From: Herpetosiphonaceae bacterium
Lineage (GTDB): Bacteria; Chloroflexota; Chloroflexia; Chloroflexales; Kallotenuaceae
Direction of reading: 5' to 3'
Length of the DNA stretch: 64,000 nucleotides
NCBI GenBank assembly: GCA_036374795.1
Contig: DASUTC010000003.1
Location: 1-64,000 of the forward strand
In this document: positions 1 through 64,000 of the stretch, piece after piece
How the letters are laid out: each line of letters starts with the position of its first letter
Numbering within the stretch: the stretch's first letter is position 1
Position numbers and translations under genes: made by a program
Notes under the pieces: model-generated
Databases searched by the model: none
Seen by the model: the letters and a program-made list of their open reading frames with translations, nothing else
Told to the model about the DNA's origin: nothing

Positions 1-169
1 GCGGGCGAATCAGCTTGCCGCTGCTGGCGCTCGTCGGCTCGAAGCGCTCGTTCAGCCAGCCGAGATGATACTGCATCATGGCGTAGAACGGCTCGATGCC
101 CGGCTGCGGCTCTGGAAAAACATCGCGCATCGCGGCGACGATACGCTCGTGGATATCTGGATGGTGCAT
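1..169 (-). CDS. Polyprenyl synthetase family protein, N-terminal fragment
   Basis: Partial gene running off the left edge; only about 56 residues are visible. Translation from the ATG gives MHHPDIHERIVAAMRDVFPE, then a segment resembling YHLGWLNERFEP and finally GKLIRP, which matches the GKR(L/I)RP motif near the N-terminus of trans-isoprenyl diphosphate synthases. The aspartate-rich motifs that define catalysis lie outside the window. Family members condense isopentenyl diphosphate into C15-C50 prenyl chains for carotenoids, quinones or lipids. It is divergent from the BlaI-type gene to its right. A complete second synthase lies at 37808-38776, so the genome has at least two. The family call rests on a short motif. 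Confidence 0.6.
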   Translation of the reverse strand, partial: MHHPDIHERIVAAMRDVFPEPQPGIEPFYAMMQYHLGWLNERFEPTSASSGKLIRP

Positions 170-301
170 AGCTGCTCCAAAAAAGAGGCTGGTACGGCTT
201 GTAATGAGGCCGTAATCCCAACTGCTATACAGCAGACTACCCTGAGCGCTACACTACATGGTGCAACTCAAGAACGCTGCCTTTGAAAGGAGTCGCTGAA
301 T

Positions 302-730
302 ATGCCACGACAGCCTGAATTTCGCTTCAAGCCAGCCGCCGGTGGTCTGGTGAAGGTGTTGGGGCCACTCGAAACCAAGATTATGCAGATCGTGTGGCGC
401 GAAAAATCGATCACCGTCAAACAGGTACACCGCAAGCTGCAAGATAGCCCTGAGAAGCCCGATATTGCCTATACGACCGTGATGACGACGATGACCCGCC
501 TTGCCGATAAGGGCATTCTGGATCGCCGTCGCGATGGCCTGGCCTATGTGTATACTCCCGCCGTGACCAAAGATGACTTCGAGACGATGATGGTGCGGCG
601 TGTCCTCGATGGGCTGATGGATGATTACGAAGACGAGACGATCGATTACTTGCTGGACTACCTGGCCCGCAACGATCCGAAGCGACTTCAAAAGATGCAG
701 CGCGAGCTACAAATGCGCGCCGCGAGCTAG
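302..730 (+). CDS. BlaI/MecI/CopY-family transcriptional repressor
   Basis: Small winged-helix regulator, 142 residues, usual length for the family. The N-terminal segment LGPLETKIMQIVW followed by VKQVHRKL and the recognition region YTTVMTTMTRLADKG is the typical BlaI winged helix (residues about 15-80). The C-terminal part with FETMMVRRVLDGL and DYLLDYLARNDP is the dimerisation region cut by the sensor protease in the beta-lactam system. A good Shine-Dalgarno (AAAGGAG) lies 10 nt before the ATG. No BlaR1/M56 sensor is adjacent, so the inducer is unknown. Family members bind TACA/TGTA palindromes; a short palindrome at 222-235 and TACA-containing sequence near 250 could be autoregulatory operators, but this is weak. 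Confidence 0.88.
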   Translation: MPRQPEFRFKPAAGGLVKVLGPLETKIMQIVWREKSITVKQVHRKLQDSPEKPDIAYTTVMTTMTRLADKGILDRRRDGLAYVYTPAVTKDDFETMMVRRVLDGLMDDYEDETIDYLLDYLARNDPKRLQKMQRELQMRAAS

Positions 731-764
731 CTCTTTACGGACAGCGCCCCCTGAGTTGCATAGG

Positions 765-793
765 AAACGGCAGTGCATCATGCACTGCCGTTT
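765..793. terminator. 13-bp perfect hairpin after the BlaI-type gene
   Basis: AAACGGCAGTGCA and its exact complement are separated by the 3-nt loop TCA, 34 bases after the stop codon. Only three T follow, so it is a weak intrinsic terminator on paper. It lies between convergent genes and could act in both directions. Confidence 0.6.
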
Positions 794-809
794 GCGCGCT
801 AAGCGTTAA

Positions 810-907
810 GTGCAGAGTCAAAGAGTCTGCTCGGAAAACAGGATGCGCGATTCTACATAAAAAAGGGAAATGATCGGGGGACGCACCCCCGGTCTGACGG
901 CGCACGA
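810..907 (+). repeat. Dispersed 3'-end element, copy A
   Basis: About 100 bp beginning GTGCAGAGTC and ending TCTGACGGCGCACG. It has imperfect inverted arms (GCAGAGTC / GATTCTAC), a purine-rich AAAGGGAAAT stretch and a GGGGG...CCCCC core. It shares this order with copies at 41217-41317 (reversed), 48784-48887, 32098-32193 and 18280-18377. The CCTGACGG end faces the 3' end of the minus-strand rimO gene. Confidence 0.75.
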
Positions 908-965
908 CGTGCATCATCAACATACCTCGGTTCTCTCTGGCCCTCACTCCTGGCATGCCGACGTA

Positions 966-2408
966 TTAGGCCGCTGCTCGCGCCTCTGTCGGCTGCGGAA
1001 CGATGCTGCCCCATAGATCGTACGCATTGGCATGCTCGATCATCACCTCGACGAACGAGCCTACCGGCGCTTCTCCAAACGCCCACACGAAATTATCGAT
1101 CTCAGGCGCGTCGCGGAACGAGCGTCCGATCACGACCGGTCGGCCCTCCGCATCGCCGATGCCTTCGACCAGCACCCGCAGCGTTCGCCCGACCCAGCGC
1201 TGATTCTTGCGCAGCGAAACCTGCTGCTGTAGCTCGCTGGCCTGCTCGAAGCGGCGCTGCTTCACGCGCTCGCTGACCTGCCCGCCCAGAGTCGCGGCGT
1301 GGGTGCCTGGCTCGTTCGAGTACTTGAAGAAGCCCGCCCGATCAAACTCCATCTCGTCCAAAAACTCCAGCAGCGCATCGAACTCGTCGCGCGTCTCGCC
1401 CGGAAAGCCGACGATAAACGTCGTGCGGATCGCGATGTCGGGCACCAGCCCGCGCAGGTCGGCGATGATCTGTTTGGTCTTGGCGGTGTCCGGTGGGCGG
1501 CGCATACGGCGCAGCGTGTCGGGGTGGGCGTGCTGCAACGGCATGTCGAGATAACACGCGATTTGCGGATAGTCGGCGATGGCCTGCATCACGCCCGGCG
1601 TGATCGACGCGGGATAGGCGTACATCAGCCTGATCCAGCGATCGTCGGGCACGACCTGGCACAGCTCGCGCAGCAGCACCGCCAGCCCATCCTGCATCTT
1701 CAGGTCGCGGCCATAGTCGGTGAGATGCTGCGCGACGAGGATGATCTCGTTGGCTCCTGCCGCTACCAGCTCGCGGGCCTCGCCCAGGATCGCGCCCATC
1801 GCTTTGGAGCGCAGGTCGCCTTTGAACGACGGGATCGCGCAGAACGCGCAGCGCAGGTTACAGCCGTCCGAAATTTTGAGATAGGCCGACGGCCCGGTGA
1901 TGTGGCGCTTGATCGGCGTGGTGCGCCAGTCGCCGTACGTTCCCAGCGTCGCCGGATCGGCCACCGTCTCGACGGTCACAGGTGCCAGCTCGATCAGCGG
2001 CTTGGCTGCTTTGGCGGGCGACGAAGCGGCTGGCATCAGCTCGATCAGACCGGCGCTGCGCTTGCTGGCGCTCGGCGCGATCACCTCGCCGATGCGCATC
2101 CACTCCTTGGTCGAGAGCGTCGCATCGATGCCCGGCACCTCGCGCGTCAGCTGCTCGCGGTGGCTTTCGGCCATGCAGCCCGCCGCCACAAGCCGCTGCC
2201 CGGGGCGCTTGGCCCGCGCCAGGCCCTGCAACACGCCGACAGTTTCGTCGCGCGCGGCCTGAATAAACGAGCAGGTGTTAACAATCACGACATCGGCCTG
2301 CTCAGGCGAGCCGACCGCGTTATGGCCCTGCGCGAGCAGTAGGCCGTGCATTCCTTCGCTGTCCACGTTATTCTTCGGACAGCCGAGTGTAATCAAATGG
2401 TATTTCAT
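966..2408 (-). CDS. rimO: Ribosomal protein S12 methylthiotransferase RimO
   Basis: Radical SAM enzyme that adds a methylthio group to the conserved aspartate of ribosomal protein S12. The N-terminal UPF0004 domain carries the cluster cysteines C10 (TLGCPKNN), C46 (NTCSF) and C78 (AAGCMAES). The radical SAM CxxxCxxC is C183-C187-C190 in SDGCNLRCAFCAIP. Later blocks IRTTFIVGFPGET and FKYSNEPGTHA separate RimO from MiaB, and a C-terminal TRAM-like domain ends the protein. At 480 residues it is longer than E. coli RimO (441), mainly because of an Ala/Pro-rich segment (about residues 111-165) between the first two domains. It stands alone; S12 is not in the window. Confidence 0.95.
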   Translation of the reverse strand: MKYHLITLGCPKNNVDSEGMHGLLLAQGHNAVGSPEQADVVIVNTCSFIQAARDETVGVLQGLARAKRPGQRLVAAGCMAESHREQLTREVPGIDATLSTKEWMRIGEVIAPSASKRSAGLIELMPAASSPAKAAKPLIELAPVTVETVADPATLGTYGDWRTTPIKRHITGPSAYLKISDGCNLRCAFCAIPSFKGDLRSKAMGAILGEARELVAAGANEIILVAQHLTDYGRDLKMQDGLAVLLRELCQVVPDDRWIRLMYAYPASITPGVMQAIADYPQIACYLDMPLQHAHPDTLRRMRRPPDTAKTKQIIADLRGLVPDIAIRTTFIVGFPGETRDEFDALLEFLDEMEFDRAGFFKYSNEPGTHAATLGGQVSERVKQRRFEQASELQQQVSLRKNQRWVGRTLRVLVEGIGDAEGRPVVIGRSFRDAPEIDNFVWAFGEAPVGSFVEVMIEHANAYDLWGSIVPQPTEARAAA

Positions 2409-2526
2409 CGTTTGTATGCAGCCAGGCAGCTATGTGACGCTGGCATCAAACAGGGGCGCAATCGAGCCGCCCCCGCTAAGGTTTCCCATTGTAATTGTGA
2501 CGATTCCTCGAATTGCTTTACGCACC

Positions 2527-3024
2527 TTAGCGATAATTGGTGAACTGGAGCGGCACCGGAAAATCATCCTGGCGCTCGCGCAGCGTCCGAATCACCGCTT
2601 GCAGCTCATCCCGACTCTTGCTGCCGACGCGCACCGCATCGCCCTGGATGCGCGCCTGCGCTTTGGGATGGCGCTCTTTGATCAGCTTTTGCAGCTTTTT
2701 CGCCAGCTCGTCGCTGATGCCCTGCCTGAGCGTGATCACCTGCTTGACGCGACCGCCGCTGACCTCCTGAATGTCGCCGTAGTCGAAGATCTTCAGCGAC
2801 AGGCTGCGGCGCAGCGCTTTCGTCTCCAGAATATCGCGCACGGCGCTCAGGTGCATCTCCGACTCGGTGGTGAGCGTCAGCTCCTTGTCGCCCAGGTCGA
2901 TCTCGGTTTTGCTGTCTTTGAGATCGTAGCGCGTGCGCACCTCGCGCTGGGTCTGATCAACAGCGTTGACGAGCTCCTGGCGATCGAACTCGGATACGAT
3001 ATCAAAGGTCGATTCGGCTGGCAT
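2527..3024 (-). CDS. yajQ: YajQ-family nucleotide-binding protein
   Basis: 165 residues, standard length for YajQ. It opens with STFDIVSEFDRQELVNAVDQ and contains RYDLKDSKTEI, GGRVKQVITLRQGIS and KVQ-like KLIKERHPKAQARIQGD before the terminal FPVPLQFTNYR, all hallmark blocks of the family. Some members bind cyclic di-GMP and act with transcription factors; others were described as nucleic-acid binders, so the cellular role here is open. Its ATG directly follows the stop codon of the upstream RodZ-like gene with no gap, implying translational coupling. No GGDEF/EAL protein is visible in the window. Confidence 0.93.
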   Translation of the reverse strand: MPAESTFDIVSEFDRQELVNAVDQTQREVRTRYDLKDSKTEIDLGDKELTLTTESEMHLSAVRDILETKALRRSLSLKIFDYGDIQEVSGGRVKQVITLRQGISDELAKKLQKLIKERHPKAQARIQGDAVRVGSKSRDELQAVIRTLRERQDDFPVPLQFTNYR

Positions 3025-3894
3025 CTATGGTCTACTCCCTGTTGGCTCTGGTGCTCTGATAGTCTCTTTAGCCGTACCGCCGCGCACGCTGCCCATCAGC
3101 CCGCGACTCTGGCCGTTGACGATCAGTTCGACGGCGGAGGCATCGCCGACATGCAAAAAGACCTCGCGCTGCGCTTGAAACGTTTTGCTGGCGTTGGCGA
3201 GCAGCGTGCCCGTGTAATCGGTCCTGCCGTCGACCGCCACCGTCATCCACGAGCCGCGCGCGGCGTTCGGCGCGATCCGCACCTCAACCACGAGCGGAGC
3301 CTGCACGCCTGGCGTCGGGCTGGCACCTGGGCTGGCTGCCGGGCTTGCCGCCGGGTTGGGCGATGAGGCTGGCAGCGCCGGATCGGCTGTCGGCGTGGCA
3401 GCGGGTGGCAGCGGGCTTGGCGGCGTGCCCGACGGCTGGAACGTAGCGGTAGGAAACTGGGTAGCCGTGGGCACCGCAGGCGTCACGGTTGGGCCAAGCG
3501 TAATCGTGGTCGGTCGCATCAGCCCGGCTGCCTGCGCTACCAGATAGAGCACGCCAAGCAGCACCAGAATAGCAAAGAACGAGACGAACGCGCTTGGTAT
3601 CAGGCACGAGCGCGTACGCGGCGGTACCGCTGCGGGCACGACCTTAATGCGATCGGTGGGCGCACCCCGCTCACGACGGTACAGCAAGATCAGCTCGTCG
3701 GCGGGCAAATCCAGGAACTGTGCGTAGTTCCGTATAAACCCACGGGCATACACATCGCCCGGCAATTGATTGAAATCGCCTTCTTCGAGCGCCTGTAAGT
3801 ACCGCAACAAGATGCGGGTACTTGCCGAGGCTTCGTTTAGCGTGATCCCACGCGCTTCACGAGCTTCGCGAAACCGCGCGCCTAGTTGGCTCAT
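3025..3894 (-). CDS. RodZ-like HTH membrane protein with DUF4115-type C-terminus
   Basis: Residues 1-75 form the HTH_25 domain seen in RodZ (LGARFREAREARGITLNEAS, then GDVYARGFIRNYAQFLDL). A single membrane span follows at about 96-125 (FVSFFAILVLLGVLYLV). A long Pro/Thr/Ala/Ser linker leads to a C-terminal beta-rich domain with GSWMTVAVDGRTDYTGTLLA and a VELIVNGQ segment, resembling DUF4115. RodZ links MreB to the envelope in rods; here the low-complexity linker suggests the C-terminal domain sits at distance outside the membrane. It is the first gene of a pair with yajQ (zero spacing). 289 residues, comparable to RodZ proteins. Confidence 0.85.
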   Translation of the reverse strand: MSQLGARFREAREARGITLNEASASTRILLRYLQALEEGDFNQLPGDVYARGFIRNYAQFLDLPADELILLYRRERGAPTDRIKVVPAAVPPRTRSCLIPSAFVSFFAILVLLGVLYLVAQAAGLMRPTTITLGPTVTPAVPTATQFPTATFQPSGTPPSPLPPAATPTADPALPASSPNPAASPAASPGASPTPGVQAPLVVEVRIAPNAARGSWMTVAVDGRTDYTGTLLANASKTFQAQREVFLHVGDASAVELIVNGQSRGLMGSVRGGTAKETIRAPEPTGSRP

Positions 3895-3969
3895 ACAACA
3901 TTCAACCTTATGGTCATCGGGCTGTATTATACACGATCTGGTATCTCTGGGACCGTTGGGGGAGTGATC

Positions 3970-4413
3970 CTAGAGGATAGTATGCCATACGAAAAAGCCG
4001 ATACCGGCGGTGAGGGCCAGGACGAAGAGGGTAAGCGCCAGTAGCAGATAGTGCCCTCGCCAGCTCTGACCACCGTACTCGTGATGGTGCAGATGCGAGC
4101 GCAGCAGCAGCCGTTGCTCGCGATAGCGGCTACGAACGAATTGGCCGATCCGCCGCGTCTGCTGGTGATTGGCCTGGCTCCAACGGCGGAGAATCAGGCG
4201 AATGCCGATCGCAATACGGCGCAGCGTTGGGTCGTGCGGCCCGAGCAGCACGACCCCCAGCGCAAAAAAGACGACGCCAGGCAGAACCGGCAGCATCACG
4301 CCAAGCAGGCCGAGCGCAATCGTGCTCCAGCCCATGATCCGGCGGATCATCGAGCGCGGTATGTGACGGCGGTGCATCCGTCGGCGCATATGAATGTGTC
4401 GATTCTGGCTCAT
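3970..4413 (-). CDS. Small two-span membrane protein, PGPGW/DUF454-like
   Basis: About 147 residues. A basic His/Arg-rich N-terminus precedes a first hydrophobic segment, STIALGLLGVMLPVLPG, continuing VVFFALGVVLL; the LPVLPG turn resembles PGPGW and DUF454 (YbaN) proteins. A second span near the C-terminus is LLLALTLFVLALTAGIGFFV. The charged loop between is Arg/Gln/His rich. I chose the ATG of MSQNRHIHMR; the TTG six codons upstream overlaps a TACAAT hexamer that could be the -10 box, in which case the mRNA would be nearly leaderless. Function unknown. Confidence 0.65.
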   Translation of the reverse strand: MSQNRHIHMRRRMHRRHIPRSMIRRIMGWSTIALGLLGVMLPVLPGVVFFALGVVLLGPHDPTLRRIAIGIRLILRRWSQANHQQTRRIGQFVRSRYREQRLLLRSHLHHHEYGGQSWRGHYLLLALTLFVLALTAGIGFFVWHTIL

Positions 4414-4461
4414 GCTCTTATATTGTACCAATCATCAGGCCGCCGTGTTCTGATAGGCTGC

Positions 4462-4875
4462 TTATAGCACCTGCCGCTCCTCGTCGAAGTCCCAGGTTTG
4501 GAGCGCCTCCAGCTCAACCTCGATGCGCGGATGCAGCGGATCGATGCGCTTCACAAGATGAATATCGACCACGCGCCGGTCGTCGATGCCGAGCGACTGG
4601 CAGATCACGTCCTGGGCGATCTTGAGCCCGCCGTCGAGGTCGCGGCGCAGCGGCGTCTCGAAGTAAAAATCGATGAACAGCGCCAGGTAGCCCTCTTGCA
4701 AGGCCGCGCTGAACGCATCCGGCAGCACCAGCCGGTCGAGGACCTGCCGCGCCTGGGTTTTCCAGCGCTGCGCCGGGCGGCTCAACACCCGCCGCCCGTT
4801 GACGGTCGCGTACTGGTTGTTGACGCTCGGCGGCAGCGGTAGCGCAAAATGAACGATCTCAGCCATAACTCCCAT
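4462..4875 (-). CDS. RusA-family Holliday junction resolvase-like nuclease
   Basis: The core RDLDGGLKIAQDVICQSLGI followed by DDRRVVDIHLVKR matches RusA, where the Asp residues of R-D-x-D and of the later D-D pair bind metal and cut four-way DNA junctions. The start SVNNQY resembles the usual PPSVNxxY opening. RusA is most often prophage-borne, yet no phage gene is nearby and base composition matches the neighbours. I place the start at MGVMAEIVHF, which has AGGTG upstream; a start at MAEIVHF is possible. The opposite flank is a heptamer repeat. Confidence 0.8.
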   Translation of the reverse strand: MGVMAEIVHFALPLPPSVNNQYATVNGRRVLSRPAQRWKTQARQVLDRLVLPDAFSAALQEGYLALFIDFYFETPLRRDLDGGLKIAQDVICQSLGIDDRRVVDIHLVKRIDPLHPRIEVELEALQTWDFDEERQVL

Positions 4876-4916
4876 GCACCTACTGAGCAAACCGGATGCC
4901 AGAAGATACGCGCTAC

Positions 4917-4965
4917 GAAAGAACAAAGAACAAAGAACAAGGGAAATCTTGAGCTTTGAACTTCC
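4917..4965 (+). repeat. Heptamer-type intergenic repeat, short copy
   Basis: Three GAACAAA-type units in tandem, then a short spacer and a TTTGAACTTCC end. This is a compact version of the modular family described at 24078, 50945, 59285 and 63280. It fills the gap between the agmatinase stop and the RusA-type gene. Confidence 0.6.
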
Positions 4966-4979
4966 CGACCGTGCAGCGC

Positions 4980-5882
4980 TTAGCGGCCCAGCTCTTTCGC
5001 CAGCAGAATGTTCATCACCTTGTAGGTCAGCTTCGCGGCCAGATAATCGGGCGCTTGCATGCCCGGAATCGGCGCTAGCTCCATCACATCGAAGGCCAGC
5101 ACGCGCCCGGCGTTGGCCGCGACAATCCGCACCGCCTCCAGCACCTCGTTCCAGGTCATGCCGTCCGGCTCCGGCGTGCCCGTCGCAGGCATCAGCGCGG
5201 CGTCCAGACAGTCGATGTCGATCGTCAGGAAGACCTGCCGACCGCGCACGAACTCGGCCAGCCGCTCACGATGCTTGCCCGCGTGAATATCCTCGGCAAA
5301 AAACGTCTCGACGTTGTCGGGCTGTGTGGCAATAAACTCGGCCTCGTCGCCGCTCAGCGAGCGGATGCCAAGCTGAAGCACCGGCCCGCCGCCATTGTCG
5401 ATCACCCGGCGCATCGCGGACGCATGCGAGAAGGGCGTGCCCTCGTACTCGTCGCGCAGATCGGCGTGGGCATCGAGCTGCACCGTTACGAAGTCGCCAA
5501 AGACCTGATGCAGGCCGCGCGCCACGGAGCCGCTGATCGAGTGCTCGCCGCCGATCACACACAGCAGCGCCTCGCCCGCGTAGGCCGCGACCGCCGCCGC
5601 GATCTCGGCGTGCGCTGTCTGCGGATCGCGGTAGTTCGGCGCGAGCGACGGCAGCGTATGCACGCCGTACGTCAGGGCAGGCTCGGAGCCAAACTCGCGG
5701 TCGTACAGCTCCACCTGCTGCGACGCGACCAGCAGCGCGTAGGGGCCGTTGCGCGTTCCCTGGCCGTAGCTGGTGGTCAGCTCGTAAGGCACCGGCAGCA
5801 GGATCACCCGGCTGCTTTCGCGGGCACAATGCTCTTCGGGCAGGCCCAGGAAATTGAGCGGCGGTAGAAATTCATAGCTCAT
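4980..5882 (-). CDS. speB: Agmatinase/arginase-family ureohydrolase
   Basis: Binuclear manganese hydrolase, likely agmatine to putrescine plus urea. Metal ligands are visible in IGGEHSISG, QLDAHADLRDEYEG and TIDIDCLDAALMPATGTPEP. The DLRDxYEGTPFSHA form and the roughly 300-residue length favour agmatinase over arginase. The start at MSYEFLPPLNF has GAGGA six bases upstream, better than the in-frame codon six residues earlier. The next gene but one on this strand is a deoxyhypusine-synthase-like enzyme, so putrescine may feed an aminobutyl-transfer reaction there. Ureohydrolase substrate assignment by sequence alone is imperfect. Confidence 0.85.
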   Translation of the reverse strand: MSYEFLPPLNFLGLPEEHCARESSRVILLPVPYELTTSYGQGTRNGPYALLVASQQVELYDREFGSEPALTYGVHTLPSLAPNYRDPQTAHAEIAAAVAAYAGEALLCVIGGEHSISGSVARGLHQVFGDFVTVQLDAHADLRDEYEGTPFSHASAMRRVIDNGGGPVLQLGIRSLSGDEAEFIATQPDNVETFFAEDIHAGKHRERLAEFVRGRQVFLTIDIDCLDAALMPATGTPEPDGMTWNEVLEAVRIVAANAGRVLAFDVMELAPIPGMQAPDYLAAKLTYKVMNILLAKELGR

Positions 5883-5986
5883 ACACGATCCTCTCGTCAC
5901 TACCGGATCGAGCGCGTCAGGTCTTCGGTAACGCGCTACAATCTAGGTGATGCAATTGATGCTCAAGCTGAAACGGGAGTCGTCCA

Positions 5987-6205
5987 ATGCCACAAGATAA
6001 GAAGCGGGTATATCGTCAGCAAATGCTCGGCGAGCGCCGTCATCTCCAGAGAGCGCTCGACCTGCTCGAAAAAGGCGAGCCAATCGCCGACGCGGAACAG
6101 CCCAGGAGTCGCGACGGACAGCCGCTGACGATCGAGCAGATCCGCGAGCGCATCCGCGATCTGGAGCGCCAGCTCCACATCAAGCCAGCCGACGCGGAGG
6201 CCTAA
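5987..6205 (+). CDS. Small charged hypothetical protein (72 aa)
   Basis: 72 residues with GGGAG upstream of the ATG, sitting alone on the plus strand between agmatinase and the DHS-like gene. It is rich in Arg/Gln/Glu and predicted to be mostly helical: ERRHLQRALDLLEKGEPI and then LTIEQIRERIRDLERQLHI, which could form a short coiled coil. A conserved-looking SRDGQPLT turn separates the helices. No family recognised. It is divergent from agmatinase with about 100 bases between start codons. Confidence 0.55.
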   Translation: MPQDKKRVYRQQMLGERRHLQRALDLLEKGEPIADAEQPRSRDGQPLTIEQIRERIRDLERQLHIKPADAEA

Positions 6206-6256
6206 GCTCGCCTGCGGTGGGGCTGAGGCGCGTCTGCTTCAGTCCCACGCTGTCGC

Positions 6257-7414
6257 CTAGCCTTCGGGATGCGGATGTGAGCGTCCGACAGCGGTGCCGC
6301 CTGTCTCGCTTGGCGCTAGATCGGCGATGTCGTCGGGCGGCGCGTGCTGCTCGTAGGATTCCTTGAGCCGTCCCATCAGCTCCTCGCGCCGATCGTAGAG
6401 CCGCTTGAGCGGACGCTGCTGGCATACGTCGAGGACATACGCGGCCACGATCGGCATCGCGATCGTCGAGTCGGTGTAGCACACGATCGTATCCGGCAAC
6501 TGGTCGGGATCGACCTTGCCCCAGGTCATGGCCTCGCTCGGCGTCGCGCCCGACAGGCCGCCGGTATCAGCGCGCGCATCGGTGAACTGGATAAAGTAGT
6601 CGTGGCCTTTTTCGGGAATGCCCATGATCTCCTGAATCTGCGGCTCGGTCTGAAGAATAAAATTCTTGGGCGAGCCGCCGCCGAAGATCACCACCGCCGA
6701 CTGGCCGCCGGTGTGCTTGGCGCTATAGACAATCGCCGTCGTCTCGTTCACATCGGCCTCGACATCGAAGCGTAGGTCGGAGCCTGCCAGGCGCATCGCG
6801 GCGATATTCATGCCGATCGTCGAGTCGCCCGGCGACGAGGTGTAGATCGGCACGCCCGCCTCGTAGGCCGCGCCCAGCACCGAGCGGTAGCTGGTGCCCA
6901 GGATCTTCTCGCGCTCGCGGACGTACTTGCCCAGGTTATAGTGCAGCTCGGCGGTGCTCATGGTGCGCTGAAATTCGGGCGCTTTAAGCACCTGGCGCAA
7001 GAACGCATCCGACTTAAGCAGCACGTCCTGATCGAACAAAATATCATAGATACGGATGATATGCCGCTCGCGCAGATCGAGATCGTTGACGTTGGGCGAT
7101 GTGCCAAAGAGTTCAAAGCCGAGCGAGCGATGAATATCGTGGTAGAGATTCGCGCCCGTCGAGACGATCCAGTCGATGTGGCCCGCCTCGATCAGCGGCA
7201 CCAGCGACGAGTAGCCCAGCCCGGTGGGCGTGAGCGCGCCCGAAAGCGTGACGCCGACGGTCGTATCCGCGCTGAGGATACGTTGCGCTAGCAGGTGACA
7301 CGCCTCGCGCAGGCGGGCCGCATTGTAGGCAAAAAAATGTCCGTCGACCAGCTCTCGCACCGACGTGCCGCCTGCGAGCGGCTGTGGATCGAGCTTCCGT
7401 CCGTACATATCCAT
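6257..7414 (-). CDS. Deoxyhypusine-synthase-like enzyme
   Basis: NAD-dependent aminobutyltransferase family. Diagnostic blocks are VGVTLSGALTPTGLG, DWIVSTGANLYHDIH, the ETTAIVYSAKHTGGQSAVVI segment, the glycine-rich VIFGGGSPKNFILQTEP and SEAMTWGKVDPDQ, whose lysine corresponds to the active-site lysine of eukaryotic DHS (the WGK motif). Bacteria lack eIF5A, so true hypusination is unlikely; known or proposed alternatives are homospermidine synthesis or transfer to another amine. About 385 residues. Two ATGs (MDMYGRK) follow GGAGGG; either could start. Same strand and near an agmatinase, supporting a polyamine role. Confidence 0.82.
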   Translation of the reverse strand: MDMYGRKLDPQPLAGGTSVRELVDGHFFAYNAARLREACHLLAQRILSADTTVGVTLSGALTPTGLGYSSLVPLIEAGHIDWIVSTGANLYHDIHRSLGFELFGTSPNVNDLDLRERHIIRIYDILFDQDVLLKSDAFLRQVLKAPEFQRTMSTAELHYNLGKYVREREKILGTSYRSVLGAAYEAGVPIYTSSPGDSTIGMNIAAMRLAGSDLRFDVEADVNETTAIVYSAKHTGGQSAVVIFGGGSPKNFILQTEPQIQEIMGIPEKGHDYFIQFTDARADTGGLSGATPSEAMTWGKVDPDQLPDTIVCYTDSTIAMPIVAAYVLDVCQQRPLKRLYDRREELMGRLKESYEQHAPPDDIADLAPSETGGTAVGRSHPHPEG

Positions 7415-7594
7415 TCCCTCCGTATAACCAGGCGTCCATCCTAGCCCAGCGCCTCGATCGGCCTGCTCGCTGAGCAGACGGATGCGTCGCGCCGATGTGT
7501 GTGCTTGCACCGCGCCCATGATAGCATCATCTGCGCGCGGCACTGCATCGTCAGCAGGAATGCAGCCATGCGTGGCGGAGGGCGGAAACGTTGA

Positions 7595-7620
7595 ACCGGC
7601 TATCAGCCCTGATAGCCGGT
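7595..7620. terminator. Perfect 12-bp stem between the TPR gene and the DHS-like gene
   Basis: ACCGGCTATCAG and its exact complement flank CC, a near-complete 26-nt palindrome. It is downstream of the TPR gene and about 180 bases upstream of the DHS-like start, both on the minus strand. T-content after it is modest, so it is either a terminator or a protein-binding palindrome. Confidence 0.45.
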
Positions 7621-7676
7621 CCAACCGCTGGGGGTGGAGGGTGGAGGTACGAGTCTTTAGGCATCAAGCGCGCTCG

Positions 7677-8249
7677 TCACTCGGCAGAAGTATCGCCGGA
7701 TGACCACACAGCTTCAACAGTTCGGCGCAGCGGCACACAGCCGACGATCAGCGCCGCTGTAACGTCGGCCAGCGCTTGCGGAGGCTGGTTCTGTCCAAGC
7801 AGCCAGAGCACAAGCGGGATCAGCAGCACCAGCACGCCGATGAGCGCCAGGATCGGCCAGGAAATGCGGCGCGCACGGACGCCGGTGGGAGCAAAGCGGG
7901 GCTGCGCTAAGCGGCTAGCCGGTGAGGTCGGGGTAGGTGTCGTCTCGGCGATGAGCTGCTGCTGAACGGCGGAGGCAGCGAATGCCTGAGATGCTGCCTG
8001 GACGACTCCTTGCTCTTCGAGCGCGCGCAGCGCAGCCTGAGCGCGGTGATCGTCGGGGTTCAACGCCAGCGCCTGTTGGAGACATGCCCGTTTTTGCGTA
8101 GGATCATCCTGGGCAGCGGCCAGCCAGAGCCAGCCCTCGGATTTGAGCGGCTCGGCTTGCGTACACTGCTGGAGCAGCGCGCGGGCTGTTTCACGATCGC
8201 CATTGCGTAACGCCTGAATTGCTCGTTCTAGCGATGGATCGGTGGACAT
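7677..8249 (-). CDS. TPR protein with C-terminal membrane anchor
   Basis: About 190 residues. The N-terminal part (STDPSLERAIQALRNGDRET, then SEGWLWLAAAQDDPTQKRAC and NPDDHRAQAALRAL) consists of tetratricopeptide-type helical pairs. A Thr/Pro/Ser-rich linker follows, then a single membrane span (WPILALIGVLVLLIPLVLWL) and a roughly 40-residue tail with one cysteine. The start is MSTDPS, preceded by GGGAG at six bases; an upstream in-frame codon has no ribosome binding site. The W-L-W-L-A-A block is common in Chloroflexi TPR proteins. Role unknown; TPRs usually mediate protein contacts. Confidence 0.65.
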   Translation of the reverse strand: MSTDPSLERAIQALRNGDRETARALLQQCTQAEPLKSEGWLWLAAAQDDPTQKRACLQQALALNPDDHRAQAALRALEEQGVVQAASQAFAASAVQQQLIAETTPTPTSPASRLAQPRFAPTGVRARRISWPILALIGVLVLLIPLVLWLLGQNQPPQALADVTAALIVGCVPLRRTVEAVWSSGDTSAE

Positions 8250-8489
8250 AATACGCTCCCAACAATACCTGAACGGCTGCGGCGGCGATGCGCTCAGCGG
8301 CATCGTCCAGACCATCGTGCAGCCTCAACCAACGCAATCGGTACGGCTGAATCCAGTGTAAAGTAGACCGGGAGCGTCCGCACGCGGCGGAAGTCCAGCG
8401 TGATGATAGACGATGTGCTTGTGGAGAGTAGGACAGTACGGCGATGCGTAGTAGGCGATGCTGCCGGGCCATACAACGCGATCTGGTGA

Positions 8490-9077
8490 TTAGGGAAGAA
8501 CCTCGTGCTCGTAGGCGATCACCATCGCGTGTAGCCAGCACCAGACATCGCTCAGTAGTTGCAGCAGCCGCGCGCGGGCAGCGGGCGGCCAGCCAGGGCA
8601 GAGCAGATCGGCATCTTGGAGCGTTACTTCGAGGAGCTGAATCAGCACCATAGCGTGCGTGCGCGGCTGGAGCCAGAGCATGCCGCCGCTCTCAACCTGC
8701 TCAAGGTAATCTGGATGCCACACGCCCGGCCACGGCAGATCGCCGAGCTGGCTCACGATTGCTTCGGCAACGTCGGGATAGAACGGCAGATCGCGCATGC
8801 GCCCGGCGCGATCGTTGGCTTTGAGCCAGGCGATCATCACGCGCAGCGCGGCAAGCTCAGCGCCGCTCAGGTACAGCTCGCAGGTGTTGGCAAGGTGCTC
8901 GTAGGGGAGGACATGCAGGCCGGGCTGGGGATCGTCGGCCAGACAATCGAGTTCGGCGCGCAGCACATCCCAGGCGTGAAGCTGCTGATCGAGCGTCGTC
9001 AACGGCAGGCCACTCAGTGTTTCCCAGGCTAATCGCGCTTCCTCGGATAATTCGCTGTAAGCAACATGATGTTCCAT
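8490..9077 (-). CDS. Hypothetical soluble protein (195 aa)
   Basis: Not recognised. About 195 residues, Leu/Trp/Asp-rich, without signal peptide or membrane span. Segments such as YEHLANTCELYLSGAELAAL and DLPWPGVWHPDYLEQVESGG look like a folded alpha-helical domain. GAGG precedes the chosen ATG (MEHHVAYSEL) by six bases; a TTG two codons upstream is the alternative. The 240 bases between it and the TPR gene contain no supported gene. Coding is supported by length, ribosome binding site and codon position bias rather than homology. Confidence 0.55.
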   Translation of the reverse strand: MEHHVAYSELSEEARLAWETLSGLPLTTLDQQLHAWDVLRAELDCLADDPQPGLHVLPYEHLANTCELYLSGAELAALRVMIAWLKANDRAGRMRDLPFYPDVAEAIVSQLGDLPWPGVWHPDYLEQVESGGMLWLQPRTHAMVLIQLLEVTLQDADLLCPGWPPAARARLLQLLSDVWCWLHAMVIAYEHEVLP

Positions 9078-9266
9078 ACTCAACCTCGATCCGTCTGTTC
9101 TGTCGCTGTTTTAGCTGGAATGTGTGCTGCTCTATAATACTATCAATGCGCGTTGGTCAGATTCGTCATCGCCGGTTGGTGGCGGAGGGCAACCTTCGCC
9201 CGCGTGATGTATGGTATCCTTCGGCCTGCATGTTGTCGGCAGATCACCATTCTCTGAAAGTAAGCT

Positions 9267-9965
9267 ATGCACATGGTATCTCGATTCGATTCTCCAGGTC
9301 GCTGGCTCGTACACCTTGTAGTGATTGCGCTGTTGCTGAGTAGCTGCGGATCAGCGGCCCGGCCAGCGCCAGCAGCGACAATCGCGGCAGGACCGCTGCC
9401 CGCCGATTGGCAGCGCGTCGATCTACCGCAGTTGTCGCTCGCGCTGCCACCAGAGTGGGCCGTTACCGATGCCGCCGATGTCGATCTGAGCAGTGCCGTC
9501 ACCGAGATGGCGGGGCAGAATCCTCAACTCAAGACAGCGCTGGAACAGGGCCGTGCAGCGTTGACCTCCGGCCAGGTACAGCTCATCGCGTACGATCTCG
9601 ACCCGGCGCGGATCGGCGAGAGCGGCTTCCCGACGAACGTTCGGCTTGGCCGTCACGTCTTTCCAGATGCGCCAGCGCCCGAAACAGTTGCAGATGTCAA
9701 TGAGCAAGATTTACGCCAGACACCCGGCTTTAGTGAGGTCCAGCGCGCATCTGTCGCTATTGGCGATCTCACGGCTACACGCCTGACCTCGAAGCTGCAA
9801 ATCAACGACGTTGCGGGACAGCCGCTTGCGCTCGCCTTAGAGCAGTATCTACTGATCAACGGCAACGACCTCTACGTGCTGACCTTTACCACGCCAACTG
9901 ATCGTCAGCAGAGCTACCGCGCGGTGTTCGATCAGATCCTTGGTACCGTCCGCGTCGAGTCTTAA
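9267..9965 (+). CDS. Secreted lipoprotein of unknown function
   Basis: Lipoprotein signal: hydrophobic VHLVVIALLL then LLSSCGSA, the cysteine at about residue 27 being the lipidated one. After an Ala/Pro spacer the mature protein (about 200 residues) has LALPPEWAV, typical of PsbP/DUF1795-like lipoproteins that contain a single alpha-beta domain; later strands include LYVLTFTTPTD and the final FDQILGTVRV, which fits that fold. The second ATG (MVSRF) is an alternative start; the ribosome binding site is weak. Divergent from the hypothetical gene to the left. Confidence 0.7.
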   Translation: MHMVSRFDSPGRWLVHLVVIALLLSSCGSAARPAPAATIAAGPLPADWQRVDLPQLSLALPPEWAVTDAADVDLSSAVTEMAGQNPQLKTALEQGRAALTSGQVQLIAYDLDPARIGESGFPTNVRLGRHVFPDAPAPETVADVNEQDLRQTPGFSEVQRASVAIGDLTATRLTSKLQINDVAGQPLALALEQYLLINGNDLYVLTFTTPTDRQQSYRAVFDQILGTVRVES

Positions 9966-10024
9966 TCTTAGTACAAGTGTTCTAAAATTGCAAGCTGACT
10001 GACCAAGCGAGATGTGCTTGATGT

Positions 10025-10057
10025 GGCGCGAGGAAGCTCTCTGAGGAGCCTCGCGCC
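10025..10057. terminator. Hairpin between convergent lipoprotein and beta-propeller genes
   Basis: GGCGCGAGG pairs with CCTCGCGCC around an inner GCTC/GGAGC stem. Position between two convergent stop codons supports a bidirectional terminator; there is no clear T-run. Confidence 0.55.
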
Positions 10058-10074
10058 GCGAGATCGCGACCGGT

Positions 10075-11046
10075 TTAGGGCAGCTTGATGCTCGAAACGG
10101 TGAACGGCAGGTCAGGCGTGAGGCCGGGACCACGCCGATCGAACTGTGAGTTGACGACCAGCAGCCGCCCGCGCGCCTCGGCGATCGTGGTGGGGAAGGC
10201 GAACGATGAATCCGTGGTGCTGGAGACGACGCTGCCGCGCGACAGATCGCCGGAGAGCCGAATCTCGACGATCAGCTCCTGGCGGTTACGGACGACATAG
10301 AGCCTGTGGCCTTTGAGCAAAATACCATCGCCGTTCGTGACGGTCGCGCCGCCGAGATCGATCTCAGTAACCTCTCTGGTAGCGATCTCGATGCGGAAGA
10401 GCTTGCCCGTGTTCGATTGCACGACGACGAGGTACTTGCCGTTGGCGCTGGCGGCGATGCCGTTGGCGTTAAAGCCCGGCTGATAGACGAAGGGCGTTCC
10501 AGTGAAGTCGAGCCAGGTCTGGAACTCGAACTGGCCCTGCTCGTTCTGGGCCACCCGGTACAAGAACGGGTTGATCGAGTCGGTGAAGTAGGCGACGCCG
10601 TCTTTGGCGATCGCCAGATCGTTGATGAAGGTTGCGGTGAGATTATTGTCGAACGCGGCAAGCAGCGCTCCGGTAGCGGTATCGTAGACAAAGACCTTGC
10701 CGGTATTGCCGCCAGCGATGAACAGCCGCCCCTGGTCATCGACCTTCAGGCCAACTGCCGCCGTGCGCCCATCGGTATTGCCCGGCAGGAATATCTCGGT
10801 CAGCGGCTCGCGAACGTTGCCCCGGAAGATCGCGCCGTTGGTGGTGCTGCTCACGAAAAAGTCGCCGCTGGCGCGGTCGAAGGCGACACCTTCGGGAAAC
10901 ACGGCAGCGCCGGGCAGGATGTATTGCGTGGGACGAGGATCTGTAAGTGGTCGGTCGGTCGGCGCGGCACCTGCCTGCTGGGGAGCGAATGCGGCGAGCG
11001 CTACGATCAGCATTGCGACGAGCGATACCACCTTGAATCGCATCAT
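10075..11046 (-). CDS. Secreted SMP-30/NHL-type beta-propeller protein
   Basis: 323 residues with a signal peptide (MMRFKVVSLVAMLIVALAAF, cleavage near QQAGAA). The mature part has repeated blade motifs of the SMP-30/gluconolactonase class: FPEGVAFDRASGDFFVSS, GLKVDDQGRLFIAGG, INDLAIAKDGVAYFTDS, NGIAASANGKYLVVVQ. Six blades are plausible. Homologues act as lactonases or as structural sensor-like propellers; the Asp/Asn/Glu metal ligands needed for lactonase activity cannot be assigned with certainty here. Extracytoplasmic. Convergent with the lipoprotein gene. Confidence 0.75.
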   Translation of the reverse strand: MMRFKVVSLVAMLIVALAAFAPQQAGAAPTDRPLTDPRPTQYILPGAAVFPEGVAFDRASGDFFVSSTTNGAIFRGNVREPLTEIFLPGNTDGRTAAVGLKVDDQGRLFIAGGNTGKVFVYDTATGALLAAFDNNLTATFINDLAIAKDGVAYFTDSINPFLYRVAQNEQGQFEFQTWLDFTGTPFVYQPGFNANGIAASANGKYLVVVQSNTGKLFRIEIATREVTEIDLGGATVTNGDGILLKGHRLYVVRNRQELIVEIRLSGDLSRGSVVSSTTDSSFAFPTTIAEARGRLLVVNSQFDRRGPGLTPDLPFTVSSIKLP

Positions 11047-11196
11047 GCGTCATCCTCCTTATCGCGCGAATAGCTCTTCGTTTTAGTATACGAAGATTCT
11101 CACGCTTTGATCTTTACAAAGATCAGACAGTCGCGGGCACATGCGCTGACCGCGCCTGGCATCTGGCCGCATTGCGGTCTGGTGGAGGACGCAAAG

Positions 11197-11239
11197 AACA
11201 CGTAACAGGGACGACACTCTGCCGTCTCTGTTACGTGTT
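11197..11239. terminator. 12-bp stem hairpin downstream of the aminopeptidase
   Basis: AACACGTAACAG and its exact complement CTGTTACGTGTT enclose 19 bases, with a partial extension GACG/CGTC inside. It starts 27 bases after the aminopeptidase stop; reading that strand the stem is followed by a CTTTG stretch. Confidence 0.65.
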
Positions 11240-11265
11240 GCCGGTTGGCTGCGGTTGGGCTGGGC

Positions 11266-12366
11266 CTAGATGATGAACTTACCGGCCTGGTAGCACAGCT
11301 CGCCATCGGCATAGACCTCGCCCTGGTGCAGATCGCAGACCATATCCCAATGGAGGCCGGATTGGTTCTTCGCGCCCGTCTCAGGGTAGGATGCGCCTAA
11401 GGCCATATGCATCGTTCCGCCGATCTTTTCATCGAACAAAATATTGCGGGTGAAGCGCTCGATACCATAGTTGAGGCCGAACGCCGCCTCACCAAGAATG
11501 CGCGCCCCGGCATCCATGTTCAGCATCGTCTCCAGAAACTCCTGGCCGCGCGCTGCGGTCGCCTCGACGACCTTGCCGTCCTTGAAGGTCAGGCGGACAT
11601 CTTCGGCCTCACGACCGTTATAGACCGATGGATAGGTGAAGCGCACGTGCCCATTCACCGAATCTTCGAGCGGGCCAGTGAAGACCTCGCCATCGGGGAA
11701 ATTCTCTTTGCCGTCGCAGTTGATCCAGGTCCGGCCTTCGCAGCGATACTCGATGTCGGTATCGGGCGCGACAATGCGGATGTGCTTGCACGTGTTGAGG
11801 AAATCGACGATGTGCTGCTGCTGGTCATGCACGCGCCGCCAGGCCGCGATCGGATCTGCCTCGTGGAGCAGGCCAGCGCCGTACACGAAATCCTGGTAGT
11901 CTCTCAGCGACATATTCGCGTCCTGGGCGTGCGACTCAGTGGGATAGAGCGTGCCGCTCCAGCGGAGCTTACCTTCGCCATAGCGCTGCATCATCCGCTG
12001 GGTAGCGGGTGAGAGCGTCTTTTTTCGCAGCGCCAGACGCTCTGGATCGATCTGGCTAAACTGCTTGGTGTTGGACTCGCTCCAGATCGAGAGCAGCGTG
12101 TCGGCCTCTTCCACCTCGCGCATCAACTGGGGCGCGAAGAACTTGAGCTGTTCGAGCGATCCCTCCTTGAGCAGCAGCTCTTCAAAGTTGGGATCGGTGA
12201 TGCGATACGTGACGAACGCGCCGGAGCGAACTGCTTCGCTATAGACCTCGTACAGCAGCGGCAGCGCATTGGCTGGTCCGCGCAGGGCAAGCTTATCGCC
12301 CGCCTTGACGGATAGCGAGTACTGAACCAGGACCTGTGCTAACTTTTGGACGCGCGGATCTGGCAT
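11266..12366 (-). CDS. M29-family metalloaminopeptidase (AmpS/aminopeptidase T type)
   Basis: About 366 residues, family length. It opens DPRVQKLAQVLVQYSLSVKA, a standard M29 start, and includes YPTESHAQDANMSL, CEGRTWINCDGKENFPDGEV, the GREAEDVRLTFKDGKV block, EAAFGLNYGIERFTRNILFD and GLHWDMVCDL. In this family Glu, His and Asp residues in the last three blocks bind two metal ions. Enzyme is cytoplasmic and removes N-terminal amino acids. Start at MPDPRVQ with AAAGGA upstream; no signal peptide. Confidence 0.92.
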   Translation of the reverse strand: MPDPRVQKLAQVLVQYSLSVKAGDKLALRGPANALPLLYEVYSEAVRSGAFVTYRITDPNFEELLLKEGSLEQLKFFAPQLMREVEEADTLLSIWSESNTKQFSQIDPERLALRKKTLSPATQRMMQRYGEGKLRWSGTLYPTESHAQDANMSLRDYQDFVYGAGLLHEADPIAAWRRVHDQQQHIVDFLNTCKHIRIVAPDTDIEYRCEGRTWINCDGKENFPDGEVFTGPLEDSVNGHVRFTYPSVYNGREAEDVRLTFKDGKVVEATAARGQEFLETMLNMDAGARILGEAAFGLNYGIERFTRNILFDEKIGGTMHMALGASYPETGAKNQSGLHWDMVCDLHQGEVYADGELCYQAGKFII

Positions 12367-12588
12367 ACGGCTTTCCTTTGATGCTATCCAATGATCGGAA
12401 GAAGACCGGATCTGCTTGATTGACATATGCGCAAGAGAGGCATACAATCAGCCCCCGCTATGCGCGTCATCCCCGACATCTGTCTGTGCGGGATCGCGCA
12501 AGAGTCAGAGCGTTCGAGATCTCCATCATACCGTACCATGAAGCTCCATGCACGGCAATGATGGAATACTTGTCATCTTAGGAGGTCT

Positions 12589-13494
12589 ATGCGCGGTCCC
12601 CGTTTTGACCGGATTGTACCGCTGGTAACGCTGGTGCTGGTTGGTCTGGGCGTTGTTTTTCTCCTTGAGCTGAACACCGAGCTGCTGGTGGTGAACGTGG
12701 GCGGGAGTCTGCCATCCTTCTCGGTCGCCTGGGCGCTGATCAGTGTGCTGGCGCTGGTGACAGGGATCGGCGTCGAGCTGATCGCGCGCGCGCACTCGCG
12801 CATCTACACATCGGGCTGGATGACAACCGTCGCGCTCGGCCAGCGGCGGCTTGAGCTGGCGCTACCGCTATGGATCGTTCCGGCGCTCACGCCGATCGCC
12901 ATGTTTGCATTCTTTCGGCTGTTCAAAGGAGGGCTACAAACTAACGCCTACCTGCTGGTGCTGGTCGCTACCGCCGTGCTGCTGCTGCTGGTGCTGACGG
13001 CGCAGCACTACCTGATCGAAGGCGACGAGTCGGCGCGCAAGATCGCGCGGAATGTGCAGAGCGTAGTCGCCTATGTGCTGATCTTCGCGATCTTTAGCGT
13101 GATTACCTTCAATCGCTACCGCACGCTGTACGCGCTGCTGCTGGTATTTCCTTCGACGCTGCTGCTGGCCGCCGATCTGCTGCGCAATCGTGTTCCGGCG
13201 CTGTGGCTGGCCGCATCTGGAATCGCGCTGGTGCTGATCGAGAGCTACTGGGCGCTTAACTACTGGCCCGCCTCATTCTGGCTCAACAGCGCGGCATTGC
13301 TGGTCATCTTTTATGTGCTGGTCGGTTTGGTGCAGGGAGCGAGTGAGGCCGCGCACGAGCGAGCGCCGGAGCAGGCGGGTCTGACGCGCCGGGTTTTATG
13401 GGAATATGGCCTGCTGGGCACAGGCGCCTTGATCGCGCTGGCGATTGCAACGGCAGTGCTGCGCTCACAGAATATCGATCTGCGCGGCCCCTAG
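12589..13494 (+). CDS. Polytopic membrane protein, unknown function
   Basis: 301 residues with about eight hydrophobic spans, beginning IVPLVTLVLVGLGVVFLLEL and including ALPLWIVPALTPIAMFAF, YLLVLVATAVLLLLVLTA and LLGTGALIALAIATAV. The loop QHYLIEGDESARKIARNVQ is the most charged part. A perfect GGAGGT lies four bases before the ATG. No transporter signature recognised; in style it resembles the DUF5656-type membrane proteins of Chloroflexi, but that is a guess. It converges on the histidine kinase gene. Confidence 0.6.
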   Translation: MRGPRFDRIVPLVTLVLVGLGVVFLLELNTELLVVNVGGSLPSFSVAWALISVLALVTGIGVELIARAHSRIYTSGWMTTVALGQRRLELALPLWIVPALTPIAMFAFFRLFKGGLQTNAYLLVLVATAVLLLLVLTAQHYLIEGDESARKIARNVQSVVAYVLIFAIFSVITFNRYRTLYALLLVFPSTLLLAADLLRNRVPALWLAASGIALVLIESYWALNYWPASFWLNSAALLVIFYVLVGLVQGASEAAHERAPEQAGLTRRVLWEYGLLGTGALIALAIATAVLRSQNIDLRGP

Positions 13495-13551
13495 TTTCGC
13501 GCTCCAAGTTCCATGTTGCCTGCCCCTGGTTCTCGGTTCTTTACGCGCTGC

Positions 13552-15849
13552 TCATGCCACGCGGGCTTCTTTGACGACGGCGCGGATGTCGTCGAGCGAA
13601 AAGGGCTTCTCAACAATCGCGGTGACGCCTGCCTCACGCACCTTCTCTAGCTGCCGTGGGTCGATATGTCCGGTAATCACCACCGGCTTAACCCACGGCA
13701 TGCGCTGCCGCACCTGCGACAGCAAGGTCAGCCCATCCATCTCCGGCATCGTCAGATCGGCAAAGATCAAGTCTACCGGCTCGCGTTTGAGCGCCTCCAG
13801 CGCCTTGCGCGGCTCGGTGAACCAGTGGGCGATATGCCCCTCTTGCGTCAACATGCCATGGAGCGCCTTGGCAATCAGCGGCTCGTCGTCGACCACAATC
13901 ATATGCAGCGGGGTTTGATCCGGCTCCTCGGCGGGCGATGGTGTAGTTCGGCCTGGATCGATCGGCAGGCGGATCGTCATGATCGTGCCGCCGCTCTCGC
14001 GGTCGTTGAGCGTGATCGAGCCGCCGTGCTCGGTTATGACGCCGTAGGAGATCGCCAGGCCCAGGCCGGTGCCACCGTGGAGCTTGCCGTTGTGGCCCGT
14101 CTTGGTGCTGACAAACGGCTCGAAAATTTTGTCGCGGATATGCGCAGGCACGCCGCTGCCCGTATCGCTGACCGACAGCACGGCGTAGCCATCCTGCTCG
14201 TAGAGGTCGATCGTCAGCGTACCGCCGTCGGGATACATCGCATCGATGGCGTTGGTCATCAGGTTGAGCATGACCTGGGATAGCATGCCGACGTCGCAGT
14301 GCAAGAGCGGCACCGGCGCGAGGTTACGCACCACCTCGATATTCGCCCGGCGAAACTCGGCCTGAAGCATCAGCATCACCGGCTCGATCGCGCTGTTGAT
14401 GTCGGCAAGCTCACGTTTCGGCTCCAGCCGCCGCGCGAAAGTCAGCAGGCCACGGGTGATACTGCTACCCTGCTGCGCGGCCTGCGCCACAGTATCGAGC
14501 GCGGATCGCTGCTCCTCCGGGGTGTTGGTGATCAGGGCAAGCTGGGCAATGCCGCTGATACCGGCAAGCAGGTTGTTGAACTCGTGGGCCACGCCCGCCG
14601 ACAACGTGCCGATCGCGGCGAGACGCTCGGATTGAACGACACGTCCCTGAGAGGATTTGAGGTGCGCGATCAGCCGGGCCTGGTAGATCGCAAGCGCGGC
14701 CTGGGCGGCAAAAGTCTCAAGCAGGCGAATATCGGGATCGGCCCAGGCAAAGTGGGAGGCGCTCAGCAGCACCAGACATCCGACCATATCGTCGGGCGTG
14801 ACGAGCGGGACGAGCAAGACGGGGTGCCCATCGGTGGTCTGCGTGACATACTCCTGATCGAGCTGGACGATGTGCCGATGCGCACAGACCATGCGCAGCT
14901 TCTCGCTCCACTCGCCGATCGGCAGCGTCGGGCCGGTGCGTCCGCGCGTGACAATTTCGTCAGCCTCGCCTATCTCACCCCAGACCAGCACGCTGGCCTG
15001 GCGGATCGGAAAGACCTCCATCAGGTGCTTAAGCAGCGTATCAAGCTGGGTATGCACATCCGCAGCCGAGAGCAGAATCGTCGTCGCTTCCTGAACCTGG
15101 CGCTGCTGGTGAGCCAGACGCGCTGTAGCCTCCTGCTCCTTGAGAAGATTGGCATGAACCGCAAACGAGCGATGCAGCGCAAGCAGCGGGATCAGCCCAA
15201 CCACAAACAAGCCCGCGTTCTCGTTCCCAAGCCAGGCTAAAATCAGGCCATACGGCAGTAATGCTAGATCGAAAAAGTTAAAAACATTGAGCGTTTCGCC
15301 CCAGAGAGTCCTGAGCTTTTGCTCTTTGACCAGCACGAAAAGCACGCCCATCAAGCCTGTTGATAGCGCAAGATATACGGCGAAGACGGATAGGATTTTG
15401 ATTATATTGGAAAATTGGGTGTCTGTTTCGGTTTCCAGTAATGATGCGCCGCCAAAGCTGTGGATCAAAATCGACATGATTCCAAAGACAATGGCCTGGA
15501 ACCCTATGTTAAACAACGTTTTGGGTAGCGGCTTTTTATGCATGATGCCGTATAGTGTCGGCGCAACGATAGCGATACCGATGACGGCAAATGGTTGAAA
15601 GATAAATGCTGCGGCAACAAGAATTGCTGTACTTATATTTTGTACAAGTATTTTTCCATAGAAAATAGGATTGAACTCTACCGCGATAGTGATCAGAATG
15701 AAGGTGATAAAAAAGAGCACACCTTTATTAGATCTATCATTTTCATCGGGGAAGTAAATTGTGGTGTAAAAGCTGATAGCAAGGATGGTAAGCGCACAGC
15801 CATAGATGAGATATAAATAACGTCTCAGCGGAGTAGGTAAAGAATGCAT
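13552..15849 (-). CDS. Hybrid histidine kinase: membrane sensor, GAF, kinase, receiver
   Basis: 765 residues. Residues 1-235 contain about seven membrane spans. Residues about 255-405 are a GAF domain (ATTILLSAADVHTQLDTLLK; LLETFAAQAALAIYQARLI). HisKA follows with the phospho-accepting His in GTLSAGVAHEFNNLL, then HATPase with NAIDAMYPDGG, DTGSGVP and GTGLGLAIS. The C-terminal receiver has MIVVDDEPLI, the phospho-acceptor Asp in FADLTMPEMDG, and Lys in VEKPFSLDD. The E-F-N-N form of the H box is typical of NtrB/RsbU-like cytosolic relays. The first 200 codons are clearly more AT-rich than the rest. No partner regulator is adjacent. Confidence 0.9.
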   Translation of the reverse strand: MHSLPTPLRRYLYLIYGCALTILAISFYTTIYFPDENDRSNKGVLFFITFILITIAVEFNPIFYGKILVQNISTAILVAAAFIFQPFAVIGIAIVAPTLYGIMHKKPLPKTLFNIGFQAIVFGIMSILIHSFGGASLLETETDTQFSNIIKILSVFAVYLALSTGLMGVLFVLVKEQKLRTLWGETLNVFNFFDLALLPYGLILAWLGNENAGLFVVGLIPLLALHRSFAVHANLLKEQEATARLAHQQRQVQEATTILLSAADVHTQLDTLLKHLMEVFPIRQASVLVWGEIGEADEIVTRGRTGPTLPIGEWSEKLRMVCAHRHIVQLDQEYVTQTTDGHPVLLVPLVTPDDMVGCLVLLSASHFAWADPDIRLLETFAAQAALAIYQARLIAHLKSSQGRVVQSERLAAIGTLSAGVAHEFNNLLAGISGIAQLALITNTPEEQRSALDTVAQAAQQGSSITRGLLTFARRLEPKRELADINSAIEPVMLMLQAEFRRANIEVVRNLAPVPLLHCDVGMLSQVMLNLMTNAIDAMYPDGGTLTIDLYEQDGYAVLSVSDTGSGVPAHIRDKIFEPFVSTKTGHNGKLHGGTGLGLAISYGVITEHGGSITLNDRESGGTIMTIRLPIDPGRTTPSPAEEPDQTPLHMIVVDDEPLIAKALHGMLTQEGHIAHWFTEPRKALEALKREPVDLIFADLTMPEMDGLTLLSQVRQRMPWVKPVVITGHIDPRQLEKVREAGVTAIVEKPFSLDDIRAVVKEARVA

Positions 15850-16105
15850 GTTGTAGGTCCCTTATCGGGCATCAAGGGGAGAGCGAGGATGAGCACTCCT
15901 CTAGGTTATCTTAGTTCCACCGAGCGATTTCGGACTTGCCCTGTGCTACGTCCCAGCGCATACGTGTCTGCCTCTTTAGTAATCGTGATGAATACTGCCG
16001 TAGTACTCATCCGCTCCGCTCATTTACCTGATTTACCAATGGAGTTTCCGCTCTGCCTGAGATTTAGGCGGGCCGAGAGAGTGCTCATCTTCACCTTTCA
16101 GCATA

Positions 16106-16780
16106 TCATGCCGTCGTCAGTTCTGCAACTGGGCTATGACGCTGATTTGATAACCAGCCAGCTAACCGTCGGTTAGTAGCTGCCAGAACGGAGCGCGCCG
16201 CCGCCTCGGCAACGCTGCTCCGCACGAATGCTGTGCCAAGCAGGTGTTCGACATCGATGTCCTGACAGGTGACATAGACCGTGATAACCTCACGCGATCC
16301 AAACTCTGCCGATTGTACACCACCGAGGCTAAACGGCGCGTGAGGAACGAAGAGCATATTGATCGCAGCAATTGCCGCTGTGCTAGCCGCATGTGCAATG
16401 CTCTGCTCGATCGGGTAGTGTGCTCGATACTTCTGCTCGCCGTTGATCAGCTCTACCTCGACAAACATGCCATCGATCTGCTGAATCTGCTCAACTCGTC
16501 CGAGCACAATGCGCTCCGACGCAGTAGTATCCCCTGTTTGAACCAGGCTAATCCGCCGGTAGTCGATCCGATAGGCGTAGCGCACGATCAACAAGCTCTC
16601 TATGTCGCGAACGATCTTTTTAGGCGAGCGACGCGACGAGGCTGCAACATGGATCTCGCCAATGCCATCATCGCTCAAAAAGATACGAGCACCACGGACT
16701 CCAGGGATGGTCAGCAGGGCCTGTTCGAGCGTAGCTGTGTCGGGCAAGGACACGCCACCCTGAGAGATTGCCTTCAACAC
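16106..16780 (-). CDS. Unknown two-part alpha-beta protein
   Basis: About 224 residues, not assigned. The first part (ALLTIPGVRGARIFLSDDG, GEIHVAAS, KKIVRDIESLLIVRYAYRID) reads like a small alpha-beta (ferredoxin/ACT-like) domain. The second (VEVELINGEQKYRAHYPIEQ, AASTAAIAAINMLF, VTVYVTCQ-like strand and AAARSVLAATNRRLAGWL) looks like another alpha-beta unit with an allosteric-domain flavour. GGAGG lies five bases before the GTG I selected, making it better than a TTG eleven codons upstream. 256 bases separate it from the kinase gene on the same strand; no terminator seen between them. Confidence 0.55.
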   Translation of the reverse strand: MLKAISQGGVSLPDTATLEQALLTIPGVRGARIFLSDDGIGEIHVAASSRRSPKKIVRDIESLLIVRYAYRIDYRRISLVQTGDTTASERIVLGRVEQIQQIDGMFVEVELINGEQKYRAHYPIEQSIAHAASTAAIAAINMLFVPHAPFSLGGVQSAEFGSREVITVYVTCQDIDVEHLLGTAFVRSSVAEAAARSVLAATNRRLAGWLSNQRHSPVAELTTA

Positions 16781-16984
16781 GAAAGCCTCCGGTAGCTGGA
16801 CAAATGGACGCAAATACAGATGACGGTACTCTGTTTAGGGTGAGATATTGTAATGCCTAATCGGATGATGCTGTGCAAAGGTATAAACTTTGTTAGGCAT
16901 TCTTGGTGATTTATAGAGTAGCGTATCTGGCTAGCCCCGGCGAGTCGCGAAATGGTACTTTAGGGCTAGGTTTCTATAGTTCTC

Positions 16985-18187
16985 TTAAACAGGCCAAAGT
17001 TGCGCTCCAAGAACGTTTGCCATGTCGTGCAAGACACGCTGGGCTGGGCGCACATCCTGTTGGGCCTGCGCTGCGGTAATAACTGCGGCTGCCAGATCCG
17101 ACAGGACGACGATGGCGGTGGGGGTATCGAAGTTGTCGGCCAGCGCGGCAAGGAATCGCGCGCGGTCCTGCTCGCCGTCGAGCACATAGCCGCGATCCGC
17201 GCCGGTGGCTGCCAGCGCCTCCCGCAGCGTCGTGACGATCTCCTCGGCGCGCGCGACCGCCTGATCGGCATACTCGAACTCCGCGCCATAGGGATAGCTC
17301 AAGATCGCCAGACGTAGCGCAGGCGGCGAGTAGCTCGTCAGCACCTCGTCGACAAAGACCATGTTGCCCAGCGATTTGGACATTTTCGTGCCGCTGAGGG
17401 ACACCATGCCGGTATGCATCCAGTAGCGCACGAACGGCGTCACGCCCGTCACCGGCTCTGCCTGCGCGATCTCGCAGGCATGATGCGGGAAGATCAGATC
17501 CGTGCCGCCGCCATGAATATCGATCTGCGAGCCCAGGTACTCGGTTGCCATGGTTGAGCATTCGATATGCCAGCCGGGGCGTCCTGGCCCCCACGGGCTC
17601 TCCCAGGCGGGCTCGTCCTCTTTTGAAGGCTGCCAGAGCACGAAATCCAGCGGATCGAGCTTGTTGGGATCGTCGGGGTTGTTGCCCATCTCATTCGCCA
17701 TCGCCAGCATCGTCTGGTAATCGGCGTGGGCGATTGCGCCGAAGTTCTCATGCGATGCGGCATGGTAGTAGACGCTGCCGTTGCGCACGTAGGCGTGGCC
17801 CTGCTCGATCAGCCTGGTGATGACCGAGATCATCTCTGGAATAACGCTGGTAGCCCGCACGTAGAACTCCGGCTTTTCGATGTTGAGCCGCTGCAACGCT
17901 CTGAGGTAGCGCTCGGTCTGCTGCTCGCCGAGATCCTGCCAGCGCACGCCGTCGCGCCGGGCTCGCTCAAACAGCGGCTCGTCGATGTCGGTCACGTTTT
18001 GCACGTAGCGGACGCGAAGGCCCTGATGTTCGAGGTAGCGTCGCAGCGTATCATAGACGACGCCCACGCGCGCATGGCCCAGGTGGCTGGTTTCGTATGG
18101 TGTGATACCGCAGACGTACATTTTGACCACGCCGCTGGGAAACTCTGCTTCCTCCACGCGGCGACTTAGCGTGTTATAAAGTCGCAT
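16985..18187 (-). CDS. Short cysteinyl-tRNA synthetase relative (CysRS or MshC-like ligase)
   Basis: Class I aminoacyl-tRNA-synthetase fold that activates cysteine. The HIGH-type site is CGITPYETSHLGHA (zinc Cys26), the second zinc Cys lies in GRPGWHIECSTM, His/Glu in FPHHACEIAQAE, and the KMSKS loop is GTKMSKSLGN. At 400 residues it lacks most of the C-terminal anticodon-binding region of bacterial CysRS (about 460 or more). Several blocks (CGITPY, DEPLFERA, NPDDPNKLDPLD) look closer to mycothiol ligase MshC than to E. coli CysRS, though the zinc Glu is CysRS-like. It could be the sole CysRS, a second copy, or a cysteine ligase for a thiol. Confidence 0.8.
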   Translation of the reverse strand: MRLYNTLSRRVEEAEFPSGVVKMYVCGITPYETSHLGHARVGVVYDTLRRYLEHQGLRVRYVQNVTDIDEPLFERARRDGVRWQDLGEQQTERYLRALQRLNIEKPEFYVRATSVIPEMISVITRLIEQGHAYVRNGSVYYHAASHENFGAIAHADYQTMLAMANEMGNNPDDPNKLDPLDFVLWQPSKEDEPAWESPWGPGRPGWHIECSTMATEYLGSQIDIHGGGTDLIFPHHACEIAQAEPVTGVTPFVRYWMHTGMVSLSGTKMSKSLGNMVFVDEVLTSYSPPALRLAILSYPYGAEFEYADQAVARAEEIVTTLREALAATGADRGYVLDGEQDRARFLAALADNFDTPTAIVVLSDLAAAVITAAQAQQDVRPAQRVLHDMANVLGAQLWPV

Positions 18188-18279
18188 AGGAGCCTTATCG
18201 TATGCTGAAAGAATCGGCTGCGCGCCAGCCGCACAGCCGTTGTGCTACACAGTGCATGGATCGTGTCGGTCCTATCCTG

Positions 18280-18377
18280 GTGCAAGTTCAAAGAGGCTTG
18301 TAGACAGTGCTCTGCTCCGACCCTGAAAAGATTTAAGCTCGTTGGGAGCATCCCACAGCCTGGCCTGACGGCACGCT
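18280..18377 (+). repeat. Dispersed 3'-end element, degenerate copy G
   Basis: Begins GTGCAAGTTCAAAGAGG, similar to copy A, has TTGGGAGCATCCCA in place of the G/C core and ends CCTGGCCTGACGGCACGC. Its end overlaps the stop codon of the minus-strand redoxin-like gene. Confidence 0.55.
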
Positions 18378-18828
18378 AAATATTACACTGCATCGCGATA
18401 GCCTGCATCCAGCCGCTCACATCGACGGGAGTCGGCAGCTCGTCCATGGCGGCGACAAGCCACTGCTGGTACAGATCGGCGTAGCGATCCAGCGCGAAGA
18501 TGCCAGCCTGGGCCGTCTCAGGAAGGAATCGCTCGTACACCTTGTTGGCGCTGTCGATCAGGATCGTGAACGGCAACGAGCCGAGCGTGCCCGCCGCATC
18601 CTCGCTGCCGACCACGACGATACCCCGCGCCGGTAGCTGACGCCAATCTTCCGCGTGTCGTGCTAGATGCTGAAGATACTGCTGCGCATCAACGCCACTG
18701 CGGAAGATCAGCAGGAGCAGATGTTCGCGCCCGCGCTGTTTGGCGAGATTGTGCGGCTGCCCGTATTTGTCGGGCAGCGTGAACAGCGGCACAACTTTAT
18801 GGAGCGGCAACTTTGCACTCTGTTTCAT
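18376..18828 (-). CDS. Redoxin-like (AhpC/TSA-fold) protein without catalytic cysteines
   Basis: 150 residues with a very good GGAGGTGGAT before the ATG. The opening PLFTLPDKYGQPHNLAKQRG matches peroxiredoxin/thioredoxin-like proteins, followed by LLLLIFRSGVDAQQYLQHLA, where a peroxidatic Cys or CxxC should stand after the F-R strand; none is present. Later VVVGSEDAAGTLGSLPFTIL and AGIFALDRYADLYQQWL keep the fold. The only cysteine is in the last residues (MQCNI). Probably a non-catalytic thioredoxin-fold protein. Divergent from the methyltransferase gene 69 bases away. Confidence 0.7.
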   Translation of the reverse strand: MKQSAKLPLHKVVPLFTLPDKYGQPHNLAKQRGREHLLLLIFRSGVDAQQYLQHLARHAEDWRQLPARGIVVVGSEDAAGTLGSLPFTILIDSANKVYERFLPETAQAGIFALDRYADLYQQWLVAAMDELPTPVDVSGWMQAIAMQCNI

Positions 18829-18897
18829 ATCCACCTCCAGATCGCTAACGATCCGTCCTACCTGGATTATACTGCAACTATGTAGCCAGGAGACTCT

Positions 18898-19695
18898 ATG
18901 CGCGATAACTATGCGCTCGACGCCGAGCTGTACGATGTTGTGTATGCCGATTATACCGATGATATTGCGTTCTACGTCGAGGAGACGCGCCAGGCGGATG
19001 GGCCGTGTCTGGAGCTTGGCTGCGGCACGGGGCGGGTGCTGATTCCGGTAGCCGAGGCCGGGGCGACCGTGACGGGCCTGGATGTTGCCAAGCCGATGAT
19101 CAGCCGTGCGCGGCGCAAGGTGGCGGCGCTTCCCGACGAGGTGCGCGCGCGCGTGACGCTCGGCGAGGGCGATATGCGCTCGTTCAAGCTCGATACGCAG
19201 TTTGCGCTGATCTACATTCCGTTTCGCGCTTTTCTGCACCTTATGCAGGTCAGCGATCAGCTTGTGGCGCTCAACAATATTCGGCGGCATCTGCGGCCCG
19301 GCGGTACACTGGCGCTCAATTTCTTCGATCCGTCGCTCGAATATATCGTCAGCCACAGCGGGCCGATCGGCGGGGCGCTGCATACCACTGGCGAGACGTT
19401 TGTGGAACCGCGCAGCGGGAATCTGCTGGTGGAGTGGGCAACCGTGCAGTATACCCAGCATTTACAGCGGATCGACCAGTATTTTATCTATGATGAGGTT
19501 GATGCGCGCGGGCGTGTGGTTGGGCGGCTGTATCGTCATTTGCAGATGCGCTATATCTTTCGCTGGGAGTTCGAGCATCTGCTGGCGCGCTGCGGCTTTG
19601 AGGTGGCGGCGCTGTATGGCTCGTTCAACCGGCAGCCCTATGGCAAGGCAGGCCAGGAGTTGATCTGGGTGGCGCGAAAATGTGAGGATGGGTAG
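18898..19695 (+). CDS. Class I SAM-dependent methyltransferase
   Basis: 265 residues. Motif I is CLELGCGTGRVLIPVAEAG, with TVTGLDVAKPMISRAR as motif II and GEGDMRSFKLDTQFALIYIP as motif III/IV. The DAELYDVVYADYTDDIAFYV opening is typical of small-molecule or unknown-substrate methyltransferases of the Methyltransf_25 group. The C-terminal half has YIFRWEFEHLLARCGFEVAA, common in the same group. Substrate not predictable. Followed immediately by a modular repeat, so its terminator is unclear. Confidence 0.85.
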   Translation: MRDNYALDAELYDVVYADYTDDIAFYVEETRQADGPCLELGCGTGRVLIPVAEAGATVTGLDVAKPMISRARRKVAALPDEVRARVTLGEGDMRSFKLDTQFALIYIPFRAFLHLMQVSDQLVALNNIRRHLRPGGTLALNFFDPSLEYIVSHSGPIGGALHTTGETFVEPRSGNLLVEWATVQYTQHLQRIDQYFIYDEVDARGRVVGRLYRHLQMRYIFRWEFEHLLARCGFEVAALYGSFNRQPYGKAGQELIWVARKCEDG

Positions 19696-19920
19696 AGAAC
19701 AAAGAACAGGCGCACAAGGGACCAAAGGGAGCAAGCGGCGCACCGAGCACCCAATTCCCCTGGCCTGCGCCGCGAAGACGGAGGCCAGCCTAAACGCCCG
19801 GCAAGGCGGGTGCCCTCCGGTCGTGGGGTACACGCTGGGCGGCGATTGGCGGGAGAGCCAAGAGCCAAGTTCAAAGAACTCGAAACTCGAAACTCAAAAC
19901 TTTGAACGCGAAATGTCGTA
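19696..19920 (+). repeat. Modular heptamer repeat, copy at the methyltransferase 3' end
   Basis: The whole gap (about 300 bases with the flank to 19993) has no supported gene. It starts with AGAGAACAAAGAACAGG a few bases after the stop codon, contains a GGCGGGTGCCCTCCGG segment, and ends with GAACTCGAAACTCGAAACTC and TTTGAAC. Same order of parts as the copies at 24078 and 59285. Confidence 0.6.
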
Positions 19921-19993
19921 GTGCCGGGCCGTGAGGTGGCGCGACACCGCGCAGCATCGGTGTGGCTGGTATGGCTTGCCGCGCGGTGCCCCG

Positions 19994-20158
19994 CTATGCG
20001 ACCCGCTGCCCGTAGCCCGCGCGCAGCAGCTCCATCATCAACTGATCCAGCACTGCCTCCGCCTCAAGATACGAGCGAGCATAGCCCACAAGTACGCCGT
20101 CCAGATAGATTGCAAAGTCTTGTGTGTTGCGGCTGTACATAATATTCTTACGATGCAT
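19994..20158 (-). CDS. Very small conserved-style protein (54 aa)
   Basis: 54 residues starting MHRKNIMYSRNTQDFAIYLD and continuing GVLVGYARSYLEAEAVLDQL to the end. AGGAG lies seven bases before the ATG and a near-consensus sigma-70 promoter (20196-20224) lies just upstream, so expression is well supported. The strand-turn-strand then helix pattern suggests a beta-beta-alpha mini-domain. I do not know its function; similar short proteins occur in Chloroflexi as far as I recall. Confidence 0.65.
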   Translation of the reverse strand: MHRKNIMYSRNTQDFAIYLDGVLVGYARSYLEAEAVLDQLMMELLRAGYGQRVA

Positions 20159-20195
20159 ACTCGGACTCCTGTTTGTACTCGTTACGTCTGGTTGT

Positions 20196-20224
20196 ATTTT
20201 AGCACGAACGTTCTGATTTATCAA
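20196..20224 (-). promoter_or_regulatory. Sigma-70-type promoter for the 54-aa gene
   Basis: On the minus strand TTGATA and TAAAAT are 17 bases apart. The predicted start is about 30 bases upstream of the ATG at 20158. Confidence 0.7.
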
Positions 20225-20232
20225 GTATCTGA

Positions 20233-20261
20233 TTGACAAAAGCCGTAGGCATCGTTATGAT
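20233..20261 (+). promoter_or_regulatory. Consensus sigma-70 promoter for the flippase-like gene
   Basis: TTGACA, 17-base spacer, TATGAT. Its -35 box is only eight bases from the -35 box of the divergent promoter. Transcription should begin at about 20268, at the foot of a hairpin. Confidence 0.8.
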
Positions 20262-20265
20262 CCGC

Positions 20266-20301
20266 ATGGCAGCGTGGGTACCCTCCGGGTAGCGCTGCCA
20301 T
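20266..20301 (+). promoter_or_regulatory. 5'-UTR hairpin in front of the flippase-like gene
   Basis: ATGGCAGCG pairs with CGCTGCCAT around an inner ACCC/GGGT stem. It would form the very 5' end of the mRNA from the promoter at 20233 and may stabilise the transcript. Confidence 0.6.
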
Positions 20302-20323
20302 ATTTGTGAAAGAGGGTTGCGCG

Positions 20324-21340
20324 TTGCGCTCGTGGAAATTCTGGTTCGGGGTGTTGGTGAGCGCCCTATTTGTATGGCTGACGGCGCGAGGGTTGGAGTG
20401 GAGCGCGTTTTATTCGGCGCTGCGCGGCGCGCGCTACGAGTGGCTGCTGCCAGCGGTCGTGGTCTATTTCGGCGCTGTCTGGGCGCGCACCTGGCGCTGG
20501 CACTATATGCTGCGGCACATGAAGCCGGTGAGCGTCGCGCGGCTGTTTCCGGTGGTCGTGATCGGCTATATGGGCAACAATGTCTATCCGGCGCGAGCGG
20601 GCGAGGTGATTCGGTCGTATGTGCTGAAGAAGAAAGAAGGCGTGAGCGTCTCGGCCTCGCTGGCGACGGTGGCCCTGGAGCGGCTCTTCGATGGGCTGGT
20701 GATGTGCGCGTTCGTCTTTTTCGCGCTGCCGTTCGCGCCGCTGCCGCCGATCTACCAGCGGATTGTGATCGGCTTTAGTCTGCTCTTCTTTGTGGTGCTG
20801 ATCGTCTTCTTGCTGCTTGCGGCGCAGCCCGATCGGACGGATGCCTTGGCGGCGCGGCTGATCAACGCGCTGCTGCCGCTGCGTATTCGGCCCGGCGCAA
20901 CGGCGCTGGCGAGTAAGTTTCTGATCGGCCTCCACGCGCTGCGCTCCCCGCGCGAAGTGGTGATGATCCTGCTGACATCGGTCGCTATCTGGCTGACGGA
21001 GACGGGCAAGTACTGGGTGATCGCGCACGCATTTCCAGAGCTGAACGTCAATTTCATGGTGCTGATGCTGATGACGGCGGTCGTCAATCTGGCGACGACG
21101 CTACCCTCGGCGCCCGGCTACGTGGGCACGTTCGATAAGCCGGGGATCGAGATCCTCAAGGCGTTCGGGCAGCCCGCAAATATCGCCGCCGCCTATACGA
21201 TCGTGCTGCATGTCGCGCTGTGGCTGCCGATCACGCTGCTGGGCTTTGTGTTCATGGCTCAGGAGAGCCTGCGCTGGCGTGAGCTGGAGCTGGTGACGCA
21301 CGACGATCCGACGACCACTCCCGCAATCTTGACAGAGTAG
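20324..21340 (+). CDS. Flippase-like / lysylphosphatidylglycerol synthase membrane-domain protein
   Basis: About 338 residues with roughly eight spans. The opening W-K-F-W-F-G-V-L-V-S-A-L-F region, then YFGAVWARTWRWHYML, VVIGYMGNNVYPARAGEVIR and ATVALERLFDGLVM are the signature blocks of the UPF0104/AglD-like family (Pfam LPG_synthase_TM). Members move or modify lipid-linked substrates. The TTG start has GAGGG seven bases upstream; a GTG six codons earlier is the alternative. It heads an apparent unit with the FAD oxidoreductase and CNNM genes. Confidence 0.85.
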   Translation: MRSWKFWFGVLVSALFVWLTARGLEWSAFYSALRGARYEWLLPAVVVYFGAVWARTWRWHYMLRHMKPVSVARLFPVVVIGYMGNNVYPARAGEVIRSYVLKKKEGVSVSASLATVALERLFDGLVMCAFVFFALPFAPLPPIYQRIVIGFSLLFFVVLIVFLLLAAQPDRTDALAARLINALLPLRIRPGATALASKFLIGLHALRSPREVVMILLTSVAIWLTETGKYWVIAHAFPELNVNFMVLMLMTAVVNLATTLPSAPGYVGTFDKPGIEILKAFGQPANIAAAYTIVLHVALWLPITLLGFVFMAQESLRWRELELVTHDDPTTTPAILTE

Positions 21341-21373
21341 CACACACAATGCGCAGTACAGGCAACGAATAAT

Positions 21374-22654
21374 ATGAAGATTGGCATCATCGGCGGCGGC
21401 TTTGCAGGTCTGACCGCCGCGTACGATCTGCTCAAGGCGGGGCATCAGGTGACGGTCTTCGAGGCCGCGCCGCAGGTGGGAGGGCTGGCCTCCGGCTTCA
21501 AAGGCGAGGGCTGGGACTGGTCGCTTGAGCGCTTCTACCACCATATTTTCAGCACCGACGCGGCGATCATCGAGCTGGCCCAGGCGATCGGCGCGGGCGA
21601 GATGATCTTTTTCAACAGGCAGACGACGGCCTTTTTCTGCCCTGAGCACGGCGCGCATCCCGTGACGACGCTGGGCCTGCTGGCGTATCCACATCTGCCG
21701 CTGATCGACCGGATTCGGTTTGGCGTGAGCGGCCTGCAACTGAAGCTGCGCGGCGACTGGCAACGTCTGGAGCGCGAAACCGCCGAGCGGCATCTGATCC
21801 GCTGGGCCGGGAAGCGGGCCTACGCCGCGCTGTGGAAGCCGCTCTTTGACGGCAAGTTCGGCCCGTACGCGCCCGACATCAACGCGGCCTGGATCTGGGC
21901 GCGGGCCAAATCGCGCTCGTTCAAGCTGGGCTACTTCAAGGGCGGCTTTCAAGCCTTTGCCGACGCGCTGGCCGCGTCTGTCAGCCAGCGTGGCGGCACG
22001 ATCCTGCTGAACAGCCCGGTCCAGCGTCTGGCGCAGGCCGATGGCGGCTGGCAGGTCTGTCTGGAGGGCACCGAGCAGCACTTCGACCGCGTGATCGTCG
22101 CGTCGTCGCCTCCGGTGCTGAGCAGGCTTGTGCCAATGCTGCCGGACGTTTATACTGAGAAGCTGCAAGCGCTGAAGTCGATCGGCGCGGTGGTGATGGT
22201 CGCTGCGCTCAAGCGGCAGCTCTTGACCAATGGCGTCTACTGGCTGAACATAACCGAAGGCGTGCTGCCCTTTCTGGCGCTGGTCGAGCACACAAATATG
22301 ATCTCGCCGCAGCACTACGGCGGCGATCGGCTGATCTACTGCGGTGATTATCTGCCGGTGGAGCATCGCTATTTCTCGATGTCGGCGGAGGCAGTGCAGC
22401 AAGAGTGGCTGGCGACGCTGAAGATTGCCAATCCCAGCTTCGATCAAAGCTGGGTTAAGCAGACCTGGCTATTCCGCGAGCCGTACGCGCAGCCGATCGT
22501 GCCGGTGAATCATTCGCGCAATCTGCCGTCGCTGCGAACGCCGCTGGATGGTTTATTCTTTGCCAGCATGAGCCATGTGTATCCGTGGGATCGCGGAACA
22601 AATTTTGCGGTGGAGCTAGGGCATCGCGTGGCGCGTGAGGTGCTATCGGGGTAA
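21374..22654 (+). CDS. FAD-dependent amine-oxidase/protoporphyrinogen-oxidase-like enzyme
   Basis: 426 residues. The dinucleotide-binding N-terminus is KIGIIGGGFAGLTAAYDLLK, followed by FEAAPQVGGLASGF, the second FAD contact. The C-terminal FAD block is DGLFFASMSHVYPWDRGTNF. Within the family, YHHIF and KPLFDGKFG recall enzymes linked to sugar or lipid modification (for instance UDP-galactopyranose mutase relatives and desaturases), but the substrate is not clear. 33 bases after the flippase-like gene, so probably co-transcribed and perhaps modifying its lipid substrate. Cytoplasmic. Confidence 0.82.
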   Translation: MKIGIIGGGFAGLTAAYDLLKAGHQVTVFEAAPQVGGLASGFKGEGWDWSLERFYHHIFSTDAAIIELAQAIGAGEMIFFNRQTTAFFCPEHGAHPVTTLGLLAYPHLPLIDRIRFGVSGLQLKLRGDWQRLERETAERHLIRWAGKRAYAALWKPLFDGKFGPYAPDINAAWIWARAKSRSFKLGYFKGGFQAFADALAASVSQRGGTILLNSPVQRLAQADGGWQVCLEGTEQHFDRVIVASSPPVLSRLVPMLPDVYTEKLQALKSIGAVVMVAALKRQLLTNGVYWLNITEGVLPFLALVEHTNMISPQHYGGDRLIYCGDYLPVEHRYFSMSAEAVQQEWLATLKIANPSFDQSWVKQTWLFREPYAQPIVPVNHSRNLPSLRTPLDGLFFASMSHVYPWDRGTNFAVELGHRVAREVLSG

Positions 22655-22726
22655 GGTCCATAACGCGCCGTCTCAGTAGCTGCCGGCAGCCGCCATGTGC
22701 GGCGCTGCGCGTAGTGTAAAGGTGTT

Positions 22727-24076
22727 ATGGAAGACTCAACAGGTAGTCTGGTTATTCGGATCATGGCCGTTCTGCTGCTCGTCGGTTTGAACGGCTTCTT
22801 CGTTGCGGCAGAGTTCGCGCTGGTCGGGGCGCGAGCCTCGCGGCTGGATCAACTCTCCGAAGAGGGACGCGGCGGCGCGAAGCTGGCGCGCTACATGCAA
22901 AACCATCTCGATCGGTATATCGCCGCGTCGCAGCTCGGCATCACGGTGGCGAGCCTGCTGCTGGGCTGGCTGGGCGAGGATACCTTTGCCCAGTTGATCG
23001 AGCCGCCCGTGGCGCATGCGCTTGAGGCGCTGCTCGGCCCGATCCCGGCGGTTTCGGGCTATGCGACGGCGATCAGCACGACGATCGGCTTTGCGGTGGC
23101 GATCTTTATCGTCACGACGCTGCATATCGTGCTGGGCGAGCAAGCGCCCAAGGTCTTTGCGATCCGGTCCGCGGAGCAGGTCGCGATCTTTTGTGCGCGG
23201 CCTTTGCAGATCTTCAACAATGTGTTTGCCCTGCTGATCCGCTTTCTCGACTGGCTGACCAATCTGGTGCTGCGGCTCTTCGGCGTGCGCGGCCAGACCG
23301 GCCACCACGGCCCGCCGACGCTGGAGGAGCTGCGGATGATGGTGCAGGCCAGCGGCAAGGGCGGTGAGATTGCCCAGGAAGAGCAGGAGTTGCTGATCAA
23401 TGTCTTCGACTTCGGCTCGCGGGCGGCGTATCAGGTGATGATTCCACGCACCGATGTGCGAACCATCGACGACGATGCGACGGTGCGTGAGTTTCTTCAG
23501 ATGTTCAGCGAAACCGGCCACACGCGCTTTCCGGTGCTCGGCTCAGGCGGCATCGACGATGTGCGCGGGATTATCTCGGCTAAGGATCTGCTGGTTGCGC
23601 TCGGCGACGGCAGCATCTCCTTCGATCAGCCGATCCAGCCGTTGATCCGGCCCGCGTTCTTCCGCCCCGACACGAAGCGCGTCAGCGATCTGATGCACGA
23701 GATGCAGGGGGATCGGCAGCGCATGGCGGTGCTGATCGACGAGTACGGCGGGATGGCCGGTATCGTGACGCAGGAAGATCTGGTCGAGGAGATCGTCGGC
23801 GAGCTGGACGACGAGCTGGATACCAATCCCGACGATATTCGTCCGATCGACGAGCAGCGCGCGGTGGTCGAGGGCAGCACGCACATCGACGATGTCAACC
23901 ATGAGCTTGAGCTTCAGATCCCAAGCGGCGATTACGAGACGATCGCCGGATTTATCCTGAACTGCCTGGGCCGTCTGCCGAACGAGGGCGAAACCATCCA
24001 TTACGATGGGATCGTGCTGACGGTGCTCGAAATGCAGGGGCCGAGGATCGCGCGGGTTGAGATTCGGAGGACGTGA
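22727..24076 (+). CDS. CNNM/CorC-HlyC family membrane protein with CBS pair
   Basis: 449 residues. Residues 1-190 are the DUF21 (CNNM) membrane domain with EFALVGARASRLDQL, YIAASQLGITVASLLLGWLG and IVLGEQAPKVFAI. Two CBS repeats follow (MIPRTDVRTIDDDATVREFL and DTKRVSDLMHEMQGDRQ), the second with VLIDEYGGMAGIVTQEDLVE. The C-terminal CorC_HlyC domain includes GDYETIAGFILNCLGRLP and the GETIHYDG motif. Family members export or regulate magnesium or cobalt; several were first named hemolysins without being toxins. Complete, normal length. Confidence 0.93.
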   Translation: MEDSTGSLVIRIMAVLLLVGLNGFFVAAEFALVGARASRLDQLSEEGRGGAKLARYMQNHLDRYIAASQLGITVASLLLGWLGEDTFAQLIEPPVAHALEALLGPIPAVSGYATAISTTIGFAVAIFIVTTLHIVLGEQAPKVFAIRSAEQVAIFCARPLQIFNNVFALLIRFLDWLTNLVLRLFGVRGQTGHHGPPTLEELRMMVQASGKGGEIAQEEQELLINVFDFGSRAAYQVMIPRTDVRTIDDDATVREFLQMFSETGHTRFPVLGSGGIDDVRGIISAKDLLVALGDGSISFDQPIQPLIRPAFFRPDTKRVSDLMHEMQGDRQRMAVLIDEYGGMAGIVTQEDLVEEIVGELDDELDTNPDDIRPIDEQRAVVEGSTHIDDVNHELELQIPSGDYETIAGFILNCLGRLPNEGETIHYDGIVLTVLEMQGPRIARVEIRRT

Positions 24077-24077
24077 G

Positions 24078-24224
24078 GCGCAAAGAACCAAGAACCAAGA
24101 ATCAAGCGAAGAACAAGGGATTAAGGGATCAAACCGGGTGCCATGCCCAGAGGGCACCCGCATGGGCGACGGACGCACCAAGAGCCGGAAACTTGGAACT
24201 TGGAACTTGGAACTCGAAACTTCT
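24078..24224 (+). repeat. Modular heptamer repeat abutting the NUDIX start codon
   Basis: Left part: CAAAGAACCAAGAACCAAGA. Centre: a palindromic GGGTGCCATGCCC / GGGCACCC module. Right part: CTTGGAACTTGGAACTTGG, a 7-nt tandem run, ending with AACTCGAAACTTCT directly at the ATG. The full gap between the two genes is this repeat. Confidence 0.7.
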
Positions 24225-24863
24225 ATGGCACTCGATCTACAGACGCTCAAGCAGCGGCTGACCGATCCGGCTAGCGATGGCCTCTGGCTGCGCGATCGGC
24301 TGATGCTACATTTTGTCGATGGCGGCGCGGCGCGTCCGATCGCGCCGCCGCCGGGCGCGCCCACGCCACATCAGGGCGCGGTGCTGGCGCTGCTCTACCC
24401 GCACGACGGCGAGATCTGCCTGCCGCTGACGGTGCGCAACGCAGCGCTGCGCAAACACTCCGGCGAGGTGTCGCTGCCGGGCGGGCGCTTCGATGAGGAC
24501 GATCGCGAGCTGCGGCGGACGGCACTACGTGAGGCGTGGGAGGAGCTGGCGATCACTCCGGCGGCGGTGACGCTGTGGAGTACGCTCACGACGGTCTGGA
24601 TTCCGGTCAGCAACTTCCAGATCACGCCCTTCGTCGGCTGGTCCGATCTGCGTCCGGAGTTCACGCCCGCCACCAGCGAGGTCGCCGAGCTGATCGAGGT
24701 GCCGCTGCGCACGCTCATCGATCCCACGATCATCCGCGCCGAGGAGTGGGAGCGCAACGGCGTGCGGATGCATGTGCCGTTCTTTCAGGTGGGCGAGTAT
24801 AAGGTCTGGGGCGCGACGGCGCTGGTGCTGGCCGAGCTGGTGGGCAAGCTGGTCGAGCGGTAG
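24225..24863 (+). CDS. NUDIX hydrolase, CoA-pyrophosphatase (NudL) type
   Basis: 212 residues. The NUDIX box is GRFDEDDRELRRTALREAWE followed by ELAI, giving the metal-binding RExxEE. The preceding NAALRKHSGEVSLPGG is the NudL/UPF0035 signature of coenzyme A pyrophosphatases, and the late NFQITPFVGW fits the same group. Cytoplasmic; likely hydrolyses CoA or its derivatives. No convincing ribosome binding site exists because the upstream sequence is repeat, but MALDLQTLKQRL is a natural start. In-frame repeat translation upstream is an artefact. Confidence 0.87.
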   Translation: MALDLQTLKQRLTDPASDGLWLRDRLMLHFVDGGAARPIAPPPGAPTPHQGAVLALLYPHDGEICLPLTVRNAALRKHSGEVSLPGGRFDEDDRELRRTALREAWEELAITPAAVTLWSTLTTVWIPVSNFQITPFVGWSDLRPEFTPATSEVAELIEVPLRTLIDPTIIRAEEWERNGVRMHVPFFQVGEYKVWGATALVLAELVGKLVER

Positions 24864-24981
24864 CCGGCGCCGCCATACACAGCCGCTACAACCCTTGATC
24901 TCCATTTCGCGAATATATGAGAATAATCCACGGCCTTAGAGATCGGATCGCCCGCACCCCGACAACGCAGCAATACCACCG

Positions 24982-25006
24982 TCGGGGCGTATGCAATACG
25001 CCCCGA
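24982..25006. repeat. Perfect 11-bp palindrome, GGGGCGTAT type
   Basis: TCGGGGCGTAT and its exact complement flank GCA. It lies between convergent NUDIX and metH genes. The sequence is of the kind found as a short dispersed palindrome in several bacterial groups; it may double as a terminator. Confidence 0.55.
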
Positions 25007-25042
25007 ATCCAACGCGCCATGACCACCAAGGACGAAGGGTTG

Positions 25043-25075
25043 GGGCACGCGGGTGCCCTCTGGGCATGCGTGCCC
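25043..25075. terminator. Two-storey hairpin downstream of metH
   Basis: GGGCACGC pairs with GCGTGCCC, with an inner TGCCC/GGGCA stem around TCT. It is 34 bases past the metH stop. The TGCCCTCTGGGCA core is the same module found inside the repeats at 24137 and 59380, so it may be a repeat-derived terminator. Confidence 0.5.
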
Positions 25076-25108
25076 TGGATCGTACGGTGATAACAACCCG
25101 ATATGGTC

Positions 25109-28100
25109 TTATCCCAACGCCTGCGCTACGTCCTGCTCGGCCCGCTCACGGATACCGCCGCCGATCGAGAAGTACGTCGCCTGCGGATGATGCACCACGA
25201 TCGCGGCGGTGCTCTGCTCCGGCACGATCTGGAACGACTCGGTCAGCGTCGCGCCGATCGTCTCAGCCGGGAGAAGCTGCCAGACCTGCGCGTGCTGCTC
25301 CAGATCCGGGATCGCGGGATAGCCCCAGGAGTAGCGCTTGCCGCGCTTGGGATCGTCGCTCAGGCCCAGGCCCTTGCGGATGACCTGATTGGTGTACTCG
25401 GCCAGGCCCTCGGCAGCAGTAACACCCAGGCCATGCACGAAGTACGAGCGGCTGTAGTCGCCCGCAGCCTGGAGCGCGTCCACGTACTCGGTCGCAACCT
25501 GGCCCATTGTCACCACCTGGAAGGCCGCCACATCGACCCGCCCGCTCTCGACGCTGGCGAAGTAATCGGCCAGGCACAGCCGCTCGCGCTCCGGCTGTCG
25601 CGGAAAGGCAAAGCGCTGTAGCTCACGCAGAAACTCCGGCTTGAGCGTGCCCTTGGCCTGTGCCCACAGCGCCGGATCATAGATGATCAGATCGTTGCCG
25701 TCGGATTGCACCGGGAAGAAGCCGTAGGTCACGGCGGGCTTGAGCCAGCCGCGCTCCTGAGCATCGCGCTGTAGCTCGCGCAGCCGGGGCATGAACTCGC
25801 TGTCAAGCAGCCGCCGGTACTCGTCGCCCTTAGCGTTCTTCGCGCCCCACTGGAGCCGGAAGAGCGTGTTAAGATCCATGTGCTGCCAGACATCCTCCAG
25901 CCGAATGCGCGTCGTCGCCTGCGCGCCCCAGAAGGGCGGCGTCGGAATGTCGATGTCGGCGCGGACATTGGAGCGGATCTTGGCGACGTTCTTTTCTTTG
26001 CCGAGCTTTTCGAGCACCGTGCGGCCTCGCTCCGGCTCGCGCAGCGCCTGGGTCGCCGCGGCGATCGTCTGGTGGACGAACGTCTCGCGGCGATTGGGAT
26101 CGACCAGCTTATCGACGGTTTCGAGGCCCTCGAACGCATCCTTGCAGTAGAAAACGCCCGAATCGTATGGCTCCTCATCGCCGACGAACAGGATGCGCTG
26201 GCCGTACTGGCGGTTGATCGCAGCGCCGCCGACGATCACCGGGAAGTTCAGGCCGCGCCGGTGCAATTCCTGCACGCACAGCGGCATCTGCTTCGAGGTG
26301 CTGACCAGCAGCGCGCTCAGGCCGATCGCGTCGGCGTCGACCTCGATCGCCTTCTCGATGATCGTGTTGAGCGGCACCTGCTTGCCCAGGTCATAGACCG
26401 TATAGCCGTTGTTCGACAGGATCGTGTTGACCAGGTTCTTGCCGATGTCGTGAACGTCGCCGTAGACCGTCGCCAGCACAACCTTGCCTTTGGTCGTGCC
26501 CTGCTGCTTATCGAGATACTGCTCAAGATGCGCGACGGCCTTCTTCATCACCTCCGCCGACTGAAGCACGAACGGCAGGATCAGCTCGCCCGCGCCGAAC
26601 TTATCGCCGACCTCTTTCATCGCTGGCAGCAGCACGTCGTTGAGGATCGCCACCGCCGCATCGCCACGCGGCAGGCCCGTCTCCATGCGCGTCTGAAGCG
26701 TCGCGTCGATGTCGCTGTCGATCGCCTCTTTCTTGCGATGGACGATCTTCCAGTGGATGCGCTGATCGACGGTCAGGCCCTCGGTCGGATCGGCCTTTTC
26801 GTCCTGCTCCGCCGCCTGATTTTCCTCATAGAACTGGATGAAGCGCGCCAGCGCCTGGTCGTCGCTATTGAAGATCAGATCTTCGCAGACCTTGCGCTGC
26901 TCCGCCGGAATGTCGGCGTAGGGCGTGACGTGCGCCGGATTGATGATCGCCGAGTCGAGGCCGGCTTTGACCGCATGATACAGAAAGACCGAGTTGAGCG
27001 CGCCGCGCGCGTGCGGCGCGACGCCGAAGCTCAGGTTGGAGACGCCCAGCGTCGTGAAGCAGCCGGGGATCTGCGCCTTGACCAGCCGAATGCCCTCGAT
27101 CGTCTCGATCGCCGCGCGGCGCAGCTCCTCCTGGCCGGTGGTGATCGGGAAGGTCAGCACGTCGAAGATCAGCGCCTCGCTGGGCACGCCGAACTCGTCG
27201 TTGGCGATCTGCGCGATACGCTCGGCAATCGCCAACTTCTTCTCGGCGGTATGCGCCATGCTCTCCTCGTCGATCGTCATCGCCACCGTCGCCGCGCCGT
27301 AGCGCGCCACCAGCGGCAGCACCCGGTCGATCTTCTCGCCGCGACCGCCTTCCAGCGAGACGGAGTTGACGATCGCGCGGCCCGGGTACATTTGCAGCGC
27401 GGCCTCCAGCACATCCGCCTCGGTCGTGTCGATCACCAGCGGCAGCTCGATGTTCATCGTCAGCTTCTTGAGCAGCCTGACCATCTGCTCCTTCTCGTCG
27501 CCGCGCTCGGTCATCGCCACGCACACATCGAGCACATGCGATCCGGAGTCCATCTGCTCGCGGGCAACCTCCATCACGCCATCGTAGTCGTCGTTGAGCA
27601 GCAGCCGCTTGACCTTGCGCGATCCCAGCGTGTTGACGCGCTCGCCGATCATCAGCGGCGCGGGCTCCTGCACCAGCGCTACGGCCCGAATGCCCGACGA
27701 GACGCTCGGCATGTACTCGATCTCGCGCTGCTTGGGCGGCGTGTCGTGGCCCACCACCTCGCGCAGCCTGGCGATATGCGCTGGTCGCGTGCCGCAGCAT
27801 CCGCCGACGACCGCCACGCCGTACTCGCGGACGAACTCGCCCAGGATGCGGGCGAACGGCTCCGGCTCCATCGGGAAGACCGTCTCGCCATTCACTTCGA
27901 TCGGCAGGCCGGCGTTGGGAATGCACGAGATCGGCAGCCGCGAGTGCTGACACAGGTAGCGGATCGCGTCGCGCATATGCTCAGGGCCGGTCGAGCAGTT
28001 CAGGCCGATCACATCCGCGTTCATCGCCTCAAGCGTGGCGATCATCGCCGGAATATCGGTGCCGAGCAGCATGCGACCTGAGACATCGAGGAAGACCTGC

Positions 28101-28702
28101 GCCTGCACGGCCACATCGTGGCGCTCAAGCGTCTCTTTGGCGCGACGAATGCCGTCCAGCGCGGCCTTGACCTCCAGAATATCCACGCTCGTCTCGATCA
28201 GCAGCACATCCACGCCGCCTTCGATCAGCGCGACCGCCTGCTCGTAGAAGGTATCCGAGAGCTGCCCGAAGGTCACATCCGACAGCGCGGGATCATCCGA
28301 GGAGGGCAGCTTACCGGTCGGCCCGATCGAGCCGGCCACGAAGCGCCTGCGCCCGTCTTTGGCCGCGTACTCGTCGGCCACCGAGCGCGCCAGACGCGCC
28401 GCGTTGACGTTCAGCTCGTGGGTCTGCTCGGCCAGGCCCCACTCTTCGAGGCGCATGCGGGTAGACTGGAACGTGTTGGTTTCGAGCACGTCACAGCCCG
28501 CCTCCATGAACGAGGTGTGAATCTGGCGAATGATGTCGGGCCGCGTCCATGCCAGGTAGTCGCGCGCGCCGTTGTAGCGCTCGCCGCCGAAGTCCTCCGC
28601 CGTCAGCGGATACAGATCGAGACTGGTGCCCATCGCGCCATCGTAGACCAGCACCCGCTGGCGCAGCGCTTCGAGATATGGCGATGTCCGTGTATGTGTC
28701 AT
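25109..28702 (-). CDS. metH: Cobalamin-dependent methionine synthase
   Basis: 1197 residues with all four MetH modules. Homocysteine domain (1-310): LVYDGAMGTSLDLY, zinc Cys in GLNCSTGPEHM and GGCCGTRPAHI. Folate domain (about 340-610): GERVNTLGSRKVKRLL, SVSLEGGRGEK. Cap and B12 domain (about 640-880): VYGDVHDIGKNLVNTILSNN holds the DxHxxG base-off ligand; LSALLVSTSKQMP follows. AdoMet activation domain: VTYGFFPVQSDGNDL, VHGLGVTAAEGLAEY and RYSWGYPAIPDLEQH. AGAGGA precedes the ATG. It is the second gene of an operon led by a SAM-I riboswitch, so it is switched off when SAM is plentiful. MetF is not in the window. Confidence 0.97.
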   Translation of the reverse strand: MTHTRTSPYLEALRQRVLVYDGAMGTSLDLYPLTAEDFGGERYNGARDYLAWTRPDIIRQIHTSFMEAGCDVLETNTFQSTRMRLEEWGLAEQTHELNVNAARLARSVADEYAAKDGRRRFVAGSIGPTGKLPSSDDPALSDVTFGQLSDTFYEQAVALIEGGVDVLLIETSVDILEVKAALDGIRRAKETLERHDVAVQAQVFLDVSGRMLLGTDIPAMIATLEAMNADVIGLNCSTGPEHMRDAIRYLCQHSRLPISCIPNAGLPIEVNGETVFPMEPEPFARILGEFVREYGVAVVGGCCGTRPAHIARLREVVGHDTPPKQREIEYMPSVSSGIRAVALVQEPAPLMIGERVNTLGSRKVKRLLLNDDYDGVMEVAREQMDSGSHVLDVCVAMTERGDEKEQMVRLLKKLTMNIELPLVIDTTEADVLEAALQMYPGRAIVNSVSLEGGRGEKIDRVLPLVARYGAATVAMTIDEESMAHTAEKKLAIAERIAQIANDEFGVPSEALIFDVLTFPITTGQEELRRAAIETIEGIRLVKAQIPGCFTTLGVSNLSFGVAPHARGALNSVFLYHAVKAGLDSAIINPAHVTPYADIPAEQRKVCEDLIFNSDDQALARFIQFYEENQAAEQDEKADPTEGLTVDQRIHWKIVHRKKEAIDSDIDATLQTRMETGLPRGDAAVAILNDVLLPAMKEVGDKFGAGELILPFVLQSAEVMKKAVAHLEQYLDKQQGTTKGKVVLATVYGDVHDIGKNLVNTILSNNGYTVYDLGKQVPLNTIIEKAIEVDADAIGLSALLVSTSKQMPLCVQELHRRGLNFPVIVGGAAINRQYGQRILFVGDEEPYDSGVFYCKDAFEGLETVDKLVDPNRRETFVHQTIAAATQALREPERGRTVLEKLGKEKNVAKIRSNVRADIDIPTPPFWGAQATTRIRLEDVWQHMDLNTLFRLQWGAKNAKGDEYRRLLDSEFMPRLRELQRDAQERGWLKPAVTYGFFPVQSDGNDLIIYDPALWAQAKGTLKPEFLRELQRFAFPRQPERERLCLADYFASVESGRVDVAAFQVVTMGQVATEYVDALQAAGDYSRSYFVHGLGVTAAEGLAEYTNQVIRKGLGLSDDPKRGKRYSWGYPAIPDLEQHAQVWQLLPAETIGATLTESFQIVPEQSTAAIVVHHPQATYFSIGGGIRERAEQDVAQALG

Positions 28703-28759
28703 GCTTGGTCCTCTTGATGTTCGCTGTGTTGCGAATAGTTCAGCCTATCGGCTTCGATG

Positions 28760-29053
28760 CTACGAGCCGCAGCCCGGATAGCTGATCCACGGCTCTGCCA
28801 CGGAGCGGCGGCGGGCGTGCCAGCCCAGCGGCAGCCGCGCCAGGTCCAGAATCGTCGGATCGTGCCGCGCGAGCGTGCCAAGCTCGACGGTGATTTCATC
28901 CTCGGCATCGATCAGCCGCGCGTCGAGAAACAGCCAGGTCCCATCTTCGATCGCATGAGTCGCGAACAGGATCGGCGCGCCGTCGCGGATCACGCGCTGG
29001 CTGGTAATCGCGACGGTCGCCTGTGGCTCCGTGAACGTCCAGGTAGTGCTCAT
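28760..29053 (-). CDS. Small DUF2185-like protein in the metH operon
   Basis: 97 residues starting MSTTWTFTEPQATVAITSQR. The order of a beta strand AILFATHAIEDGTWLFLDAR-like segment, DEITVELGTLARHDPTILDL and the ending ARLPLGWHARR...PW resembles small DUF2185-type proteins whose C-terminus reads L-P-x-G-W-x-A-x-R. Function unknown. It is the first gene after the SAM-I riboswitch and 57 bases before metH, so it is expected to be co-regulated with methionine synthesis. GAGG sits only two bases before the ATG, so initiation may be weak. Confidence 0.6.
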   Translation of the reverse strand: MSTTWTFTEPQATVAITSQRVIRDGAPILFATHAIEDGTWLFLDARLIDAEDEITVELGTLARHDPTILDLARLPLGWHARRRSVAEPWISYPGCGS

Positions 29054-29055
29054 AG

Positions 29056-29095
29056 CCTCGTGGCGCGCCGTCAGGCCGGGATGGGTGCCCCCAAC
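29056..29095 (-). repeat. Dispersed 3'-end element, partial copy F
   Basis: Minus-strand reading: GTTGGGGGCACCCATCCC then GGCCTGACGGCGCGCCACG. It matches the core and CCTGACGG end of the family but lies between the riboswitch and the first gene, the only copy seen in front of a start codon. Confidence 0.5.
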
Positions 29096-29162
29096 GCTTG
29101 CCCTGTCTAAGGATCGATCAAGCACAGGTAACACTGTTCCTTGATAGCGCACTAGCTGCACT

Positions 29163-29188
29163 AAAAAACCTCTCACGCTCGTGAGAGG
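29163..29188 (-). terminator. Riboswitch expression platform terminator
   Basis: CCTCTCACG and its complement make a 9-bp stem; on the minus strand it is followed by six T (29163-29168). It directly follows the aptamer and is the OFF structure. Confidence 0.9.
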
Positions 29189-29201
29189 CATCCAGCACCT
29201 C

Positions 29202-29314
29202 CTCATCTGCCAGACCAGGTCTGCCGGAATTGGCACCCACTCAACGACAGAGATTCTATCGTTCCGGGTTGCCGGGGCTTCGTCGGGCCGGTCCCTCCGC
29301 CCCTCTGGATGAGG
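29202..29314 (-). promoter_or_regulatory. SAM-I (S-box) riboswitch
   Basis: Minus strand: P1 strands CTCATC and GATGAG enclose the conserved parts AGAGGGGCGGAGGGACCGGC, CCGACGAAGCCCCGGCAACC and GGTGCCAATTCC. These are the S-box core sequences that bind S-adenosylmethionine. A T-tailed terminator follows at 29163-29188 and an excellent promoter precedes. With SAM bound, the terminator forms and the small gene and metH are not transcribed. Confidence 0.95.
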
Positions 29315-29333
29315 TTTTATTCGATTGGTAGGC

Positions 29334-29362
29334 AGTGTACCATTCGTCGCAGGCGTCGTCAA
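29334..29362 (-). promoter_or_regulatory. Sigma-70-type promoter of the metH operon
   Basis: On the minus strand TTGACG and TACACT are 17 bases apart. The expected start is about 13 bases before the riboswitch P1. Confidence 0.75.
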
Positions 29363-29492
29363 TCGGCAGTTTTGCTCGCTCGTATCGTGCATGAGCGCTG
29401 CTCGGACGATCGCATCGCTCGGTGTCGCGGCTGGCTGTCCGCGATTGGGCGCTTTCTGCTACAATCGGCCTGGTTCAAAGCGAGGTGTGAGC

Positions 29493-30494
29493 ATGACCAG
29501 CCGGATTGTGTTCGAGACGATCAGCAGCGATGCGCTTGCCGACAACCCGCTCGGCGATCCGCACGTCCGCACGCTGCCGATCTATCTGCCGCCCAGCTAC
29601 GACACAGCGCCCGATCGGCGCTATCCCGTGGTCTGGATGCTGGCCGGGTTTACCGGGCGGGGCCAGATGTTGCTCAACGATAATCTGTGGACGCCGACGA
29701 TTCAGCAGCAGCTCGATCTGCTCATCGCCAGGGGCATGGGCGAGATGATCATGGCGCTGCCCGATTGTGCGACGCGCTACGGCGGCTCGCAGTATCTCAA
29801 CTCCGCCGCCACCGGGCGCTACGCCGATCATCTGCTGGATGAGCTGGTGCCGCTTGTGGACGCGCGCTACCGCACGCTGCCGGGTCCGCAGCATCGCGGC
29901 GTGATGGGCAAGAGCAGCGGCGGCTACGGCGCGCTGATCCACGGGATGCGCCGCCCCGATGTCTTCGGCGCGGTCGCGTGTCACAGCGGCGATATGTACT
30001 TCGAGCTGGTCTATAAGCCCGATCTGCCCAAGTTTCTCAACCGCATCGCCCGCAACAGTTACGATCCGCAGGCATTTCTGGATGAGTTTTTCGCCAAGGC
30101 CAAGAAAAGCGGCTCCGACATCGGCGCGCTGAATGTGCTGGCGATGGCCGCCTGCTACTCGCCCAATCCCGAAGCCCCCGGTCTGCCGATCGATTTCCCG
30201 ATCGATCTCTATACCGGCGAGCTACGGCCCGACGTGTGGGCGCGCTGGCTGGAGCACGATCCGGTCGAGCTGGTCGCGCGCTACGCCGACAATCTGCGCC
30301 AGCTCAGGCTGCTCTTCTTCGACTGTGGCACGCGCGATGAGTACAATTTGCACTACGGCGCGCGGATTCTTGCCCGGCGGCTGAAGGCGGCGGGAGTAGC
30401 CTTTGAGCACCAGGAGTTCGACGACGATCATCGCTCGATCTCGTATCGCAACGATGTATCGCTGCCCAAGCTGGCAGCGGCGCTCGGCGCATAA
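29493..30494 (+). CDS. Alpha/beta-hydrolase of the putative esterase (esterase D/Fes-like) family
   Basis: 333 residues. The nucleophile elbow is GVMGKSSGGYGALI (G-x-S-x-G), the acid is probably in DCGTRDEYNLHYG and the His in DDDHRSISYRND. The start region TLPIYLPPSYDTAPDRRYPV is characteristic of PF00756 esterases. No signal peptide is evident at the ATG I chose, which has GAGGTG upstream. Family members hydrolyse S-formylglutathione, siderophore or feruloyl esters, so the substrate is not fixed. The next gene, a GDSL hydrolase, is 26 bases away and likely co-transcribed. Confidence 0.87.
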   Translation: MTSRIVFETISSDALADNPLGDPHVRTLPIYLPPSYDTAPDRRYPVVWMLAGFTGRGQMLLNDNLWTPTIQQQLDLLIARGMGEMIMALPDCATRYGGSQYLNSAATGRYADHLLDELVPLVDARYRTLPGPQHRGVMGKSSGGYGALIHGMRRPDVFGAVACHSGDMYFELVYKPDLPKFLNRIARNSYDPQAFLDEFFAKAKKSGSDIGALNVLAMAACYSPNPEAPGLPIDFPIDLYTGELRPDVWARWLEHDPVELVARYADNLRQLRLLFFDCGTRDEYNLHYGARILARRLKAAGVAFEHQEFDDDHRSISYRNDVSLPKLAAALGA

Positions 30495-30520
30495 CCGTGC
30501 ATTAGCAGGAAGGTGGTAGC

Positions 30521-31150
30521 TTGCTCTTCCAACAACATCAGAAGATCGTCTTTATCGGCGACAGCATCACCGACGCCGGGCGGCGCGGCGTGGGCTCGCC
30601 CTACGGCACAGGCTACGTCAATCAGGTGCGCAGCCTGCTGCTGGCGCGCTATCCCGATCTGGCGCTGCGCTTCGTCAATCACGGCGTGGGGGGCGATACG
30701 ACACGCCATCTCGCCGATCGCTGGGAGCGCGATGTGCTGGCCGAGCGTCCCGACTGGCTGGTGCTGATGATCGGGATCAACGATGTGTGGCGCTCGTTTG
30801 GCCTGCATCCTCACGAGGCGGTGCCGCTGCCGGAGTACGAGGCGATCCTCCGCGATCTGCTCGATCGCACACGGGCGGCAACCGGCGCGCGGCTGATCCT
30901 GATGGAGCCGTACATGATCGAGGCTGACCGCAGCGTGCCGATGCGCCGCCAGATGGATGGCTATGGCGAGGTCGTTGGCCGTCTCGCCGACCAGTACGCC
31001 GCCGTGCTGGTGCGCACGCAGGCTGCTTTCGACGCGGCGCTGGCCCACAGCACGCCCGAAGATTGGGCAGATGATCAGATTCATCCTAACAGCGCCGGAC
31101 ATGCGATCATCGCGCTGGCGCTGCTGCGCGCGATTGGCTTTGAGCTGTAG
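30521..31150 (+). CDS. SGNH/GDSL-family hydrolase
   Basis: 209 residues. Block I is IVFIGDSITDAGRRG (catalytic Ser), block II VNHGVGGDTTRHL (Gly), block III LVLMIGINDVWRSFG (Asn), and block V DWADDQIHPNSAGHAII with catalytic Asp and His. This is a typical intracellular lysophospholipase/acyl-esterase-like SGNH protein. The TTG start is preceded by AGGAAGGTGG. It follows the alpha/beta esterase by 26 bases, so the two hydrolases may act on one ester substrate, though this is inference. Confidence 0.88.
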   Translation: MLFQQHQKIVFIGDSITDAGRRGVGSPYGTGYVNQVRSLLLARYPDLALRFVNHGVGGDTTRHLADRWERDVLAERPDWLVLMIGINDVWRSFGLHPHEAVPLPEYEAILRDLLDRTRAATGARLILMEPYMIEADRSVPMRRQMDGYGEVVGRLADQYAAVLVRTQAAFDAALAHSTPEDWADDQIHPNSAGHAIIALALLRAIGFEL

Positions 31151-31195
31151 ATTGCCGTAAGGCCGTTCGGGGGAGAACCCTGGAACTGCTCCATC
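31151..31195 (-). repeat. Dispersed 3'-end element, degenerate copy H
   Basis: Immediately after the GDSL-gene stop: ATTGCCGTAAGGCCGTTCGG then GGGAGAACCCTGGAA. Read on the minus strand it matches the core and end of the family, in the same orientation to its gene as copy C. Confidence 0.45.
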
Positions 31196-31245
31196 CTTTG
31201 GAAACGACCTGCCTTGGATGGTTCATACAGGAATGAGGTGCGAAG

Positions 31246-31644
31246 ATGGCGACGTTGAACAAGCTTACGCCCAATCTGATGGTCGAGGATGTCAACCGGA
31301 CGCTCGAATTTTACACGCGGCTCCTTGGCTTCGAGCGCCTGGCAAGCGTGCCGGAAACCGGCCAGTTCGATTGGGCAATGGTCCAGCGCGACGGCGTGCA
31401 GTTGATGTTCCAGGCGCGCGCCAGCCTGGGCGGGGAGGTGCCAGCGCTGGCAGATGCGCCGATCGGCGCGTCGCAGACGTTCTATATCGAGGTGGAGGGC
31501 CTGGACGAGCTGTACCGACAGCTCAAGGATCAGGTCGAGATCGTCGCCGAGCGGCATACGACGTTCTACGGCACCGAGGAATTTGCCTTCAAGGATTGCA
31601 ACGGCTATGTGCTGGCGTTCTCCGAGGCGCAGAATCGCGCATAG
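31246..31644 (+). CDS. VOC-family (glyoxalase/bleomycin resistance-like) protein
   Basis: 132 residues made of two beta-alpha-beta-beta-beta units. Starts LTPNLMVEDVNRTLEFYTRL then LGFE, the usual VOC opening; the second unit has TFYIEVEGLDELYRQLKDQV and ends in YGTEEFAFKDCNGYVLAFSE. Conserved metal-ligand positions can hold His or Glu; the terminal Glu is present. VOC proteins include lyases, dioxygenases and drug-binding proteins, so no activity is inferred. GAGGTG lies seven bases upstream. Confidence 0.85.
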   Translation: MATLNKLTPNLMVEDVNRTLEFYTRLLGFERLASVPETGQFDWAMVQRDGVQLMFQARASLGGEVPALADAPIGASQTFYIEVEGLDELYRQLKDQVEIVAERHTTFYGTEEFAFKDCNGYVLAFSEAQNRA

Positions 31645-31740
31645 CAGGAACGAGCCGCATCCTGGGAGGCTGAGTCGCCAGGATGCGCGCTGCCGCTCTG
31701 CCGAAGGCTCGTCCCGCGTACTGCGTTACTCTGCAAAGCC

Positions 31741-32028
31741 TTAGCGGACCATGTCGGAGGCACGCCGCCCCGATGGATCGCAGCGGATCGCCCGATGCGC
31801 GAGATCGGTGTGGAAGATGTAGCGCTGGCCGCTGTGCTCCAGCGTCACGCGGTAGCCCGGCGTGATCACCTGCATGTACATCATGCCCGGCTGCGGACAG
31901 CCAAGCGAGCTATCGCTCCACTCCATCTCTTCCACGTCGACGATCTGAACCGCCTGTGCGTCGCAGCCGAGTGTGTCCGCAAGCTGCTGCCGGGCGAGTA
32001 CCACAACCGGCTGATTATGCTGGCTCAT
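31741..32028 (-). CDS. Small cytoplasmic protein sharing a domain with the neighbouring lipoprotein
   Basis: 95 residues, AGGAG upstream. The central part SDSSLGCPQPGMMYMQVITP followed by GYRVTLEHSGQRYIFHTD matches the C-terminal half of the lipoprotein at 32193-32648 (NGALGCPKPDMMYTEMIVPG, then YKLTYSDGTQTYEVHTD). No signal peptide, so the same domain occurs inside and outside the membrane. One conserved Cys (GCP) and a final RCDP Cys. Function unknown. Same strand as, and downstream of, the lipoprotein gene, separated by a terminator. Confidence 0.75.
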   Translation of the reverse strand: MSQHNQPVVVLARQQLADTLGCDAQAVQIVDVEEMEWSDSSLGCPQPGMMYMQVITPGYRVTLEHSGQRYIFHTDLAHRAIRCDPSGRRASDMVR

Positions 32029-32041
32029 CGTTGTGCTCCTG

Positions 32042-32073
32042 AAACAAAAGAACTGGAAGCAGTTGCTTCCAGT
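32042..32073 (-). terminator. Intrinsic terminator downstream of the lipoprotein gene
   Basis: ACTGGAAGCA and its exact complement form a 10-bp stem; on the minus strand TCTTTTGTTTC follows. It separates the two related genes. Confidence 0.75.
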
Positions 32074-32097
32074 CCATCAATAACCGTTCCGGCGCTT

Positions 32098-32193
32098 GTG
32101 CCGGATCAAGACGCATGTGGGCGAAACAGCGTCCGCGATGTTGCACGAGAGAGGAATTGTTGGAGCTTCCCCAAACGCGGCCTGTCGTCGCGC
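32098..32193 (+). repeat. Dispersed 3'-end element, degenerate copy E
   Basis: Starts GTGCCGGATCAAGACGC, keeps GAAACAGCGTCCGCGATG and GAGGAATTG, has a weakened GGAGCTTCCCC core and ends GCGGCCTGTCGTCGCGC. The end touches the lipoprotein stop codon, as in copies C and G. Confidence 0.6.
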
Positions 32194-32648
32194 TACCCGC
32201 CGAGCGGCTTGGGATCGCCCTTGTCGCACCAGATCGCCTGCTGGCCGGTGCGGTCGGTATGCACCTCGTAGGTCTGCGTGCCGTCGCTGTAGGTCAGCTT
32301 GTAGCCCGGCACAATCATTTCGGTGTACATCATATCCGGCTTGGGGCAGCCCAGCGCGCCATTCGACCACTCAACCTCTTCTTTGTTCTGAAGTGTGAGA
32401 CTATCTGCGGGCTTGTTGATTTCAGTCGATAGAGCGGTGATCACGTTCTTTTCCAGCTCTCCCAGGCTGCCCATCAGGTCGGTTCCGGGGCTGCCGGATA
32501 CCGAGCTGTCGCCGGATGCAGCCGATGCAGAAGGTGAGGGCATCGTCGAGGCCGGAGCCGATCCGGTCGAGTCGCTGCCGGTGGATGGGCCTGCCGCGCC
32601 GCACGCAGTGAGTGAGAGCAGAAGCAAGCCAATGGCTAGTTTGCGCAT
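32193..32648 (-). CDS. Lipoprotein with an S/P-linker and a GCPxPxMMY domain
   Basis: About 151 residues. Signal LAIGLLLLSLTACGAAG has the lipobox L-T-A-C at about residue 16. A Ser/Gly/Pro/Asp-rich linker is followed by NVITALSTEINKPADSL, and then the shared domain NGALGCPKPDMMYTEMIVPG plus the YKLTYSDGTQTYEVHTDR segment. GGAGG precedes the ATG. Its C-terminal domain is duplicated in the next gene (31741-32028). Likely attached to the outer face of the cytoplasmic membrane. Function unknown. Confidence 0.8.
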   Translation of the reverse strand: MRKLAIGLLLLSLTACGAAGPSTGSDSTGSAPASTMPSPSASAASGDSSVSGSPGTDLMGSLGELEKNVITALSTEINKPADSLTLQNKEEVEWSNGALGCPKPDMMYTEMIVPGYKLTYSDGTQTYEVHTDRTGQQAIWCDKGDPKPLGG

Positions 32649-32891
32649 GTTGTCCTCCTTGGAGTGTGTCGATTGATTCAAAGACGCGACTTTTGATCGA
32701 AAAGTTCCTCAGCCTGAATGCTCCGGGTAACGCAGGCCTTGAAACAATGCCAAGAGTCGTGCCGGGGGAGCGCTATAGTATCGCTCAATGTAGCCTAAAT
32801 GTGCAAATCGCGCGTGATCGGTGTGATGCCCGTTTGCTGGTACAATGCCTGCGTAGACAAAGCGATCCTTTGAAATAGACCGATAGATCTC

Positions 32892-33667
<776 letters not shown>

Positions 33668-33671
<4 letters not shown>

Positions 33672-34753
33672 CAACCTATGTTGAGGAGCGGCTGCCCGGC
33701 GCGGCGCTGAGCCAGCGTCGCCCGATGGCAAACGAGCTCTTCTTGTCCAACTACCTGCTCGGCACCTATGGCGGCTGTGAGTTTGCCTGCCAGTACTGCG
33801 ATCTGGCGATCAGCTCGATCCGCCCGCTCGGCGAGGCCGTGCATGCCTACATGGACGTGCCCGCGCGTCTCGACCGCGAGCTGGAAGAGGTCGATCCGGG
33901 CGATGTGGTGGGGCTGATCCTCAGCGATCCGTATCAGCCAGCGGAGCGCGAGCATCGCCTGACGCGCCAGACGCTTCAAGTGCTGGCACAGCTTGGTCAG
34001 CCCACGGTGATCCTCACGAAAAGCCCGCAGGTGCTCGACGATCTGCGCCTGCTCGAAGTGATCCACGAGCGGGCGATGTGCGTGGTGATCTTTACGCTGC
34101 CGACCGCCGACCACGCGCTGAGCGAGAAGCTGGAAGGCCGCGCGCCCTCGCCGACGCTGCGGCTGGACGCGGCGCAGATGCTCCATCGGGCGGGGATTCC
34201 GGTGGGCTTTGCGCTCCTGCCGATCGTGCCCTACGTCACCGACTCGACCAACCACCTGTCGCGCACGCTCAACAAAATCGCCGCGACGGGCGCGGACTTT
34301 GTGGTCTGGGATTACCTGGGCATTCCCAACGAGCGCCACCGCGAGCGGATCGACGATATGCTGAGCTATATCGCGCGCATGCCGTCGGCGTACTACCGCG
34401 ACATCTACGGGCAAAAGTCCTATCCGGGGCTGGACTATCGCATCAAGATCGACGAGGAGCTGATCCGGCGCTGCGACATGCTCGGCCTTGAGGTGCGCGT
34501 GCCGCACCGGGTCTATCATCGGCGCATCTCGCCCAGCAACGAGATCTCGCTGCTGCTGCGGCACCAGGCGTTTCGCGACGCCGCTCAGGGCCGCGATCGG
34601 CTGGCGCAACTGCACCGATCACTGGCGGAAGAGTCGTATCTTGGGCGCTTCGATCAGGTACGCATGATGCAAAGCCCGCTCTGGACCACGATCCAGGGCA
34701 TCCTTAATCCGCCGCCGCTGCCGGAGGATGAGGGAGCGCCAGCGGCAACCTAG
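33668..34753 (+). CDS. Radical SAM protein, SPL-related
   Basis: 361 residues. The cluster motif is GGCEFACQYCDLAI (C-x3-C-x2-C). NYLLGTYGGCEFACQYC, PTVILTKSPQVLDDL and HRAGIPVGFALLPIVPYVTD resemble spore-photoproduct-lyase-like (Rv2578c/SplB) proteins that are widespread outside spore formers. True SplB has a conserved Cys near the C-terminus; I do not see one in the last 60 residues (Cys at about 280 only). Substrate unknown. Coupled to the phosphatase gene by a 4-base overlap. Confidence 0.82.
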
Positions 34754-34790
34754 CCCGTCAGACTCGCCCACACATGGACCGTTTAACTAG

Positions 34791-34819
34791 TGGACAAACC
34801 GAGATCGATGCCGTATAAT
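34791..34819 (+). promoter_or_regulatory. Sigma-70-type promoter of greA
   Basis: TGGACA, 17 bases, TATAAT. The start should fall at about 34826, leaving a 108-base leader. Confidence 0.82.
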
Positions 34820-34825
34820 AGCAAC

Positions 34826-34846
34826 ACGGCAGGCATCCCCTGCCGT
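34826..34846 (+). promoter_or_regulatory. Leader hairpin at the greA transcription start
   Basis: ACGGCAGG pairs with CCTGCCGT around CATCC, followed by TTG. It sits right at the predicted 5' end of the mRNA. E. coli greA also has a structured, partly terminated leader. Confidence 0.55.
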
Positions 34847-34933
34847 TTGTGCGCACATCTGGGGGCAGTGCAGCAGAGTCCAACTGGGGGTTACGGCTCT
34901 CAGTTTTTCAATTTTCCCCACCGAGGATAACTC

Positions 34934-35401
34934 ATGACCGAAAAGCCCGTGTATCTCACACGTGAAGGCTATGCCAAGCTTCAGGAAGAGTTGAAAAACC
35001 TGATTGAAGTCAGGCGGCCTGAAATCGCTGAACGTATCAAACAGGCGAAAGACCTGGGCGATCTTTCGGAAAACGCCGAGTACGAAGCCGCGAAGAACGA
35101 ACAAGCATTTAATGAAGGCCGCATCCGCGAGCTAAATTACATGCTGAATAATGCTCAGCTTATTGAAGACAGCAATGGCAGCAAAGAAGTTCGGATCGGC
35201 TCGACGGTGACAGTGCGTGAGGAAGATGGTGAAGAAATCACCTACACGATTGTTGGCTCATCCGAAGCGAAACCTGCTATGGGCAAGATCAGCAACGAAT
35301 CGCCGGTGGGTAAGGCGTTGCTTGGGAAACATGCGCGCCAAAAAGTGACCGTTGAAACCCCTGGTGGGGCGTATAAATTAACGATTGTGAAGATTAAGTA
35401 G
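34934..35401 (+). CDS. greA: Transcription elongation factor GreA
   Basis: 155 residues, standard. Coiled-coil part: VYLTREGYAKLQEELKNLIE, then IAERIKQAKDLGDLSENAEY, where D and E at the DLSENAEY tip provide the cleavage-stimulating acidic residues. The C-terminal domain has VTVREEDGEEITYTIVGSSE and the closing SPVGKALLGKHARQKV. It reactivates stalled RNA polymerase by inducing transcript cleavage. Strong promoter in front and strong terminator behind show a one-gene unit. Confidence 0.97.
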   Translation: MTEKPVYLTREGYAKLQEELKNLIEVRRPEIAERIKQAKDLGDLSENAEYEAAKNEQAFNEGRIRELNYMLNNAQLIEDSNGSKEVRIGSTVTVREEDGEEITYTIVGSSEAKPAMGKISNESPVGKALLGKHARQKVTVETPGGAYKLTIVKIK

Positions 35402-35428
35402 CTGCGCCGGAATAGAGCATTTTGAAAG

Positions 35429-35474
35429 AGAACAAAGGCTGGCGATGAGCTACAACCTTTGTTCTTTTTCTTTT
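35429..35474 (+). terminator. Intrinsic terminator of greA
   Basis: AGAACAAAGG pairs with CCTTTGTTCT and is followed by a T-rich TTTTCTTTT tract. The stem sequence resembles the GAACAAA unit of the heptamer repeats. Confidence 0.85.
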
Positions 35475-35509
35475 ATCCGACAGCGCAGACCTTGGCAGTT
35501 GGAGTAGCT

Positions 35510-37009
<1,500 letters not shown>

Positions 37010-37048
37010 CTCAGCTATGCCGGTGCTGGGGATGGATGGTCTACAGCT

Positions 37049-37264
37049 ATGCCGAAAGCATTAGTTATCGAGCGTGAAAACCTGCCGACCGTGGTGCAGG
37101 GCTGGCTCAAGGCGGTTGGTCTGGAAGATGCCGAGACGGTGGAGCTGGTCTTTACCGAGCGCGAGGTGCTGCTGCGCCGCCCGACCGATCCCAAGCTGCG
37201 CGAGTGGGCCAAGAGCGTGACGGATCAGTACGATAAGACGTTTAAACGGATGCTGGGACTGTAG
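37049..37264 (+). CDS. Probable antitoxin with an AbrB-like fold
   Basis: 71 residues, 32 bases before the Doc-like gene. LPTVVQGWLKAVGLEDAETV followed by ELVFTEREVLLRRP resembles the swapped-hairpin AbrB/MazE strand pattern; the C-terminal helix region KLREWAKSVTDQYDKTFKRM would wrap a toxin. The position just in front of a Doc-family gene fits the usual antitoxin-toxin order. The assignment rests on size, order and pattern. Confidence 0.6.
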   Translation: MPKALVIERENLPTVVQGWLKAVGLEDAETVELVFTEREVLLRRPTDPKLREWAKSVTDQYDKTFKRMLGL

Positions 37265-37296
37265 GCGGACAGCACCCGGTATTGAAAGTTGTGGTT

Positions 37297-37692
37297 ATGA
37301 ACTATCTGCTACGTGACGACATCCTCGACCTGCATACCTTCGCGATCGAGCGCTATGGCGGGCGGTTGGGCATCAAAAGCCAGGATAAGCTATTGAGCGC
37401 CGTGAACGCGCCGCAGCAGGTGCTGTTCGGCGAGGAAGTCTATGTCGATCTTGCGAGCAAGGCGGCGGTGCTTGGCTTCCAACTGCTCAAGAATCGTCCC
37501 TTCGTCGAAGGTAACGAGATCACGGCGCTGCTGGCCGTGCTGCGCTTTTTAGATGTCAACGATGTTGCTGTCACCGAGGCGCTGGCCGAAGCGATCGCCA
37601 GCCAACTGCAAGCGGTGCAGCGCTCCGAGGCCAATCGCGATACGCTGGCGGCCTGGCTGCGCGACCGGCTTGAGGTTCAGGTCGAGGAGTGA
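37297..37692 (+). CDS. Doc/Fic-family protein with a degenerate active site
   Basis: 131 residues. NYLLRDDILDLHTFAIERYG then LGIKSQDKLLSAVNAPQQVL are typical of death-on-curing toxins. The Fic motif, HPFVDGNKRTA in related proteins, reads RPFVEGNEITALLAVLRFL: the catalytic His is Arg, and the phosphate-binding Lys-Arg is Glu-Ile. In Doc proteins these residues carry out phosphorylation of EF-Tu, so this copy should be inactive. The start is the ATG of MNYLL; a TTG five codons upstream is less likely. Overall fold intact and frame open, so a binding role may be retained. Confidence 0.82.
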   Translation: MNYLLRDDILDLHTFAIERYGGRLGIKSQDKLLSAVNAPQQVLFGEEVYVDLASKAAVLGFQLLKNRPFVEGNEITALLAVLRFLDVNDVAVTEALAEAIASQLQAVQRSEANRDTLAAWLRDRLEVQVEE

Positions 37693-37740
37693 TCTGGCGC
37701 GTTCTGCGGCTCGATCCAGGCAGCGCGATACGCGAATCGC

Positions 37741-37770
37741 AAACGGGACGTTTGATGCAACGTCCCGTTT
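37741..37770. terminator. 12-bp hairpin between Doc-like and polyprenyl synthase genes
   Basis: AAACGGGACGTT and its exact complement flank TGATGC, followed by TTGTCTTGG on the plus strand and, by symmetry, T-containing sequence on the other. It is between convergent genes and probably bidirectional. Confidence 0.8.
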
Positions 37771-37807
37771 TGTCTTGGCTACGCTTTTTGTCTTGGGACA
37801 GCGCGTG

Positions 37808-38776
37808 CTACATCTTGCGCCGCAGCACCAGCTCAGCCAGATCGATCAGACCATCTCTGACCGGTGAGTCGGGGAAGATGTCGAGGCGCTGGATCGCCTT
37901 GTGGACCAGTTGCTCGGCATCGGTGAAGGCGCGTTTGGTAGCGCAGACGCGCCGGACCTCGGCCACGGCGGCGGCGACCAGCTCCGGGCTAGGGTGGTAG
38001 CTCATGGCCGCCTCGCGCACCACCTCATGCGCGCCCTGCGTGATGGCGTAGAGCACCGGCAGCGTGATCGTGCCTTCTTTGAGGTCGTGTCCAGCGGGCT
38101 TGCCGAGCGTCTGCTCGTCGGCGGTGAAATCGAGCACGTCATCGACGATCTGGAAGGCCAGCCCGATCTCGTAGCCGAACAGCCGCAGCGTCTCGACGTA
38201 CTCGTGCCTGCCGCCACTGGCGAGAATGCCGCCTTCGGCGGCGCACTCGAAGAGCGCCGCGGTCTTGCCGCCGATCTTGGCGTAGTACTGGTCGAGCGCC
38301 GTTTGAAGCGGCTCGACATCGGTGACGGGCGATAGCTCGGCCTCGCAGATGCGCTCCACACCGCGCGCGAAGCTCTTGATGATGCGCGGATCGGATGCCT
38401 CTGCCATCTGGCCTGCCGCGAGCGCAAAGAGATAGTCGCCGACCATCAGCGAGACGTTGCCGCCCCACTTGCTGTGGACTGTCACGCGGCCACGGCGGAC
38501 ATCGGCCTCGTCGACCAGATCGTCGTGGACCAGGCTGGCCGCGTGGATCATCTCGATAGCCGTGGCGACGTTGTAGACTCGCGCCTCGTTGTAGTCGGGG
38601 CCGAGACGCGCGCAGAGCAGAGTCAGCGCGGCGCGAACACGCTTACCGCCCGAAGACAGCAAGTAGCGGCTTGCGACATTAAGTAATGCCGAGCGTGACT
38701 CGAACTTTTCGAGCATAGCACGATCGATTGCGTGAAGGTCGTGCTCCAGATCGATAGCCGCTACAAGCTGACTCAT
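37808..38776 (-). CDS. Polyprenyl diphosphate synthase
   Basis: 322 residues. First Asp-rich motif LVHDDLVDEADVRRG (DDxxD), second motif FQIVDDVLDFTADEQTLGKP, with RYLLSSGGKRVRAALTLL containing the GKR motif. The residue pattern before the first Asp motif (AIEMIHAASLVHDD, Ala at -5) suggests a long-chain product such as octaprenyl or solanesyl diphosphate for quinones, but chain length needs assay. This is the second such gene in the window. Minus strand; divergent from infC. Confidence 0.93.
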   Translation of the reverse strand: MSQLVAAIDLEHDLHAIDRAMLEKFESRSALLNVASRYLLSSGGKRVRAALTLLCARLGPDYNEARVYNVATAIEMIHAASLVHDDLVDEADVRRGRVTVHSKWGGNVSLMVGDYLFALAAGQMAEASDPRIIKSFARGVERICEAELSPVTDVEPLQTALDQYYAKIGGKTAALFECAAEGGILASGGRHEYVETLRLFGYEIGLAFQIVDDVLDFTADEQTLGKPAGHDLKEGTITLPVLYAITQGAHEVVREAAMSYHPSPELVAAAVAEVRRVCATKRAFTDAEQLVHKAIQRLDIFPDSPVRDGLIDLAELVLRRKM

Positions 38777-38929
38777 ATGTGCCTCAGAAGTTTGTGAAAT
38801 GCGCCACGTTTTTAGTGAACTTAAGAGTACCGATTAAGAACATAAAAGTCAATCAGTCGCGCGCCTGATGCGACCTACGAAGAGTACCGGAGGCCGGGCT
38901 TAGCTATCGTTAACAGCAGGCGATTCCGG

Positions 38930-38958
38930 TTGACGATCACGAATCTTCGTGCTATATT
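38930..38958 (+). promoter_or_regulatory. Sigma-70-type promoter of infC-rpmI-rplT
   Basis: TTGACG, 17 bases, TATATT. It leaves a leader of about 75 bases before the likely AUA start of infC. Confidence 0.75.
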
Positions 38959-39040
38959 AAGCACTCAATAGTCCCCCTGCCATGTGGACTGGCTGGAGGG
39001 ATTTCCTTTTGTCCATACACCAAGCTCAGGAGAAACTGCC

Positions 39041-39628
39041 ATAAGGAACCAAAAAGCCCGCATCAACCGGCGCATCCGCGTCCCACAGGTCCGTCTGATC
39101 GACGAAGAAGGCCAGCAGGTCGGCGTCATCAACACGCAAGAAGCGCTGATGATGGCCGAAGATCGTGGCCTGGACTTAGTGGAAGTTGCACCCAATGCCG
39201 ATCCGCCCGTATGCCGCCTGATGGACTACGGGAAGTTTCTGTACGAGCAGAACAAGAAAGCGCGTGAGGCTCGTAAGAACCAAAAGGTGATTGAAGTCAA
39301 AGAGATGCAGCTCAGCCCGATCACCGATGCTCACGATATCGAAGTGAAGAGTAACCGTGCCCGCCAGTTTCTGGGCGAAGGCCACAAGGTGAAATTTAAC
39401 ATGCGCTTCCGTGGGCGGCAGTTGGCGCACCAGGACATCGGCGTGCAAATGCTGGAGCAGATCGCCGAGAACCTGCGTGACGTTGCGGTGGTTGAAGTGC
39501 GGCCCACGTCCGAAGGCAGAATCATGACGATGATTATCGCTCCGCAGCCCAGCAAGGTAGCCGCGAAGCCACGCAGCGAGAAAGCAACGTCAGGTGGCCT
39601 TGAGCAATCAACCGAATCATCCGAATAA
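39041..39628 (+). CDS. infC: Translation initiation factor IF-3
   Basis: About 195 residues. Ordinary IF-3 begins near NQKARINRRIRVPQVRLI; here that part is preceded by ATA-AGG-AAC with AGGAG exactly eight bases upstream, so AUA is the best start. An in-frame GTG 57 bases earlier has no ribosome binding site. N-domain runs to residue about 75, linker YEQNKKAREARKNQK, then C-domain KEMQLSPITDAHDIEVK and MRFRGRQLAHQDIG. The C-terminal tail is Ser/Glu-rich. IF-3 discriminates against non-AUG starts, and E. coli infC uses AUU for autoregulation, so AUA fits the same logic. Confidence 0.93.
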   Translation: MRNQKARINRRIRVPQVRLIDEEGQQVGVINTQEALMMAEDRGLDLVEVAPNADPPVCRLMDYGKFLYEQNKKAREARKNQKVIEVKEMQLSPITDAHDIEVKSNRARQFLGEGHKVKFNMRFRGRQLAHQDIGVQMLEQIAENLRDVAVVEVRPTSEGRIMTMIIAPQPSKVAAKPRSEKATSGGLEQSTESSE

Positions 39629-39643
39629 GGATACTGTATTCGT

Positions 39644-39847
39644 ATGCCAAAGCTCAAAACACACAAGGGCGCTCAGAAGCGCTTCAAAGTGAACGGCGCG
39701 GGCAAGCTCATGCATCCCAAGGGCATGAAGAGCCACTTCCGCCGCCGCCGCTCGACGCGCGTCAAGCAGCAGCTCGACCGCATGCTGGTAACGGATAAGA
39801 CCGTCGCCAAGCGCATCAAGAAGAAAGTTCTGCCGTACGGCGCGTAA
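39644..39847 (+). CDS. rpmI: Ribosomal protein bL35
   Basis: 67 residues, standard. PKLKTHKGAQKRFKVNGAGK followed by LMHPKGMKSHFRRRRSTRVK is the usual bL35 sequence. Fifteen bases separate it from infC, in the conserved infC-rpmI-rplT order. Confidence 0.97.
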   Translation: MPKLKTHKGAQKRFKVNGAGKLMHPKGMKSHFRRRRSTRVKQQLDRMLVTDKTVAKRIKKKVLPYGA

Positions 39848-39851
39848 GCTC

Positions 39852-39875
39852 ATTCGGCGGGACCACCCGCCGAAT
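39852..39875 (+). terminator. 10-bp hairpin between rpmI and rplT
   Basis: ATTCGGCGGG pairs with CCCGCCGAAT around ACCA. There is no T-run. It may attenuate rplT or be part of an L20-responsive leader in the 190-base gap that follows. Confidence 0.6.
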
Positions 39876-40040
39876 CTTATGTGACATCGTTAAACGTCGT
39901 TCAACGGCAATCCCAACGAGACATATCCGGTCTGGCCGTTAGAACACATCGATCGACAAATCTTAGGACGGAGCTGACGTACCGGCTACGTGCGGCTCAC
40001 TCCTACTCGCTCTTAAGAGTGTCCAAAAGGAGAAAACTCT

Positions 40041-40400
40041 ATGGCTCGCGTTAAACGCGGCGTGATGACGCGCAAGCGTCACAATAAACTTTTACGACAG
40101 GCGAAAGGCTATCGTGCCAATCGTAGCCGCAACTATAAGGTCGCGCACGAGCAGGTGATGCGCTCGCTGGCGTACGCCTACCGGCACCGCCGCACCAAGA
40201 AGCGCGATATGCGCCGCCTGTGGATCGTGCGCATCAATGCGGCTACGCGGCAGCATGGCTTGAGCTACAGCCGCTTCATCGCCGGCCTGAAGCTCGCCGG
40301 GATCCAGATGGATCGCAAACAGCTTGCCGATCTGGCTGTGCGCGATGCCAGCGCCTTTAGCTCGCTCGTGGCCCAGGTGCAACGAGCGATCTCTGCCTAG
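40041..40400 (+). CDS. rplT: Ribosomal protein bL20
   Basis: 119 residues. [20 protein letters not shown] and then [20 protein letters not shown] mark bL20. The long basic N-terminal extension enters 23S rRNA. AAAAGGAG before the ATG is excellent. The unusually large gap after rpmI suggests separate control of L20 translation; L20 is known to bind its own operon's mRNA in several bacteria. Confidence 0.97.
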
Positions 40401-40427
40401 TACACGCTGCGCTGACCCGTTCTTGGC

Positions 40428-41216
40428 GTGATCACGAGCACAAAAAACCCGCACATCAAACAGCTCCGCTCGTTGCTGACCAATCGTAAAGATCGGCGGT
40501 ACGAGCGGTTGTTTGTGATCGAAGGCGTGCGGCTGGTCGAGGAGGCGTTGCAGGCGCATGCCGAGCTGGCGCTGGCGGTGTATAACCGCGAGCAGCTTGC
40601 CGCAACCGAGCGCGGCGCGGCGTTAGGCACGCAGCTTGCAGCAATGACGCAGGCATACGAGGCAGCGCCGGAGGTGCTCCAGGCCGTCAGCGACACGGTA
40701 ACGCCACAGGGCGTTGTGGCTGCGGTGCGCTGGCCGGAGATCGAAGCGCCGCTGCATGGCGTGGTGCTGGTGCTGGACGCGCTGCAAGATCCGGGCAATG
40801 TCGGGACGCTGCTGCGCTCGGCGGTGGCGACGAGCATTAGCCAGGTGATCTGCACCGTGGGCACGGCAGACGTGTACAGTCCCAAGGTGGCACGAGCCGC
40901 AATGGGCGCGCACTTCCGGCTGTCGATCGTGCAAGACGTGACCTGGGACGAGCTGCCGCTGCTGCTCAGCACGGTCGATAACATCTATGCCGCCGTAGCC
41001 GATGCCACGATGCCGTACTACGCCGCAGACTGGCGACAGCCCTCGGCGCTGCTCATCGGCAACGAGGCCAACGGCGTCAGCGAGGCCGGGCTGGAAGCCG
41101 CGACCAAACGGATTTCGATCCCGATGGCGCCCGGCGTCGAATCGCTGAACGCTGCGGTTGCCGGAAGCGTGATCCTCTTCGAGATGCAGCGCCAGCGCAG
41201 GCTGGGACGCTCTTGA
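40428..41216 (+). CDS. TrmH/SpoU-family RNA 2'-O-methyltransferase
   Basis: 262 residues. N-terminal substrate-binding part (KNPHIKQLRSLLTNRKDRRY, VIEGVRLVEEAL) then the SPOUT knot: DALQDPGNVGTLLRSAVATS, LLIGNEANGVSEAGLEAA and SIPMAPGVESLNAAVAGSVI, the SAM-binding trefoil motifs. Likely methylates 23S rRNA, fitting its place after rplT. Starts at GTG; the ribosome binding site is weak. A dispersed repeat begins right after the stop codon. Confidence 0.9.
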   Translation: MITSTKNPHIKQLRSLLTNRKDRRYERLFVIEGVRLVEEALQAHAELALAVYNREQLAATERGAALGTQLAAMTQAYEAAPEVLQAVSDTVTPQGVVAAVRWPEIEAPLHGVVLVLDALQDPGNVGTLLRSAVATSISQVICTVGTADVYSPKVARAAMGAHFRLSIVQDVTWDELPLLLSTVDNIYAAVADATMPYYAADWRQPSALLIGNEANGVSEAGLEAATKRISIPMAPGVESLNAAVAGSVILFEMQRQRRLGRS

Positions 41217-41317
41217 CGTGCCGTTAGGCCGGGGATTTGGGGGTGTCCCCCAAAATTTCCCTGTTCTGTTGCAGAATCGCAAGAGCGCTTTCTCGAAAAG
41301 GTTCTGTGATTCTGCAT
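41217..41317 (-). repeat. Dispersed 3'-end element, best-preserved copy C
   Basis: It begins at the base after the TGA of the methyltransferase gene. Plus strand: CGTGCCGTTAGGCCGGGGAT, then TTTGGGGGTGTCCCCCAAAA (a perfect G/C stem), TTTCCC and the arms GCAGAATCGC / GTGATTCTGC. Read on the minus strand it has the same order as copies A and B. The G/C stem followed by AAAATTT could terminate transcription. Confidence 0.8.
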
Positions 41318-41354
41318 TAACAAGCTTAACATGCTCTTGAAGCACATCAGGCGA

Positions 41355-41716
41355 TGACGAAGCGAGGATAGACGGTAGGCTGTCAGAGAGCGCGAGGCCG
41401 GAGGCTGTGAGCCTGCGCCGGGACCGCCGCTATCCGTTCCCTTCCGAGCCGACGGGTGAACAGGGAAGAAGAACAGGGGAAAGAACAAAGAACAACGGAA
41501 CAAAGAACAAAGGAATATCGCCTCTTGTTCTCTGCTCGCTGTTCTACGTTCCCAGCGCTCCTTCGTCCTCAGTAGCTCGCTCCGGCTGTCCACCGTTATC
41601 TGGACGATGAGTGAACGCGCGGCGTGGCTGCATCGGCGGCTGGGCGGCGTATGTTCAGAACCAGGGTGGTACCACGGGCCGCACCTCGTCCCTGACGAGC
41701 GTGCGGCTTTTTGTTT
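41355..41716 (+). promoter_or_regulatory. T-box leader of pheS
   Basis: The T-box TGGTACCACGG (41667-41677) pairs with the tRNA acceptor end. It is followed by a terminator stem CCGCAC...TCGTC/GACGA...GTGCGG and a TTTTTGTTT run (41708-41716). Stem I is visible as GGATAG (41366-41371) pairing with CTATCC (41430-41435), with AGAGAGCGCGAGG and GGCTGTGAGCC inside. A candidate UUC specifier lies at 41437-41439, consistent with tRNA-Phe. Uncharged tRNA-Phe would let transcription reach pheS. Heptamer repeat (41460-41545) fills the region between stem I and the antiterminator. Confidence 0.88.
41460..41545 (+). repeat. Heptamer repeat inserted in the T-box leader
   Basis: AAAGAACAAAGAACAACGG and CAAAGAACAAAGG run in tandem and are followed by a CTTGTTCTCTGC and TGTTCTACGTTCCC end that can pair back with the GAAC units. 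It separates stem I from the antiterminator. Confidence 0.65.
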
Positions 41717-41803
41717 GGCTGTAATTCGTGTCTCACGTCGCGCCGGGCATGCCCAGAGATTGAACCAGGCGCGGGACGTGGAGCGTAGGGCAGGGAGGTA
41801 CAC

Positions 41804-42841
41804 ATGATCGAGCAACTGGAACAGGTCGAGAAGCAGGCGCTAGCCGAGCTTGAGGCGGTCGGCGGGATAGACGCGCTGCGCACATGGCGAAGCACCTACC
41901 TCGCGAAGGCCGGGCCGATCGCCGAGATCAGCCGGGGAATGGGCAAGCTCAGCGCCGAGGAGCGTCCGCGCGTTGGGCAGCGGATCAACGCGATCAAGCA
42001 GACGCTTCAGGCGGCCTACGACACGCTGGAGCAGCGGTTGATGGCGGAGCAGCGCGCGCACGAGCTGGAGCACGATCGGGTTGATGTGACGCTGCCGGGC
42101 CGTCCGGCTGCGGCGGGGCGGCTGCATCCCACGACGCAGACGCTGCGCGAGATCGAGCGGATCTTCTCGCACATGGGCTTCACCGTGTGGGAAAGCCCGG
42201 AGGTCGAGACGGACGAGTATAACTTCGGGCTGCTGAACTTCCCGCCGGATCACCCGGCGCGCGACATGCAGGATACGTTCTTCGTCAAGATGCCGCCGGA
42301 TAGTCCCAGGGTGGTGCTGCGAACGCATACCTCGCCGGGGCAGATCCACGCGATGCGACGCTTCGCGCCTGAGCCGGTGCGAGTGATCCTGCCGGGCAAG
42401 TGCTACCGCATGGAGCAGGTGACGGCGCGCTCTGAGATGATGTTCTATCAGGTCGAGGGGCTAGCCGTGGGCGAGAATATCACGATGGGCGATCTTAAGG
42501 GCACGCTTCAGGAGTTTGCGATCCAGATGTACGGCCCGGAAGCGGAGATTCGCTTTCGCCCGTCGTACTTCCCGTTCACGGAGCCGAGCGTCGAGGTCGA
42601 TGCGCGCTGCTTCCTGTGCTCCGGCAAGGGCTGCCGCATGTGCAAGTATAGCGGCTGGCTGGAAATCCTTGGCGCGGGGATGGTTCACCCGAATGTGCTG
42701 CGCAACGGCGGCTACGATCCTGAGCGCTACAGCGGCTTCGCGTTCGGCATGGGGCCGGAGCGGATCGCGATCCTGAAGTACGGCATCGACGATATTCGCT
42801 GGTTCTGGAGCGGCGATCTGCGCTTTTTGGAGCAGTTCTAG
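41804..42841 (+). CDS. pheS: Phenylalanyl-tRNA synthetase alpha subunit
   Basis: 345 residues. N-terminal coiled-coil arm (about 1-90) then class II core: HPTTQTLREIERIFSHMGFT, EYNFGLLNFPPDHPARDMQD, LRTHTSPGQIHAMRR, FRPSYFPFTEPSVEVD, and motif 3 in FAFGMGPERIAILKYGI. Cys residues in CFLCSGKGCRMCKYSGW form a zinc-knuckle-like insertion seen in many bacterial PheS. It makes a heterotetramer with PheT. Regulated by the upstream T-box. Unusually, another gene separates pheS from pheT. Confidence 0.97.
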   Translation: MIEQLEQVEKQALAELEAVGGIDALRTWRSTYLAKAGPIAEISRGMGKLSAEERPRVGQRINAIKQTLQAAYDTLEQRLMAEQRAHELEHDRVDVTLPGRPAAAGRLHPTTQTLREIERIFSHMGFTVWESPEVETDEYNFGLLNFPPDHPARDMQDTFFVKMPPDSPRVVLRTHTSPGQIHAMRRFAPEPVRVILPGKCYRMEQVTARSEMMFYQVEGLAVGENITMGDLKGTLQEFAIQMYGPEAEIRFRPSYFPFTEPSVEVDARCFLCSGKGCRMCKYSGWLEILGAGMVHPNVLRNGGYDPERYSGFAFGMGPERIAILKYGIDDIRWFWSGDLRFLEQF

Positions 42842-44698
42842 TTGGCTGCGGTAGCTCACAAGGCGATACCTGGCGCGGAGGTACGTACCCGCAGCGGACT
42901 GACCGCTCAGCGCTGGCTGGCGGTGCTGATCGTGGCGCTGCACGTAGCGCTGGCGCTGGTCTGGAGCGTGGTGGTGCCGCTCGGCGAAGGCCCCGACGAG
43001 CCAGCGCACATGCGCTACGCGCTCTTCGTGGCGCAGCGCGGCGGCCTGCCGGTGCAGCGCGCGGCTCCGGCGGAGAGCGACGTGCCCGGCGAGGGACACC
43101 AGCCGCCGCTGGCCTACTGGCTGCTTCAGCCGGTGGTTTCCTGGCTGCCGCAGGAAGAGCGGTTGCTGGAAGTCGGGGCCAATCCCAGGTCGCGGCTGAC
43201 GGGCGGGGACGAGCCGAGCCTGTATTTTCGCTCGACGCGCGACACATGGCCGTACCGGGGCGTCGCGCTGGCCTGGCACCTGGCGCGCGGCGTCTCGGCG
43301 GCGCTAGGCGGCGTCTCGGTCTGGCTGACGTACCTGACGGCGCGGCGCTGCTTTCCTGGTTGGCGCTGGCTGGCGCTGGGAGCGGCGGCGATCGTGGCCT
43401 TCAATCCGCAGTTCATCTTCGCGCACGCGCTAGTCTCGAACGATCCGCTGCTGATCGCGCTGGCGAGCGGGCTGGTCTACATCAGCATTGTGTTTGTGAC
43501 GGCGCGACCGGGTGATCAGGCCGATGCGCGGCGACGGATGGCCTGGACGATCGCGGCGGGCGTGGTGATTGGCCTGACGCTGATTACCAAGCAAAGCGCG
43601 CTGGCCTTCGCGCCGCTGCCGCTGCTGGCGCTGGCGCTGCGACGGGCCGGGATCGCGCGCTGGCTGCGTGACAGCGCGCTGGTGATGGGGCTGGCGGCGG
43701 CGCTAAGCGGCTGGTGGTACGCGCGCAACCAGCGGCTCTACGGCGACTGGCTGGGACTGGACTCGTTCCAGCAGACGTTCGCGCCCGGCGGGATCGGTGA
43801 GTTCACCTGGAAGGGCTGGACCGGCGGGCTGTGGGGCTTGCTGCGATCGAGCTGGGGCACCTTCGGCTGGCTGACGCTGCCGATGAACGATGGCGCGTAC
43901 TGGGCTTTTGCGGCATTCCTTGCGCTGGCCGGGATCGGGCTGGTGGCGAGCGCTGGCCGGGGCTGGTGGAGCGGACGCGCCGGGAGCGCGCTGCTGCTGA
44001 CGAGCGCCGCCGCGCTGGCATTCGCCTGGACGGTCGCTTTTGCGCGGGTAGCGGGCGCGGTTGCGTGGCAGGGCCGCTTTCTCTTCCCGGTGATTCCGGC
44101 GCTGGCGGTGCTGCTGGCGTGCGGCCTGGGCGCTGTCTTGCCGGGTCGTAGCGCGCTGTGGACGCTGATTGGCTTGCTGCTGGCGCTGGCAGTAGCGCTG
44201 CCGCGCGGCCTGATCGCTCCGGCCTATCCGTCGTATGTGCTGCCGCCGCAGCCTGCGCAGACCGGCAACATCTACGGACGCTTCGACCTTGGCTGGAAGC
44301 GCGGCGTGGAGCTACGCAACGTCGAGGTGCCGCGCGAGGTCTTTGCGGGCGATACGATCACCGTGACGCTGACATGGCACGCGCTTGAGCAGATGGAGCG
44401 ACCACGGACGGTCTTTCTGCACGTGGTCGACGATCGGGAGCAGATCGTCGCAGAGCGCAACGCGCAGCCGCTGGATGGCCTGTTTCCGATCAACGGCTGG
44501 GTGCGCGGCGATTGGATTCGCGATCCGAAAGCGATCGTGCTGGCGGGCGTAGTGCCTGGGACGTACCGGCTGGAGATCGGAATCTGGGACGAGACGACGG
44601 GGGAGCGGCTGGGCGTGTACGATCGCGACGGCGAGCTATTTGGCGATCGAGTCGACGCCGGGCCGATCGTTGTCAGGGAGCGACCGCCGGGGCGCTGA
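42842..44698 (+). CDS. GT39/PMT-like membrane glycosyltransferase between pheS and pheT
   Basis: 618 residues with about ten spans. The first luminal loop PLGEGPDEPAHMRYALFVAQ is the acidic motif typical of the PMT/GT39 and DUF2142 type. Spans include WLALGAAAIVAFNPQFIFAH and WTLIGLLLALAVALPRGLI. A C-terminal soluble domain (from NIYGRFDLGWKRGVEL, then TITVTLTWHALEQMERP and TVFLHVVDD) is a beta-sandwich common in Chloroflexi GT39 proteins. Begins at TTG on the base after the pheS stop codon. Function in protein or lipid glycosylation inferred only; no relation to tRNA charging. Confidence 0.8.
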   Translation: MAAVAHKAIPGAEVRTRSGLTAQRWLAVLIVALHVALALVWSVVVPLGEGPDEPAHMRYALFVAQRGGLPVQRAAPAESDVPGEGHQPPLAYWLLQPVVSWLPQEERLLEVGANPRSRLTGGDEPSLYFRSTRDTWPYRGVALAWHLARGVSAALGGVSVWLTYLTARRCFPGWRWLALGAAAIVAFNPQFIFAHALVSNDPLLIALASGLVYISIVFVTARPGDQADARRRMAWTIAAGVVIGLTLITKQSALAFAPLPLLALALRRAGIARWLRDSALVMGLAAALSGWWYARNQRLYGDWLGLDSFQQTFAPGGIGEFTWKGWTGGLWGLLRSSWGTFGWLTLPMNDGAYWAFAAFLALAGIGLVASAGRGWWSGRAGSALLLTSAAALAFAWTVAFARVAGAVAWQGRFLFPVIPALAVLLACGLGAVLPGRSALWTLIGLLLALAVALPRGLIAPAYPSYVLPPQPAQTGNIYGRFDLGWKRGVELRNVEVPREVFAGDTITVTLTWHALEQMERPRTVFLHVVDDREQIVAERNAQPLDGLFPINGWVRGDWIRDPKAIVLAGVVPGTYRLEIGIWDETTGERLGVYDRDGELFGDRVDAGPIVVRERPPGR

Positions 44699-44764
44699 TA
44701 CATAGATCATTTTCCTGAGCGTGCCGGGCGCGAGATCGCAGCGGCGCGCAACCAAGGAGGCTGT

Positions 44765-47284
44765 ATGCGTGTTCCTTTATCTTGGCTCAACGAGTATGTA
44801 GACATAACCATATCGCCGGAGGAGCTGGCCGAGCAGCTCACGCTGGCCGGTCTGGAGGTCGGATCGATCGATTATATCGGCGTGGAGGCCGCGCCCGGCT
44901 CGGCGTGGGCACCCGATCTGAGCGGCCCGACGCCGCCGGATCATATCCCGTGGGACCCTGAGCGCGTGGTGGTCGGCGAGCTGATCGAGGTGAGCCAGCA
45001 TCCCAACGCCGACCGGCTGACGGTGCCGGTGGTCGGCTACGGCGCCGGGCGGTCGATCGCGGTGGTGACGGGCGCGCCCAACATCAAGGTCGGGATGCGC
45101 GGGCAGAAGGTGGCGCTGGCGCTGTCGGGCGCGCGGCTGATCGACGGGCACAGCGACACGCCCAGGTGGGTGACGCTCAAGCCGACCAAGCTGCGCGGCG
45201 TGGCATCGGAGGGCATGGTCTGCTCCGAGCTTGAGCTGGGCCTCTCGGACGAGCACGAGGGCATTCTGTTCCTGCCCGACGACGCGCCGGTCGGCATGCC
45301 GCTGCGCGACTATATCGGCGACGTGGTGCTGGACATCGATCTGACGCCGAATCTTGCCCGCGCGCTGTCGATCGTCGGCGTGGCGCGCGAGGTAGCGGCG
45401 ATCACCGGGCAGCCGCTCAAGCTGCCCGATCCGCAGGTGGTAGCCGAAGGGCCGAGCGTCGATGGGCGCGTGCGCGTGACGGTCGAAGACTCGACGGATT
45501 GCCCACGCTTCACGGCTGGGCTGATCGAAGGCGTGACGATCAAGCCGTCGCCGTGGTGGATGCAGCAGCGGCTACGGCTGGCGGGGATGCGTCCGATCTC
45601 GAATATCGTGGACGTGTCGAACTACGTGATGCTTGAGTGGGGCCAGCCGACGCACGCCTTCGACGCCGACACGATTGTCGACCGACATCTGATCGTGCGG
45701 CGGGCCAGGCCGGGCGAGACGCTGCGGACGCTCGACAATCAGGATCGGAAGCTCTCGGCGGAGTATATTGTCGTGGCCGATCCGAGCGGTCCTGAGTCGC
45801 TGGCGGGCGTGATGGGCGGTGCCGAAACCGAGGTATCGGAGCGGACGCGCAACGTGCTGCTTGAAGGGGCTATCTGGAATCCGCCCGCGATTCGCCGCAC
45901 GGTGCAGGCGTTCAAGCTGCCAAGCGAGGCATCGCGGCGCTTCGAGCGCGGCGTCGATCCTGAGCTGCCGCCGCTGGTCCAGCGACGCGCCCTGGAGCTG
46001 CTGCGCCAGGTTGCAGGCGGCACGGTCGCGCAAGGGCTGGTGGATGTGTATCCCAGCCCGTGGCAGCCGCAGCGCATCGAGCTGACCAGCGCCGAGGTGC
46101 GGCGTCTGCTGGGGATCGAGCTGAGCGCGGCGCAGATCGCGGATCTGCTATCGGCGCTCGGCTTCGAGTGCGAGGTCGGCGTAGACAGCGTGCTGGTGCT
46201 GGTGCCGTCGTACCGCCTGGACGTGTCGATGACGGCGGATCTGGTCGAGGAGGTGGCGCGGATCTACGGCTACCACAAGCTGCCCGCGACGCGGATGGCC
46301 GACGAGCTGCCGCCGCAGTACATCGATGAGGTGCAGATCGGCGAGCGCCGCGTCAAGGATACGCTGGTCGCGTGTGGCTTGCAGGAGGCGATCACCTACT
46401 CGCTGACGAGCCTGGAAACCGTCGCGGCGTTTCAGGGCGACATGCCCGACGCGGCAGCCTTCCCGGCGCTGGAAAACCCGATCGCGCCTGAGCGCTCGGT
46501 GCTGCGCCGCGAGATTCTGCCGGAGCTGGCGCAGGCGCTCGCCAACAACCTGCGCGAGCGCTCGCGGGTGGCGCTCTTCGAGGTGGGCCGCGTCTTCGAG
46601 CCGCAGCCGGGAGCGCTTTTGCCCGCCGAGCCGCGCCGCCTGGCGCTGGTGATGGCCGGTCAGCGGGAGCCAAGCTCGTGGCACGCGGCCACGCCGCCGA
46701 CGATCGACTACTTCGATCTGAAGGGCGTGCTCGAAACGCTCCTGGTGCGGCTGGGCATCAGCGATCGGGTGACATGCGTGCCCGCCGACGATCCGCGCTT
46801 CCATCCGGGCCGCTCGGCCTATCTGGTGCGGTCGCAGAGCCAGGATGGAGCCGCGCCCGACCGGCTGGGCGTGCTGGGTGAGCTGCATCCCGATGTGCGC
46901 GACCGGCTGGCGCTGTCGGTGAGCCGGGCAGCCGCAGCCGAGCTTGATCTTGACGCGCTGCTGGCCCTGCGCACGCCGCCGCGCTACGAGGTGATCCACC
47001 GGCCTCCGGCGGTCTATCAGGACATCGCGGTGATCGCGCCGACCACGGTGGCGGCTGAGCAGGTACACGCTGTGATCCAGGCGGCGGCAGGCCCGCTGCT
47101 GGAGAGCGTCGGCCTCTTCGACGTGTACACGGGCGCGCCGATCCCTGAGGGCCAGCGCAGCCTCGCATTCCGTATGAGCTTCCGCGCCGCCGATCGCACG
47201 CTGTCGGATAGCGAGGTCAACAAGATCCGCGAGAAGATCATCCGGCGCTTGCAGAGCGAGCTGGGCGCGACCACGCGGGCGTAG
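44765..47284 (+). CDS. pheT: Phenylalanyl-tRNA synthetase beta subunit
   Basis: 839 residues, all domains present: B1 and tRNA-binding OB (about 1-210, VVGELIEVSQHPNADRLTVP), B3/B4 editing (about 225-410, GMRPISNIVDVSNYVMLEWG and DPSGPESLAGVMGGAETEVS), B5 (about 420-500), core-like B6/B7 (RRVKDTLVACGLQEAITYSL) and the C-terminal ferredoxin-fold anticodon domain (YEVIHRPPAVYQDIAVIAP). An insertion around residues 40-75 (GVEAAPGSAWAPDLSGPTPP) is slightly longer than usual. Expected to be read from the pheS promoter through the intervening gene. Confidence 0.97.
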   Translation: MRVPLSWLNEYVDITISPEELAEQLTLAGLEVGSIDYIGVEAAPGSAWAPDLSGPTPPDHIPWDPERVVVGELIEVSQHPNADRLTVPVVGYGAGRSIAVVTGAPNIKVGMRGQKVALALSGARLIDGHSDTPRWVTLKPTKLRGVASEGMVCSELELGLSDEHEGILFLPDDAPVGMPLRDYIGDVVLDIDLTPNLARALSIVGVAREVAAITGQPLKLPDPQVVAEGPSVDGRVRVTVEDSTDCPRFTAGLIEGVTIKPSPWWMQQRLRLAGMRPISNIVDVSNYVMLEWGQPTHAFDADTIVDRHLIVRRARPGETLRTLDNQDRKLSAEYIVVADPSGPESLAGVMGGAETEVSERTRNVLLEGAIWNPPAIRRTVQAFKLPSEASRRFERGVDPELPPLVQRRALELLRQVAGGTVAQGLVDVYPSPWQPQRIELTSAEVRRLLGIELSAAQIADLLSALGFECEVGVDSVLVLVPSYRLDVSMTADLVEEVARIYGYHKLPATRMADELPPQYIDEVQIGERRVKDTLVACGLQEAITYSLTSLETVAAFQGDMPDAAAFPALENPIAPERSVLRREILPELAQALANNLRERSRVALFEVGRVFEPQPGALLPAEPRRLALVMAGQREPSSWHAATPPTIDYFDLKGVLETLLVRLGISDRVTCVPADDPRFHPGRSAYLVRSQSQDGAAPDRLGVLGELHPDVRDRLALSVSRAAAAELDLDALLALRTPPRYEVIHRPPAVYQDIAVIAPTTVAAEQVHAVIQAAAGPLLESVGLFDVYTGAPIPEGQRSLAFRMSFRAADRTLSDSEVNKIREKIIRRLQSELGATTRA

Positions 47285-47312
47285 CACAGCCGAGGGCGAT
47301 CAGCACAAACAG

Positions 47313-47339
47313 CGACCCGCCGGGTTTTCCGGCGGGTCG
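47313..47339. terminator. 11-bp hairpin downstream of pheT
   Basis: CGACCCGCCGG and its exact complement enclose GTTTT. It lies between pheT and a convergent beta-propeller gene, so it likely serves both. Confidence 0.8.
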
Positions 47340-47363
47340 TTGACGCTGCGTTGCCTCGGCGGG

Positions 47364-48650
47364 CTATGGCCTGATGATCGGCAGCCAGGCGCGTTTTTCC
47401 TTGGCCGGCGGCTGGGGCGTGGTGGCGACGATGATACTGATGTTGTTGCTCAGCGCGTTGGCGGTGACAATAAAATCAGTGCCATGTGCGATAGCGATTC
47501 CCTCAGGGCTGTCGGCGTTTGGCTGGCCTGAGCGGTTGAGCGAGACGAGCGTCTCAAACTGGAGCTTGTCGGTGCCGTTCGGATCAAGCTGGAACACGGC
47601 GACGGCGTCGCTGGCCTCAAGCGTGACGAAGGCGCGGAGCTGCCCGCCAACGGTGCCGATCGCGATCATCTCAGGCGTCGATCCGGTGGGAAGCGCACTC
47701 TCGCTTGTCTCCACGAGCGACAGACTCGGACCAGTATCGTTGACTCTGAACACGTTGACGCGATGGTTGCCTTCGTTCGCAGTGAGGACGTACTGATTGT
47801 CCGGCGTGACGGCGAGGCCATCGGGCCGAAAGCTAGAGCTTGAGGGCACATCGACGGTGGTTGCCGTTGAGTTGCTGAGCGGCGAACCAATATCGACGAT
47901 GACCATATCACCGCTGGTTTCGAGCGTGACGAAGGCCCGCGCGTTGTTGGGGCTGATCGCCACGGCCTCTGGGTCTGGCGTGGGCGCATTCTCCACGGTC
48001 AGGGTTTTCGCGACGCTGCCGGTGGCGTTTCCGGTCGGGTCCAGATCGACGATCGAGATGCTGCCGGAGCTGGCGATACCGATCGATCCCTCGTTGGCAA
48101 CAACCGCGAACTCGCCGTTAGCGGCAATATCGACCGATTCGGGATGGATACCCAACGTCAGCACGGGATCGGTGACAAGGCTCATGGCACCATTCGGGCC
48201 GATGTTGACGAACACGCCCAGGCCGGGAGCCTCGGTGTCGGTATTGGCGGGCGCTCCGCCCTCGCGGATCGTGATCAGCGCAAACCGGCCCGTGGGATGC
48301 ACCGCGACGCTGGTCGGCAGCGGGTTGGTCAGCCCGCGCCCGGTCACGGCGGCGTCAAGATCGAGCTGGTTGACCACGATGCCGGTAGCCGGGCTGATCG
48401 TGGCGATATATAGGCGGCGCTCGCTGGTATCGCGCGAGCCGACGACGACCGCGTACTTGTTGTCGGGCGTAATGTCGATGATCTCGCTGCCGTCGATGTC
48501 GCCGTTCGAGCCGCTGGCGGGCGAGTTATAAACCGTATAGGTGGTTGCCGCGAGGATGTGCGCTACTGGTAAGGCCGACAGAACGACCGCGATTAACGGA
48601 ACGATACTGCACGCTGTAAGCCATCGGATGATTGACCGGCGCTCAGTCAT
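47364..48650 (-). CDS. Secreted LVIVD/YVTN-type beta-propeller protein
   Basis: About 428 residues. Signal: MTERRSIIRWLTACSIVPLI then VVLSALPVAHILAA. Mature repeats such as TPDNKYAVVVGSRDTSERRL, TSVAVHPTGRFALITIREGG, PEAVAISPNNARAFVTLETS, PDGLAVTPDNQYVLTANEGN and the final SPEGIAIAHGTDFIVTANAL are seven-bladed-type beta-propeller strands. The chosen start has GGAG seven bases upstream; the ATG five codons earlier overlaps that site. Partner and substrate unknown. The last residues AWLPIIRP are typical of secreted Chloroflexi proteins. Confidence 0.78.
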   Translation of the reverse strand: MTERRSIIRWLTACSIVPLIAVVLSALPVAHILAATTYTVYNSPASGSNGDIDGSEIIDITPDNKYAVVVGSRDTSERRLYIATISPATGIVVNQLDLDAAVTGRGLTNPLPTSVAVHPTGRFALITIREGGAPANTDTEAPGLGVFVNIGPNGAMSLVTDPVLTLGIHPESVDIAANGEFAVVANEGSIGIASSGSISIVDLDPTGNATGSVAKTLTVENAPTPDPEAVAISPNNARAFVTLETSGDMVIVDIGSPLSNSTATTVDVPSSSSFRPDGLAVTPDNQYVLTANEGNHRVNVFRVNDTGPSLSLVETSESALPTGSTPEMIAIGTVGGQLRAFVTLEASDAVAVFQLDPNGTDKLQFETLVSLNRSGQPNADSPEGIAIAHGTDFIVTANALSNNISIIVATTPQPPAKEKRAWLPIIRP

Positions 48651-49079
48651 TAGGATTCTCCTCATCCCTTTTTCAAACTCTGCATGTCTCGGACCGCGCT
48701 AAGACAAGGTACTCACCAATCGTGTGTGGTCAACGAAGCGAACTGCGTCGATAAACGATCTGCTCCTTTCTAGGCGGTGGCTCGTGCAGAATCACGGCGC
48801 ATGTTCTGGAAACAGCGTGCGAGATCCTGCATCAGAAAGGGGAATTGTTTGGGGAACGCCCCCAAACCCCCGGCCTGTCGGCGCACGAGCGATCGGTCAC
48901 GTCGCAGCATCGACTGGGGATAGACGAACCTCCTCAGGCTGCGGTGCCGGAGTAGCAGCTTGCAGTACTCCGGTCCTGGTTCGATGCAGGACGTTCACTC
49001 TTCTATAACGCGCGGATAGTCCTAAAAGTTATCCTGGGTTCTCAAATTGTTTTGACATGCGTCGAAGTCTGGCCGCGGG
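48651..49079. repeat. 429-base intergenic region with element copy B
   Basis: Holds dispersed 3'-end element copy B at 48784-48887 (starts GTGCAGAATCACGG, core TTTGGGGAACGCCCCCAAA, ends GGCCTGTCGGCGCACG). Downstream is a CCGGAGTA/TACTCCGG stem at 48947-48973. No gene is supported. The CCTGTCGG end faces the minus-strand phytase 3' end, as in the other copies. Confidence 0.75.
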
Positions 49080-50789
49080 CTACGGCTCTCCCCTGGCCCA
49101 GGGCACGAACGTACGATAGAGCGGCGTGCTGCCCAGCGTCACCACCAGCTGCGGCGGGGCGCTGCCCTCGCGTGACGAGAGCGTCAATCCATCGCTGCTA
49201 TTGCTCGCCAGCACGAAGCTGTAGGTGCCGTTGCTGCTGACAACGGGCGCGACATTGTAGTCGACCCAGGTGTTGGCGCTGACCGCGCCGCGATCGTCGA
49301 GCGCGCTGCTTGAGTAGCTGATGCGCGTGTTCCAGGTTATGCCGGTTTCGGACCAGGCATTGGCGCTGGTGTGGACACTCGGCCCGTTGATCGTGCTCGT
49401 CGTCGCGTAGATCCGCAGCTTCGCGCTGGTGATCGGATGGATGATGCCCGCGACGGTGAAGCGCAGGTAGCTTTGCACGGCAGTAGTGCTGGAGCCGTCG
49501 GTCCGAAGCTGCGGCGCGGTGCCGTAATTGGCGTTGGGATTCGCCTGCTCGACGCGCGTATCGGCCTCGGCGGTAAAGGTGCGCGTGTTCGGCGGCGGCG
49601 ATGGGCTGGGCGATGGGCTGGGCGATGGATCTGGCGCGCCGACTCTCCGTGGGTCCCACGCGGTATCGATCGTCAGACTGGGACTGAAAGCGTTGGCGAT
49701 CGTCTGCCAGGGCACCAGCTTGAAGTTCTGGAAATTCTGGCTGTTAACCATGTTCGAGCCGTCCTGCGCGACAAAGACGCCCTGCGGAAAGCGCGGGCCG
49801 AGATTGACGTTGCTGACATCGATTCCATCGGTGCTTTGCACGGCGTCGATGCCGTTGCCCGCGCTGATCACGAAGGTATCGAGATAGGCGTTGTCTGCCT
49901 CGCGGCGGTAGACCAGATAGGAGTGCGTGCCCTGGCCCGACACGATCAGGTAGCCGGTACGCGCGCTGGTGTAATAGAGCGTCAGGCCCTCGACATCGGC
50001 GCTCAAGCCCGTCTCTGAGCTGGTTGAGTCGACCAGCACGCGCGCCGCCGGATCGTCGCCGGGCTCCGCGCCGTAGCGCCAGATGCCGACATCCTCCTCA
50101 GAGATGTAGAGCCGCGCCAGCTCGTCGTCGGCGACGCAGCCCTCGCTGGAAGAGCCCAGGCTGAAGCTGCGCACGCGCCGGGCGTCGACTTTGCCCGCGC
50201 CGTTGTCGAAAAGCTCCCACTGCTCAACGGTGCCCGTCGATGAGGTGAGAAAAACGTAATACTTGCCGCTCAAGGGGCTATGATACATGCAGGTGCCGTA
50301 CGCAGTCATGCCCGGCGTGATCGTGCGGGCGGCGATCGGCTCAAGCAGGCGCGTGGCGGGATCGACGCGATAGATCGCGATGCTGTTGTTGGTGCGGTTT
50401 GTGGCTGTCGCCAGCGCCACAGATCCGCCGTCGAGCGGGAAGTTATAGCGCAGATCGACATTGTTCATGTTGCCGTCGGCGCGATACTGAAGCTCCTGTC
50501 CGGCGAGGCTATACACCGCCAGGCCGCCCTGCTTGTCGGTGCCGATGATCGTGCTCTCGGCGGTGTTGGTAGGATGAATCCAGATCGCGGGATCGTCGGC
50601 GGAGTCGCCGGTATGCGGCATAGGCTGCGTTTCAACTGTTGGCACGATCGAGCCGACAGCGGCGGTAGCCTGTGGCTGCGGATGCGCGGAGAGCGTGCCG
50701 ATGCCGATGAAGAGAAGCATGGTGATCAGAATCAACGGCGTGCTGCGATGTGGGCGGCGCAGGTCGAGCCTGCTACGTTGGTTCAACAT
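49080..50789 (-). CDS. Beta-propeller phytase with a C-terminal DNRLRE-type domain
   Basis: 569 residues. Signal near LILITMLLFIGIGTLSAH. The phytase domain (about 50-365) shows the hallmark DSADDPAIWIHPTN, VDLRYNFPL, CVADDELARLYISEEDVGIW and ADVEGLTLYYTS; Asp and Glu residues in these loops bind calcium and phytate. After a Ser-Pro linker a domain starting TFTAEADTRVEQANPNANYG, with LRTDGSSTTAVQSYLRF, is a carbohydrate-binding/disaggregatase-like (DNRLRE) module. It releases phosphate from phytate outside the cell; the second module may attach it to a surface. No Pho genes nearby. Confidence 0.9.
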   Translation of the reverse strand: MLNQRSRLDLRRPHRSTPLILITMLLFIGIGTLSAHPQPQATAAVGSIVPTVETQPMPHTGDSADDPAIWIHPTNTAESTIIGTDKQGGLAVYSLAGQELQYRADGNMNNVDLRYNFPLDGGSVALATATNRTNNSIAIYRVDPATRLLEPIAARTITPGMTAYGTCMYHSPLSGKYYVFLTSSTGTVEQWELFDNGAGKVDARRVRSFSLGSSSEGCVADDELARLYISEEDVGIWRYGAEPGDDPAARVLVDSTSSETGLSADVEGLTLYYTSARTGYLIVSGQGTHSYLVYRREADNAYLDTFVISAGNGIDAVQSTDGIDVSNVNLGPRFPQGVFVAQDGSNMVNSQNFQNFKLVPWQTIANAFSPSLTIDTAWDPRRVGAPDPSPSPSPSPSPPPNTRTFTAEADTRVEQANPNANYGTAPQLRTDGSSTTAVQSYLRFTVAGIIHPITSAKLRIYATTSTINGPSVHTSANAWSETGITWNTRISYSSSALDDRGAVSANTWVDYNVAPVVSSNGTYSFVLASNSSDGLTLSSREGSAPPQLVVTLGSTPLYRTFVPWARGEP

Positions 50790-51136
50790 GTTACTTGAGT
50801 TCCGTCCTTTACCGTTGTCTTGAGCCCGTTGGTACCTCGTTAAACGCGGGTGAGTGTGGAGAAGTTATGCCGAGCGCGCTGTAGCACTTAAAATGCCACC
50901 GCGACGCTGCTGAAGCGTCGCGGCGGTGCGATTGTGCCAGGTTGTCGTGGGCTACACGAGTTCCAAGTTCCAAGTTCCAAGCTCCGAGTTGCGGCCCTCA
51001 CCCCGGCCCTGCGGGGCCACCCTCTCTCCCATTGCATAGGCGAGGGGGAAGCTGGTTCTCGGTTCTTGGCTCTTCGTTCTCGGTTCTCCTTTGTTCCCTT
51101 GTTCCTTTGTTCCCTTGTTCTCCGTCCTGACGGCTA
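50790..51136. repeat. 347-base intergenic region with hairpin and modular repeat
   Basis: Contains a 10-bp stem at 50899-50923 (CCGCGACGCT / AGCGTCGCGG) followed on the minus strand by CATTTTAAG, a likely end of the polysaccharide operon. From 50945 to 51130 is a modular repeat: GAGTTCCAAGTTCCAAGTTC, a CCCTCACCCC...CCTCTCTCCC block, GCGAGGGGGAAG, then CGGTTCTTGG and TTTGTTCCCTTGTTCC units. No gene is supported. Confidence 0.7.
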
Positions 51137-51937
51137 CTAGCCGAGCACGCTCCACGCGCCGGGCGCGATGCCATTCATCGCGGCGTGCTCTCGCACAGCG
51201 GTGAGGGCGGCGGTCGCGTCGCTCTGCTCGATCGGCTGGAGCTTGGGCGCGACGCCGCGCCACGTCAGGCAGCGCAGCAGCGTAACGATCGCCTTGAATC
51301 CGTCGCTCTTCTTGATCTTCTTGCCTTCCTCGTAGGTCCGGCCCATGTACGAGATCGGCACCTCGTAGATGCGATAGCCAAGCTTCAGCACCTTGGCCGA
51401 GATCTCCGGCTCGATGCGAAAGTCGTTGCTCTGCAAGTGCAGGCTGCGCATAATATCGGTGCGCATCACCTTGTAGCACGTTTCCATGTCGGAGATCCAC
51501 GAGTTGTACAGAAAATTGGTCAGCATCGTCAAAAACTTGTTGCCGATCGCGTTCCAGAAGTACATACCCGTATGACGGCCCATGAAGCGCGAGCCAAAGA
51601 CGACATCGACCTTGCCCGCGATAATGGGCCGCACCAGCTCGTAGTAGTCGTTGGGATCGTACTCAAGGTCGGCATCCTGAATGATCACGATCTCGCCCTG
51701 GGCCGCGGCCAGTCCGGTACGAATCGCCTCGCCTTTGCCACGGTTGCGCGGCTGGCGGATCACCCGCACCAGCGGATCGCTCGCCGCGATCTCGCGCAAA
51801 ATATCGGGCGTGCGATCCCGCGAGTGATCGTCGACGACAATGATCTCTTTGTCCAGCCGAACGTCTCGCACCTGATCAAGAATCTCGCGGATCGTGCGCT
51901 CCTCGTTATAGCATGGCACAATCACCGATAACAACAT
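51137..51937 (-). CDS. GT2 glycosyltransferase, DPM1/dolichyl-phosphate-type
   Basis: 266 residues. MLLSVIVPCYNEERTIREIL, DKEIIVVDDHSRDRTPDIL, then QDADLEYDPNDYYELVRPI (DxD-like nucleotide site) and VFGSRFMGRHTGMYFWNA are typical of soluble GT2 enzymes of the dolichyl/polyprenyl-phosphate-mannose synthase group. EVPISYMGRTYEEGKKIKK is also characteristic. It may make a lipid-linked sugar for the GT39-type membrane protein at the right edge. Last gene of the minus-strand cluster. Confidence 0.88.
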   Translation of the reverse strand: MLLSVIVPCYNEERTIREILDQVRDVRLDKEIIVVDDHSRDRTPDILREIAASDPLVRVIRQPRNRGKGEAIRTGLAAAQGEIVIIQDADLEYDPNDYYELVRPIIAGKVDVVFGSRFMGRHTGMYFWNAIGNKFLTMLTNFLYNSWISDMETCYKVMRTDIMRSLHLQSNDFRIEPEISAKVLKLGYRIYEVPISYMGRTYEEGKKIKKSDGFKAIVTLLRCLTWRGVAPKLQPIEQSDATAALTAVREHAAMNGIAPGAWSVLG

Positions 51938-51967
51938 CTCTATCCTCCTAATGTATCATCTTTGTGT

Positions 51968-53161
51968 TTAAACGCGCCGCTCGGTCGATCGTTGCGCGAG
52001 GCGCGCCATGCGCTCCATATGCGCCTGCTCCAGGTACGGCACCATCCGCCGCACGACATGCTCCCAGGTGAAGACCGTCAGCACGCGCTCGCGACCTTGC
52101 GCGCCCATCTGCCGCCGCAGCGCCGGGCTGGTCAGCAGGCGCTCCAGGTGCCCTGCCAGGCCGGGTACGTCGTCGGGCGCGACGACATAGCCGGTTGCGC
52201 CGTGCTCGATAATCTCCGGCATGGCGTCGTTGGTCGTGCCGATGCAGGGCAGGCCATGCGCCATCGCCTCAAGGAAGACATCGCCCCAGGTTTCGCAGCG
52301 CGACGGCATGGCGAAGACGCCTGCGGCGCGGTACAGCGCCGTGATCGCCGCTCGGTCGCGGGTGGGCGCGATCCGGCGAATGCCGGGGCCGGAAATCTCC
52401 TTGTGTGTCACCAGCCACAGCTCGGCGTCCGGCACGCGCTCTCGAACCTGCCGAAACGCGGCTACAAGCTGCGCGCCGCCCTTGCGCTCGAAGCTGGTGC
52501 CGATGAACAGAATGCGCGGCGCGTCCGTGAGCGGCTGCGGCTGCGGCAGCGTCTCGAAGTTAATCCCGCCGCCGACCGCCGCGACACGCTCCGGCGGAAT
52601 GCCGTAGTCGTCGATCATCGAGCGCCGCACATACGCGCTGCGCGTCAGCACGAACGCCGCCTGCCGCACGGCGAGCGTCTCCAGCGCGTTCCAGCGCTCG
52701 CTCTGAGCCGAGCTGGAAAACGGATCGCGCCAGGGATCTTCGCGCTGGGCCAGCCGGTACGTGAAATCGCAATAGGCGACGATCGGCAGGTCATGGGTCG
52801 TACCTGCCGCCGAGAAGATCGTGCCATGCTGAAAGATGACATCGGCCCGATCACGATAGACGCGGGCGAGATCCTGCGCTGTTCGGGAGCGGCGGTGAAA
52901 GCTCCAGATGCTTTTATACGTCGCCTCGCGCCAGCGATCCTTGGGCCAGCGGATCGTGCGCAGCGCGTTCTGATAACGATCCAGGCCGCGCAGCTCTACA
53001 TCATGCACGGCTACGAGATGCGACTGAGCAGCCAGCTCTGCGAAGAGCTGACCATATTTGATCCGGGCATCGCTCACGGGCGCATGAATATTCCCAGTCA
53101 GCAGCCCCAGCACGCGAACCGGCGACTGGGTCGTTGTCGGCATTCGTTCCATGAGCGTCAT
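51968..53161 (-). CDS. GT4-family glycosyltransferase
   Basis: 397 residues. The GT-B C-terminal half has IGTSFERKGGAQLVAAFRQV and the EAMAHGLPCIGTTNDAMPEI sugar-nucleotide block; EHGATGYVVAPDD follows. The N-terminal half contains RRSMIDDYGIPPERVAAVGG, a stretch also found in the GT4 protein at 62100-63263, so the two are paralogues. Overlaps the upstream GT2 gene by four bases. Donor and acceptor unknown. Confidence 0.9.
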   Translation of the reverse strand: MTLMERMPTTTQSPVRVLGLLTGNIHAPVSDARIKYGQLFAELAAQSHLVAVHDVELRGLDRYQNALRTIRWPKDRWREATYKSIWSFHRRSRTAQDLARVYRDRADVIFQHGTIFSAAGTTHDLPIVAYCDFTYRLAQREDPWRDPFSSSAQSERWNALETLAVRQAAFVLTRSAYVRRSMIDDYGIPPERVAAVGGGINFETLPQPQPLTDAPRILFIGTSFERKGGAQLVAAFRQVRERVPDAELWLVTHKEISGPGIRRIAPTRDRAAITALYRAAGVFAMPSRCETWGDVFLEAMAHGLPCIGTTNDAMPEIIEHGATGYVVAPDDVPGLAGHLERLLTSPALRRQMGAQGRERVLTVFTWEHVVRRMVPYLEQAHMERMARLAQRSTERRV

Positions 53162-54495
53162 CGATGCTGTAGCCGGGTATGTGATTGCGATCGATCCATA
53201 TGTGACCCCGAAGCAACGGCGCTGAGATGGCCGTTTGCCGCATGATCCTGATCGGATATTGTACCCGACCCGGCGGCATCGGACGCCGAGGCTGGCGGCG
53301 CAATGTCAGCGTCTTGAACGGCATAAGGCTCCTGGCTGGCGTCACGCTCGGTGCGATCCCACATGGCGATGCGTTTGCCGGAGACGACCATCAGCCATGC
53401 GCGCAGCTCCGCGAGGTTGACCATGCAGAAGTAGTACGGGATCGAGAGCAGCTTGAACGGCCTCAGGCCGGCGAGCGGCGTCTGACGCAGCGCCAGGGCT
53501 GCGAGCGCAGAGCCGTAGAAGCCAAGCTGACCAAGCGTGATCAGGCGGTAGAAACGCCCGGCGCGATACAGCGTCGGGGACACGCCCAGCAGCAGCAGCA
53601 GCGGCCAGACAATGCTCCAGCGTAGCAGTTTATGCGAGAAGAGCTGGATCGAATAGAAGCCATAGCGCAGCGGATTGAACAGCGGTCGCTGTATCCACAT
53701 GGTCCATAAACCCTGGGCGATCACCCGTACTTTGCGGCGAAACTCAGCATGATCCGATGACGCAATCGTTTGGTAGACGATCGCGTCCGGCTCAAGCACC
53801 AGCCGATAGCCCTTAGCAATCGCCAGCGTCGAGACGAAATGATCGTCCAGAACTCCTACCGGTATCGGCTCGAACAGCTCGCTGCGGAGCGCGTAGAGCG
53901 ATCCTGCCGAGGCGATCATACTTCCAGACTGGCTTTGCAGGGTCTTCAGCGTTTGATCGAATCTCCAGTAGAGTCGCTCGGCAATATTGGCGGAGCCGCT
54001 CTTGACTCCCGATACATACACCTGATGACCGCCGACCGCTCCGACGCTTGGATCGGCGAACGAGCGAACCAGGAAACGCAGCGCGTCGGGCGCGAAGATG
54101 CTCGTCGCATCGGAAAAGAGCAGGATCTCGCCGGTTGCGCGCGCGACGGCTGCGTTGAGCGTTGGGATTTTGCCCTGGCGAGGCAATGCCAGGAATTGCA
54201 CGCCGCGCTCGACATAGCCTGCGATAATCTCGTTCGTCCGATCGGTCGAGCCATCCGAGCCGACGATGATCTCAAGCTGATCGCGCGGATAATCGAGGGA
54301 TAGCGCGTTGTCCAGCCGCTTGCCGATCCACTGCTCGCCGTTGTACACGGCAATCACCAGCGTCACGCGCGGCGTAATGTCGGCCCGCTTCACGGCGCGT
54401 CGCCATACGAGGCCGCGCGCCAGCATCAAGAGCGGAAAGCCAAGGTAGTTGTAGATAATCAGCCCAAGCGATCCCCAAAAAAGTGCTTTCCTCAT
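53158..54495 (-). CDS. Membrane-bound GT2 glycosyltransferase
   Basis: 445 residues. One N-terminal span (WGSLGLIIYNYLGFPLLML), GT2 domain with TLVIAVYNGEQWIGKRLDN, EIIVGSDGSTDRTNEII, GEILLFSDATSIFAPDALRF and a VLDDHFVSTLAIAKGY acceptor block, then three or four spans (SIVWPLLLLLGVSPTL). The layout resembles cellulose-synthase-like or hyaluronan-type processive enzymes, but a clear QxxRW motif is not seen; the equivalent is RKVRVIAQGLWTMW. The hydrophilic tail (about 55 residues) is low-complexity. Overlaps the next gene. Confidence 0.87.
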   Translation of the reverse strand: MRKALFWGSLGLIIYNYLGFPLLMLARGLVWRRAVKRADITPRVTLVIAVYNGEQWIGKRLDNALSLDYPRDQLEIIVGSDGSTDRTNEIIAGYVERGVQFLALPRQGKIPTLNAAVARATGEILLFSDATSIFAPDALRFLVRSFADPSVGAVGGHQVYVSGVKSGSANIAERLYWRFDQTLKTLQSQSGSMIASAGSLYALRSELFEPIPVGVLDDHFVSTLAIAKGYRLVLEPDAIVYQTIASSDHAEFRRKVRVIAQGLWTMWIQRPLFNPLRYGFYSIQLFSHKLLRWSIVWPLLLLLGVSPTLYRAGRFYRLITLGQLGFYGSALAALALRQTPLAGLRPFKLLSIPYYFCMVNLAELRAWLMVVSGKRIAMWDRTERDASQEPYAVQDADIAPPASASDAAGSGTISDQDHAANGHLSAVASGSHMDRSQSHTRLQHR

Positions 54496-54537
54496 GTTCC
54501 TTCCCTCCGGCTCAGACGTAGCAGTTTCTGGATGCGT

Positions 54538-55890
54538 CTATGGTTTCGGCTGTGGCATGTCGGACAGCGCGCGATGTGATACGCTCGCTGTGTCGGCTTT
54601 CCAGGGCCGAGATAGCAACTTGAACAGCGCGGCGGTATTCTGCTGAAGGTTGAACTCCTGGAGCACTTTTGCCCGGCCTGCCGCGCCGAGCTGTCGCCGT
54701 AGCTCAGGATCGTCGTAGAGGCGCCGGATGGCCTGCGCAAGCGACGGGGTATCGCGCTCCGGCACCAGCAAGCCTGTGCGTCCGTCCTCGATAAGCTCTG
54801 GAATCCCTGAGATCGCCGTGGCGATCACCGGCTTTTCCGTGGCGAGCGCCTCCATCAGCGCCACGGGAATACCCTCTTTCTTGCCGGTCCTGGTCGTCAC
54901 GCTCGGCAGAACCATCACATCGGCGTCCGCGACCAGCTTGCTCACGCGCTGGCGGGGCTGATGTCCCAGCAGCGTGATCCAATCGCTCAGGCCAAGCCGC
55001 GCGATCTGCGCTGCGATCTGCGGGCGATCCTGGCCCTCGCCGACCAGCAGGCAGCGGAACTGAATACCCTGCGCCTTCAACTGGGCGCACGCCTCGATCA
55101 GATACGGGTGGCCTTTATAATCGCGCAGGCTGGCTACACAAATGATCGTGAAGGGGCGCTGGTCGGGCTTTGCCGGAGCGGGCTGAAAGACCGCCGGATC
55201 GACGCCGCAGCGGATCACGGCGATCTTGTCGGCGATCTCAGGCCCGTAAAGCTCCTGCAAGAAGCGCCTGTTGTAGTCCGAGATCGTCACCACGAAGCTG
55301 GCCTGCCGCAGCTTCTCCTCCAGCATCGCCTGCTCCTCGTAGATGTCGTGGGCGTGGGCCGTGATGCTATACGGGATGCCCGTGAGTCGCCGGATGACAT
55401 ACGCCGCCAGCGCCGGATGCGTTGCCCAGTGGGCATGAATATGCTCCACGCCGAGATCCTGCATCTGGCGCGCAAACAACGCCGCCTGCGGCACGACGAC
55501 GAGCGCGCGCAGCAAAAAGCTCCATGAGCCGAGATTGCCGCGCAGCGCCGCTTTCCACGCCCTCAGATAGGCTGCCGGTCGTCGCCGCAGCCAGTGCCAC
55601 TGCGCTCTGAGGACATCCACCGATAGGAAAGGGCTATAATGCACCCGCTCGATGACCGCGCGCGCTTCGGGATGCTGGACGTGATCGTGCTCCTGTATCA
55701 GCGGAAAGACCTCGACGTGCAATCCGAGCCGCTCAAGCTCAAGGATCTCGTAGAGGATAAAGGTTTCCGAGATCGTGGGAAAGCGCGACATCATGTACGC
55801 TATCGTTCTGGAAGCGGGACCAGTTGTGGGAGCAGCCGCGCGGGTGGTGTTGGTCATCGATCGTTGTTCCTCATCTGAGTCGATCAGCAT
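54538..55890 (-). CDS. GT4-family glycosyltransferase
   Basis: About 450 residues. RTIAYMMSRFPTISETFILY, then HIHAHWATHPALAAYVIRRL, the GCGVDP-like IRCGVDPAVFQP and TIICVASLRDYKGHPYLIEA. The donor site is GIPVALMEALATEKPVIATA and ISGIPELIEDGRTGLLVPE. ISETFILYE is common in colanic-acid-type GT4 enzymes (WcaL-like). I start it at MLIDSDEEQRSM, whose ATG shares bases with the preceding TAA and has GGAG upstream; MTNTTRAA is the alternative. Confidence 0.88.
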   Translation of the reverse strand: MLIDSDEEQRSMTNTTRAAAPTTGPASRTIAYMMSRFPTISETFILYEILELERLGLHVEVFPLIQEHDHVQHPEARAVIERVHYSPFLSVDVLRAQWHWLRRRPAAYLRAWKAALRGNLGSWSFLLRALVVVPQAALFARQMQDLGVEHIHAHWATHPALAAYVIRRLTGIPYSITAHAHDIYEEQAMLEEKLRQASFVVTISDYNRRFLQELYGPEIADKIAVIRCGVDPAVFQPAPAKPDQRPFTIICVASLRDYKGHPYLIEACAQLKAQGIQFRCLLVGEGQDRPQIAAQIARLGLSDWITLLGHQPRQRVSKLVADADVMVLPSVTTRTGKKEGIPVALMEALATEKPVIATAISGIPELIEDGRTGLLVPERDTPSLAQAIRRLYDDPELRRQLGAAGRAKVLQEFNLQQNTAALFKLLSRPWKADTASVSHRALSDMPQPKP

Positions 55891-56879
55891 TAGCTCCGCT
55901 CTTCGACATAAATAATCTTGCTGCCCTGCGGCTCGAACCTGATCGGGGTGGCCGCAAGCTCCGGCAGCGCGGCAATAATCTCGCCGTGCCGCTCGACGGG
56001 CGCGTACAGCAGCAAAAAGCCACCGCCGCCAGCGCCGAGGATCTTGCCGCCGATCGCGCCATGCTGCCTGGCGCGGCTGTACCACTCGTCGATGCGCCGG
56101 GTGCTGATGCCGCTCGCCAACTGCTGCTTGAGCATCCAGCCCTCGTGGAGCAGCGCGCCGAACGAGTCCAGATCGTTGGCGTTGAGCGCGTCGCGTAGAT
56201 CCTGGGCCATGCGCGTCATCGTCCGCAGCGTCTCGCGGCGATCACGGTCGCGCTCGGTGTTGGCCTTCTGCTGTTCCAGAATATGCTCCGCAGAGCGCGT
56301 CATGCCGGTGTAGAGCAGCAGCAGCCGCTCCTGCATGCGCTGTTTAGTTTCCGGACGGCAGATGATCGGGTCGACAAACACGCTCTCGTCGGGATTGAAC
56401 TGGATGTATTGCAGGCCGCCATACGCCGCGCTGTACTGGTCCTGCTTGCCGATCGGCTTGCCGCAGATGTCGATCTCGATGCGGCACGCCTCGCGCGCCA
56501 GCCGCTCCGCGCCCACGTGCCGTCCGGTGTAGGCGTAGAGCGCGTTCAGCAGCCCGACGGTGTAGGTGCTGGACGAGCCGAGGCCGGTGCCCTGCGACGG
56601 AATATCGGAGATTGACGTAATCTCAATGCCGCCGCTCAGCCCGAGCAGCCGCAGCGCCTCGCGGATCAGATCGTGCCGAAGCTCGTCCGCGCTATCGACG
56701 ATCTCGGTGATCGAGTAGCTGGCGCGAATCTTATGGTCGAAATGCTTGTTGACGTTGATATAGATGTACTTGTCGATCGCCGTGCTCACCACCGCGCCCG
56801 GCTCTTCGCGGTAGAAGGCGGGCAGATCGCTGCCGCCGCCGGCAAAGCTGATGCGTAATGGCGTGCGCGAAATAATCAT
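55890..56879 (-). CDS. GHMP-family sugar kinase (HddA-like)
   Basis: 329 residues. RTPLRISFAGGGSDLPAFYR is the N-terminal motif of D-glycero-D-manno-heptose 7-phosphate kinase and related sugar kinases. The ATP loop is DIPSQGTGLGSSSTYTVGLL, and the C-terminal motif AIGGKILGAGGGGFLLLYA. GKPIGKQDQYSAAYGGLQYI places it in the HddA/fucokinase group. It phosphorylates a sugar that is then activated as a nucleotide for one of the neighbouring glycosyltransferases. Partner GmhA/B genes are not in the window, so heptose versus fucose is unresolved. Confidence 0.88.
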   Translation of the reverse strand: MIISRTPLRISFAGGGSDLPAFYREEPGAVVSTAIDKYIYINVNKHFDHKIRASYSITEIVDSADELRHDLIREALRLLGLSGGIEITSISDIPSQGTGLGSSSTYTVGLLNALYAYTGRHVGAERLAREACRIEIDICGKPIGKQDQYSAAYGGLQYIQFNPDESVFVDPIICRPETKQRMQERLLLLYTGMTRSAEHILEQQKANTERDRDRRETLRTMTRMAQDLRDALNANDLDSFGALLHEGWMLKQQLASGISTRRIDEWYSRARQHGAIGGKILGAGGGGFLLLYAPVERHGEIIAALPELAATPIRFEPQGSKIIYVEERS

Positions 56880-56900
56880 CGAGCGTATCCTTCTCGGCTG

Positions 56901-58112
56901 CTATCGGGCCTGCCGCGCCTGATCGGCGGCGGGAGAGCGCTTGAGCGTCGGCTTGATCGTTTCGTACATCTGAATGTAGCGCTCGGCGACCGCATCCAGC
57001 CCGTAGTGGACGACGACATGCCGACGGGCCTGTTCGCCCCAGGCCCGCGCGCTCGGATCGAGCGCCTCGACGATCGCCGCGCCCAGCGCATCGGGATCGG
57101 CGGCGGGCACCAATCGTCCGGTAACACCGTCGTCGAGCACGCTGATCGTCCCGCCGACCGCCGTCGCCGCGCAGGGGAGGCCGCAGGCCATCGCTTCGAG
57201 CAGCGCGATCGGCATCCCCTCCGAGTGTGAGGGGAGCGCAAAGGCGTCGGCGGCGCGCAGGTAGGGCGCGACATCGGCGCAGCCTCCGGCGAAGATCGCC
57301 CGCCCGGCGACGCCCAGGCGCTGCGCCTGCGCCTCAAGCGCCGCGCGCTGCTCGCCCTCGCCGACGAGCAGCAGATGGGCGTCGGGCATCTGGCGCAGCA
57401 CCAGAGGCCACGCATCGATCAGCACGTCCACACCTTTTTCGGGTGCCAGCCGTCCGGCGTAGGCCACAAGCGGCCCCGGCGGAAGGCTGAGTGTCCGACG
57501 TAGCTCGGCGCGTGTTGCCTGATCTGCCGGATGAAAATGATCCACATCCACGCCGTTGGGAATATCCCACAGCTTGCGGTCGTCCACGCCGATCCCCGCC
57601 AGCTCGCCGTGTATATCGCGGCTGATGCTGACGAAGGCATCGCCCCAGCGCCGCGCCGCCGCTAGCCGCAGGCGCCCCGTGAGCGGGCGATTGTGCGTCA
57701 AAAAGCCGACATCGCCGATCTTGCCACTGCCGTGGGGATTGATTACCAGCGGCTTGCGAACCAGCGGCCTGGCAAGCAGGCCGATCGTCATCGGCGAGAT
57801 CATCAGATGGCAGTGCAAGATGTCGTAGCGCTGGCGCTGCGCGTACAAGACCCGCAGCGCGCCGACGATATAGCTGAGCGCCGCGACGACCAGATTGCCC
57901 TCGCCTCTGCCGACGCGATAGGTCGGGATGCCGTTGATCTCTTCGTAGCGCGCCAGGCCCTCGTAGTGCCGCGTGATCACCAGCACGTTCACACCGCGCG
58001 CTTTGAGCTTCTGGCTGAGCCGCAGCGTGTGGGTTTGCGCGCCGCCGATCGATGGATAGAACACGCTCGAAATCATCGCTACGCTGAACCGCATGCTGGT
58101 GCTCTCCATCAC
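56901..58112 (-). CDS. GT4-family glycosyltransferase
   Basis: 403 residues. RFSVAMISSVFYPSIGGAQT and LRLSQKLKARGVNVLVITRH, then VAYAGRLAPEKGVDVLIDAW and the EGMPIALLEAMACGLPCAAT donor block, with GGTISVLDDGVTGRLVPAAD following. The start pairs GIGGAQT with PHGSGKIGD, typical of a PimA/MshA-like GT-B. It starts at a GTG overlapping the previous gene's TGA by four bases; MRFSVAM is also possible. Confidence 0.9.
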   Translation of the reverse strand: MMESTSMRFSVAMISSVFYPSIGGAQTHTLRLSQKLKARGVNVLVITRHYEGLARYEEINGIPTYRVGRGEGNLVVAALSYIVGALRVLYAQRQRYDILHCHLMISPMTIGLLARPLVRKPLVINPHGSGKIGDVGFLTHNRPLTGRLRLAAARRWGDAFVSISRDIHGELAGIGVDDRKLWDIPNGVDVDHFHPADQATRAELRRTLSLPPGPLVAYAGRLAPEKGVDVLIDAWPLVLRQMPDAHLLLVGEGEQRAALEAQAQRLGVAGRAIFAGGCADVAPYLRAADAFALPSHSEGMPIALLEAMACGLPCAATAVGGTISVLDDGVTGRLVPAADPDALGAAIVEALDPSARAWGEQARRHVVVHYGLDAVAERYIQMYETIKPTLKRSPAADQARQAR

Positions 58113-59269
58113 GATTTCACCGAAACCTGCGCGCTACCGACGGCCTTGTTGCGCTTGCTCCACATCGCCTGATAGAGGGCCTCGTACTGCGCCGCGATCG
58201 TCGTGATGTCGAACTCATGCCGGACGCGCTGGCGCGCTGCGCGGCCCATCGCCAGACGGCGCGGCTCGTCGTTCAGCAGCTCCAGCAGGGCATCGGCCAG
58301 GGCATGTACATCGCCAGGCGGGACGATCATGCCGTGTACGCCCGACTCGACCAGCTCGCGGTTGCCGCCAACATCCGTCAGCACAACCGGACGCGCGGAG
58401 GCCATCGCCTCGATCCCGGTCAGCGGCAGCCCCTCCCAGAGCGAAGGCAGCGTAAAAATATCGGTCTGCGCCAGAATCGCAGGAATATCGTGCCGCAGCC
58501 CCGTAAAGGTCACGCGCTCGGCAATGCCCAGGCGTTGGGCCTGTTCCTTGAGCGGCTGGTCGAGTCTGCCCTGCCCTACGATCATGAAGCGCACATCTGG
58601 ACGCCGGTCTAGCACCAGCCTGGCGGCATCCAGTAAATGATGCTGCGCTTTCTGCGTGCTCAGCCGCCCGATATTGGTAATGATCGGGCCGTCGTGATCG
58701 GCGCGGTCGGGCCTGCCCTCAGGAATCGCAAGATACGCCTCCATCGGCACGGCGTTGTAGATCGTGTGGATGCGATCTTCGGGGATATGCCAGGCCCGGA
58801 TGAACTGCTCGCGCAGCCGATTGGATACCGCGATAAGCCGGGTTGCGAAGTAGCGCGCGGTGACACGATTCAACCAGCGATGAATCCAGCGAAAACGATG
58901 GTAATCGTGCGGCTCGTTCTGCAACGTCGAGATAATCGGACGGCCAAGCGCGCGCCCGACGATGCGCCCAACGATGTCGGCATTGGTCAACTGGGTGTGA
59001 ATGATGTCGATCTGGTGCCGATGGACGTAGCGCGCCACGGCCAGGATCGACCGCAGATCGTACAGGCGCTTCGTGCCGATGATGTAGAGCGGCAGCCCAA
59101 GCCGCTCGAAGTCGTCTTGGAGCGCGTTATTGCGCAGCACATTCAGGCAGCAAATATGGATCTCGAAGCGCTCCCGGTCGAAGCGCTGGGCCAGATCGAG
59201 CAGGAATCGCTCTGCGCCGCCAACCGAGAGCGACGCGCAAAGATGTAATACCTTAATCCGTTGAGTCAT
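58109..59269 (-). CDS. GT4-family glycosyltransferase
   Basis: About 386 residues. KVLHLCASLSVGGAERFLLD is the classical GT4 opening. The C-terminal half has ITNIGRLSTQKAQHHLLDAA, FTLPSLWEGLPLTGIEAMAS and TDVGGNRELVESGVHGMIVP. The start is MTQRIKVLH; in-frame codons upstream fall inside a heptamer repeat. Overlaps the next gene by four bases. Acts in the cytoplasm on an undecaprenyl-linked or lipid acceptor. Confidence 0.9.
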   Translation of the reverse strand: MTQRIKVLHLCASLSVGGAERFLLDLAQRFDRERFEIHICCLNVLRNNALQDDFERLGLPLYIIGTKRLYDLRSILAVARYVHRHQIDIIHTQLTNADIVGRIVGRALGRPIISTLQNEPHDYHRFRWIHRWLNRVTARYFATRLIAVSNRLREQFIRAWHIPEDRIHTIYNAVPMEAYLAIPEGRPDRADHDGPIITNIGRLSTQKAQHHLLDAARLVLDRRPDVRFMIVGQGRLDQPLKEQAQRLGIAERVTFTGLRHDIPAILAQTDIFTLPSLWEGLPLTGIEAMASARPVVLTDVGGNRELVESGVHGMIVPPGDVHALADALLELLNDEPRRLAMGRAARQRVRHEFDITTIAAQYEALYQAMWSKRNKAVGSAQVSVKS

Positions 59270-59284
59270 CGAAGCTTTACCTCT

Positions 59285-59500
59285 GTCAGCGAAAGAACAA
59301 AGGAACAAAGAACAAAGAACAAAGCGAGAACCAAGAACCACCTTCCCCCTCGCCTATCGCGGGTACCATGCGGGTGCCATGCGGGTGCCCTCTGGGCATG
59401 GCACCCGGCATGGGCACCCGGCCTGGAGAGGGAGAGGCGCGGCAGCGCCGGGGGTGAGGGCCTCGAACTTGAAACTTTGAACCTTGAACGTTGAACTCCG
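59285..59500 (+). repeat. Modular heptamer repeat, long copy
   Basis: Order on the plus strand: GAACAAAGGAACAAAGAAC units, GAGAACCAAGAACCA, a CTTCCCCCTCGCCTAT block, GGGTACCATGCGGGTGCC and GGGCATGGCACCC palindromes, a GGAGAGGCGCGGCAGCGCC hairpin with GGGGGTGAGGG, and finally AACTTGAAACTTTGAACC. It is the fullest copy and is inverted relative to the surrounding minus-strand genes. Confidence 0.75.
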
Positions 59501-59502
59501 TT

Positions 59503-60522
59503 CTAGCCCGCGCCCTTGTACAGCATGATCAGCTCTCGGTCAGACAGCACGGTGCCAGCTTTGCGACCGATGAAATAGTAGCCTGAGGCTGCGTCGAGCG
59601 TGCCAGCCTTATCGATCAGGTAGTAGTCAAAGTATTTCAGATAGAACGAGGTCAGTCTGGCGAACGCGCGAAGCGCGGCGCGGGCTGGCTTCCAGGTGGT
59701 GAAGCTCAGCAGAAAATACTGGTAGGTCCATGCCAGCGCCATGCCCGGCCCGCAGGTCGCGCCGCCGTCGACTTCCTCGAAGTTGCGAAAGAGCCGCCGA
59801 TGGCCCAGATGGGTGAAGCGCGTAAAATCGTAACGTCGGCCATGCACCTGTTGAATAAACGGCGTTTCGGCGTACACGTAGCCGCCGTGCTTCAGCACGC
59901 GGTGGATTTCCTCGACGCAGCGGTGCGGGTCGACCACATGCTCAAGCACTGCCTGAGCGATCACTCCATCGAACGTCTCATCTTCAAACGGGATATCGTG
60001 GGCATCGGCGATCATCGCTGTGCGCGGGCCAAGCGCAACATCGCTCTCGACCAGCTCGATGCGCGGATCGAGCAGATGCTCCGCGCCCTGCCCAAGAATA
60101 CCGCCGCCGATGATCAGCACTTTGGGCGCATCCGCCCGCTCAAGCAGCAGGCGGGCAAACTGCTGAAAGTTGCGCGCGCCCTTGATGTTGGCGCTGATCT
60201 TTGGAATGAACCTGCGGATCGTCTGGACAACCGGGCCATCCTGCTTGAAGTAGGTGGGCCGCAGGTTGATGAAATCCTGGGTCGAGAAAACGCTCGCGGC
60301 CTCGTTGATCAGCACGGGAACGCCATGCACGATCGGGAAGCTGCCGTCACACTCGGTATTGGTGCAGCGCAGCTGGCTGCCGACCAGATCGAGCGCGGCG
60401 CGGCAGACCGGGCAGCGCAGCCGCTGCTGCATCGCCGGGGAAAGCTTAATAGCCGAGGAGCCGTGTTGCTCATGTGCGCTCTGTGTCTGGCGTTTGTCGT
60501 GCTCTACCAATCGTTCAACCAT
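59503..60522 (-). CDS. SAM-dependent methyltransferase with an N-terminal Trm112-like zinc ribbon
   Basis: 339 residues. Residues about 30-75: LRCPVCRAALDLVGSQLRCT then NTECDGSFPIVHGVPVLIN, a four-Cys zinc ribbon as in Trm112 (CxxC...CxxxxC). The SAM domain has KVLIIGGGILGQGAEHLLDP, EDETFDGVIAQAVLEHVVDP and the EEIHRVLKHGGYVYAETPFI block. GAGGAGCG lies before the ATG. Probably methylates a sugar or polysaccharide in this cluster; the substrate is unknown. Confidence 0.85.
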   Translation of the reverse strand: MVERLVEHDKRQTQSAHEQHGSSAIKLSPAMQQRLRCPVCRAALDLVGSQLRCTNTECDGSFPIVHGVPVLINEAASVFSTQDFINLRPTYFKQDGPVVQTIRRFIPKISANIKGARNFQQFARLLLERADAPKVLIIGGGILGQGAEHLLDPRIELVESDVALGPRTAMIADAHDIPFEDETFDGVIAQAVLEHVVDPHRCVEEIHRVLKHGGYVYAETPFIQQVHGRRYDFTRFTHLGHRRLFRNFEEVDGGATCGPGMALAWTYQYFLLSFTTWKPARAALRAFARLTSFYLKYFDYYLIDKAGTLDAASGYYFIGRKAGTVLSDRELIMLYKGAG

Positions 60523-60633
60523 GAAATACGCTCCTCGTACGTGCGCGATGACGATCCCTTGATCGACTGAACCTACGCCTTAAGCAACGCTGGAATCTTC
60601 CCAAAAGATGCGTTGCGGCTGCTGTGTCGACGC

Positions 60634-61989
60634 TCACGGCTCGCAAGGCCGCAGCTGGATCGAGCCGATCCGCGCTTCGGGATCGACCGTCACCCGCGCG
60701 CATTGGAAGTCGCGCAGCCAGAGGTGGCCCTGTTTGTAGCGCTTGCTCTTTGGCAGGCCCAGGTTGGTTTTGTATTCGGGATACCACCAGAGCGACTTGT
60801 AATCGTCGATATGGGTATAGCGAAACGCAGCGCGATTATCCTCGGTGGCGATGAGCAAAAATGATGCCAGACTGAAGTAGAGTTGATCGCCGTTGTCTTG
60901 CGCGCCCTGCCCAAACAGAACGACGCTTTTGCCGCGCGCCAGGGCCTTCTCGACGCGGCGCAGCATACGGTCCCACTCATCGGGCTTCGGCGCGCTGGTC
61001 GTGTCCCAGCCGGTGGCAAAATTTTCTTCCTGAAAGCCGTCCAGATGCGGCAGATAGTCGTCCCACTCGTGGTCGTCGTACTCGGCATTGATCATGTTGC
61101 CCCAGATCGGATAGCCGGGAAAGCTCTCCCGAATCTGGTCGATCAGCCCGATCACGGCCTTGCGAAACGCTTTGCTCGAATCAAATTCTTTGACCGTTCC
61201 GTCCTGATTGTCGGCCCTCGTGCGCAGATAATCCATCTCGACGGGCACGTTATCCAGGCAAAAGCCTTGCCATTTGGCTCCGGCCTGGCGTTTCATCTGC
61301 GACACCCAAAAGTCGCGAAAGCCTTTTGAGGCCGGATTCATGTAGTACTGGTAGGCATCGGTACCGTCCCAGTTCGTCTCCTTGCTGTACAGCCGCTCGC
61401 CTTTGCCGTTGTGCAAGAACCAGCTTTCATGGGAATGAACCAGCTCGCAGAAATCGTCGGTCCACATCGGGTTGTCGGGCACGGGCGTGTAATCGTTCTC
61501 GCACCGGTCGCGCTCGTTTTTGTACGGGCCTGGGCCGAGGATCTGGAACGTTACCATGTATTGCAGCAGCGGCCCGCGATAGCCGCGCTCCAGCACCGCC
61601 TGCCGCTCATCCTCCATGCCGTACTGCATGGTCAGCCAGCTCAGGTTTTCGGCCATAAACTCAGGCGTCACGTCGTTGCCTCTGAAGTATTGCAGCGCGA
61701 TCGGCGGCGCCCACTCGCGCACTTCCGGATGCGTGACCGTGGGCTGCGGCTGCTCCGCGCTCGATGTCGCGACGGCAGGCTCCGGCTGCTCCGCGCTCGA
61801 TGTCTCGGATGCCTGGGGCGCGGCTCCCGGCGCTTGCCCGCCTTGCCGATCTGTAGAAAGAGGATATTTAGTCAGCAGCACGACGATTGCCGCGATCAGC
61901 AGCAGTGGAATCAGGAACACGAACCAGCTTGTATCTGCGCCGGTTCGTCGTCGCATGTCATAGGTTGGTCGGATGGTTCTACGTCGCAC
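60634..61989 (-). CDS. Membrane-anchored GHL15-type glycosidase-like protein
   Basis: 451 residues. Span WFVFLIPLLLIAAIVVLLTK near the N-terminus, then a linker with SSAEQPEPAVATSSAEQPQP, a short tandem repeat. The catalytic-type domain (about 95-450) has YQYYMNPASKGFRDFWVSQM, GFCLDNVPVEMDYLRTRA (Asp near the strand end), GYPIWGNMINAEYDDHEW and DGFQEENFATGWDTTS (paired acidic residues), the layout of hypothetical glycosyl hydrolase family 15 TIM barrels. It faces outward and may trim or degrade the polysaccharide. GTG start with GAGGA upstream. Confidence 0.75.
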   Translation of the reverse strand: MRRRTIRPTYDMRRRTGADTSWFVFLIPLLLIAAIVVLLTKYPLSTDRQGGQAPGAAPQASETSSAEQPEPAVATSSAEQPQPTVTHPEVREWAPPIALQYFRGNDVTPEFMAENLSWLTMQYGMEDERQAVLERGYRGPLLQYMVTFQILGPGPYKNERDRCENDYTPVPDNPMWTDDFCELVHSHESWFLHNGKGERLYSKETNWDGTDAYQYYMNPASKGFRDFWVSQMKRQAGAKWQGFCLDNVPVEMDYLRTRADNQDGTVKEFDSSKAFRKAVIGLIDQIRESFPGYPIWGNMINAEYDDHEWDDYLPHLDGFQEENFATGWDTTSAPKPDEWDRMLRRVEKALARGKSVVLFGQGAQDNGDQLYFSLASFLLIATEDNRAAFRYTHIDDYKSLWWYPEYKTNLGLPKSKRYKQGHLWLRDFQCARVTVDPEARIGSIQLRPCEP

Positions 61990-62099
61990 GGTGTGTCTTC
62001 CTCTGCGTTGTGGCGATCATGCTCTGGCGATGCCTTCTTGATTCACGCGCCGCTGCGCCGGATCGGTATCGGCACGGCGCTACAGGACGAGCGACGCGC

Positions 62100-63263
62100 T
62101 TACCGGCCCGCGACCATGCTGGCGGACGGCGCGGCGATCTCGGCGGCCTGCTCGATGTACGGCGCCATGCGCGCGATCACATCGTCCCAGGTATTGCCCT
62201 GCGCGATCGTCGCGTGCGCCTGCCGCCCGAAGCGCTCAGCGCGCCGGGGATTGCCGAGCAGATCGATCAGTGCGGCGGCGAGGGCGGCGGGATCTTCCGC
62301 TGGCGTAACCAGGCCCGTCACACCGTGCGCGACGATCTCCGGCAGCGCACATCGATCGCTGACAACACACGGCAGCCCCTCGCCCATCGCCTCGGTGATG
62401 ACATGGCCCCACGGCTCGAAGAGCGCGGGCAGCGTGAAGACGCTCGCCTGTGCGTACACCGCCCGCAGCGCCGCGCGATCGTCGATGCGACCGAGGCAGC
62501 GCACGCCGCCGGGCAGCCTGGCACGCAGCCGCTCCGGCCCGACGATCCAGAGCTGTGCCTCCGGCAGTTGCCGATGGACCTGCTCCCAGGCTTGCAGCAG
62601 CACGTGCCCGCCTTTGCGCTTGAAGTCGTAGCCGACGAAGAGCGCAACCGGCGCGTCGTATGCCTTCCCGTCGAGCGACGATCGGACGAAGTTCGCGCCG
62701 CCGCCGACGCGGATCACGCGCTCAGGCTCGCAGCCATAGTCGTCGATCATCGAGCGCCGCAGCCACTCGCTGCGCGGAAAAAGGAACGCCGCCTGTCGGT
62801 ACGTGGCGCGCTCCATCGCGATCCACTCGTCGCGCTGCCGTCCTCGCAGCGGCGCCCAATCGGCGTAGTAGCGCTCGCTTAGCTGGTAGGTGTTGTCGGT
62901 ATGCAGCACATACGGACGGCGCTTGGTGAGATCGCCGGGCGAGAACAGCGTATGCAACTGCACGATCAGATCGTACTGACCATCACAGCCTTGCAGGCGC
63001 CGTTCTGCCACGGCTGTGCGATGTTTGAACGCCCACGGATTGAGTCCAGCCCGAATCCGCCAGTAATCGCGATCGGGATGGATATGGCGTAGCTTGTTGT
63101 AGTACTGCTCCAGCATCGGCAGCCTTGGACGAATCACGTCGATCACACCAAAGCGGCGATCCAGCGCGGCGTACATGCCCGCGTTTTTTTCGCGGGCTTG
63201 CGCGCGGAAGTTGCCGATGCGATCCATCGTTATGCCCAGGATGCGAATGTGGCTCGTTGTCAT
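62100..63263 (-). CDS. GT4-family glycosyltransferase
   Basis: 387 residues. ALFVGYDFKRKGGHVLLQAW and ALFEPWGHVITEAMGEGLPC, then HGVTGLVTPAEDPAALAAAL make the GT-B donor half. RRSMIDDYGCEPERVIRVGG links it to the GT4 protein at 51968-53161, the paralogue at the other end of the cluster. The N-terminal part YWRIRAGLNPWAFKHRTAVA is less conserved. Ribosome binding site is weak. Confidence 0.88.
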   Translation of the reverse strand: MTTSHIRILGITMDRIGNFRAQAREKNAGMYAALDRRFGVIDVIRPRLPMLEQYYNKLRHIHPDRDYWRIRAGLNPWAFKHRTAVAERRLQGCDGQYDLIVQLHTLFSPGDLTKRRPYVLHTDNTYQLSERYYADWAPLRGRQRDEWIAMERATYRQAAFLFPRSEWLRRSMIDDYGCEPERVIRVGGGANFVRSSLDGKAYDAPVALFVGYDFKRKGGHVLLQAWEQVHRQLPEAQLWIVGPERLRARLPGGVRCLGRIDDRAALRAVYAQASVFTLPALFEPWGHVITEAMGEGLPCVVSDRCALPEIVAHGVTGLVTPAEDPAALAAALIDLLGNPRRAERFGRQAHATIAQGNTWDDVIARMAPYIEQAAEIAAPSASMVAGR

Positions 63264-63279
63264 GTTTCGGCCCTGCTCA

Positions 63280-63430
63280 ACGGTTCGAGTTCAAAGGTTC
63301 GCGTTCAGGCCCTCACCCCCGGCGCTGCCGCGCCTCCCCCTCTCCCATTACGATAGGCGAGGGGGAAGGAAACGTGGGGGCCACCCCCACACCCCCGGCC
63401 TGACGGCCCATTGTTCCTTTGTTTTCCACT
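63280..63430 (-). repeat. Modular repeat plus 3'-end element copy D, overlapping a coding end
   Basis: Plus strand: GGTTCGAGTTCAAAGGTTCG, CCCTCACCCCCGGCGCTGCC, CCCTCTCCCATTACGATAGG, GCGAGGGGGAAGGAAACG, then a 3'-end element fragment (GTGGGGGCCACCCCCACACC and CCCGGCCTGACGGCC, 63369-63415) and TTGTTCCTTTGTTTTCC. Two repeat families are nested here, inside the last about 115 bases of the GT39-type gene. Confidence 0.7.
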
Positions 63431-64000
63431 CCCACACCCACGATCTTTGCCTTGATCGGTTCGTAGAGCGCCGTCAGCCCCGCTCCCGCCAGAATCGCCA
63501 GGAAGGGCACGATCGGGATGCGGAAGCGGCTATTGGCCTCGCCGCCAGCCGACAGGCCGATGAAGTAGGCGAGCAGCAGGACAAGCAGCGCCAGCAGCAG
63601 CCAGTGCCGCTCGCGCCACAGCCTGACGGTGCCGAGCGCAGCGCCGAGATACAGGATCGCCAGCAGCAGCGTGCTCCACAGCAGCACCAATTGCTGCACC
63701 AGCGTCATACTGCCGAGCTTGCCCAGGGCCTTATCGATCACGCCCGGATCGTTCATCGAGGAGCGGCCCGGAAAACAATCGAGCGCGGTGCTCTGCAAGT
63801 CGAGCTGCGTGCAGGTGATGGTATAGCCGGGATCGACCAGCAGGCGGCCCACGCCCCTGGCTAACATCTTGACCGTCAGGCCGGGATAGCGCTGGAAGAT
63901 CTTGAGCGCTTCCTGGCGCTGAAGTGCGACTGTCTCGGCAGGTGAAAGATTGCGCGCGGTGGCCTCCTGCTCGATGCGCTGCTCCAGCGCCTTCCAGGCT
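63313..64000 (-). CDS. GT39/PMT-type membrane protein, C-terminal part
   Basis: The frame is open to the right edge; about 228 residues are visible. It begins KALEQRIEQEATARNLSPAE, has IFQRYPGLTVKMLARGVGRL, and three or four spans: LVQQLVLLWSTLLLAILYLG, HWLLLALLVLLLAYFIGL and IPIVPFLAILAGAGLTAL, typical of the C-terminal half of a GT39/ArnT-like or dolichyl-type transferase. After EPIKAKIVGVG the last 35 or so residues (GTMGRQAGGVGVAPTFPSPS and then a Gly/Glu/Arg tail) are encoded by repeat DNA, so the original stop was probably near 63420. Confidence 0.75.
   Translation of the reverse strand, partial: AWKALEQRIEQEATARNLSPAETVALQRQEALKIFQRYPGLTVKMLARGVGRLLVDPGYTITCTQLDLQSTALDCFPGRSSMNDPGVIDKALGKLGSMTLVQQLVLLWSTLLLAILYLGAALGTVRLWRERHWLLLALLVLLLAYFIGLSAGGEANSRFRIPIVPFLAILAGAGLTALYEPIKAKIVGVGVENKGTMGRQAGGVGVAPTFPSPSPIVMGEGEARQRRG

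Follow-up and report, generated by a model that had tools for sequence, protein, structure and literature searches.

Known cysteine ligases and related systems

The closest described systems are the mycothiol ligase MshC (PDB 3c8z, 8hfm) and cysteinyl-tRNA synthetase (CysRS; NCBIfam TIGR00435, Escherichia coli structures 1li5 and 1u0b), in both of which L-cysteine is activated to Cys-AMP at a Zn site. Cys-GlcN-Ins is a known intermediate of mycothiol, and the bacillithiol ligase BshC is not known to be homologous to CysRS. The Zn ligands of MshC are C43, C231 and H256 (PMC9736012), and a form of CysRS without the anticodon-binding domain, CysRS*, has been documented (PMC9437257). Complete mshA-D sets were restricted to Actinobacteria in a 2018 survey, and a 2019 commentary (PMC6336425) lists an unidentified thiol in Chloroflexus aurantiacus; an incomplete literature search returned no paper on an MshC-like protein in Chloroflexota.

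The gene considered here lies on the reverse strand at 16985..18187 of the window, i.e. the whole 64 kb stretch of Chloroflexia DNA that was analysed, and its product resembles MshC in its length of approximately 400 aa, its lack of the CysRS anticodon-binding domain, its loop insertion, its Cys/Cys/His Zn site, its GITPY loop and its KMSKS motif. It shares with CysRS the catalytic fold, the HIGH and KMSKS motifs and a Zn site that includes the fourth ligand, a Glu, but differs from it in the missing anticodon-binding region, in the loss of N237 and the DDK lysine, in its placement in a separate clade and in the existence of a CysRS in its own genome. Unlike canonical MshC, to which it is approximately 41% identical over the core, it keeps the CysRS-type residues E239 and W256.

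Integrity and family assignment

The open reading frame has an ATG start, encodes 400 aa with zero internal stops, and specifies a class I aminoacyl-tRNA synthetase catalytic core, matching Pfam PF01406 at 354 bits, with DALR_2 sub-threshold and CysS_C without a match. A second, full-length cysS of 470 aa on another contig of the genome (C199) has both DALR_2 (51.8 bits) and CysS_C, neither of which is above threshold in the 400-aa protein; the 400-aa protein therefore lacks the anticodon region, which bears out an earlier note on this DNA, which had read the protein as a truncated CysRS relative and had proposed a search for another cysS. Short proteins of this type terminate 88–134 residues past KMSKS, and the CysRS group medians are 189–194. 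Orthologues in related genomes are 391–402 aa long with dN of 0.20–0.29 and dS of 1.1–2.4, and the gene is therefore under purifying selection and not a decayed fragment; the AlphaFold model of its product has a mean pLDDT of 93.6.

On the NCBIfam models, the 400-aa protein scored 393 bits for cysS (TIGR00435, cut-off 340) and 378–381 bits for MshC (TIGR03447, cut-off 485), whereas its full-length cysS companion in the genome scored 501 and 282 bits, respectively. Canonical actinobacterial MshC proteins reached 607–734 bits on TIGR03447, and further short forms from that sample of actinobacteria approximately 345–446 bits. Within the class, of which 131 genomes were scanned, short forms scoring approximately 330–414 bits on the MshC model were widespread beside a longer form (approximately 330 or less). 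Given these scores between the families, the protein is by score neither a typical CysRS nor a canonical MshC, and on its sequence it is not the latter; the missed MshC equivalog cut-off and the slightly higher cysS score (393 vs 378) count against assignment to the mycothiol pathway. The cysS cut-off is passed by the 400-aa protein and the model fails to separate the short clade; if the MshC-type reading is right, short MshC-like proteins are hidden as ‘cysteine--tRNA ligase’ in databases because that cut-off is too permissive. Short MshC-like proteins of several phyla pass it (367–439 vs 340), so that they would receive this name in automatic annotation.

Phylogeny

In a tree of 93 rows, many of which were MAGs, all full-length CysRS fell on one side and all short proteins on the other (SH-aLRT 99), and the same split received 100/100 in a catalytic-core tree from which the diagnostic loop had been deleted. 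On the short side were canonical MshC, the 400-aa protein and its orthologues across the class (in its own genome, in C. aurantiacus and probably in Roseiflexus and Herpetosiphon); Acidimicrobiia-type actinobacteria were also represented there, as were some MAGs from CPR and deltaproteobacteria. Within it, canonical MshC formed a single nested clade, and the 400-aa protein was placed in a Chloroflexia clade. When a full-length CysRS was added from a Parcubacteria MAG that has both forms, it grouped with the long side and left the split undisturbed. The view in the earlier note that the protein is closer to MshC than to CysRS is thus supported by the phylogeny that it had proposed, and neither of the contrary observations that it had named, a clean placement inside CysRS and a genome with no second cysS, was encountered. 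Separately, in Acidimicrobiaceae MAGs a short MshC-like gene stands in tandem with a full-length cysS (locus L045, 7983-9185 and 9206-10594; also genomes G142 and G148), and a further short MshC-like copy occurs elsewhere in these genomes.

Diagnostic residues and structure

The residues of cysteine activation are retained in the alignment, all of the following coordinates being on the reverse strand. The Zn ligands are Cys26 (18110..18112), equivalent to C43 of Mycobacterium smegmatis MshC and C28 of E. coli CysRS, Cys210 (17558..17560), equivalent to C231 of MshC, and His235 (17483..17485), equivalent to H256 of MshC. The HIGH-type ATP motif, HLGH, occupies residues 35–38 (18074..18085) and the KMSKS motif residues 268–272 (17372..17386), both located from the alignment and the sequence itself. 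An MshC-type loop insertion, EMGNNPDDP, spans residues 166–174 (17666..17692) and is nearly absent from full-length CysRS.

In a comparison of 30 full-length CysRS with 63 short proteins, the position of E. coli CysRS N237 was N in 30/30 of the former and 0/63 of the latter, and the IDDK lysine was K in 28/30 and 0/63, respectively. Gly168 of the loop insertion was Gly in 60/63 short proteins and a gap in 24/30 CysRS, and Pro171 was present in almost every short protein, those of MshC among them, but a gap in 29/30 CysRS. Counting against an MshC-type function, the fourth Zn ligand, the CysRS-type E239, is kept in the 400-aa protein and is S, G or T in 9/9 canonical MshC.

Three blocks, at residues 26–31, 69–76 and 170–181, had been named in the earlier note as MshC-like, and these fared differently. 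The first, CGITPY, is rejected as an MshC marker because P30 also occurs in 13/30 full-length CysRS, the second, DEPLFERA, does resemble the DDPL(L/F)ERA of MshC, and the NPDDPNK of the third falls within the loop insertion that MshC also has and that almost no CysRS possesses. The AlphaFold model superposed on MshC structures at 2.0–2.2 Å rmsd and on most CysRS chains at 2.6–3.2 Å, a better predicted fit that is supportive of the MshC reading but not decisive.

Homologues of mycothiol pathway genes in the genome and the class

The genome encodes an MshA-like glycosyltransferase that scored 389 bits on MshA (cut-off 462.5; next family 123) and 104 bits on BshA, and the closest solved structure to which is Corynebacterium glutamicum MshA. 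Five residues of the inositol-phosphate site, the equivalents of N25, K78, Y110, T134 and R154, which in MshA contact inositol phosphate, are kept by every Chloroflexia MshA-like protein that was compared; in the nearest group of paralogues, two of the five positions are occupied by F and A. Two observations count against equating these genes with mshA, namely that they score below the family cut-off and that the MshA tree did not settle where the Chloroflexia clade stands with respect to canonical MshA and to a third group. A second MshA-related glycosyltransferase (L222, 7249-8637, and its orthologues) scored 319 bits, groups with actinobacterial paralogues, and carries F and A in place of two of the inositol-phosphate residues.

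Two MshB/Mca-type deacetylases are present in the genome, the first scoring 239 bits on MshB (cut-off 224) and 257 on Mca (cut-off 277) and the second 206 bits on MshB. Inositol-1-phosphate synthase is also present (G000:C248), as it is in 94/131 genomes of the class; it went undetected in the other 37/131, which counts against a mycothiol-type pathway throughout the class. The check for mshA and mshB proposed in the earlier note was therefore positive in a related form. No convincing MshD was found in the genome, which also weighs against the pathway: two tandem-GNAT proteins scored 84 and 80 bits against a cut-off of 163, and the tandem GNATs of contig C48 were not firmly assigned as MshD because the solved structures closer to them belong to other tandem GNATs without known role. 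The C. aurantiacus genome (G010) contains an MshC-like gene (L231; on G010:C1 at approximately 1022022-1023218), an MshA-like gene (387 bits), an MshB-like gene (172 bits) and inositol-1-phosphate synthase.

Gene neighbourhoods

In a deltaproteobacterial MAG (L040) the MshC-like gene is followed by an adjoining MshA-like gene, and in a MAG of Levybacteriota (L239) an MshA-like gene is divergent to a histidine-phosphatase gene that is followed by the MshC-like gene. The MshC-like gene of a Parcubacteria MAG (L035) is preceded by genes for a PIG-L deacetylase and an MFS transporter, the deacetylase lying two genes away. Thus, three different mycothiol-like steps recur beside, or two genes from, the ligase in three phyla. 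The histidine-phosphatase of L239 (8706-9320), located between the MshA-like and MshC-like genes, is a candidate MshA2 phosphatase. Two null results count against a general linkage: the mshA-, mshB- and mshC-like genes were unclustered in the Chloroflexia loci examined, and a full-length MshA-like match was absent in 3/5 CPR-type genomes tested. Two sets of GT4 genes were not accepted as mshA. The gene beside the MshC-like gene in a Roseiflexus-like genome (L230) belongs to generic GT4 Pfam families and gave only 86 bits to the MshA-like query. At two loci of actinobacteria (L036, L039), the GT4 genes lie approximately 7 kb away from the MshC-like gene; these read from their sequence as PimA-like, in a thrS/HIT/pgsA cluster, and were not counted.

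Upstream of the MshC-like gene in the window, on the same strand, is a gene for a degenerate redoxin-like protein of 150 aa (18376..18828, reverse strand) with a weak peroxiredoxin/thioredoxin match (E=0.04); it is kept beside the MshC-like gene in the window's family, and the two are presumably associated. The divergent neighbour is a class I SAM methyltransferase (18898..19695, forward strand), conserved with both of these genes, and the trio persists in a locus in which the outer gene order differs (L017). A gene downstream of the MshC-like gene (16106-16813, reverse strand), kept in the family and encoding a protein of 223–245 aa, had no Pfam or NCBIfam match. No tRNA gene was found as a partner in the 64 kb window.

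Proposed function and alternatives

Judged by its descent, its residues and its gene neighbours, the protein most likely works as a mycothiol-type cysteine ligase from a lineage other than the canonical one. More specifically, we assign a probability of roughly 0.72 to the 400-aa protein being a tRNA-independent, MshC-type cysteine ligase that makes Cys-GlcN-Ins, or a close analogue, outside the canonical mycothiol producers. Under this proposal, L-cysteine would be activated with ATP to Cys-AMP at the Zn site, inositol-1-phosphate synthase, the MshA-like glycosyltransferase and an MshB/Mca-type deacetylase would together supply glucosaminyl-inositol, and the cysteine would be transferred to the amine of this presumed acceptor. 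The simplest product would be Cys-GlcN-Ins itself, which, possibly after further N-modification, may be the low-molecular-weight thiol of Chloroflexia, with a presumably protective role like that of mycothiol. As a Cys-glucosamine thiol, the proposed product would be like that of the BshC-dependent bacillithiol pathway, but the MshA-like gene is unlike its bacillithiol counterpart in scoring so much lower on BshA than on MshA.

By analogy with N-methyl-bacillithiol, in which the SAM methyltransferase NmbA acts, Chloroflexia could conceivably make N-methyl-Cys-GlcN-Ins via a SAM methyltransferase that replaces MshD, the conserved divergent neighbour at 18898-19695 being the gene in question in the window's family, with related versions in some CPR. 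This is a long shot, and any role of the neighbour in the pathway is speculative. It is far closer to CorZ (9sot; 294.8 bits), a peptide alpha-N-methyltransferase that methylates a free peptide amine, than to NmbA (9ri2; 31.7 bits), and was rejected as an NmbA orthologue on these scores.

In an unlikely alternative, the protein would be an MshC-lineage cysteine ligase acting on an amino sugar or amine other than GlcN-Ins, and the resulting thiol would be chemically distinct from mycothiol. The changes that mark canonical MshC, i.e. loss of the fourth Zn ligand and replacement of W256 by Y or F, are absent in the 400-aa protein, its MshC score and the MshA score of its presumed partner are far under the canonical range, and the gaps in inositol-1-phosphate synthase across the class and in full-length MshA-like genes among certain CPR genomes that encode the short protein point in the same direction. 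Against this, the MshA-like proteins retain all five inositol-phosphate-site equivalents, two of which are F and A in the nearest paralogues, and inositol-1-phosphate synthase is present in both this genome and C. aurantiacus.

It is very unlikely that the protein is instead a truncated accessory CysRS charging a tRNA, such as tRNA-Cys under stress or an alternative selC-like tRNA, as is the case for CysRS* in Desulfobacterales. Such an enzyme would be in keeping with cysS narrowly outscoring the other NCBI models, with the full set of synthetase catalytic motifs and with the CysRS* precedent, but the window holds no tRNA gene, the protein groups with MshC rather than CysRS (in a tree without CysRS* sequences), the CysRS-invariant N237 has been lost and the MshC loop gained, and MshA-like or deacetylase genes cluster with its relatives in other phyla. 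A second, redundant CysRS of minimal size, retained for gene dosage or for resistance to antibiotics, is how the NCBI cut-offs would annotate the gene, but is highly improbable on the same points and given that many genomes of the class carry the short form together with the long one, the short form being an old, separate clade and not a set of recent duplicates. Of the two outcomes offered in the earlier note, an undescribed thiol and a minimal CysRS, the second is not favoured and the first is conceivable, although Cys-GlcN-Ins would be the simpler product.

Implications

In databases, the MshC-like gene would pass for a second gene of a common enzyme of protein synthesis. Mycothiol has been described as the thiol of Actinobacteria; if the proposed mycothiol-type function is true, a mycothiol-like pathway would span the Chloroflexota class examined and would also reach scattered CPR and deltaproteobacterial genomes. 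The gene set of C. aurantiacus, with its MshC-, MshA- and MshB-like genes and inositol-1-phosphate synthase, makes the old thiol observation in that organism directly testable.
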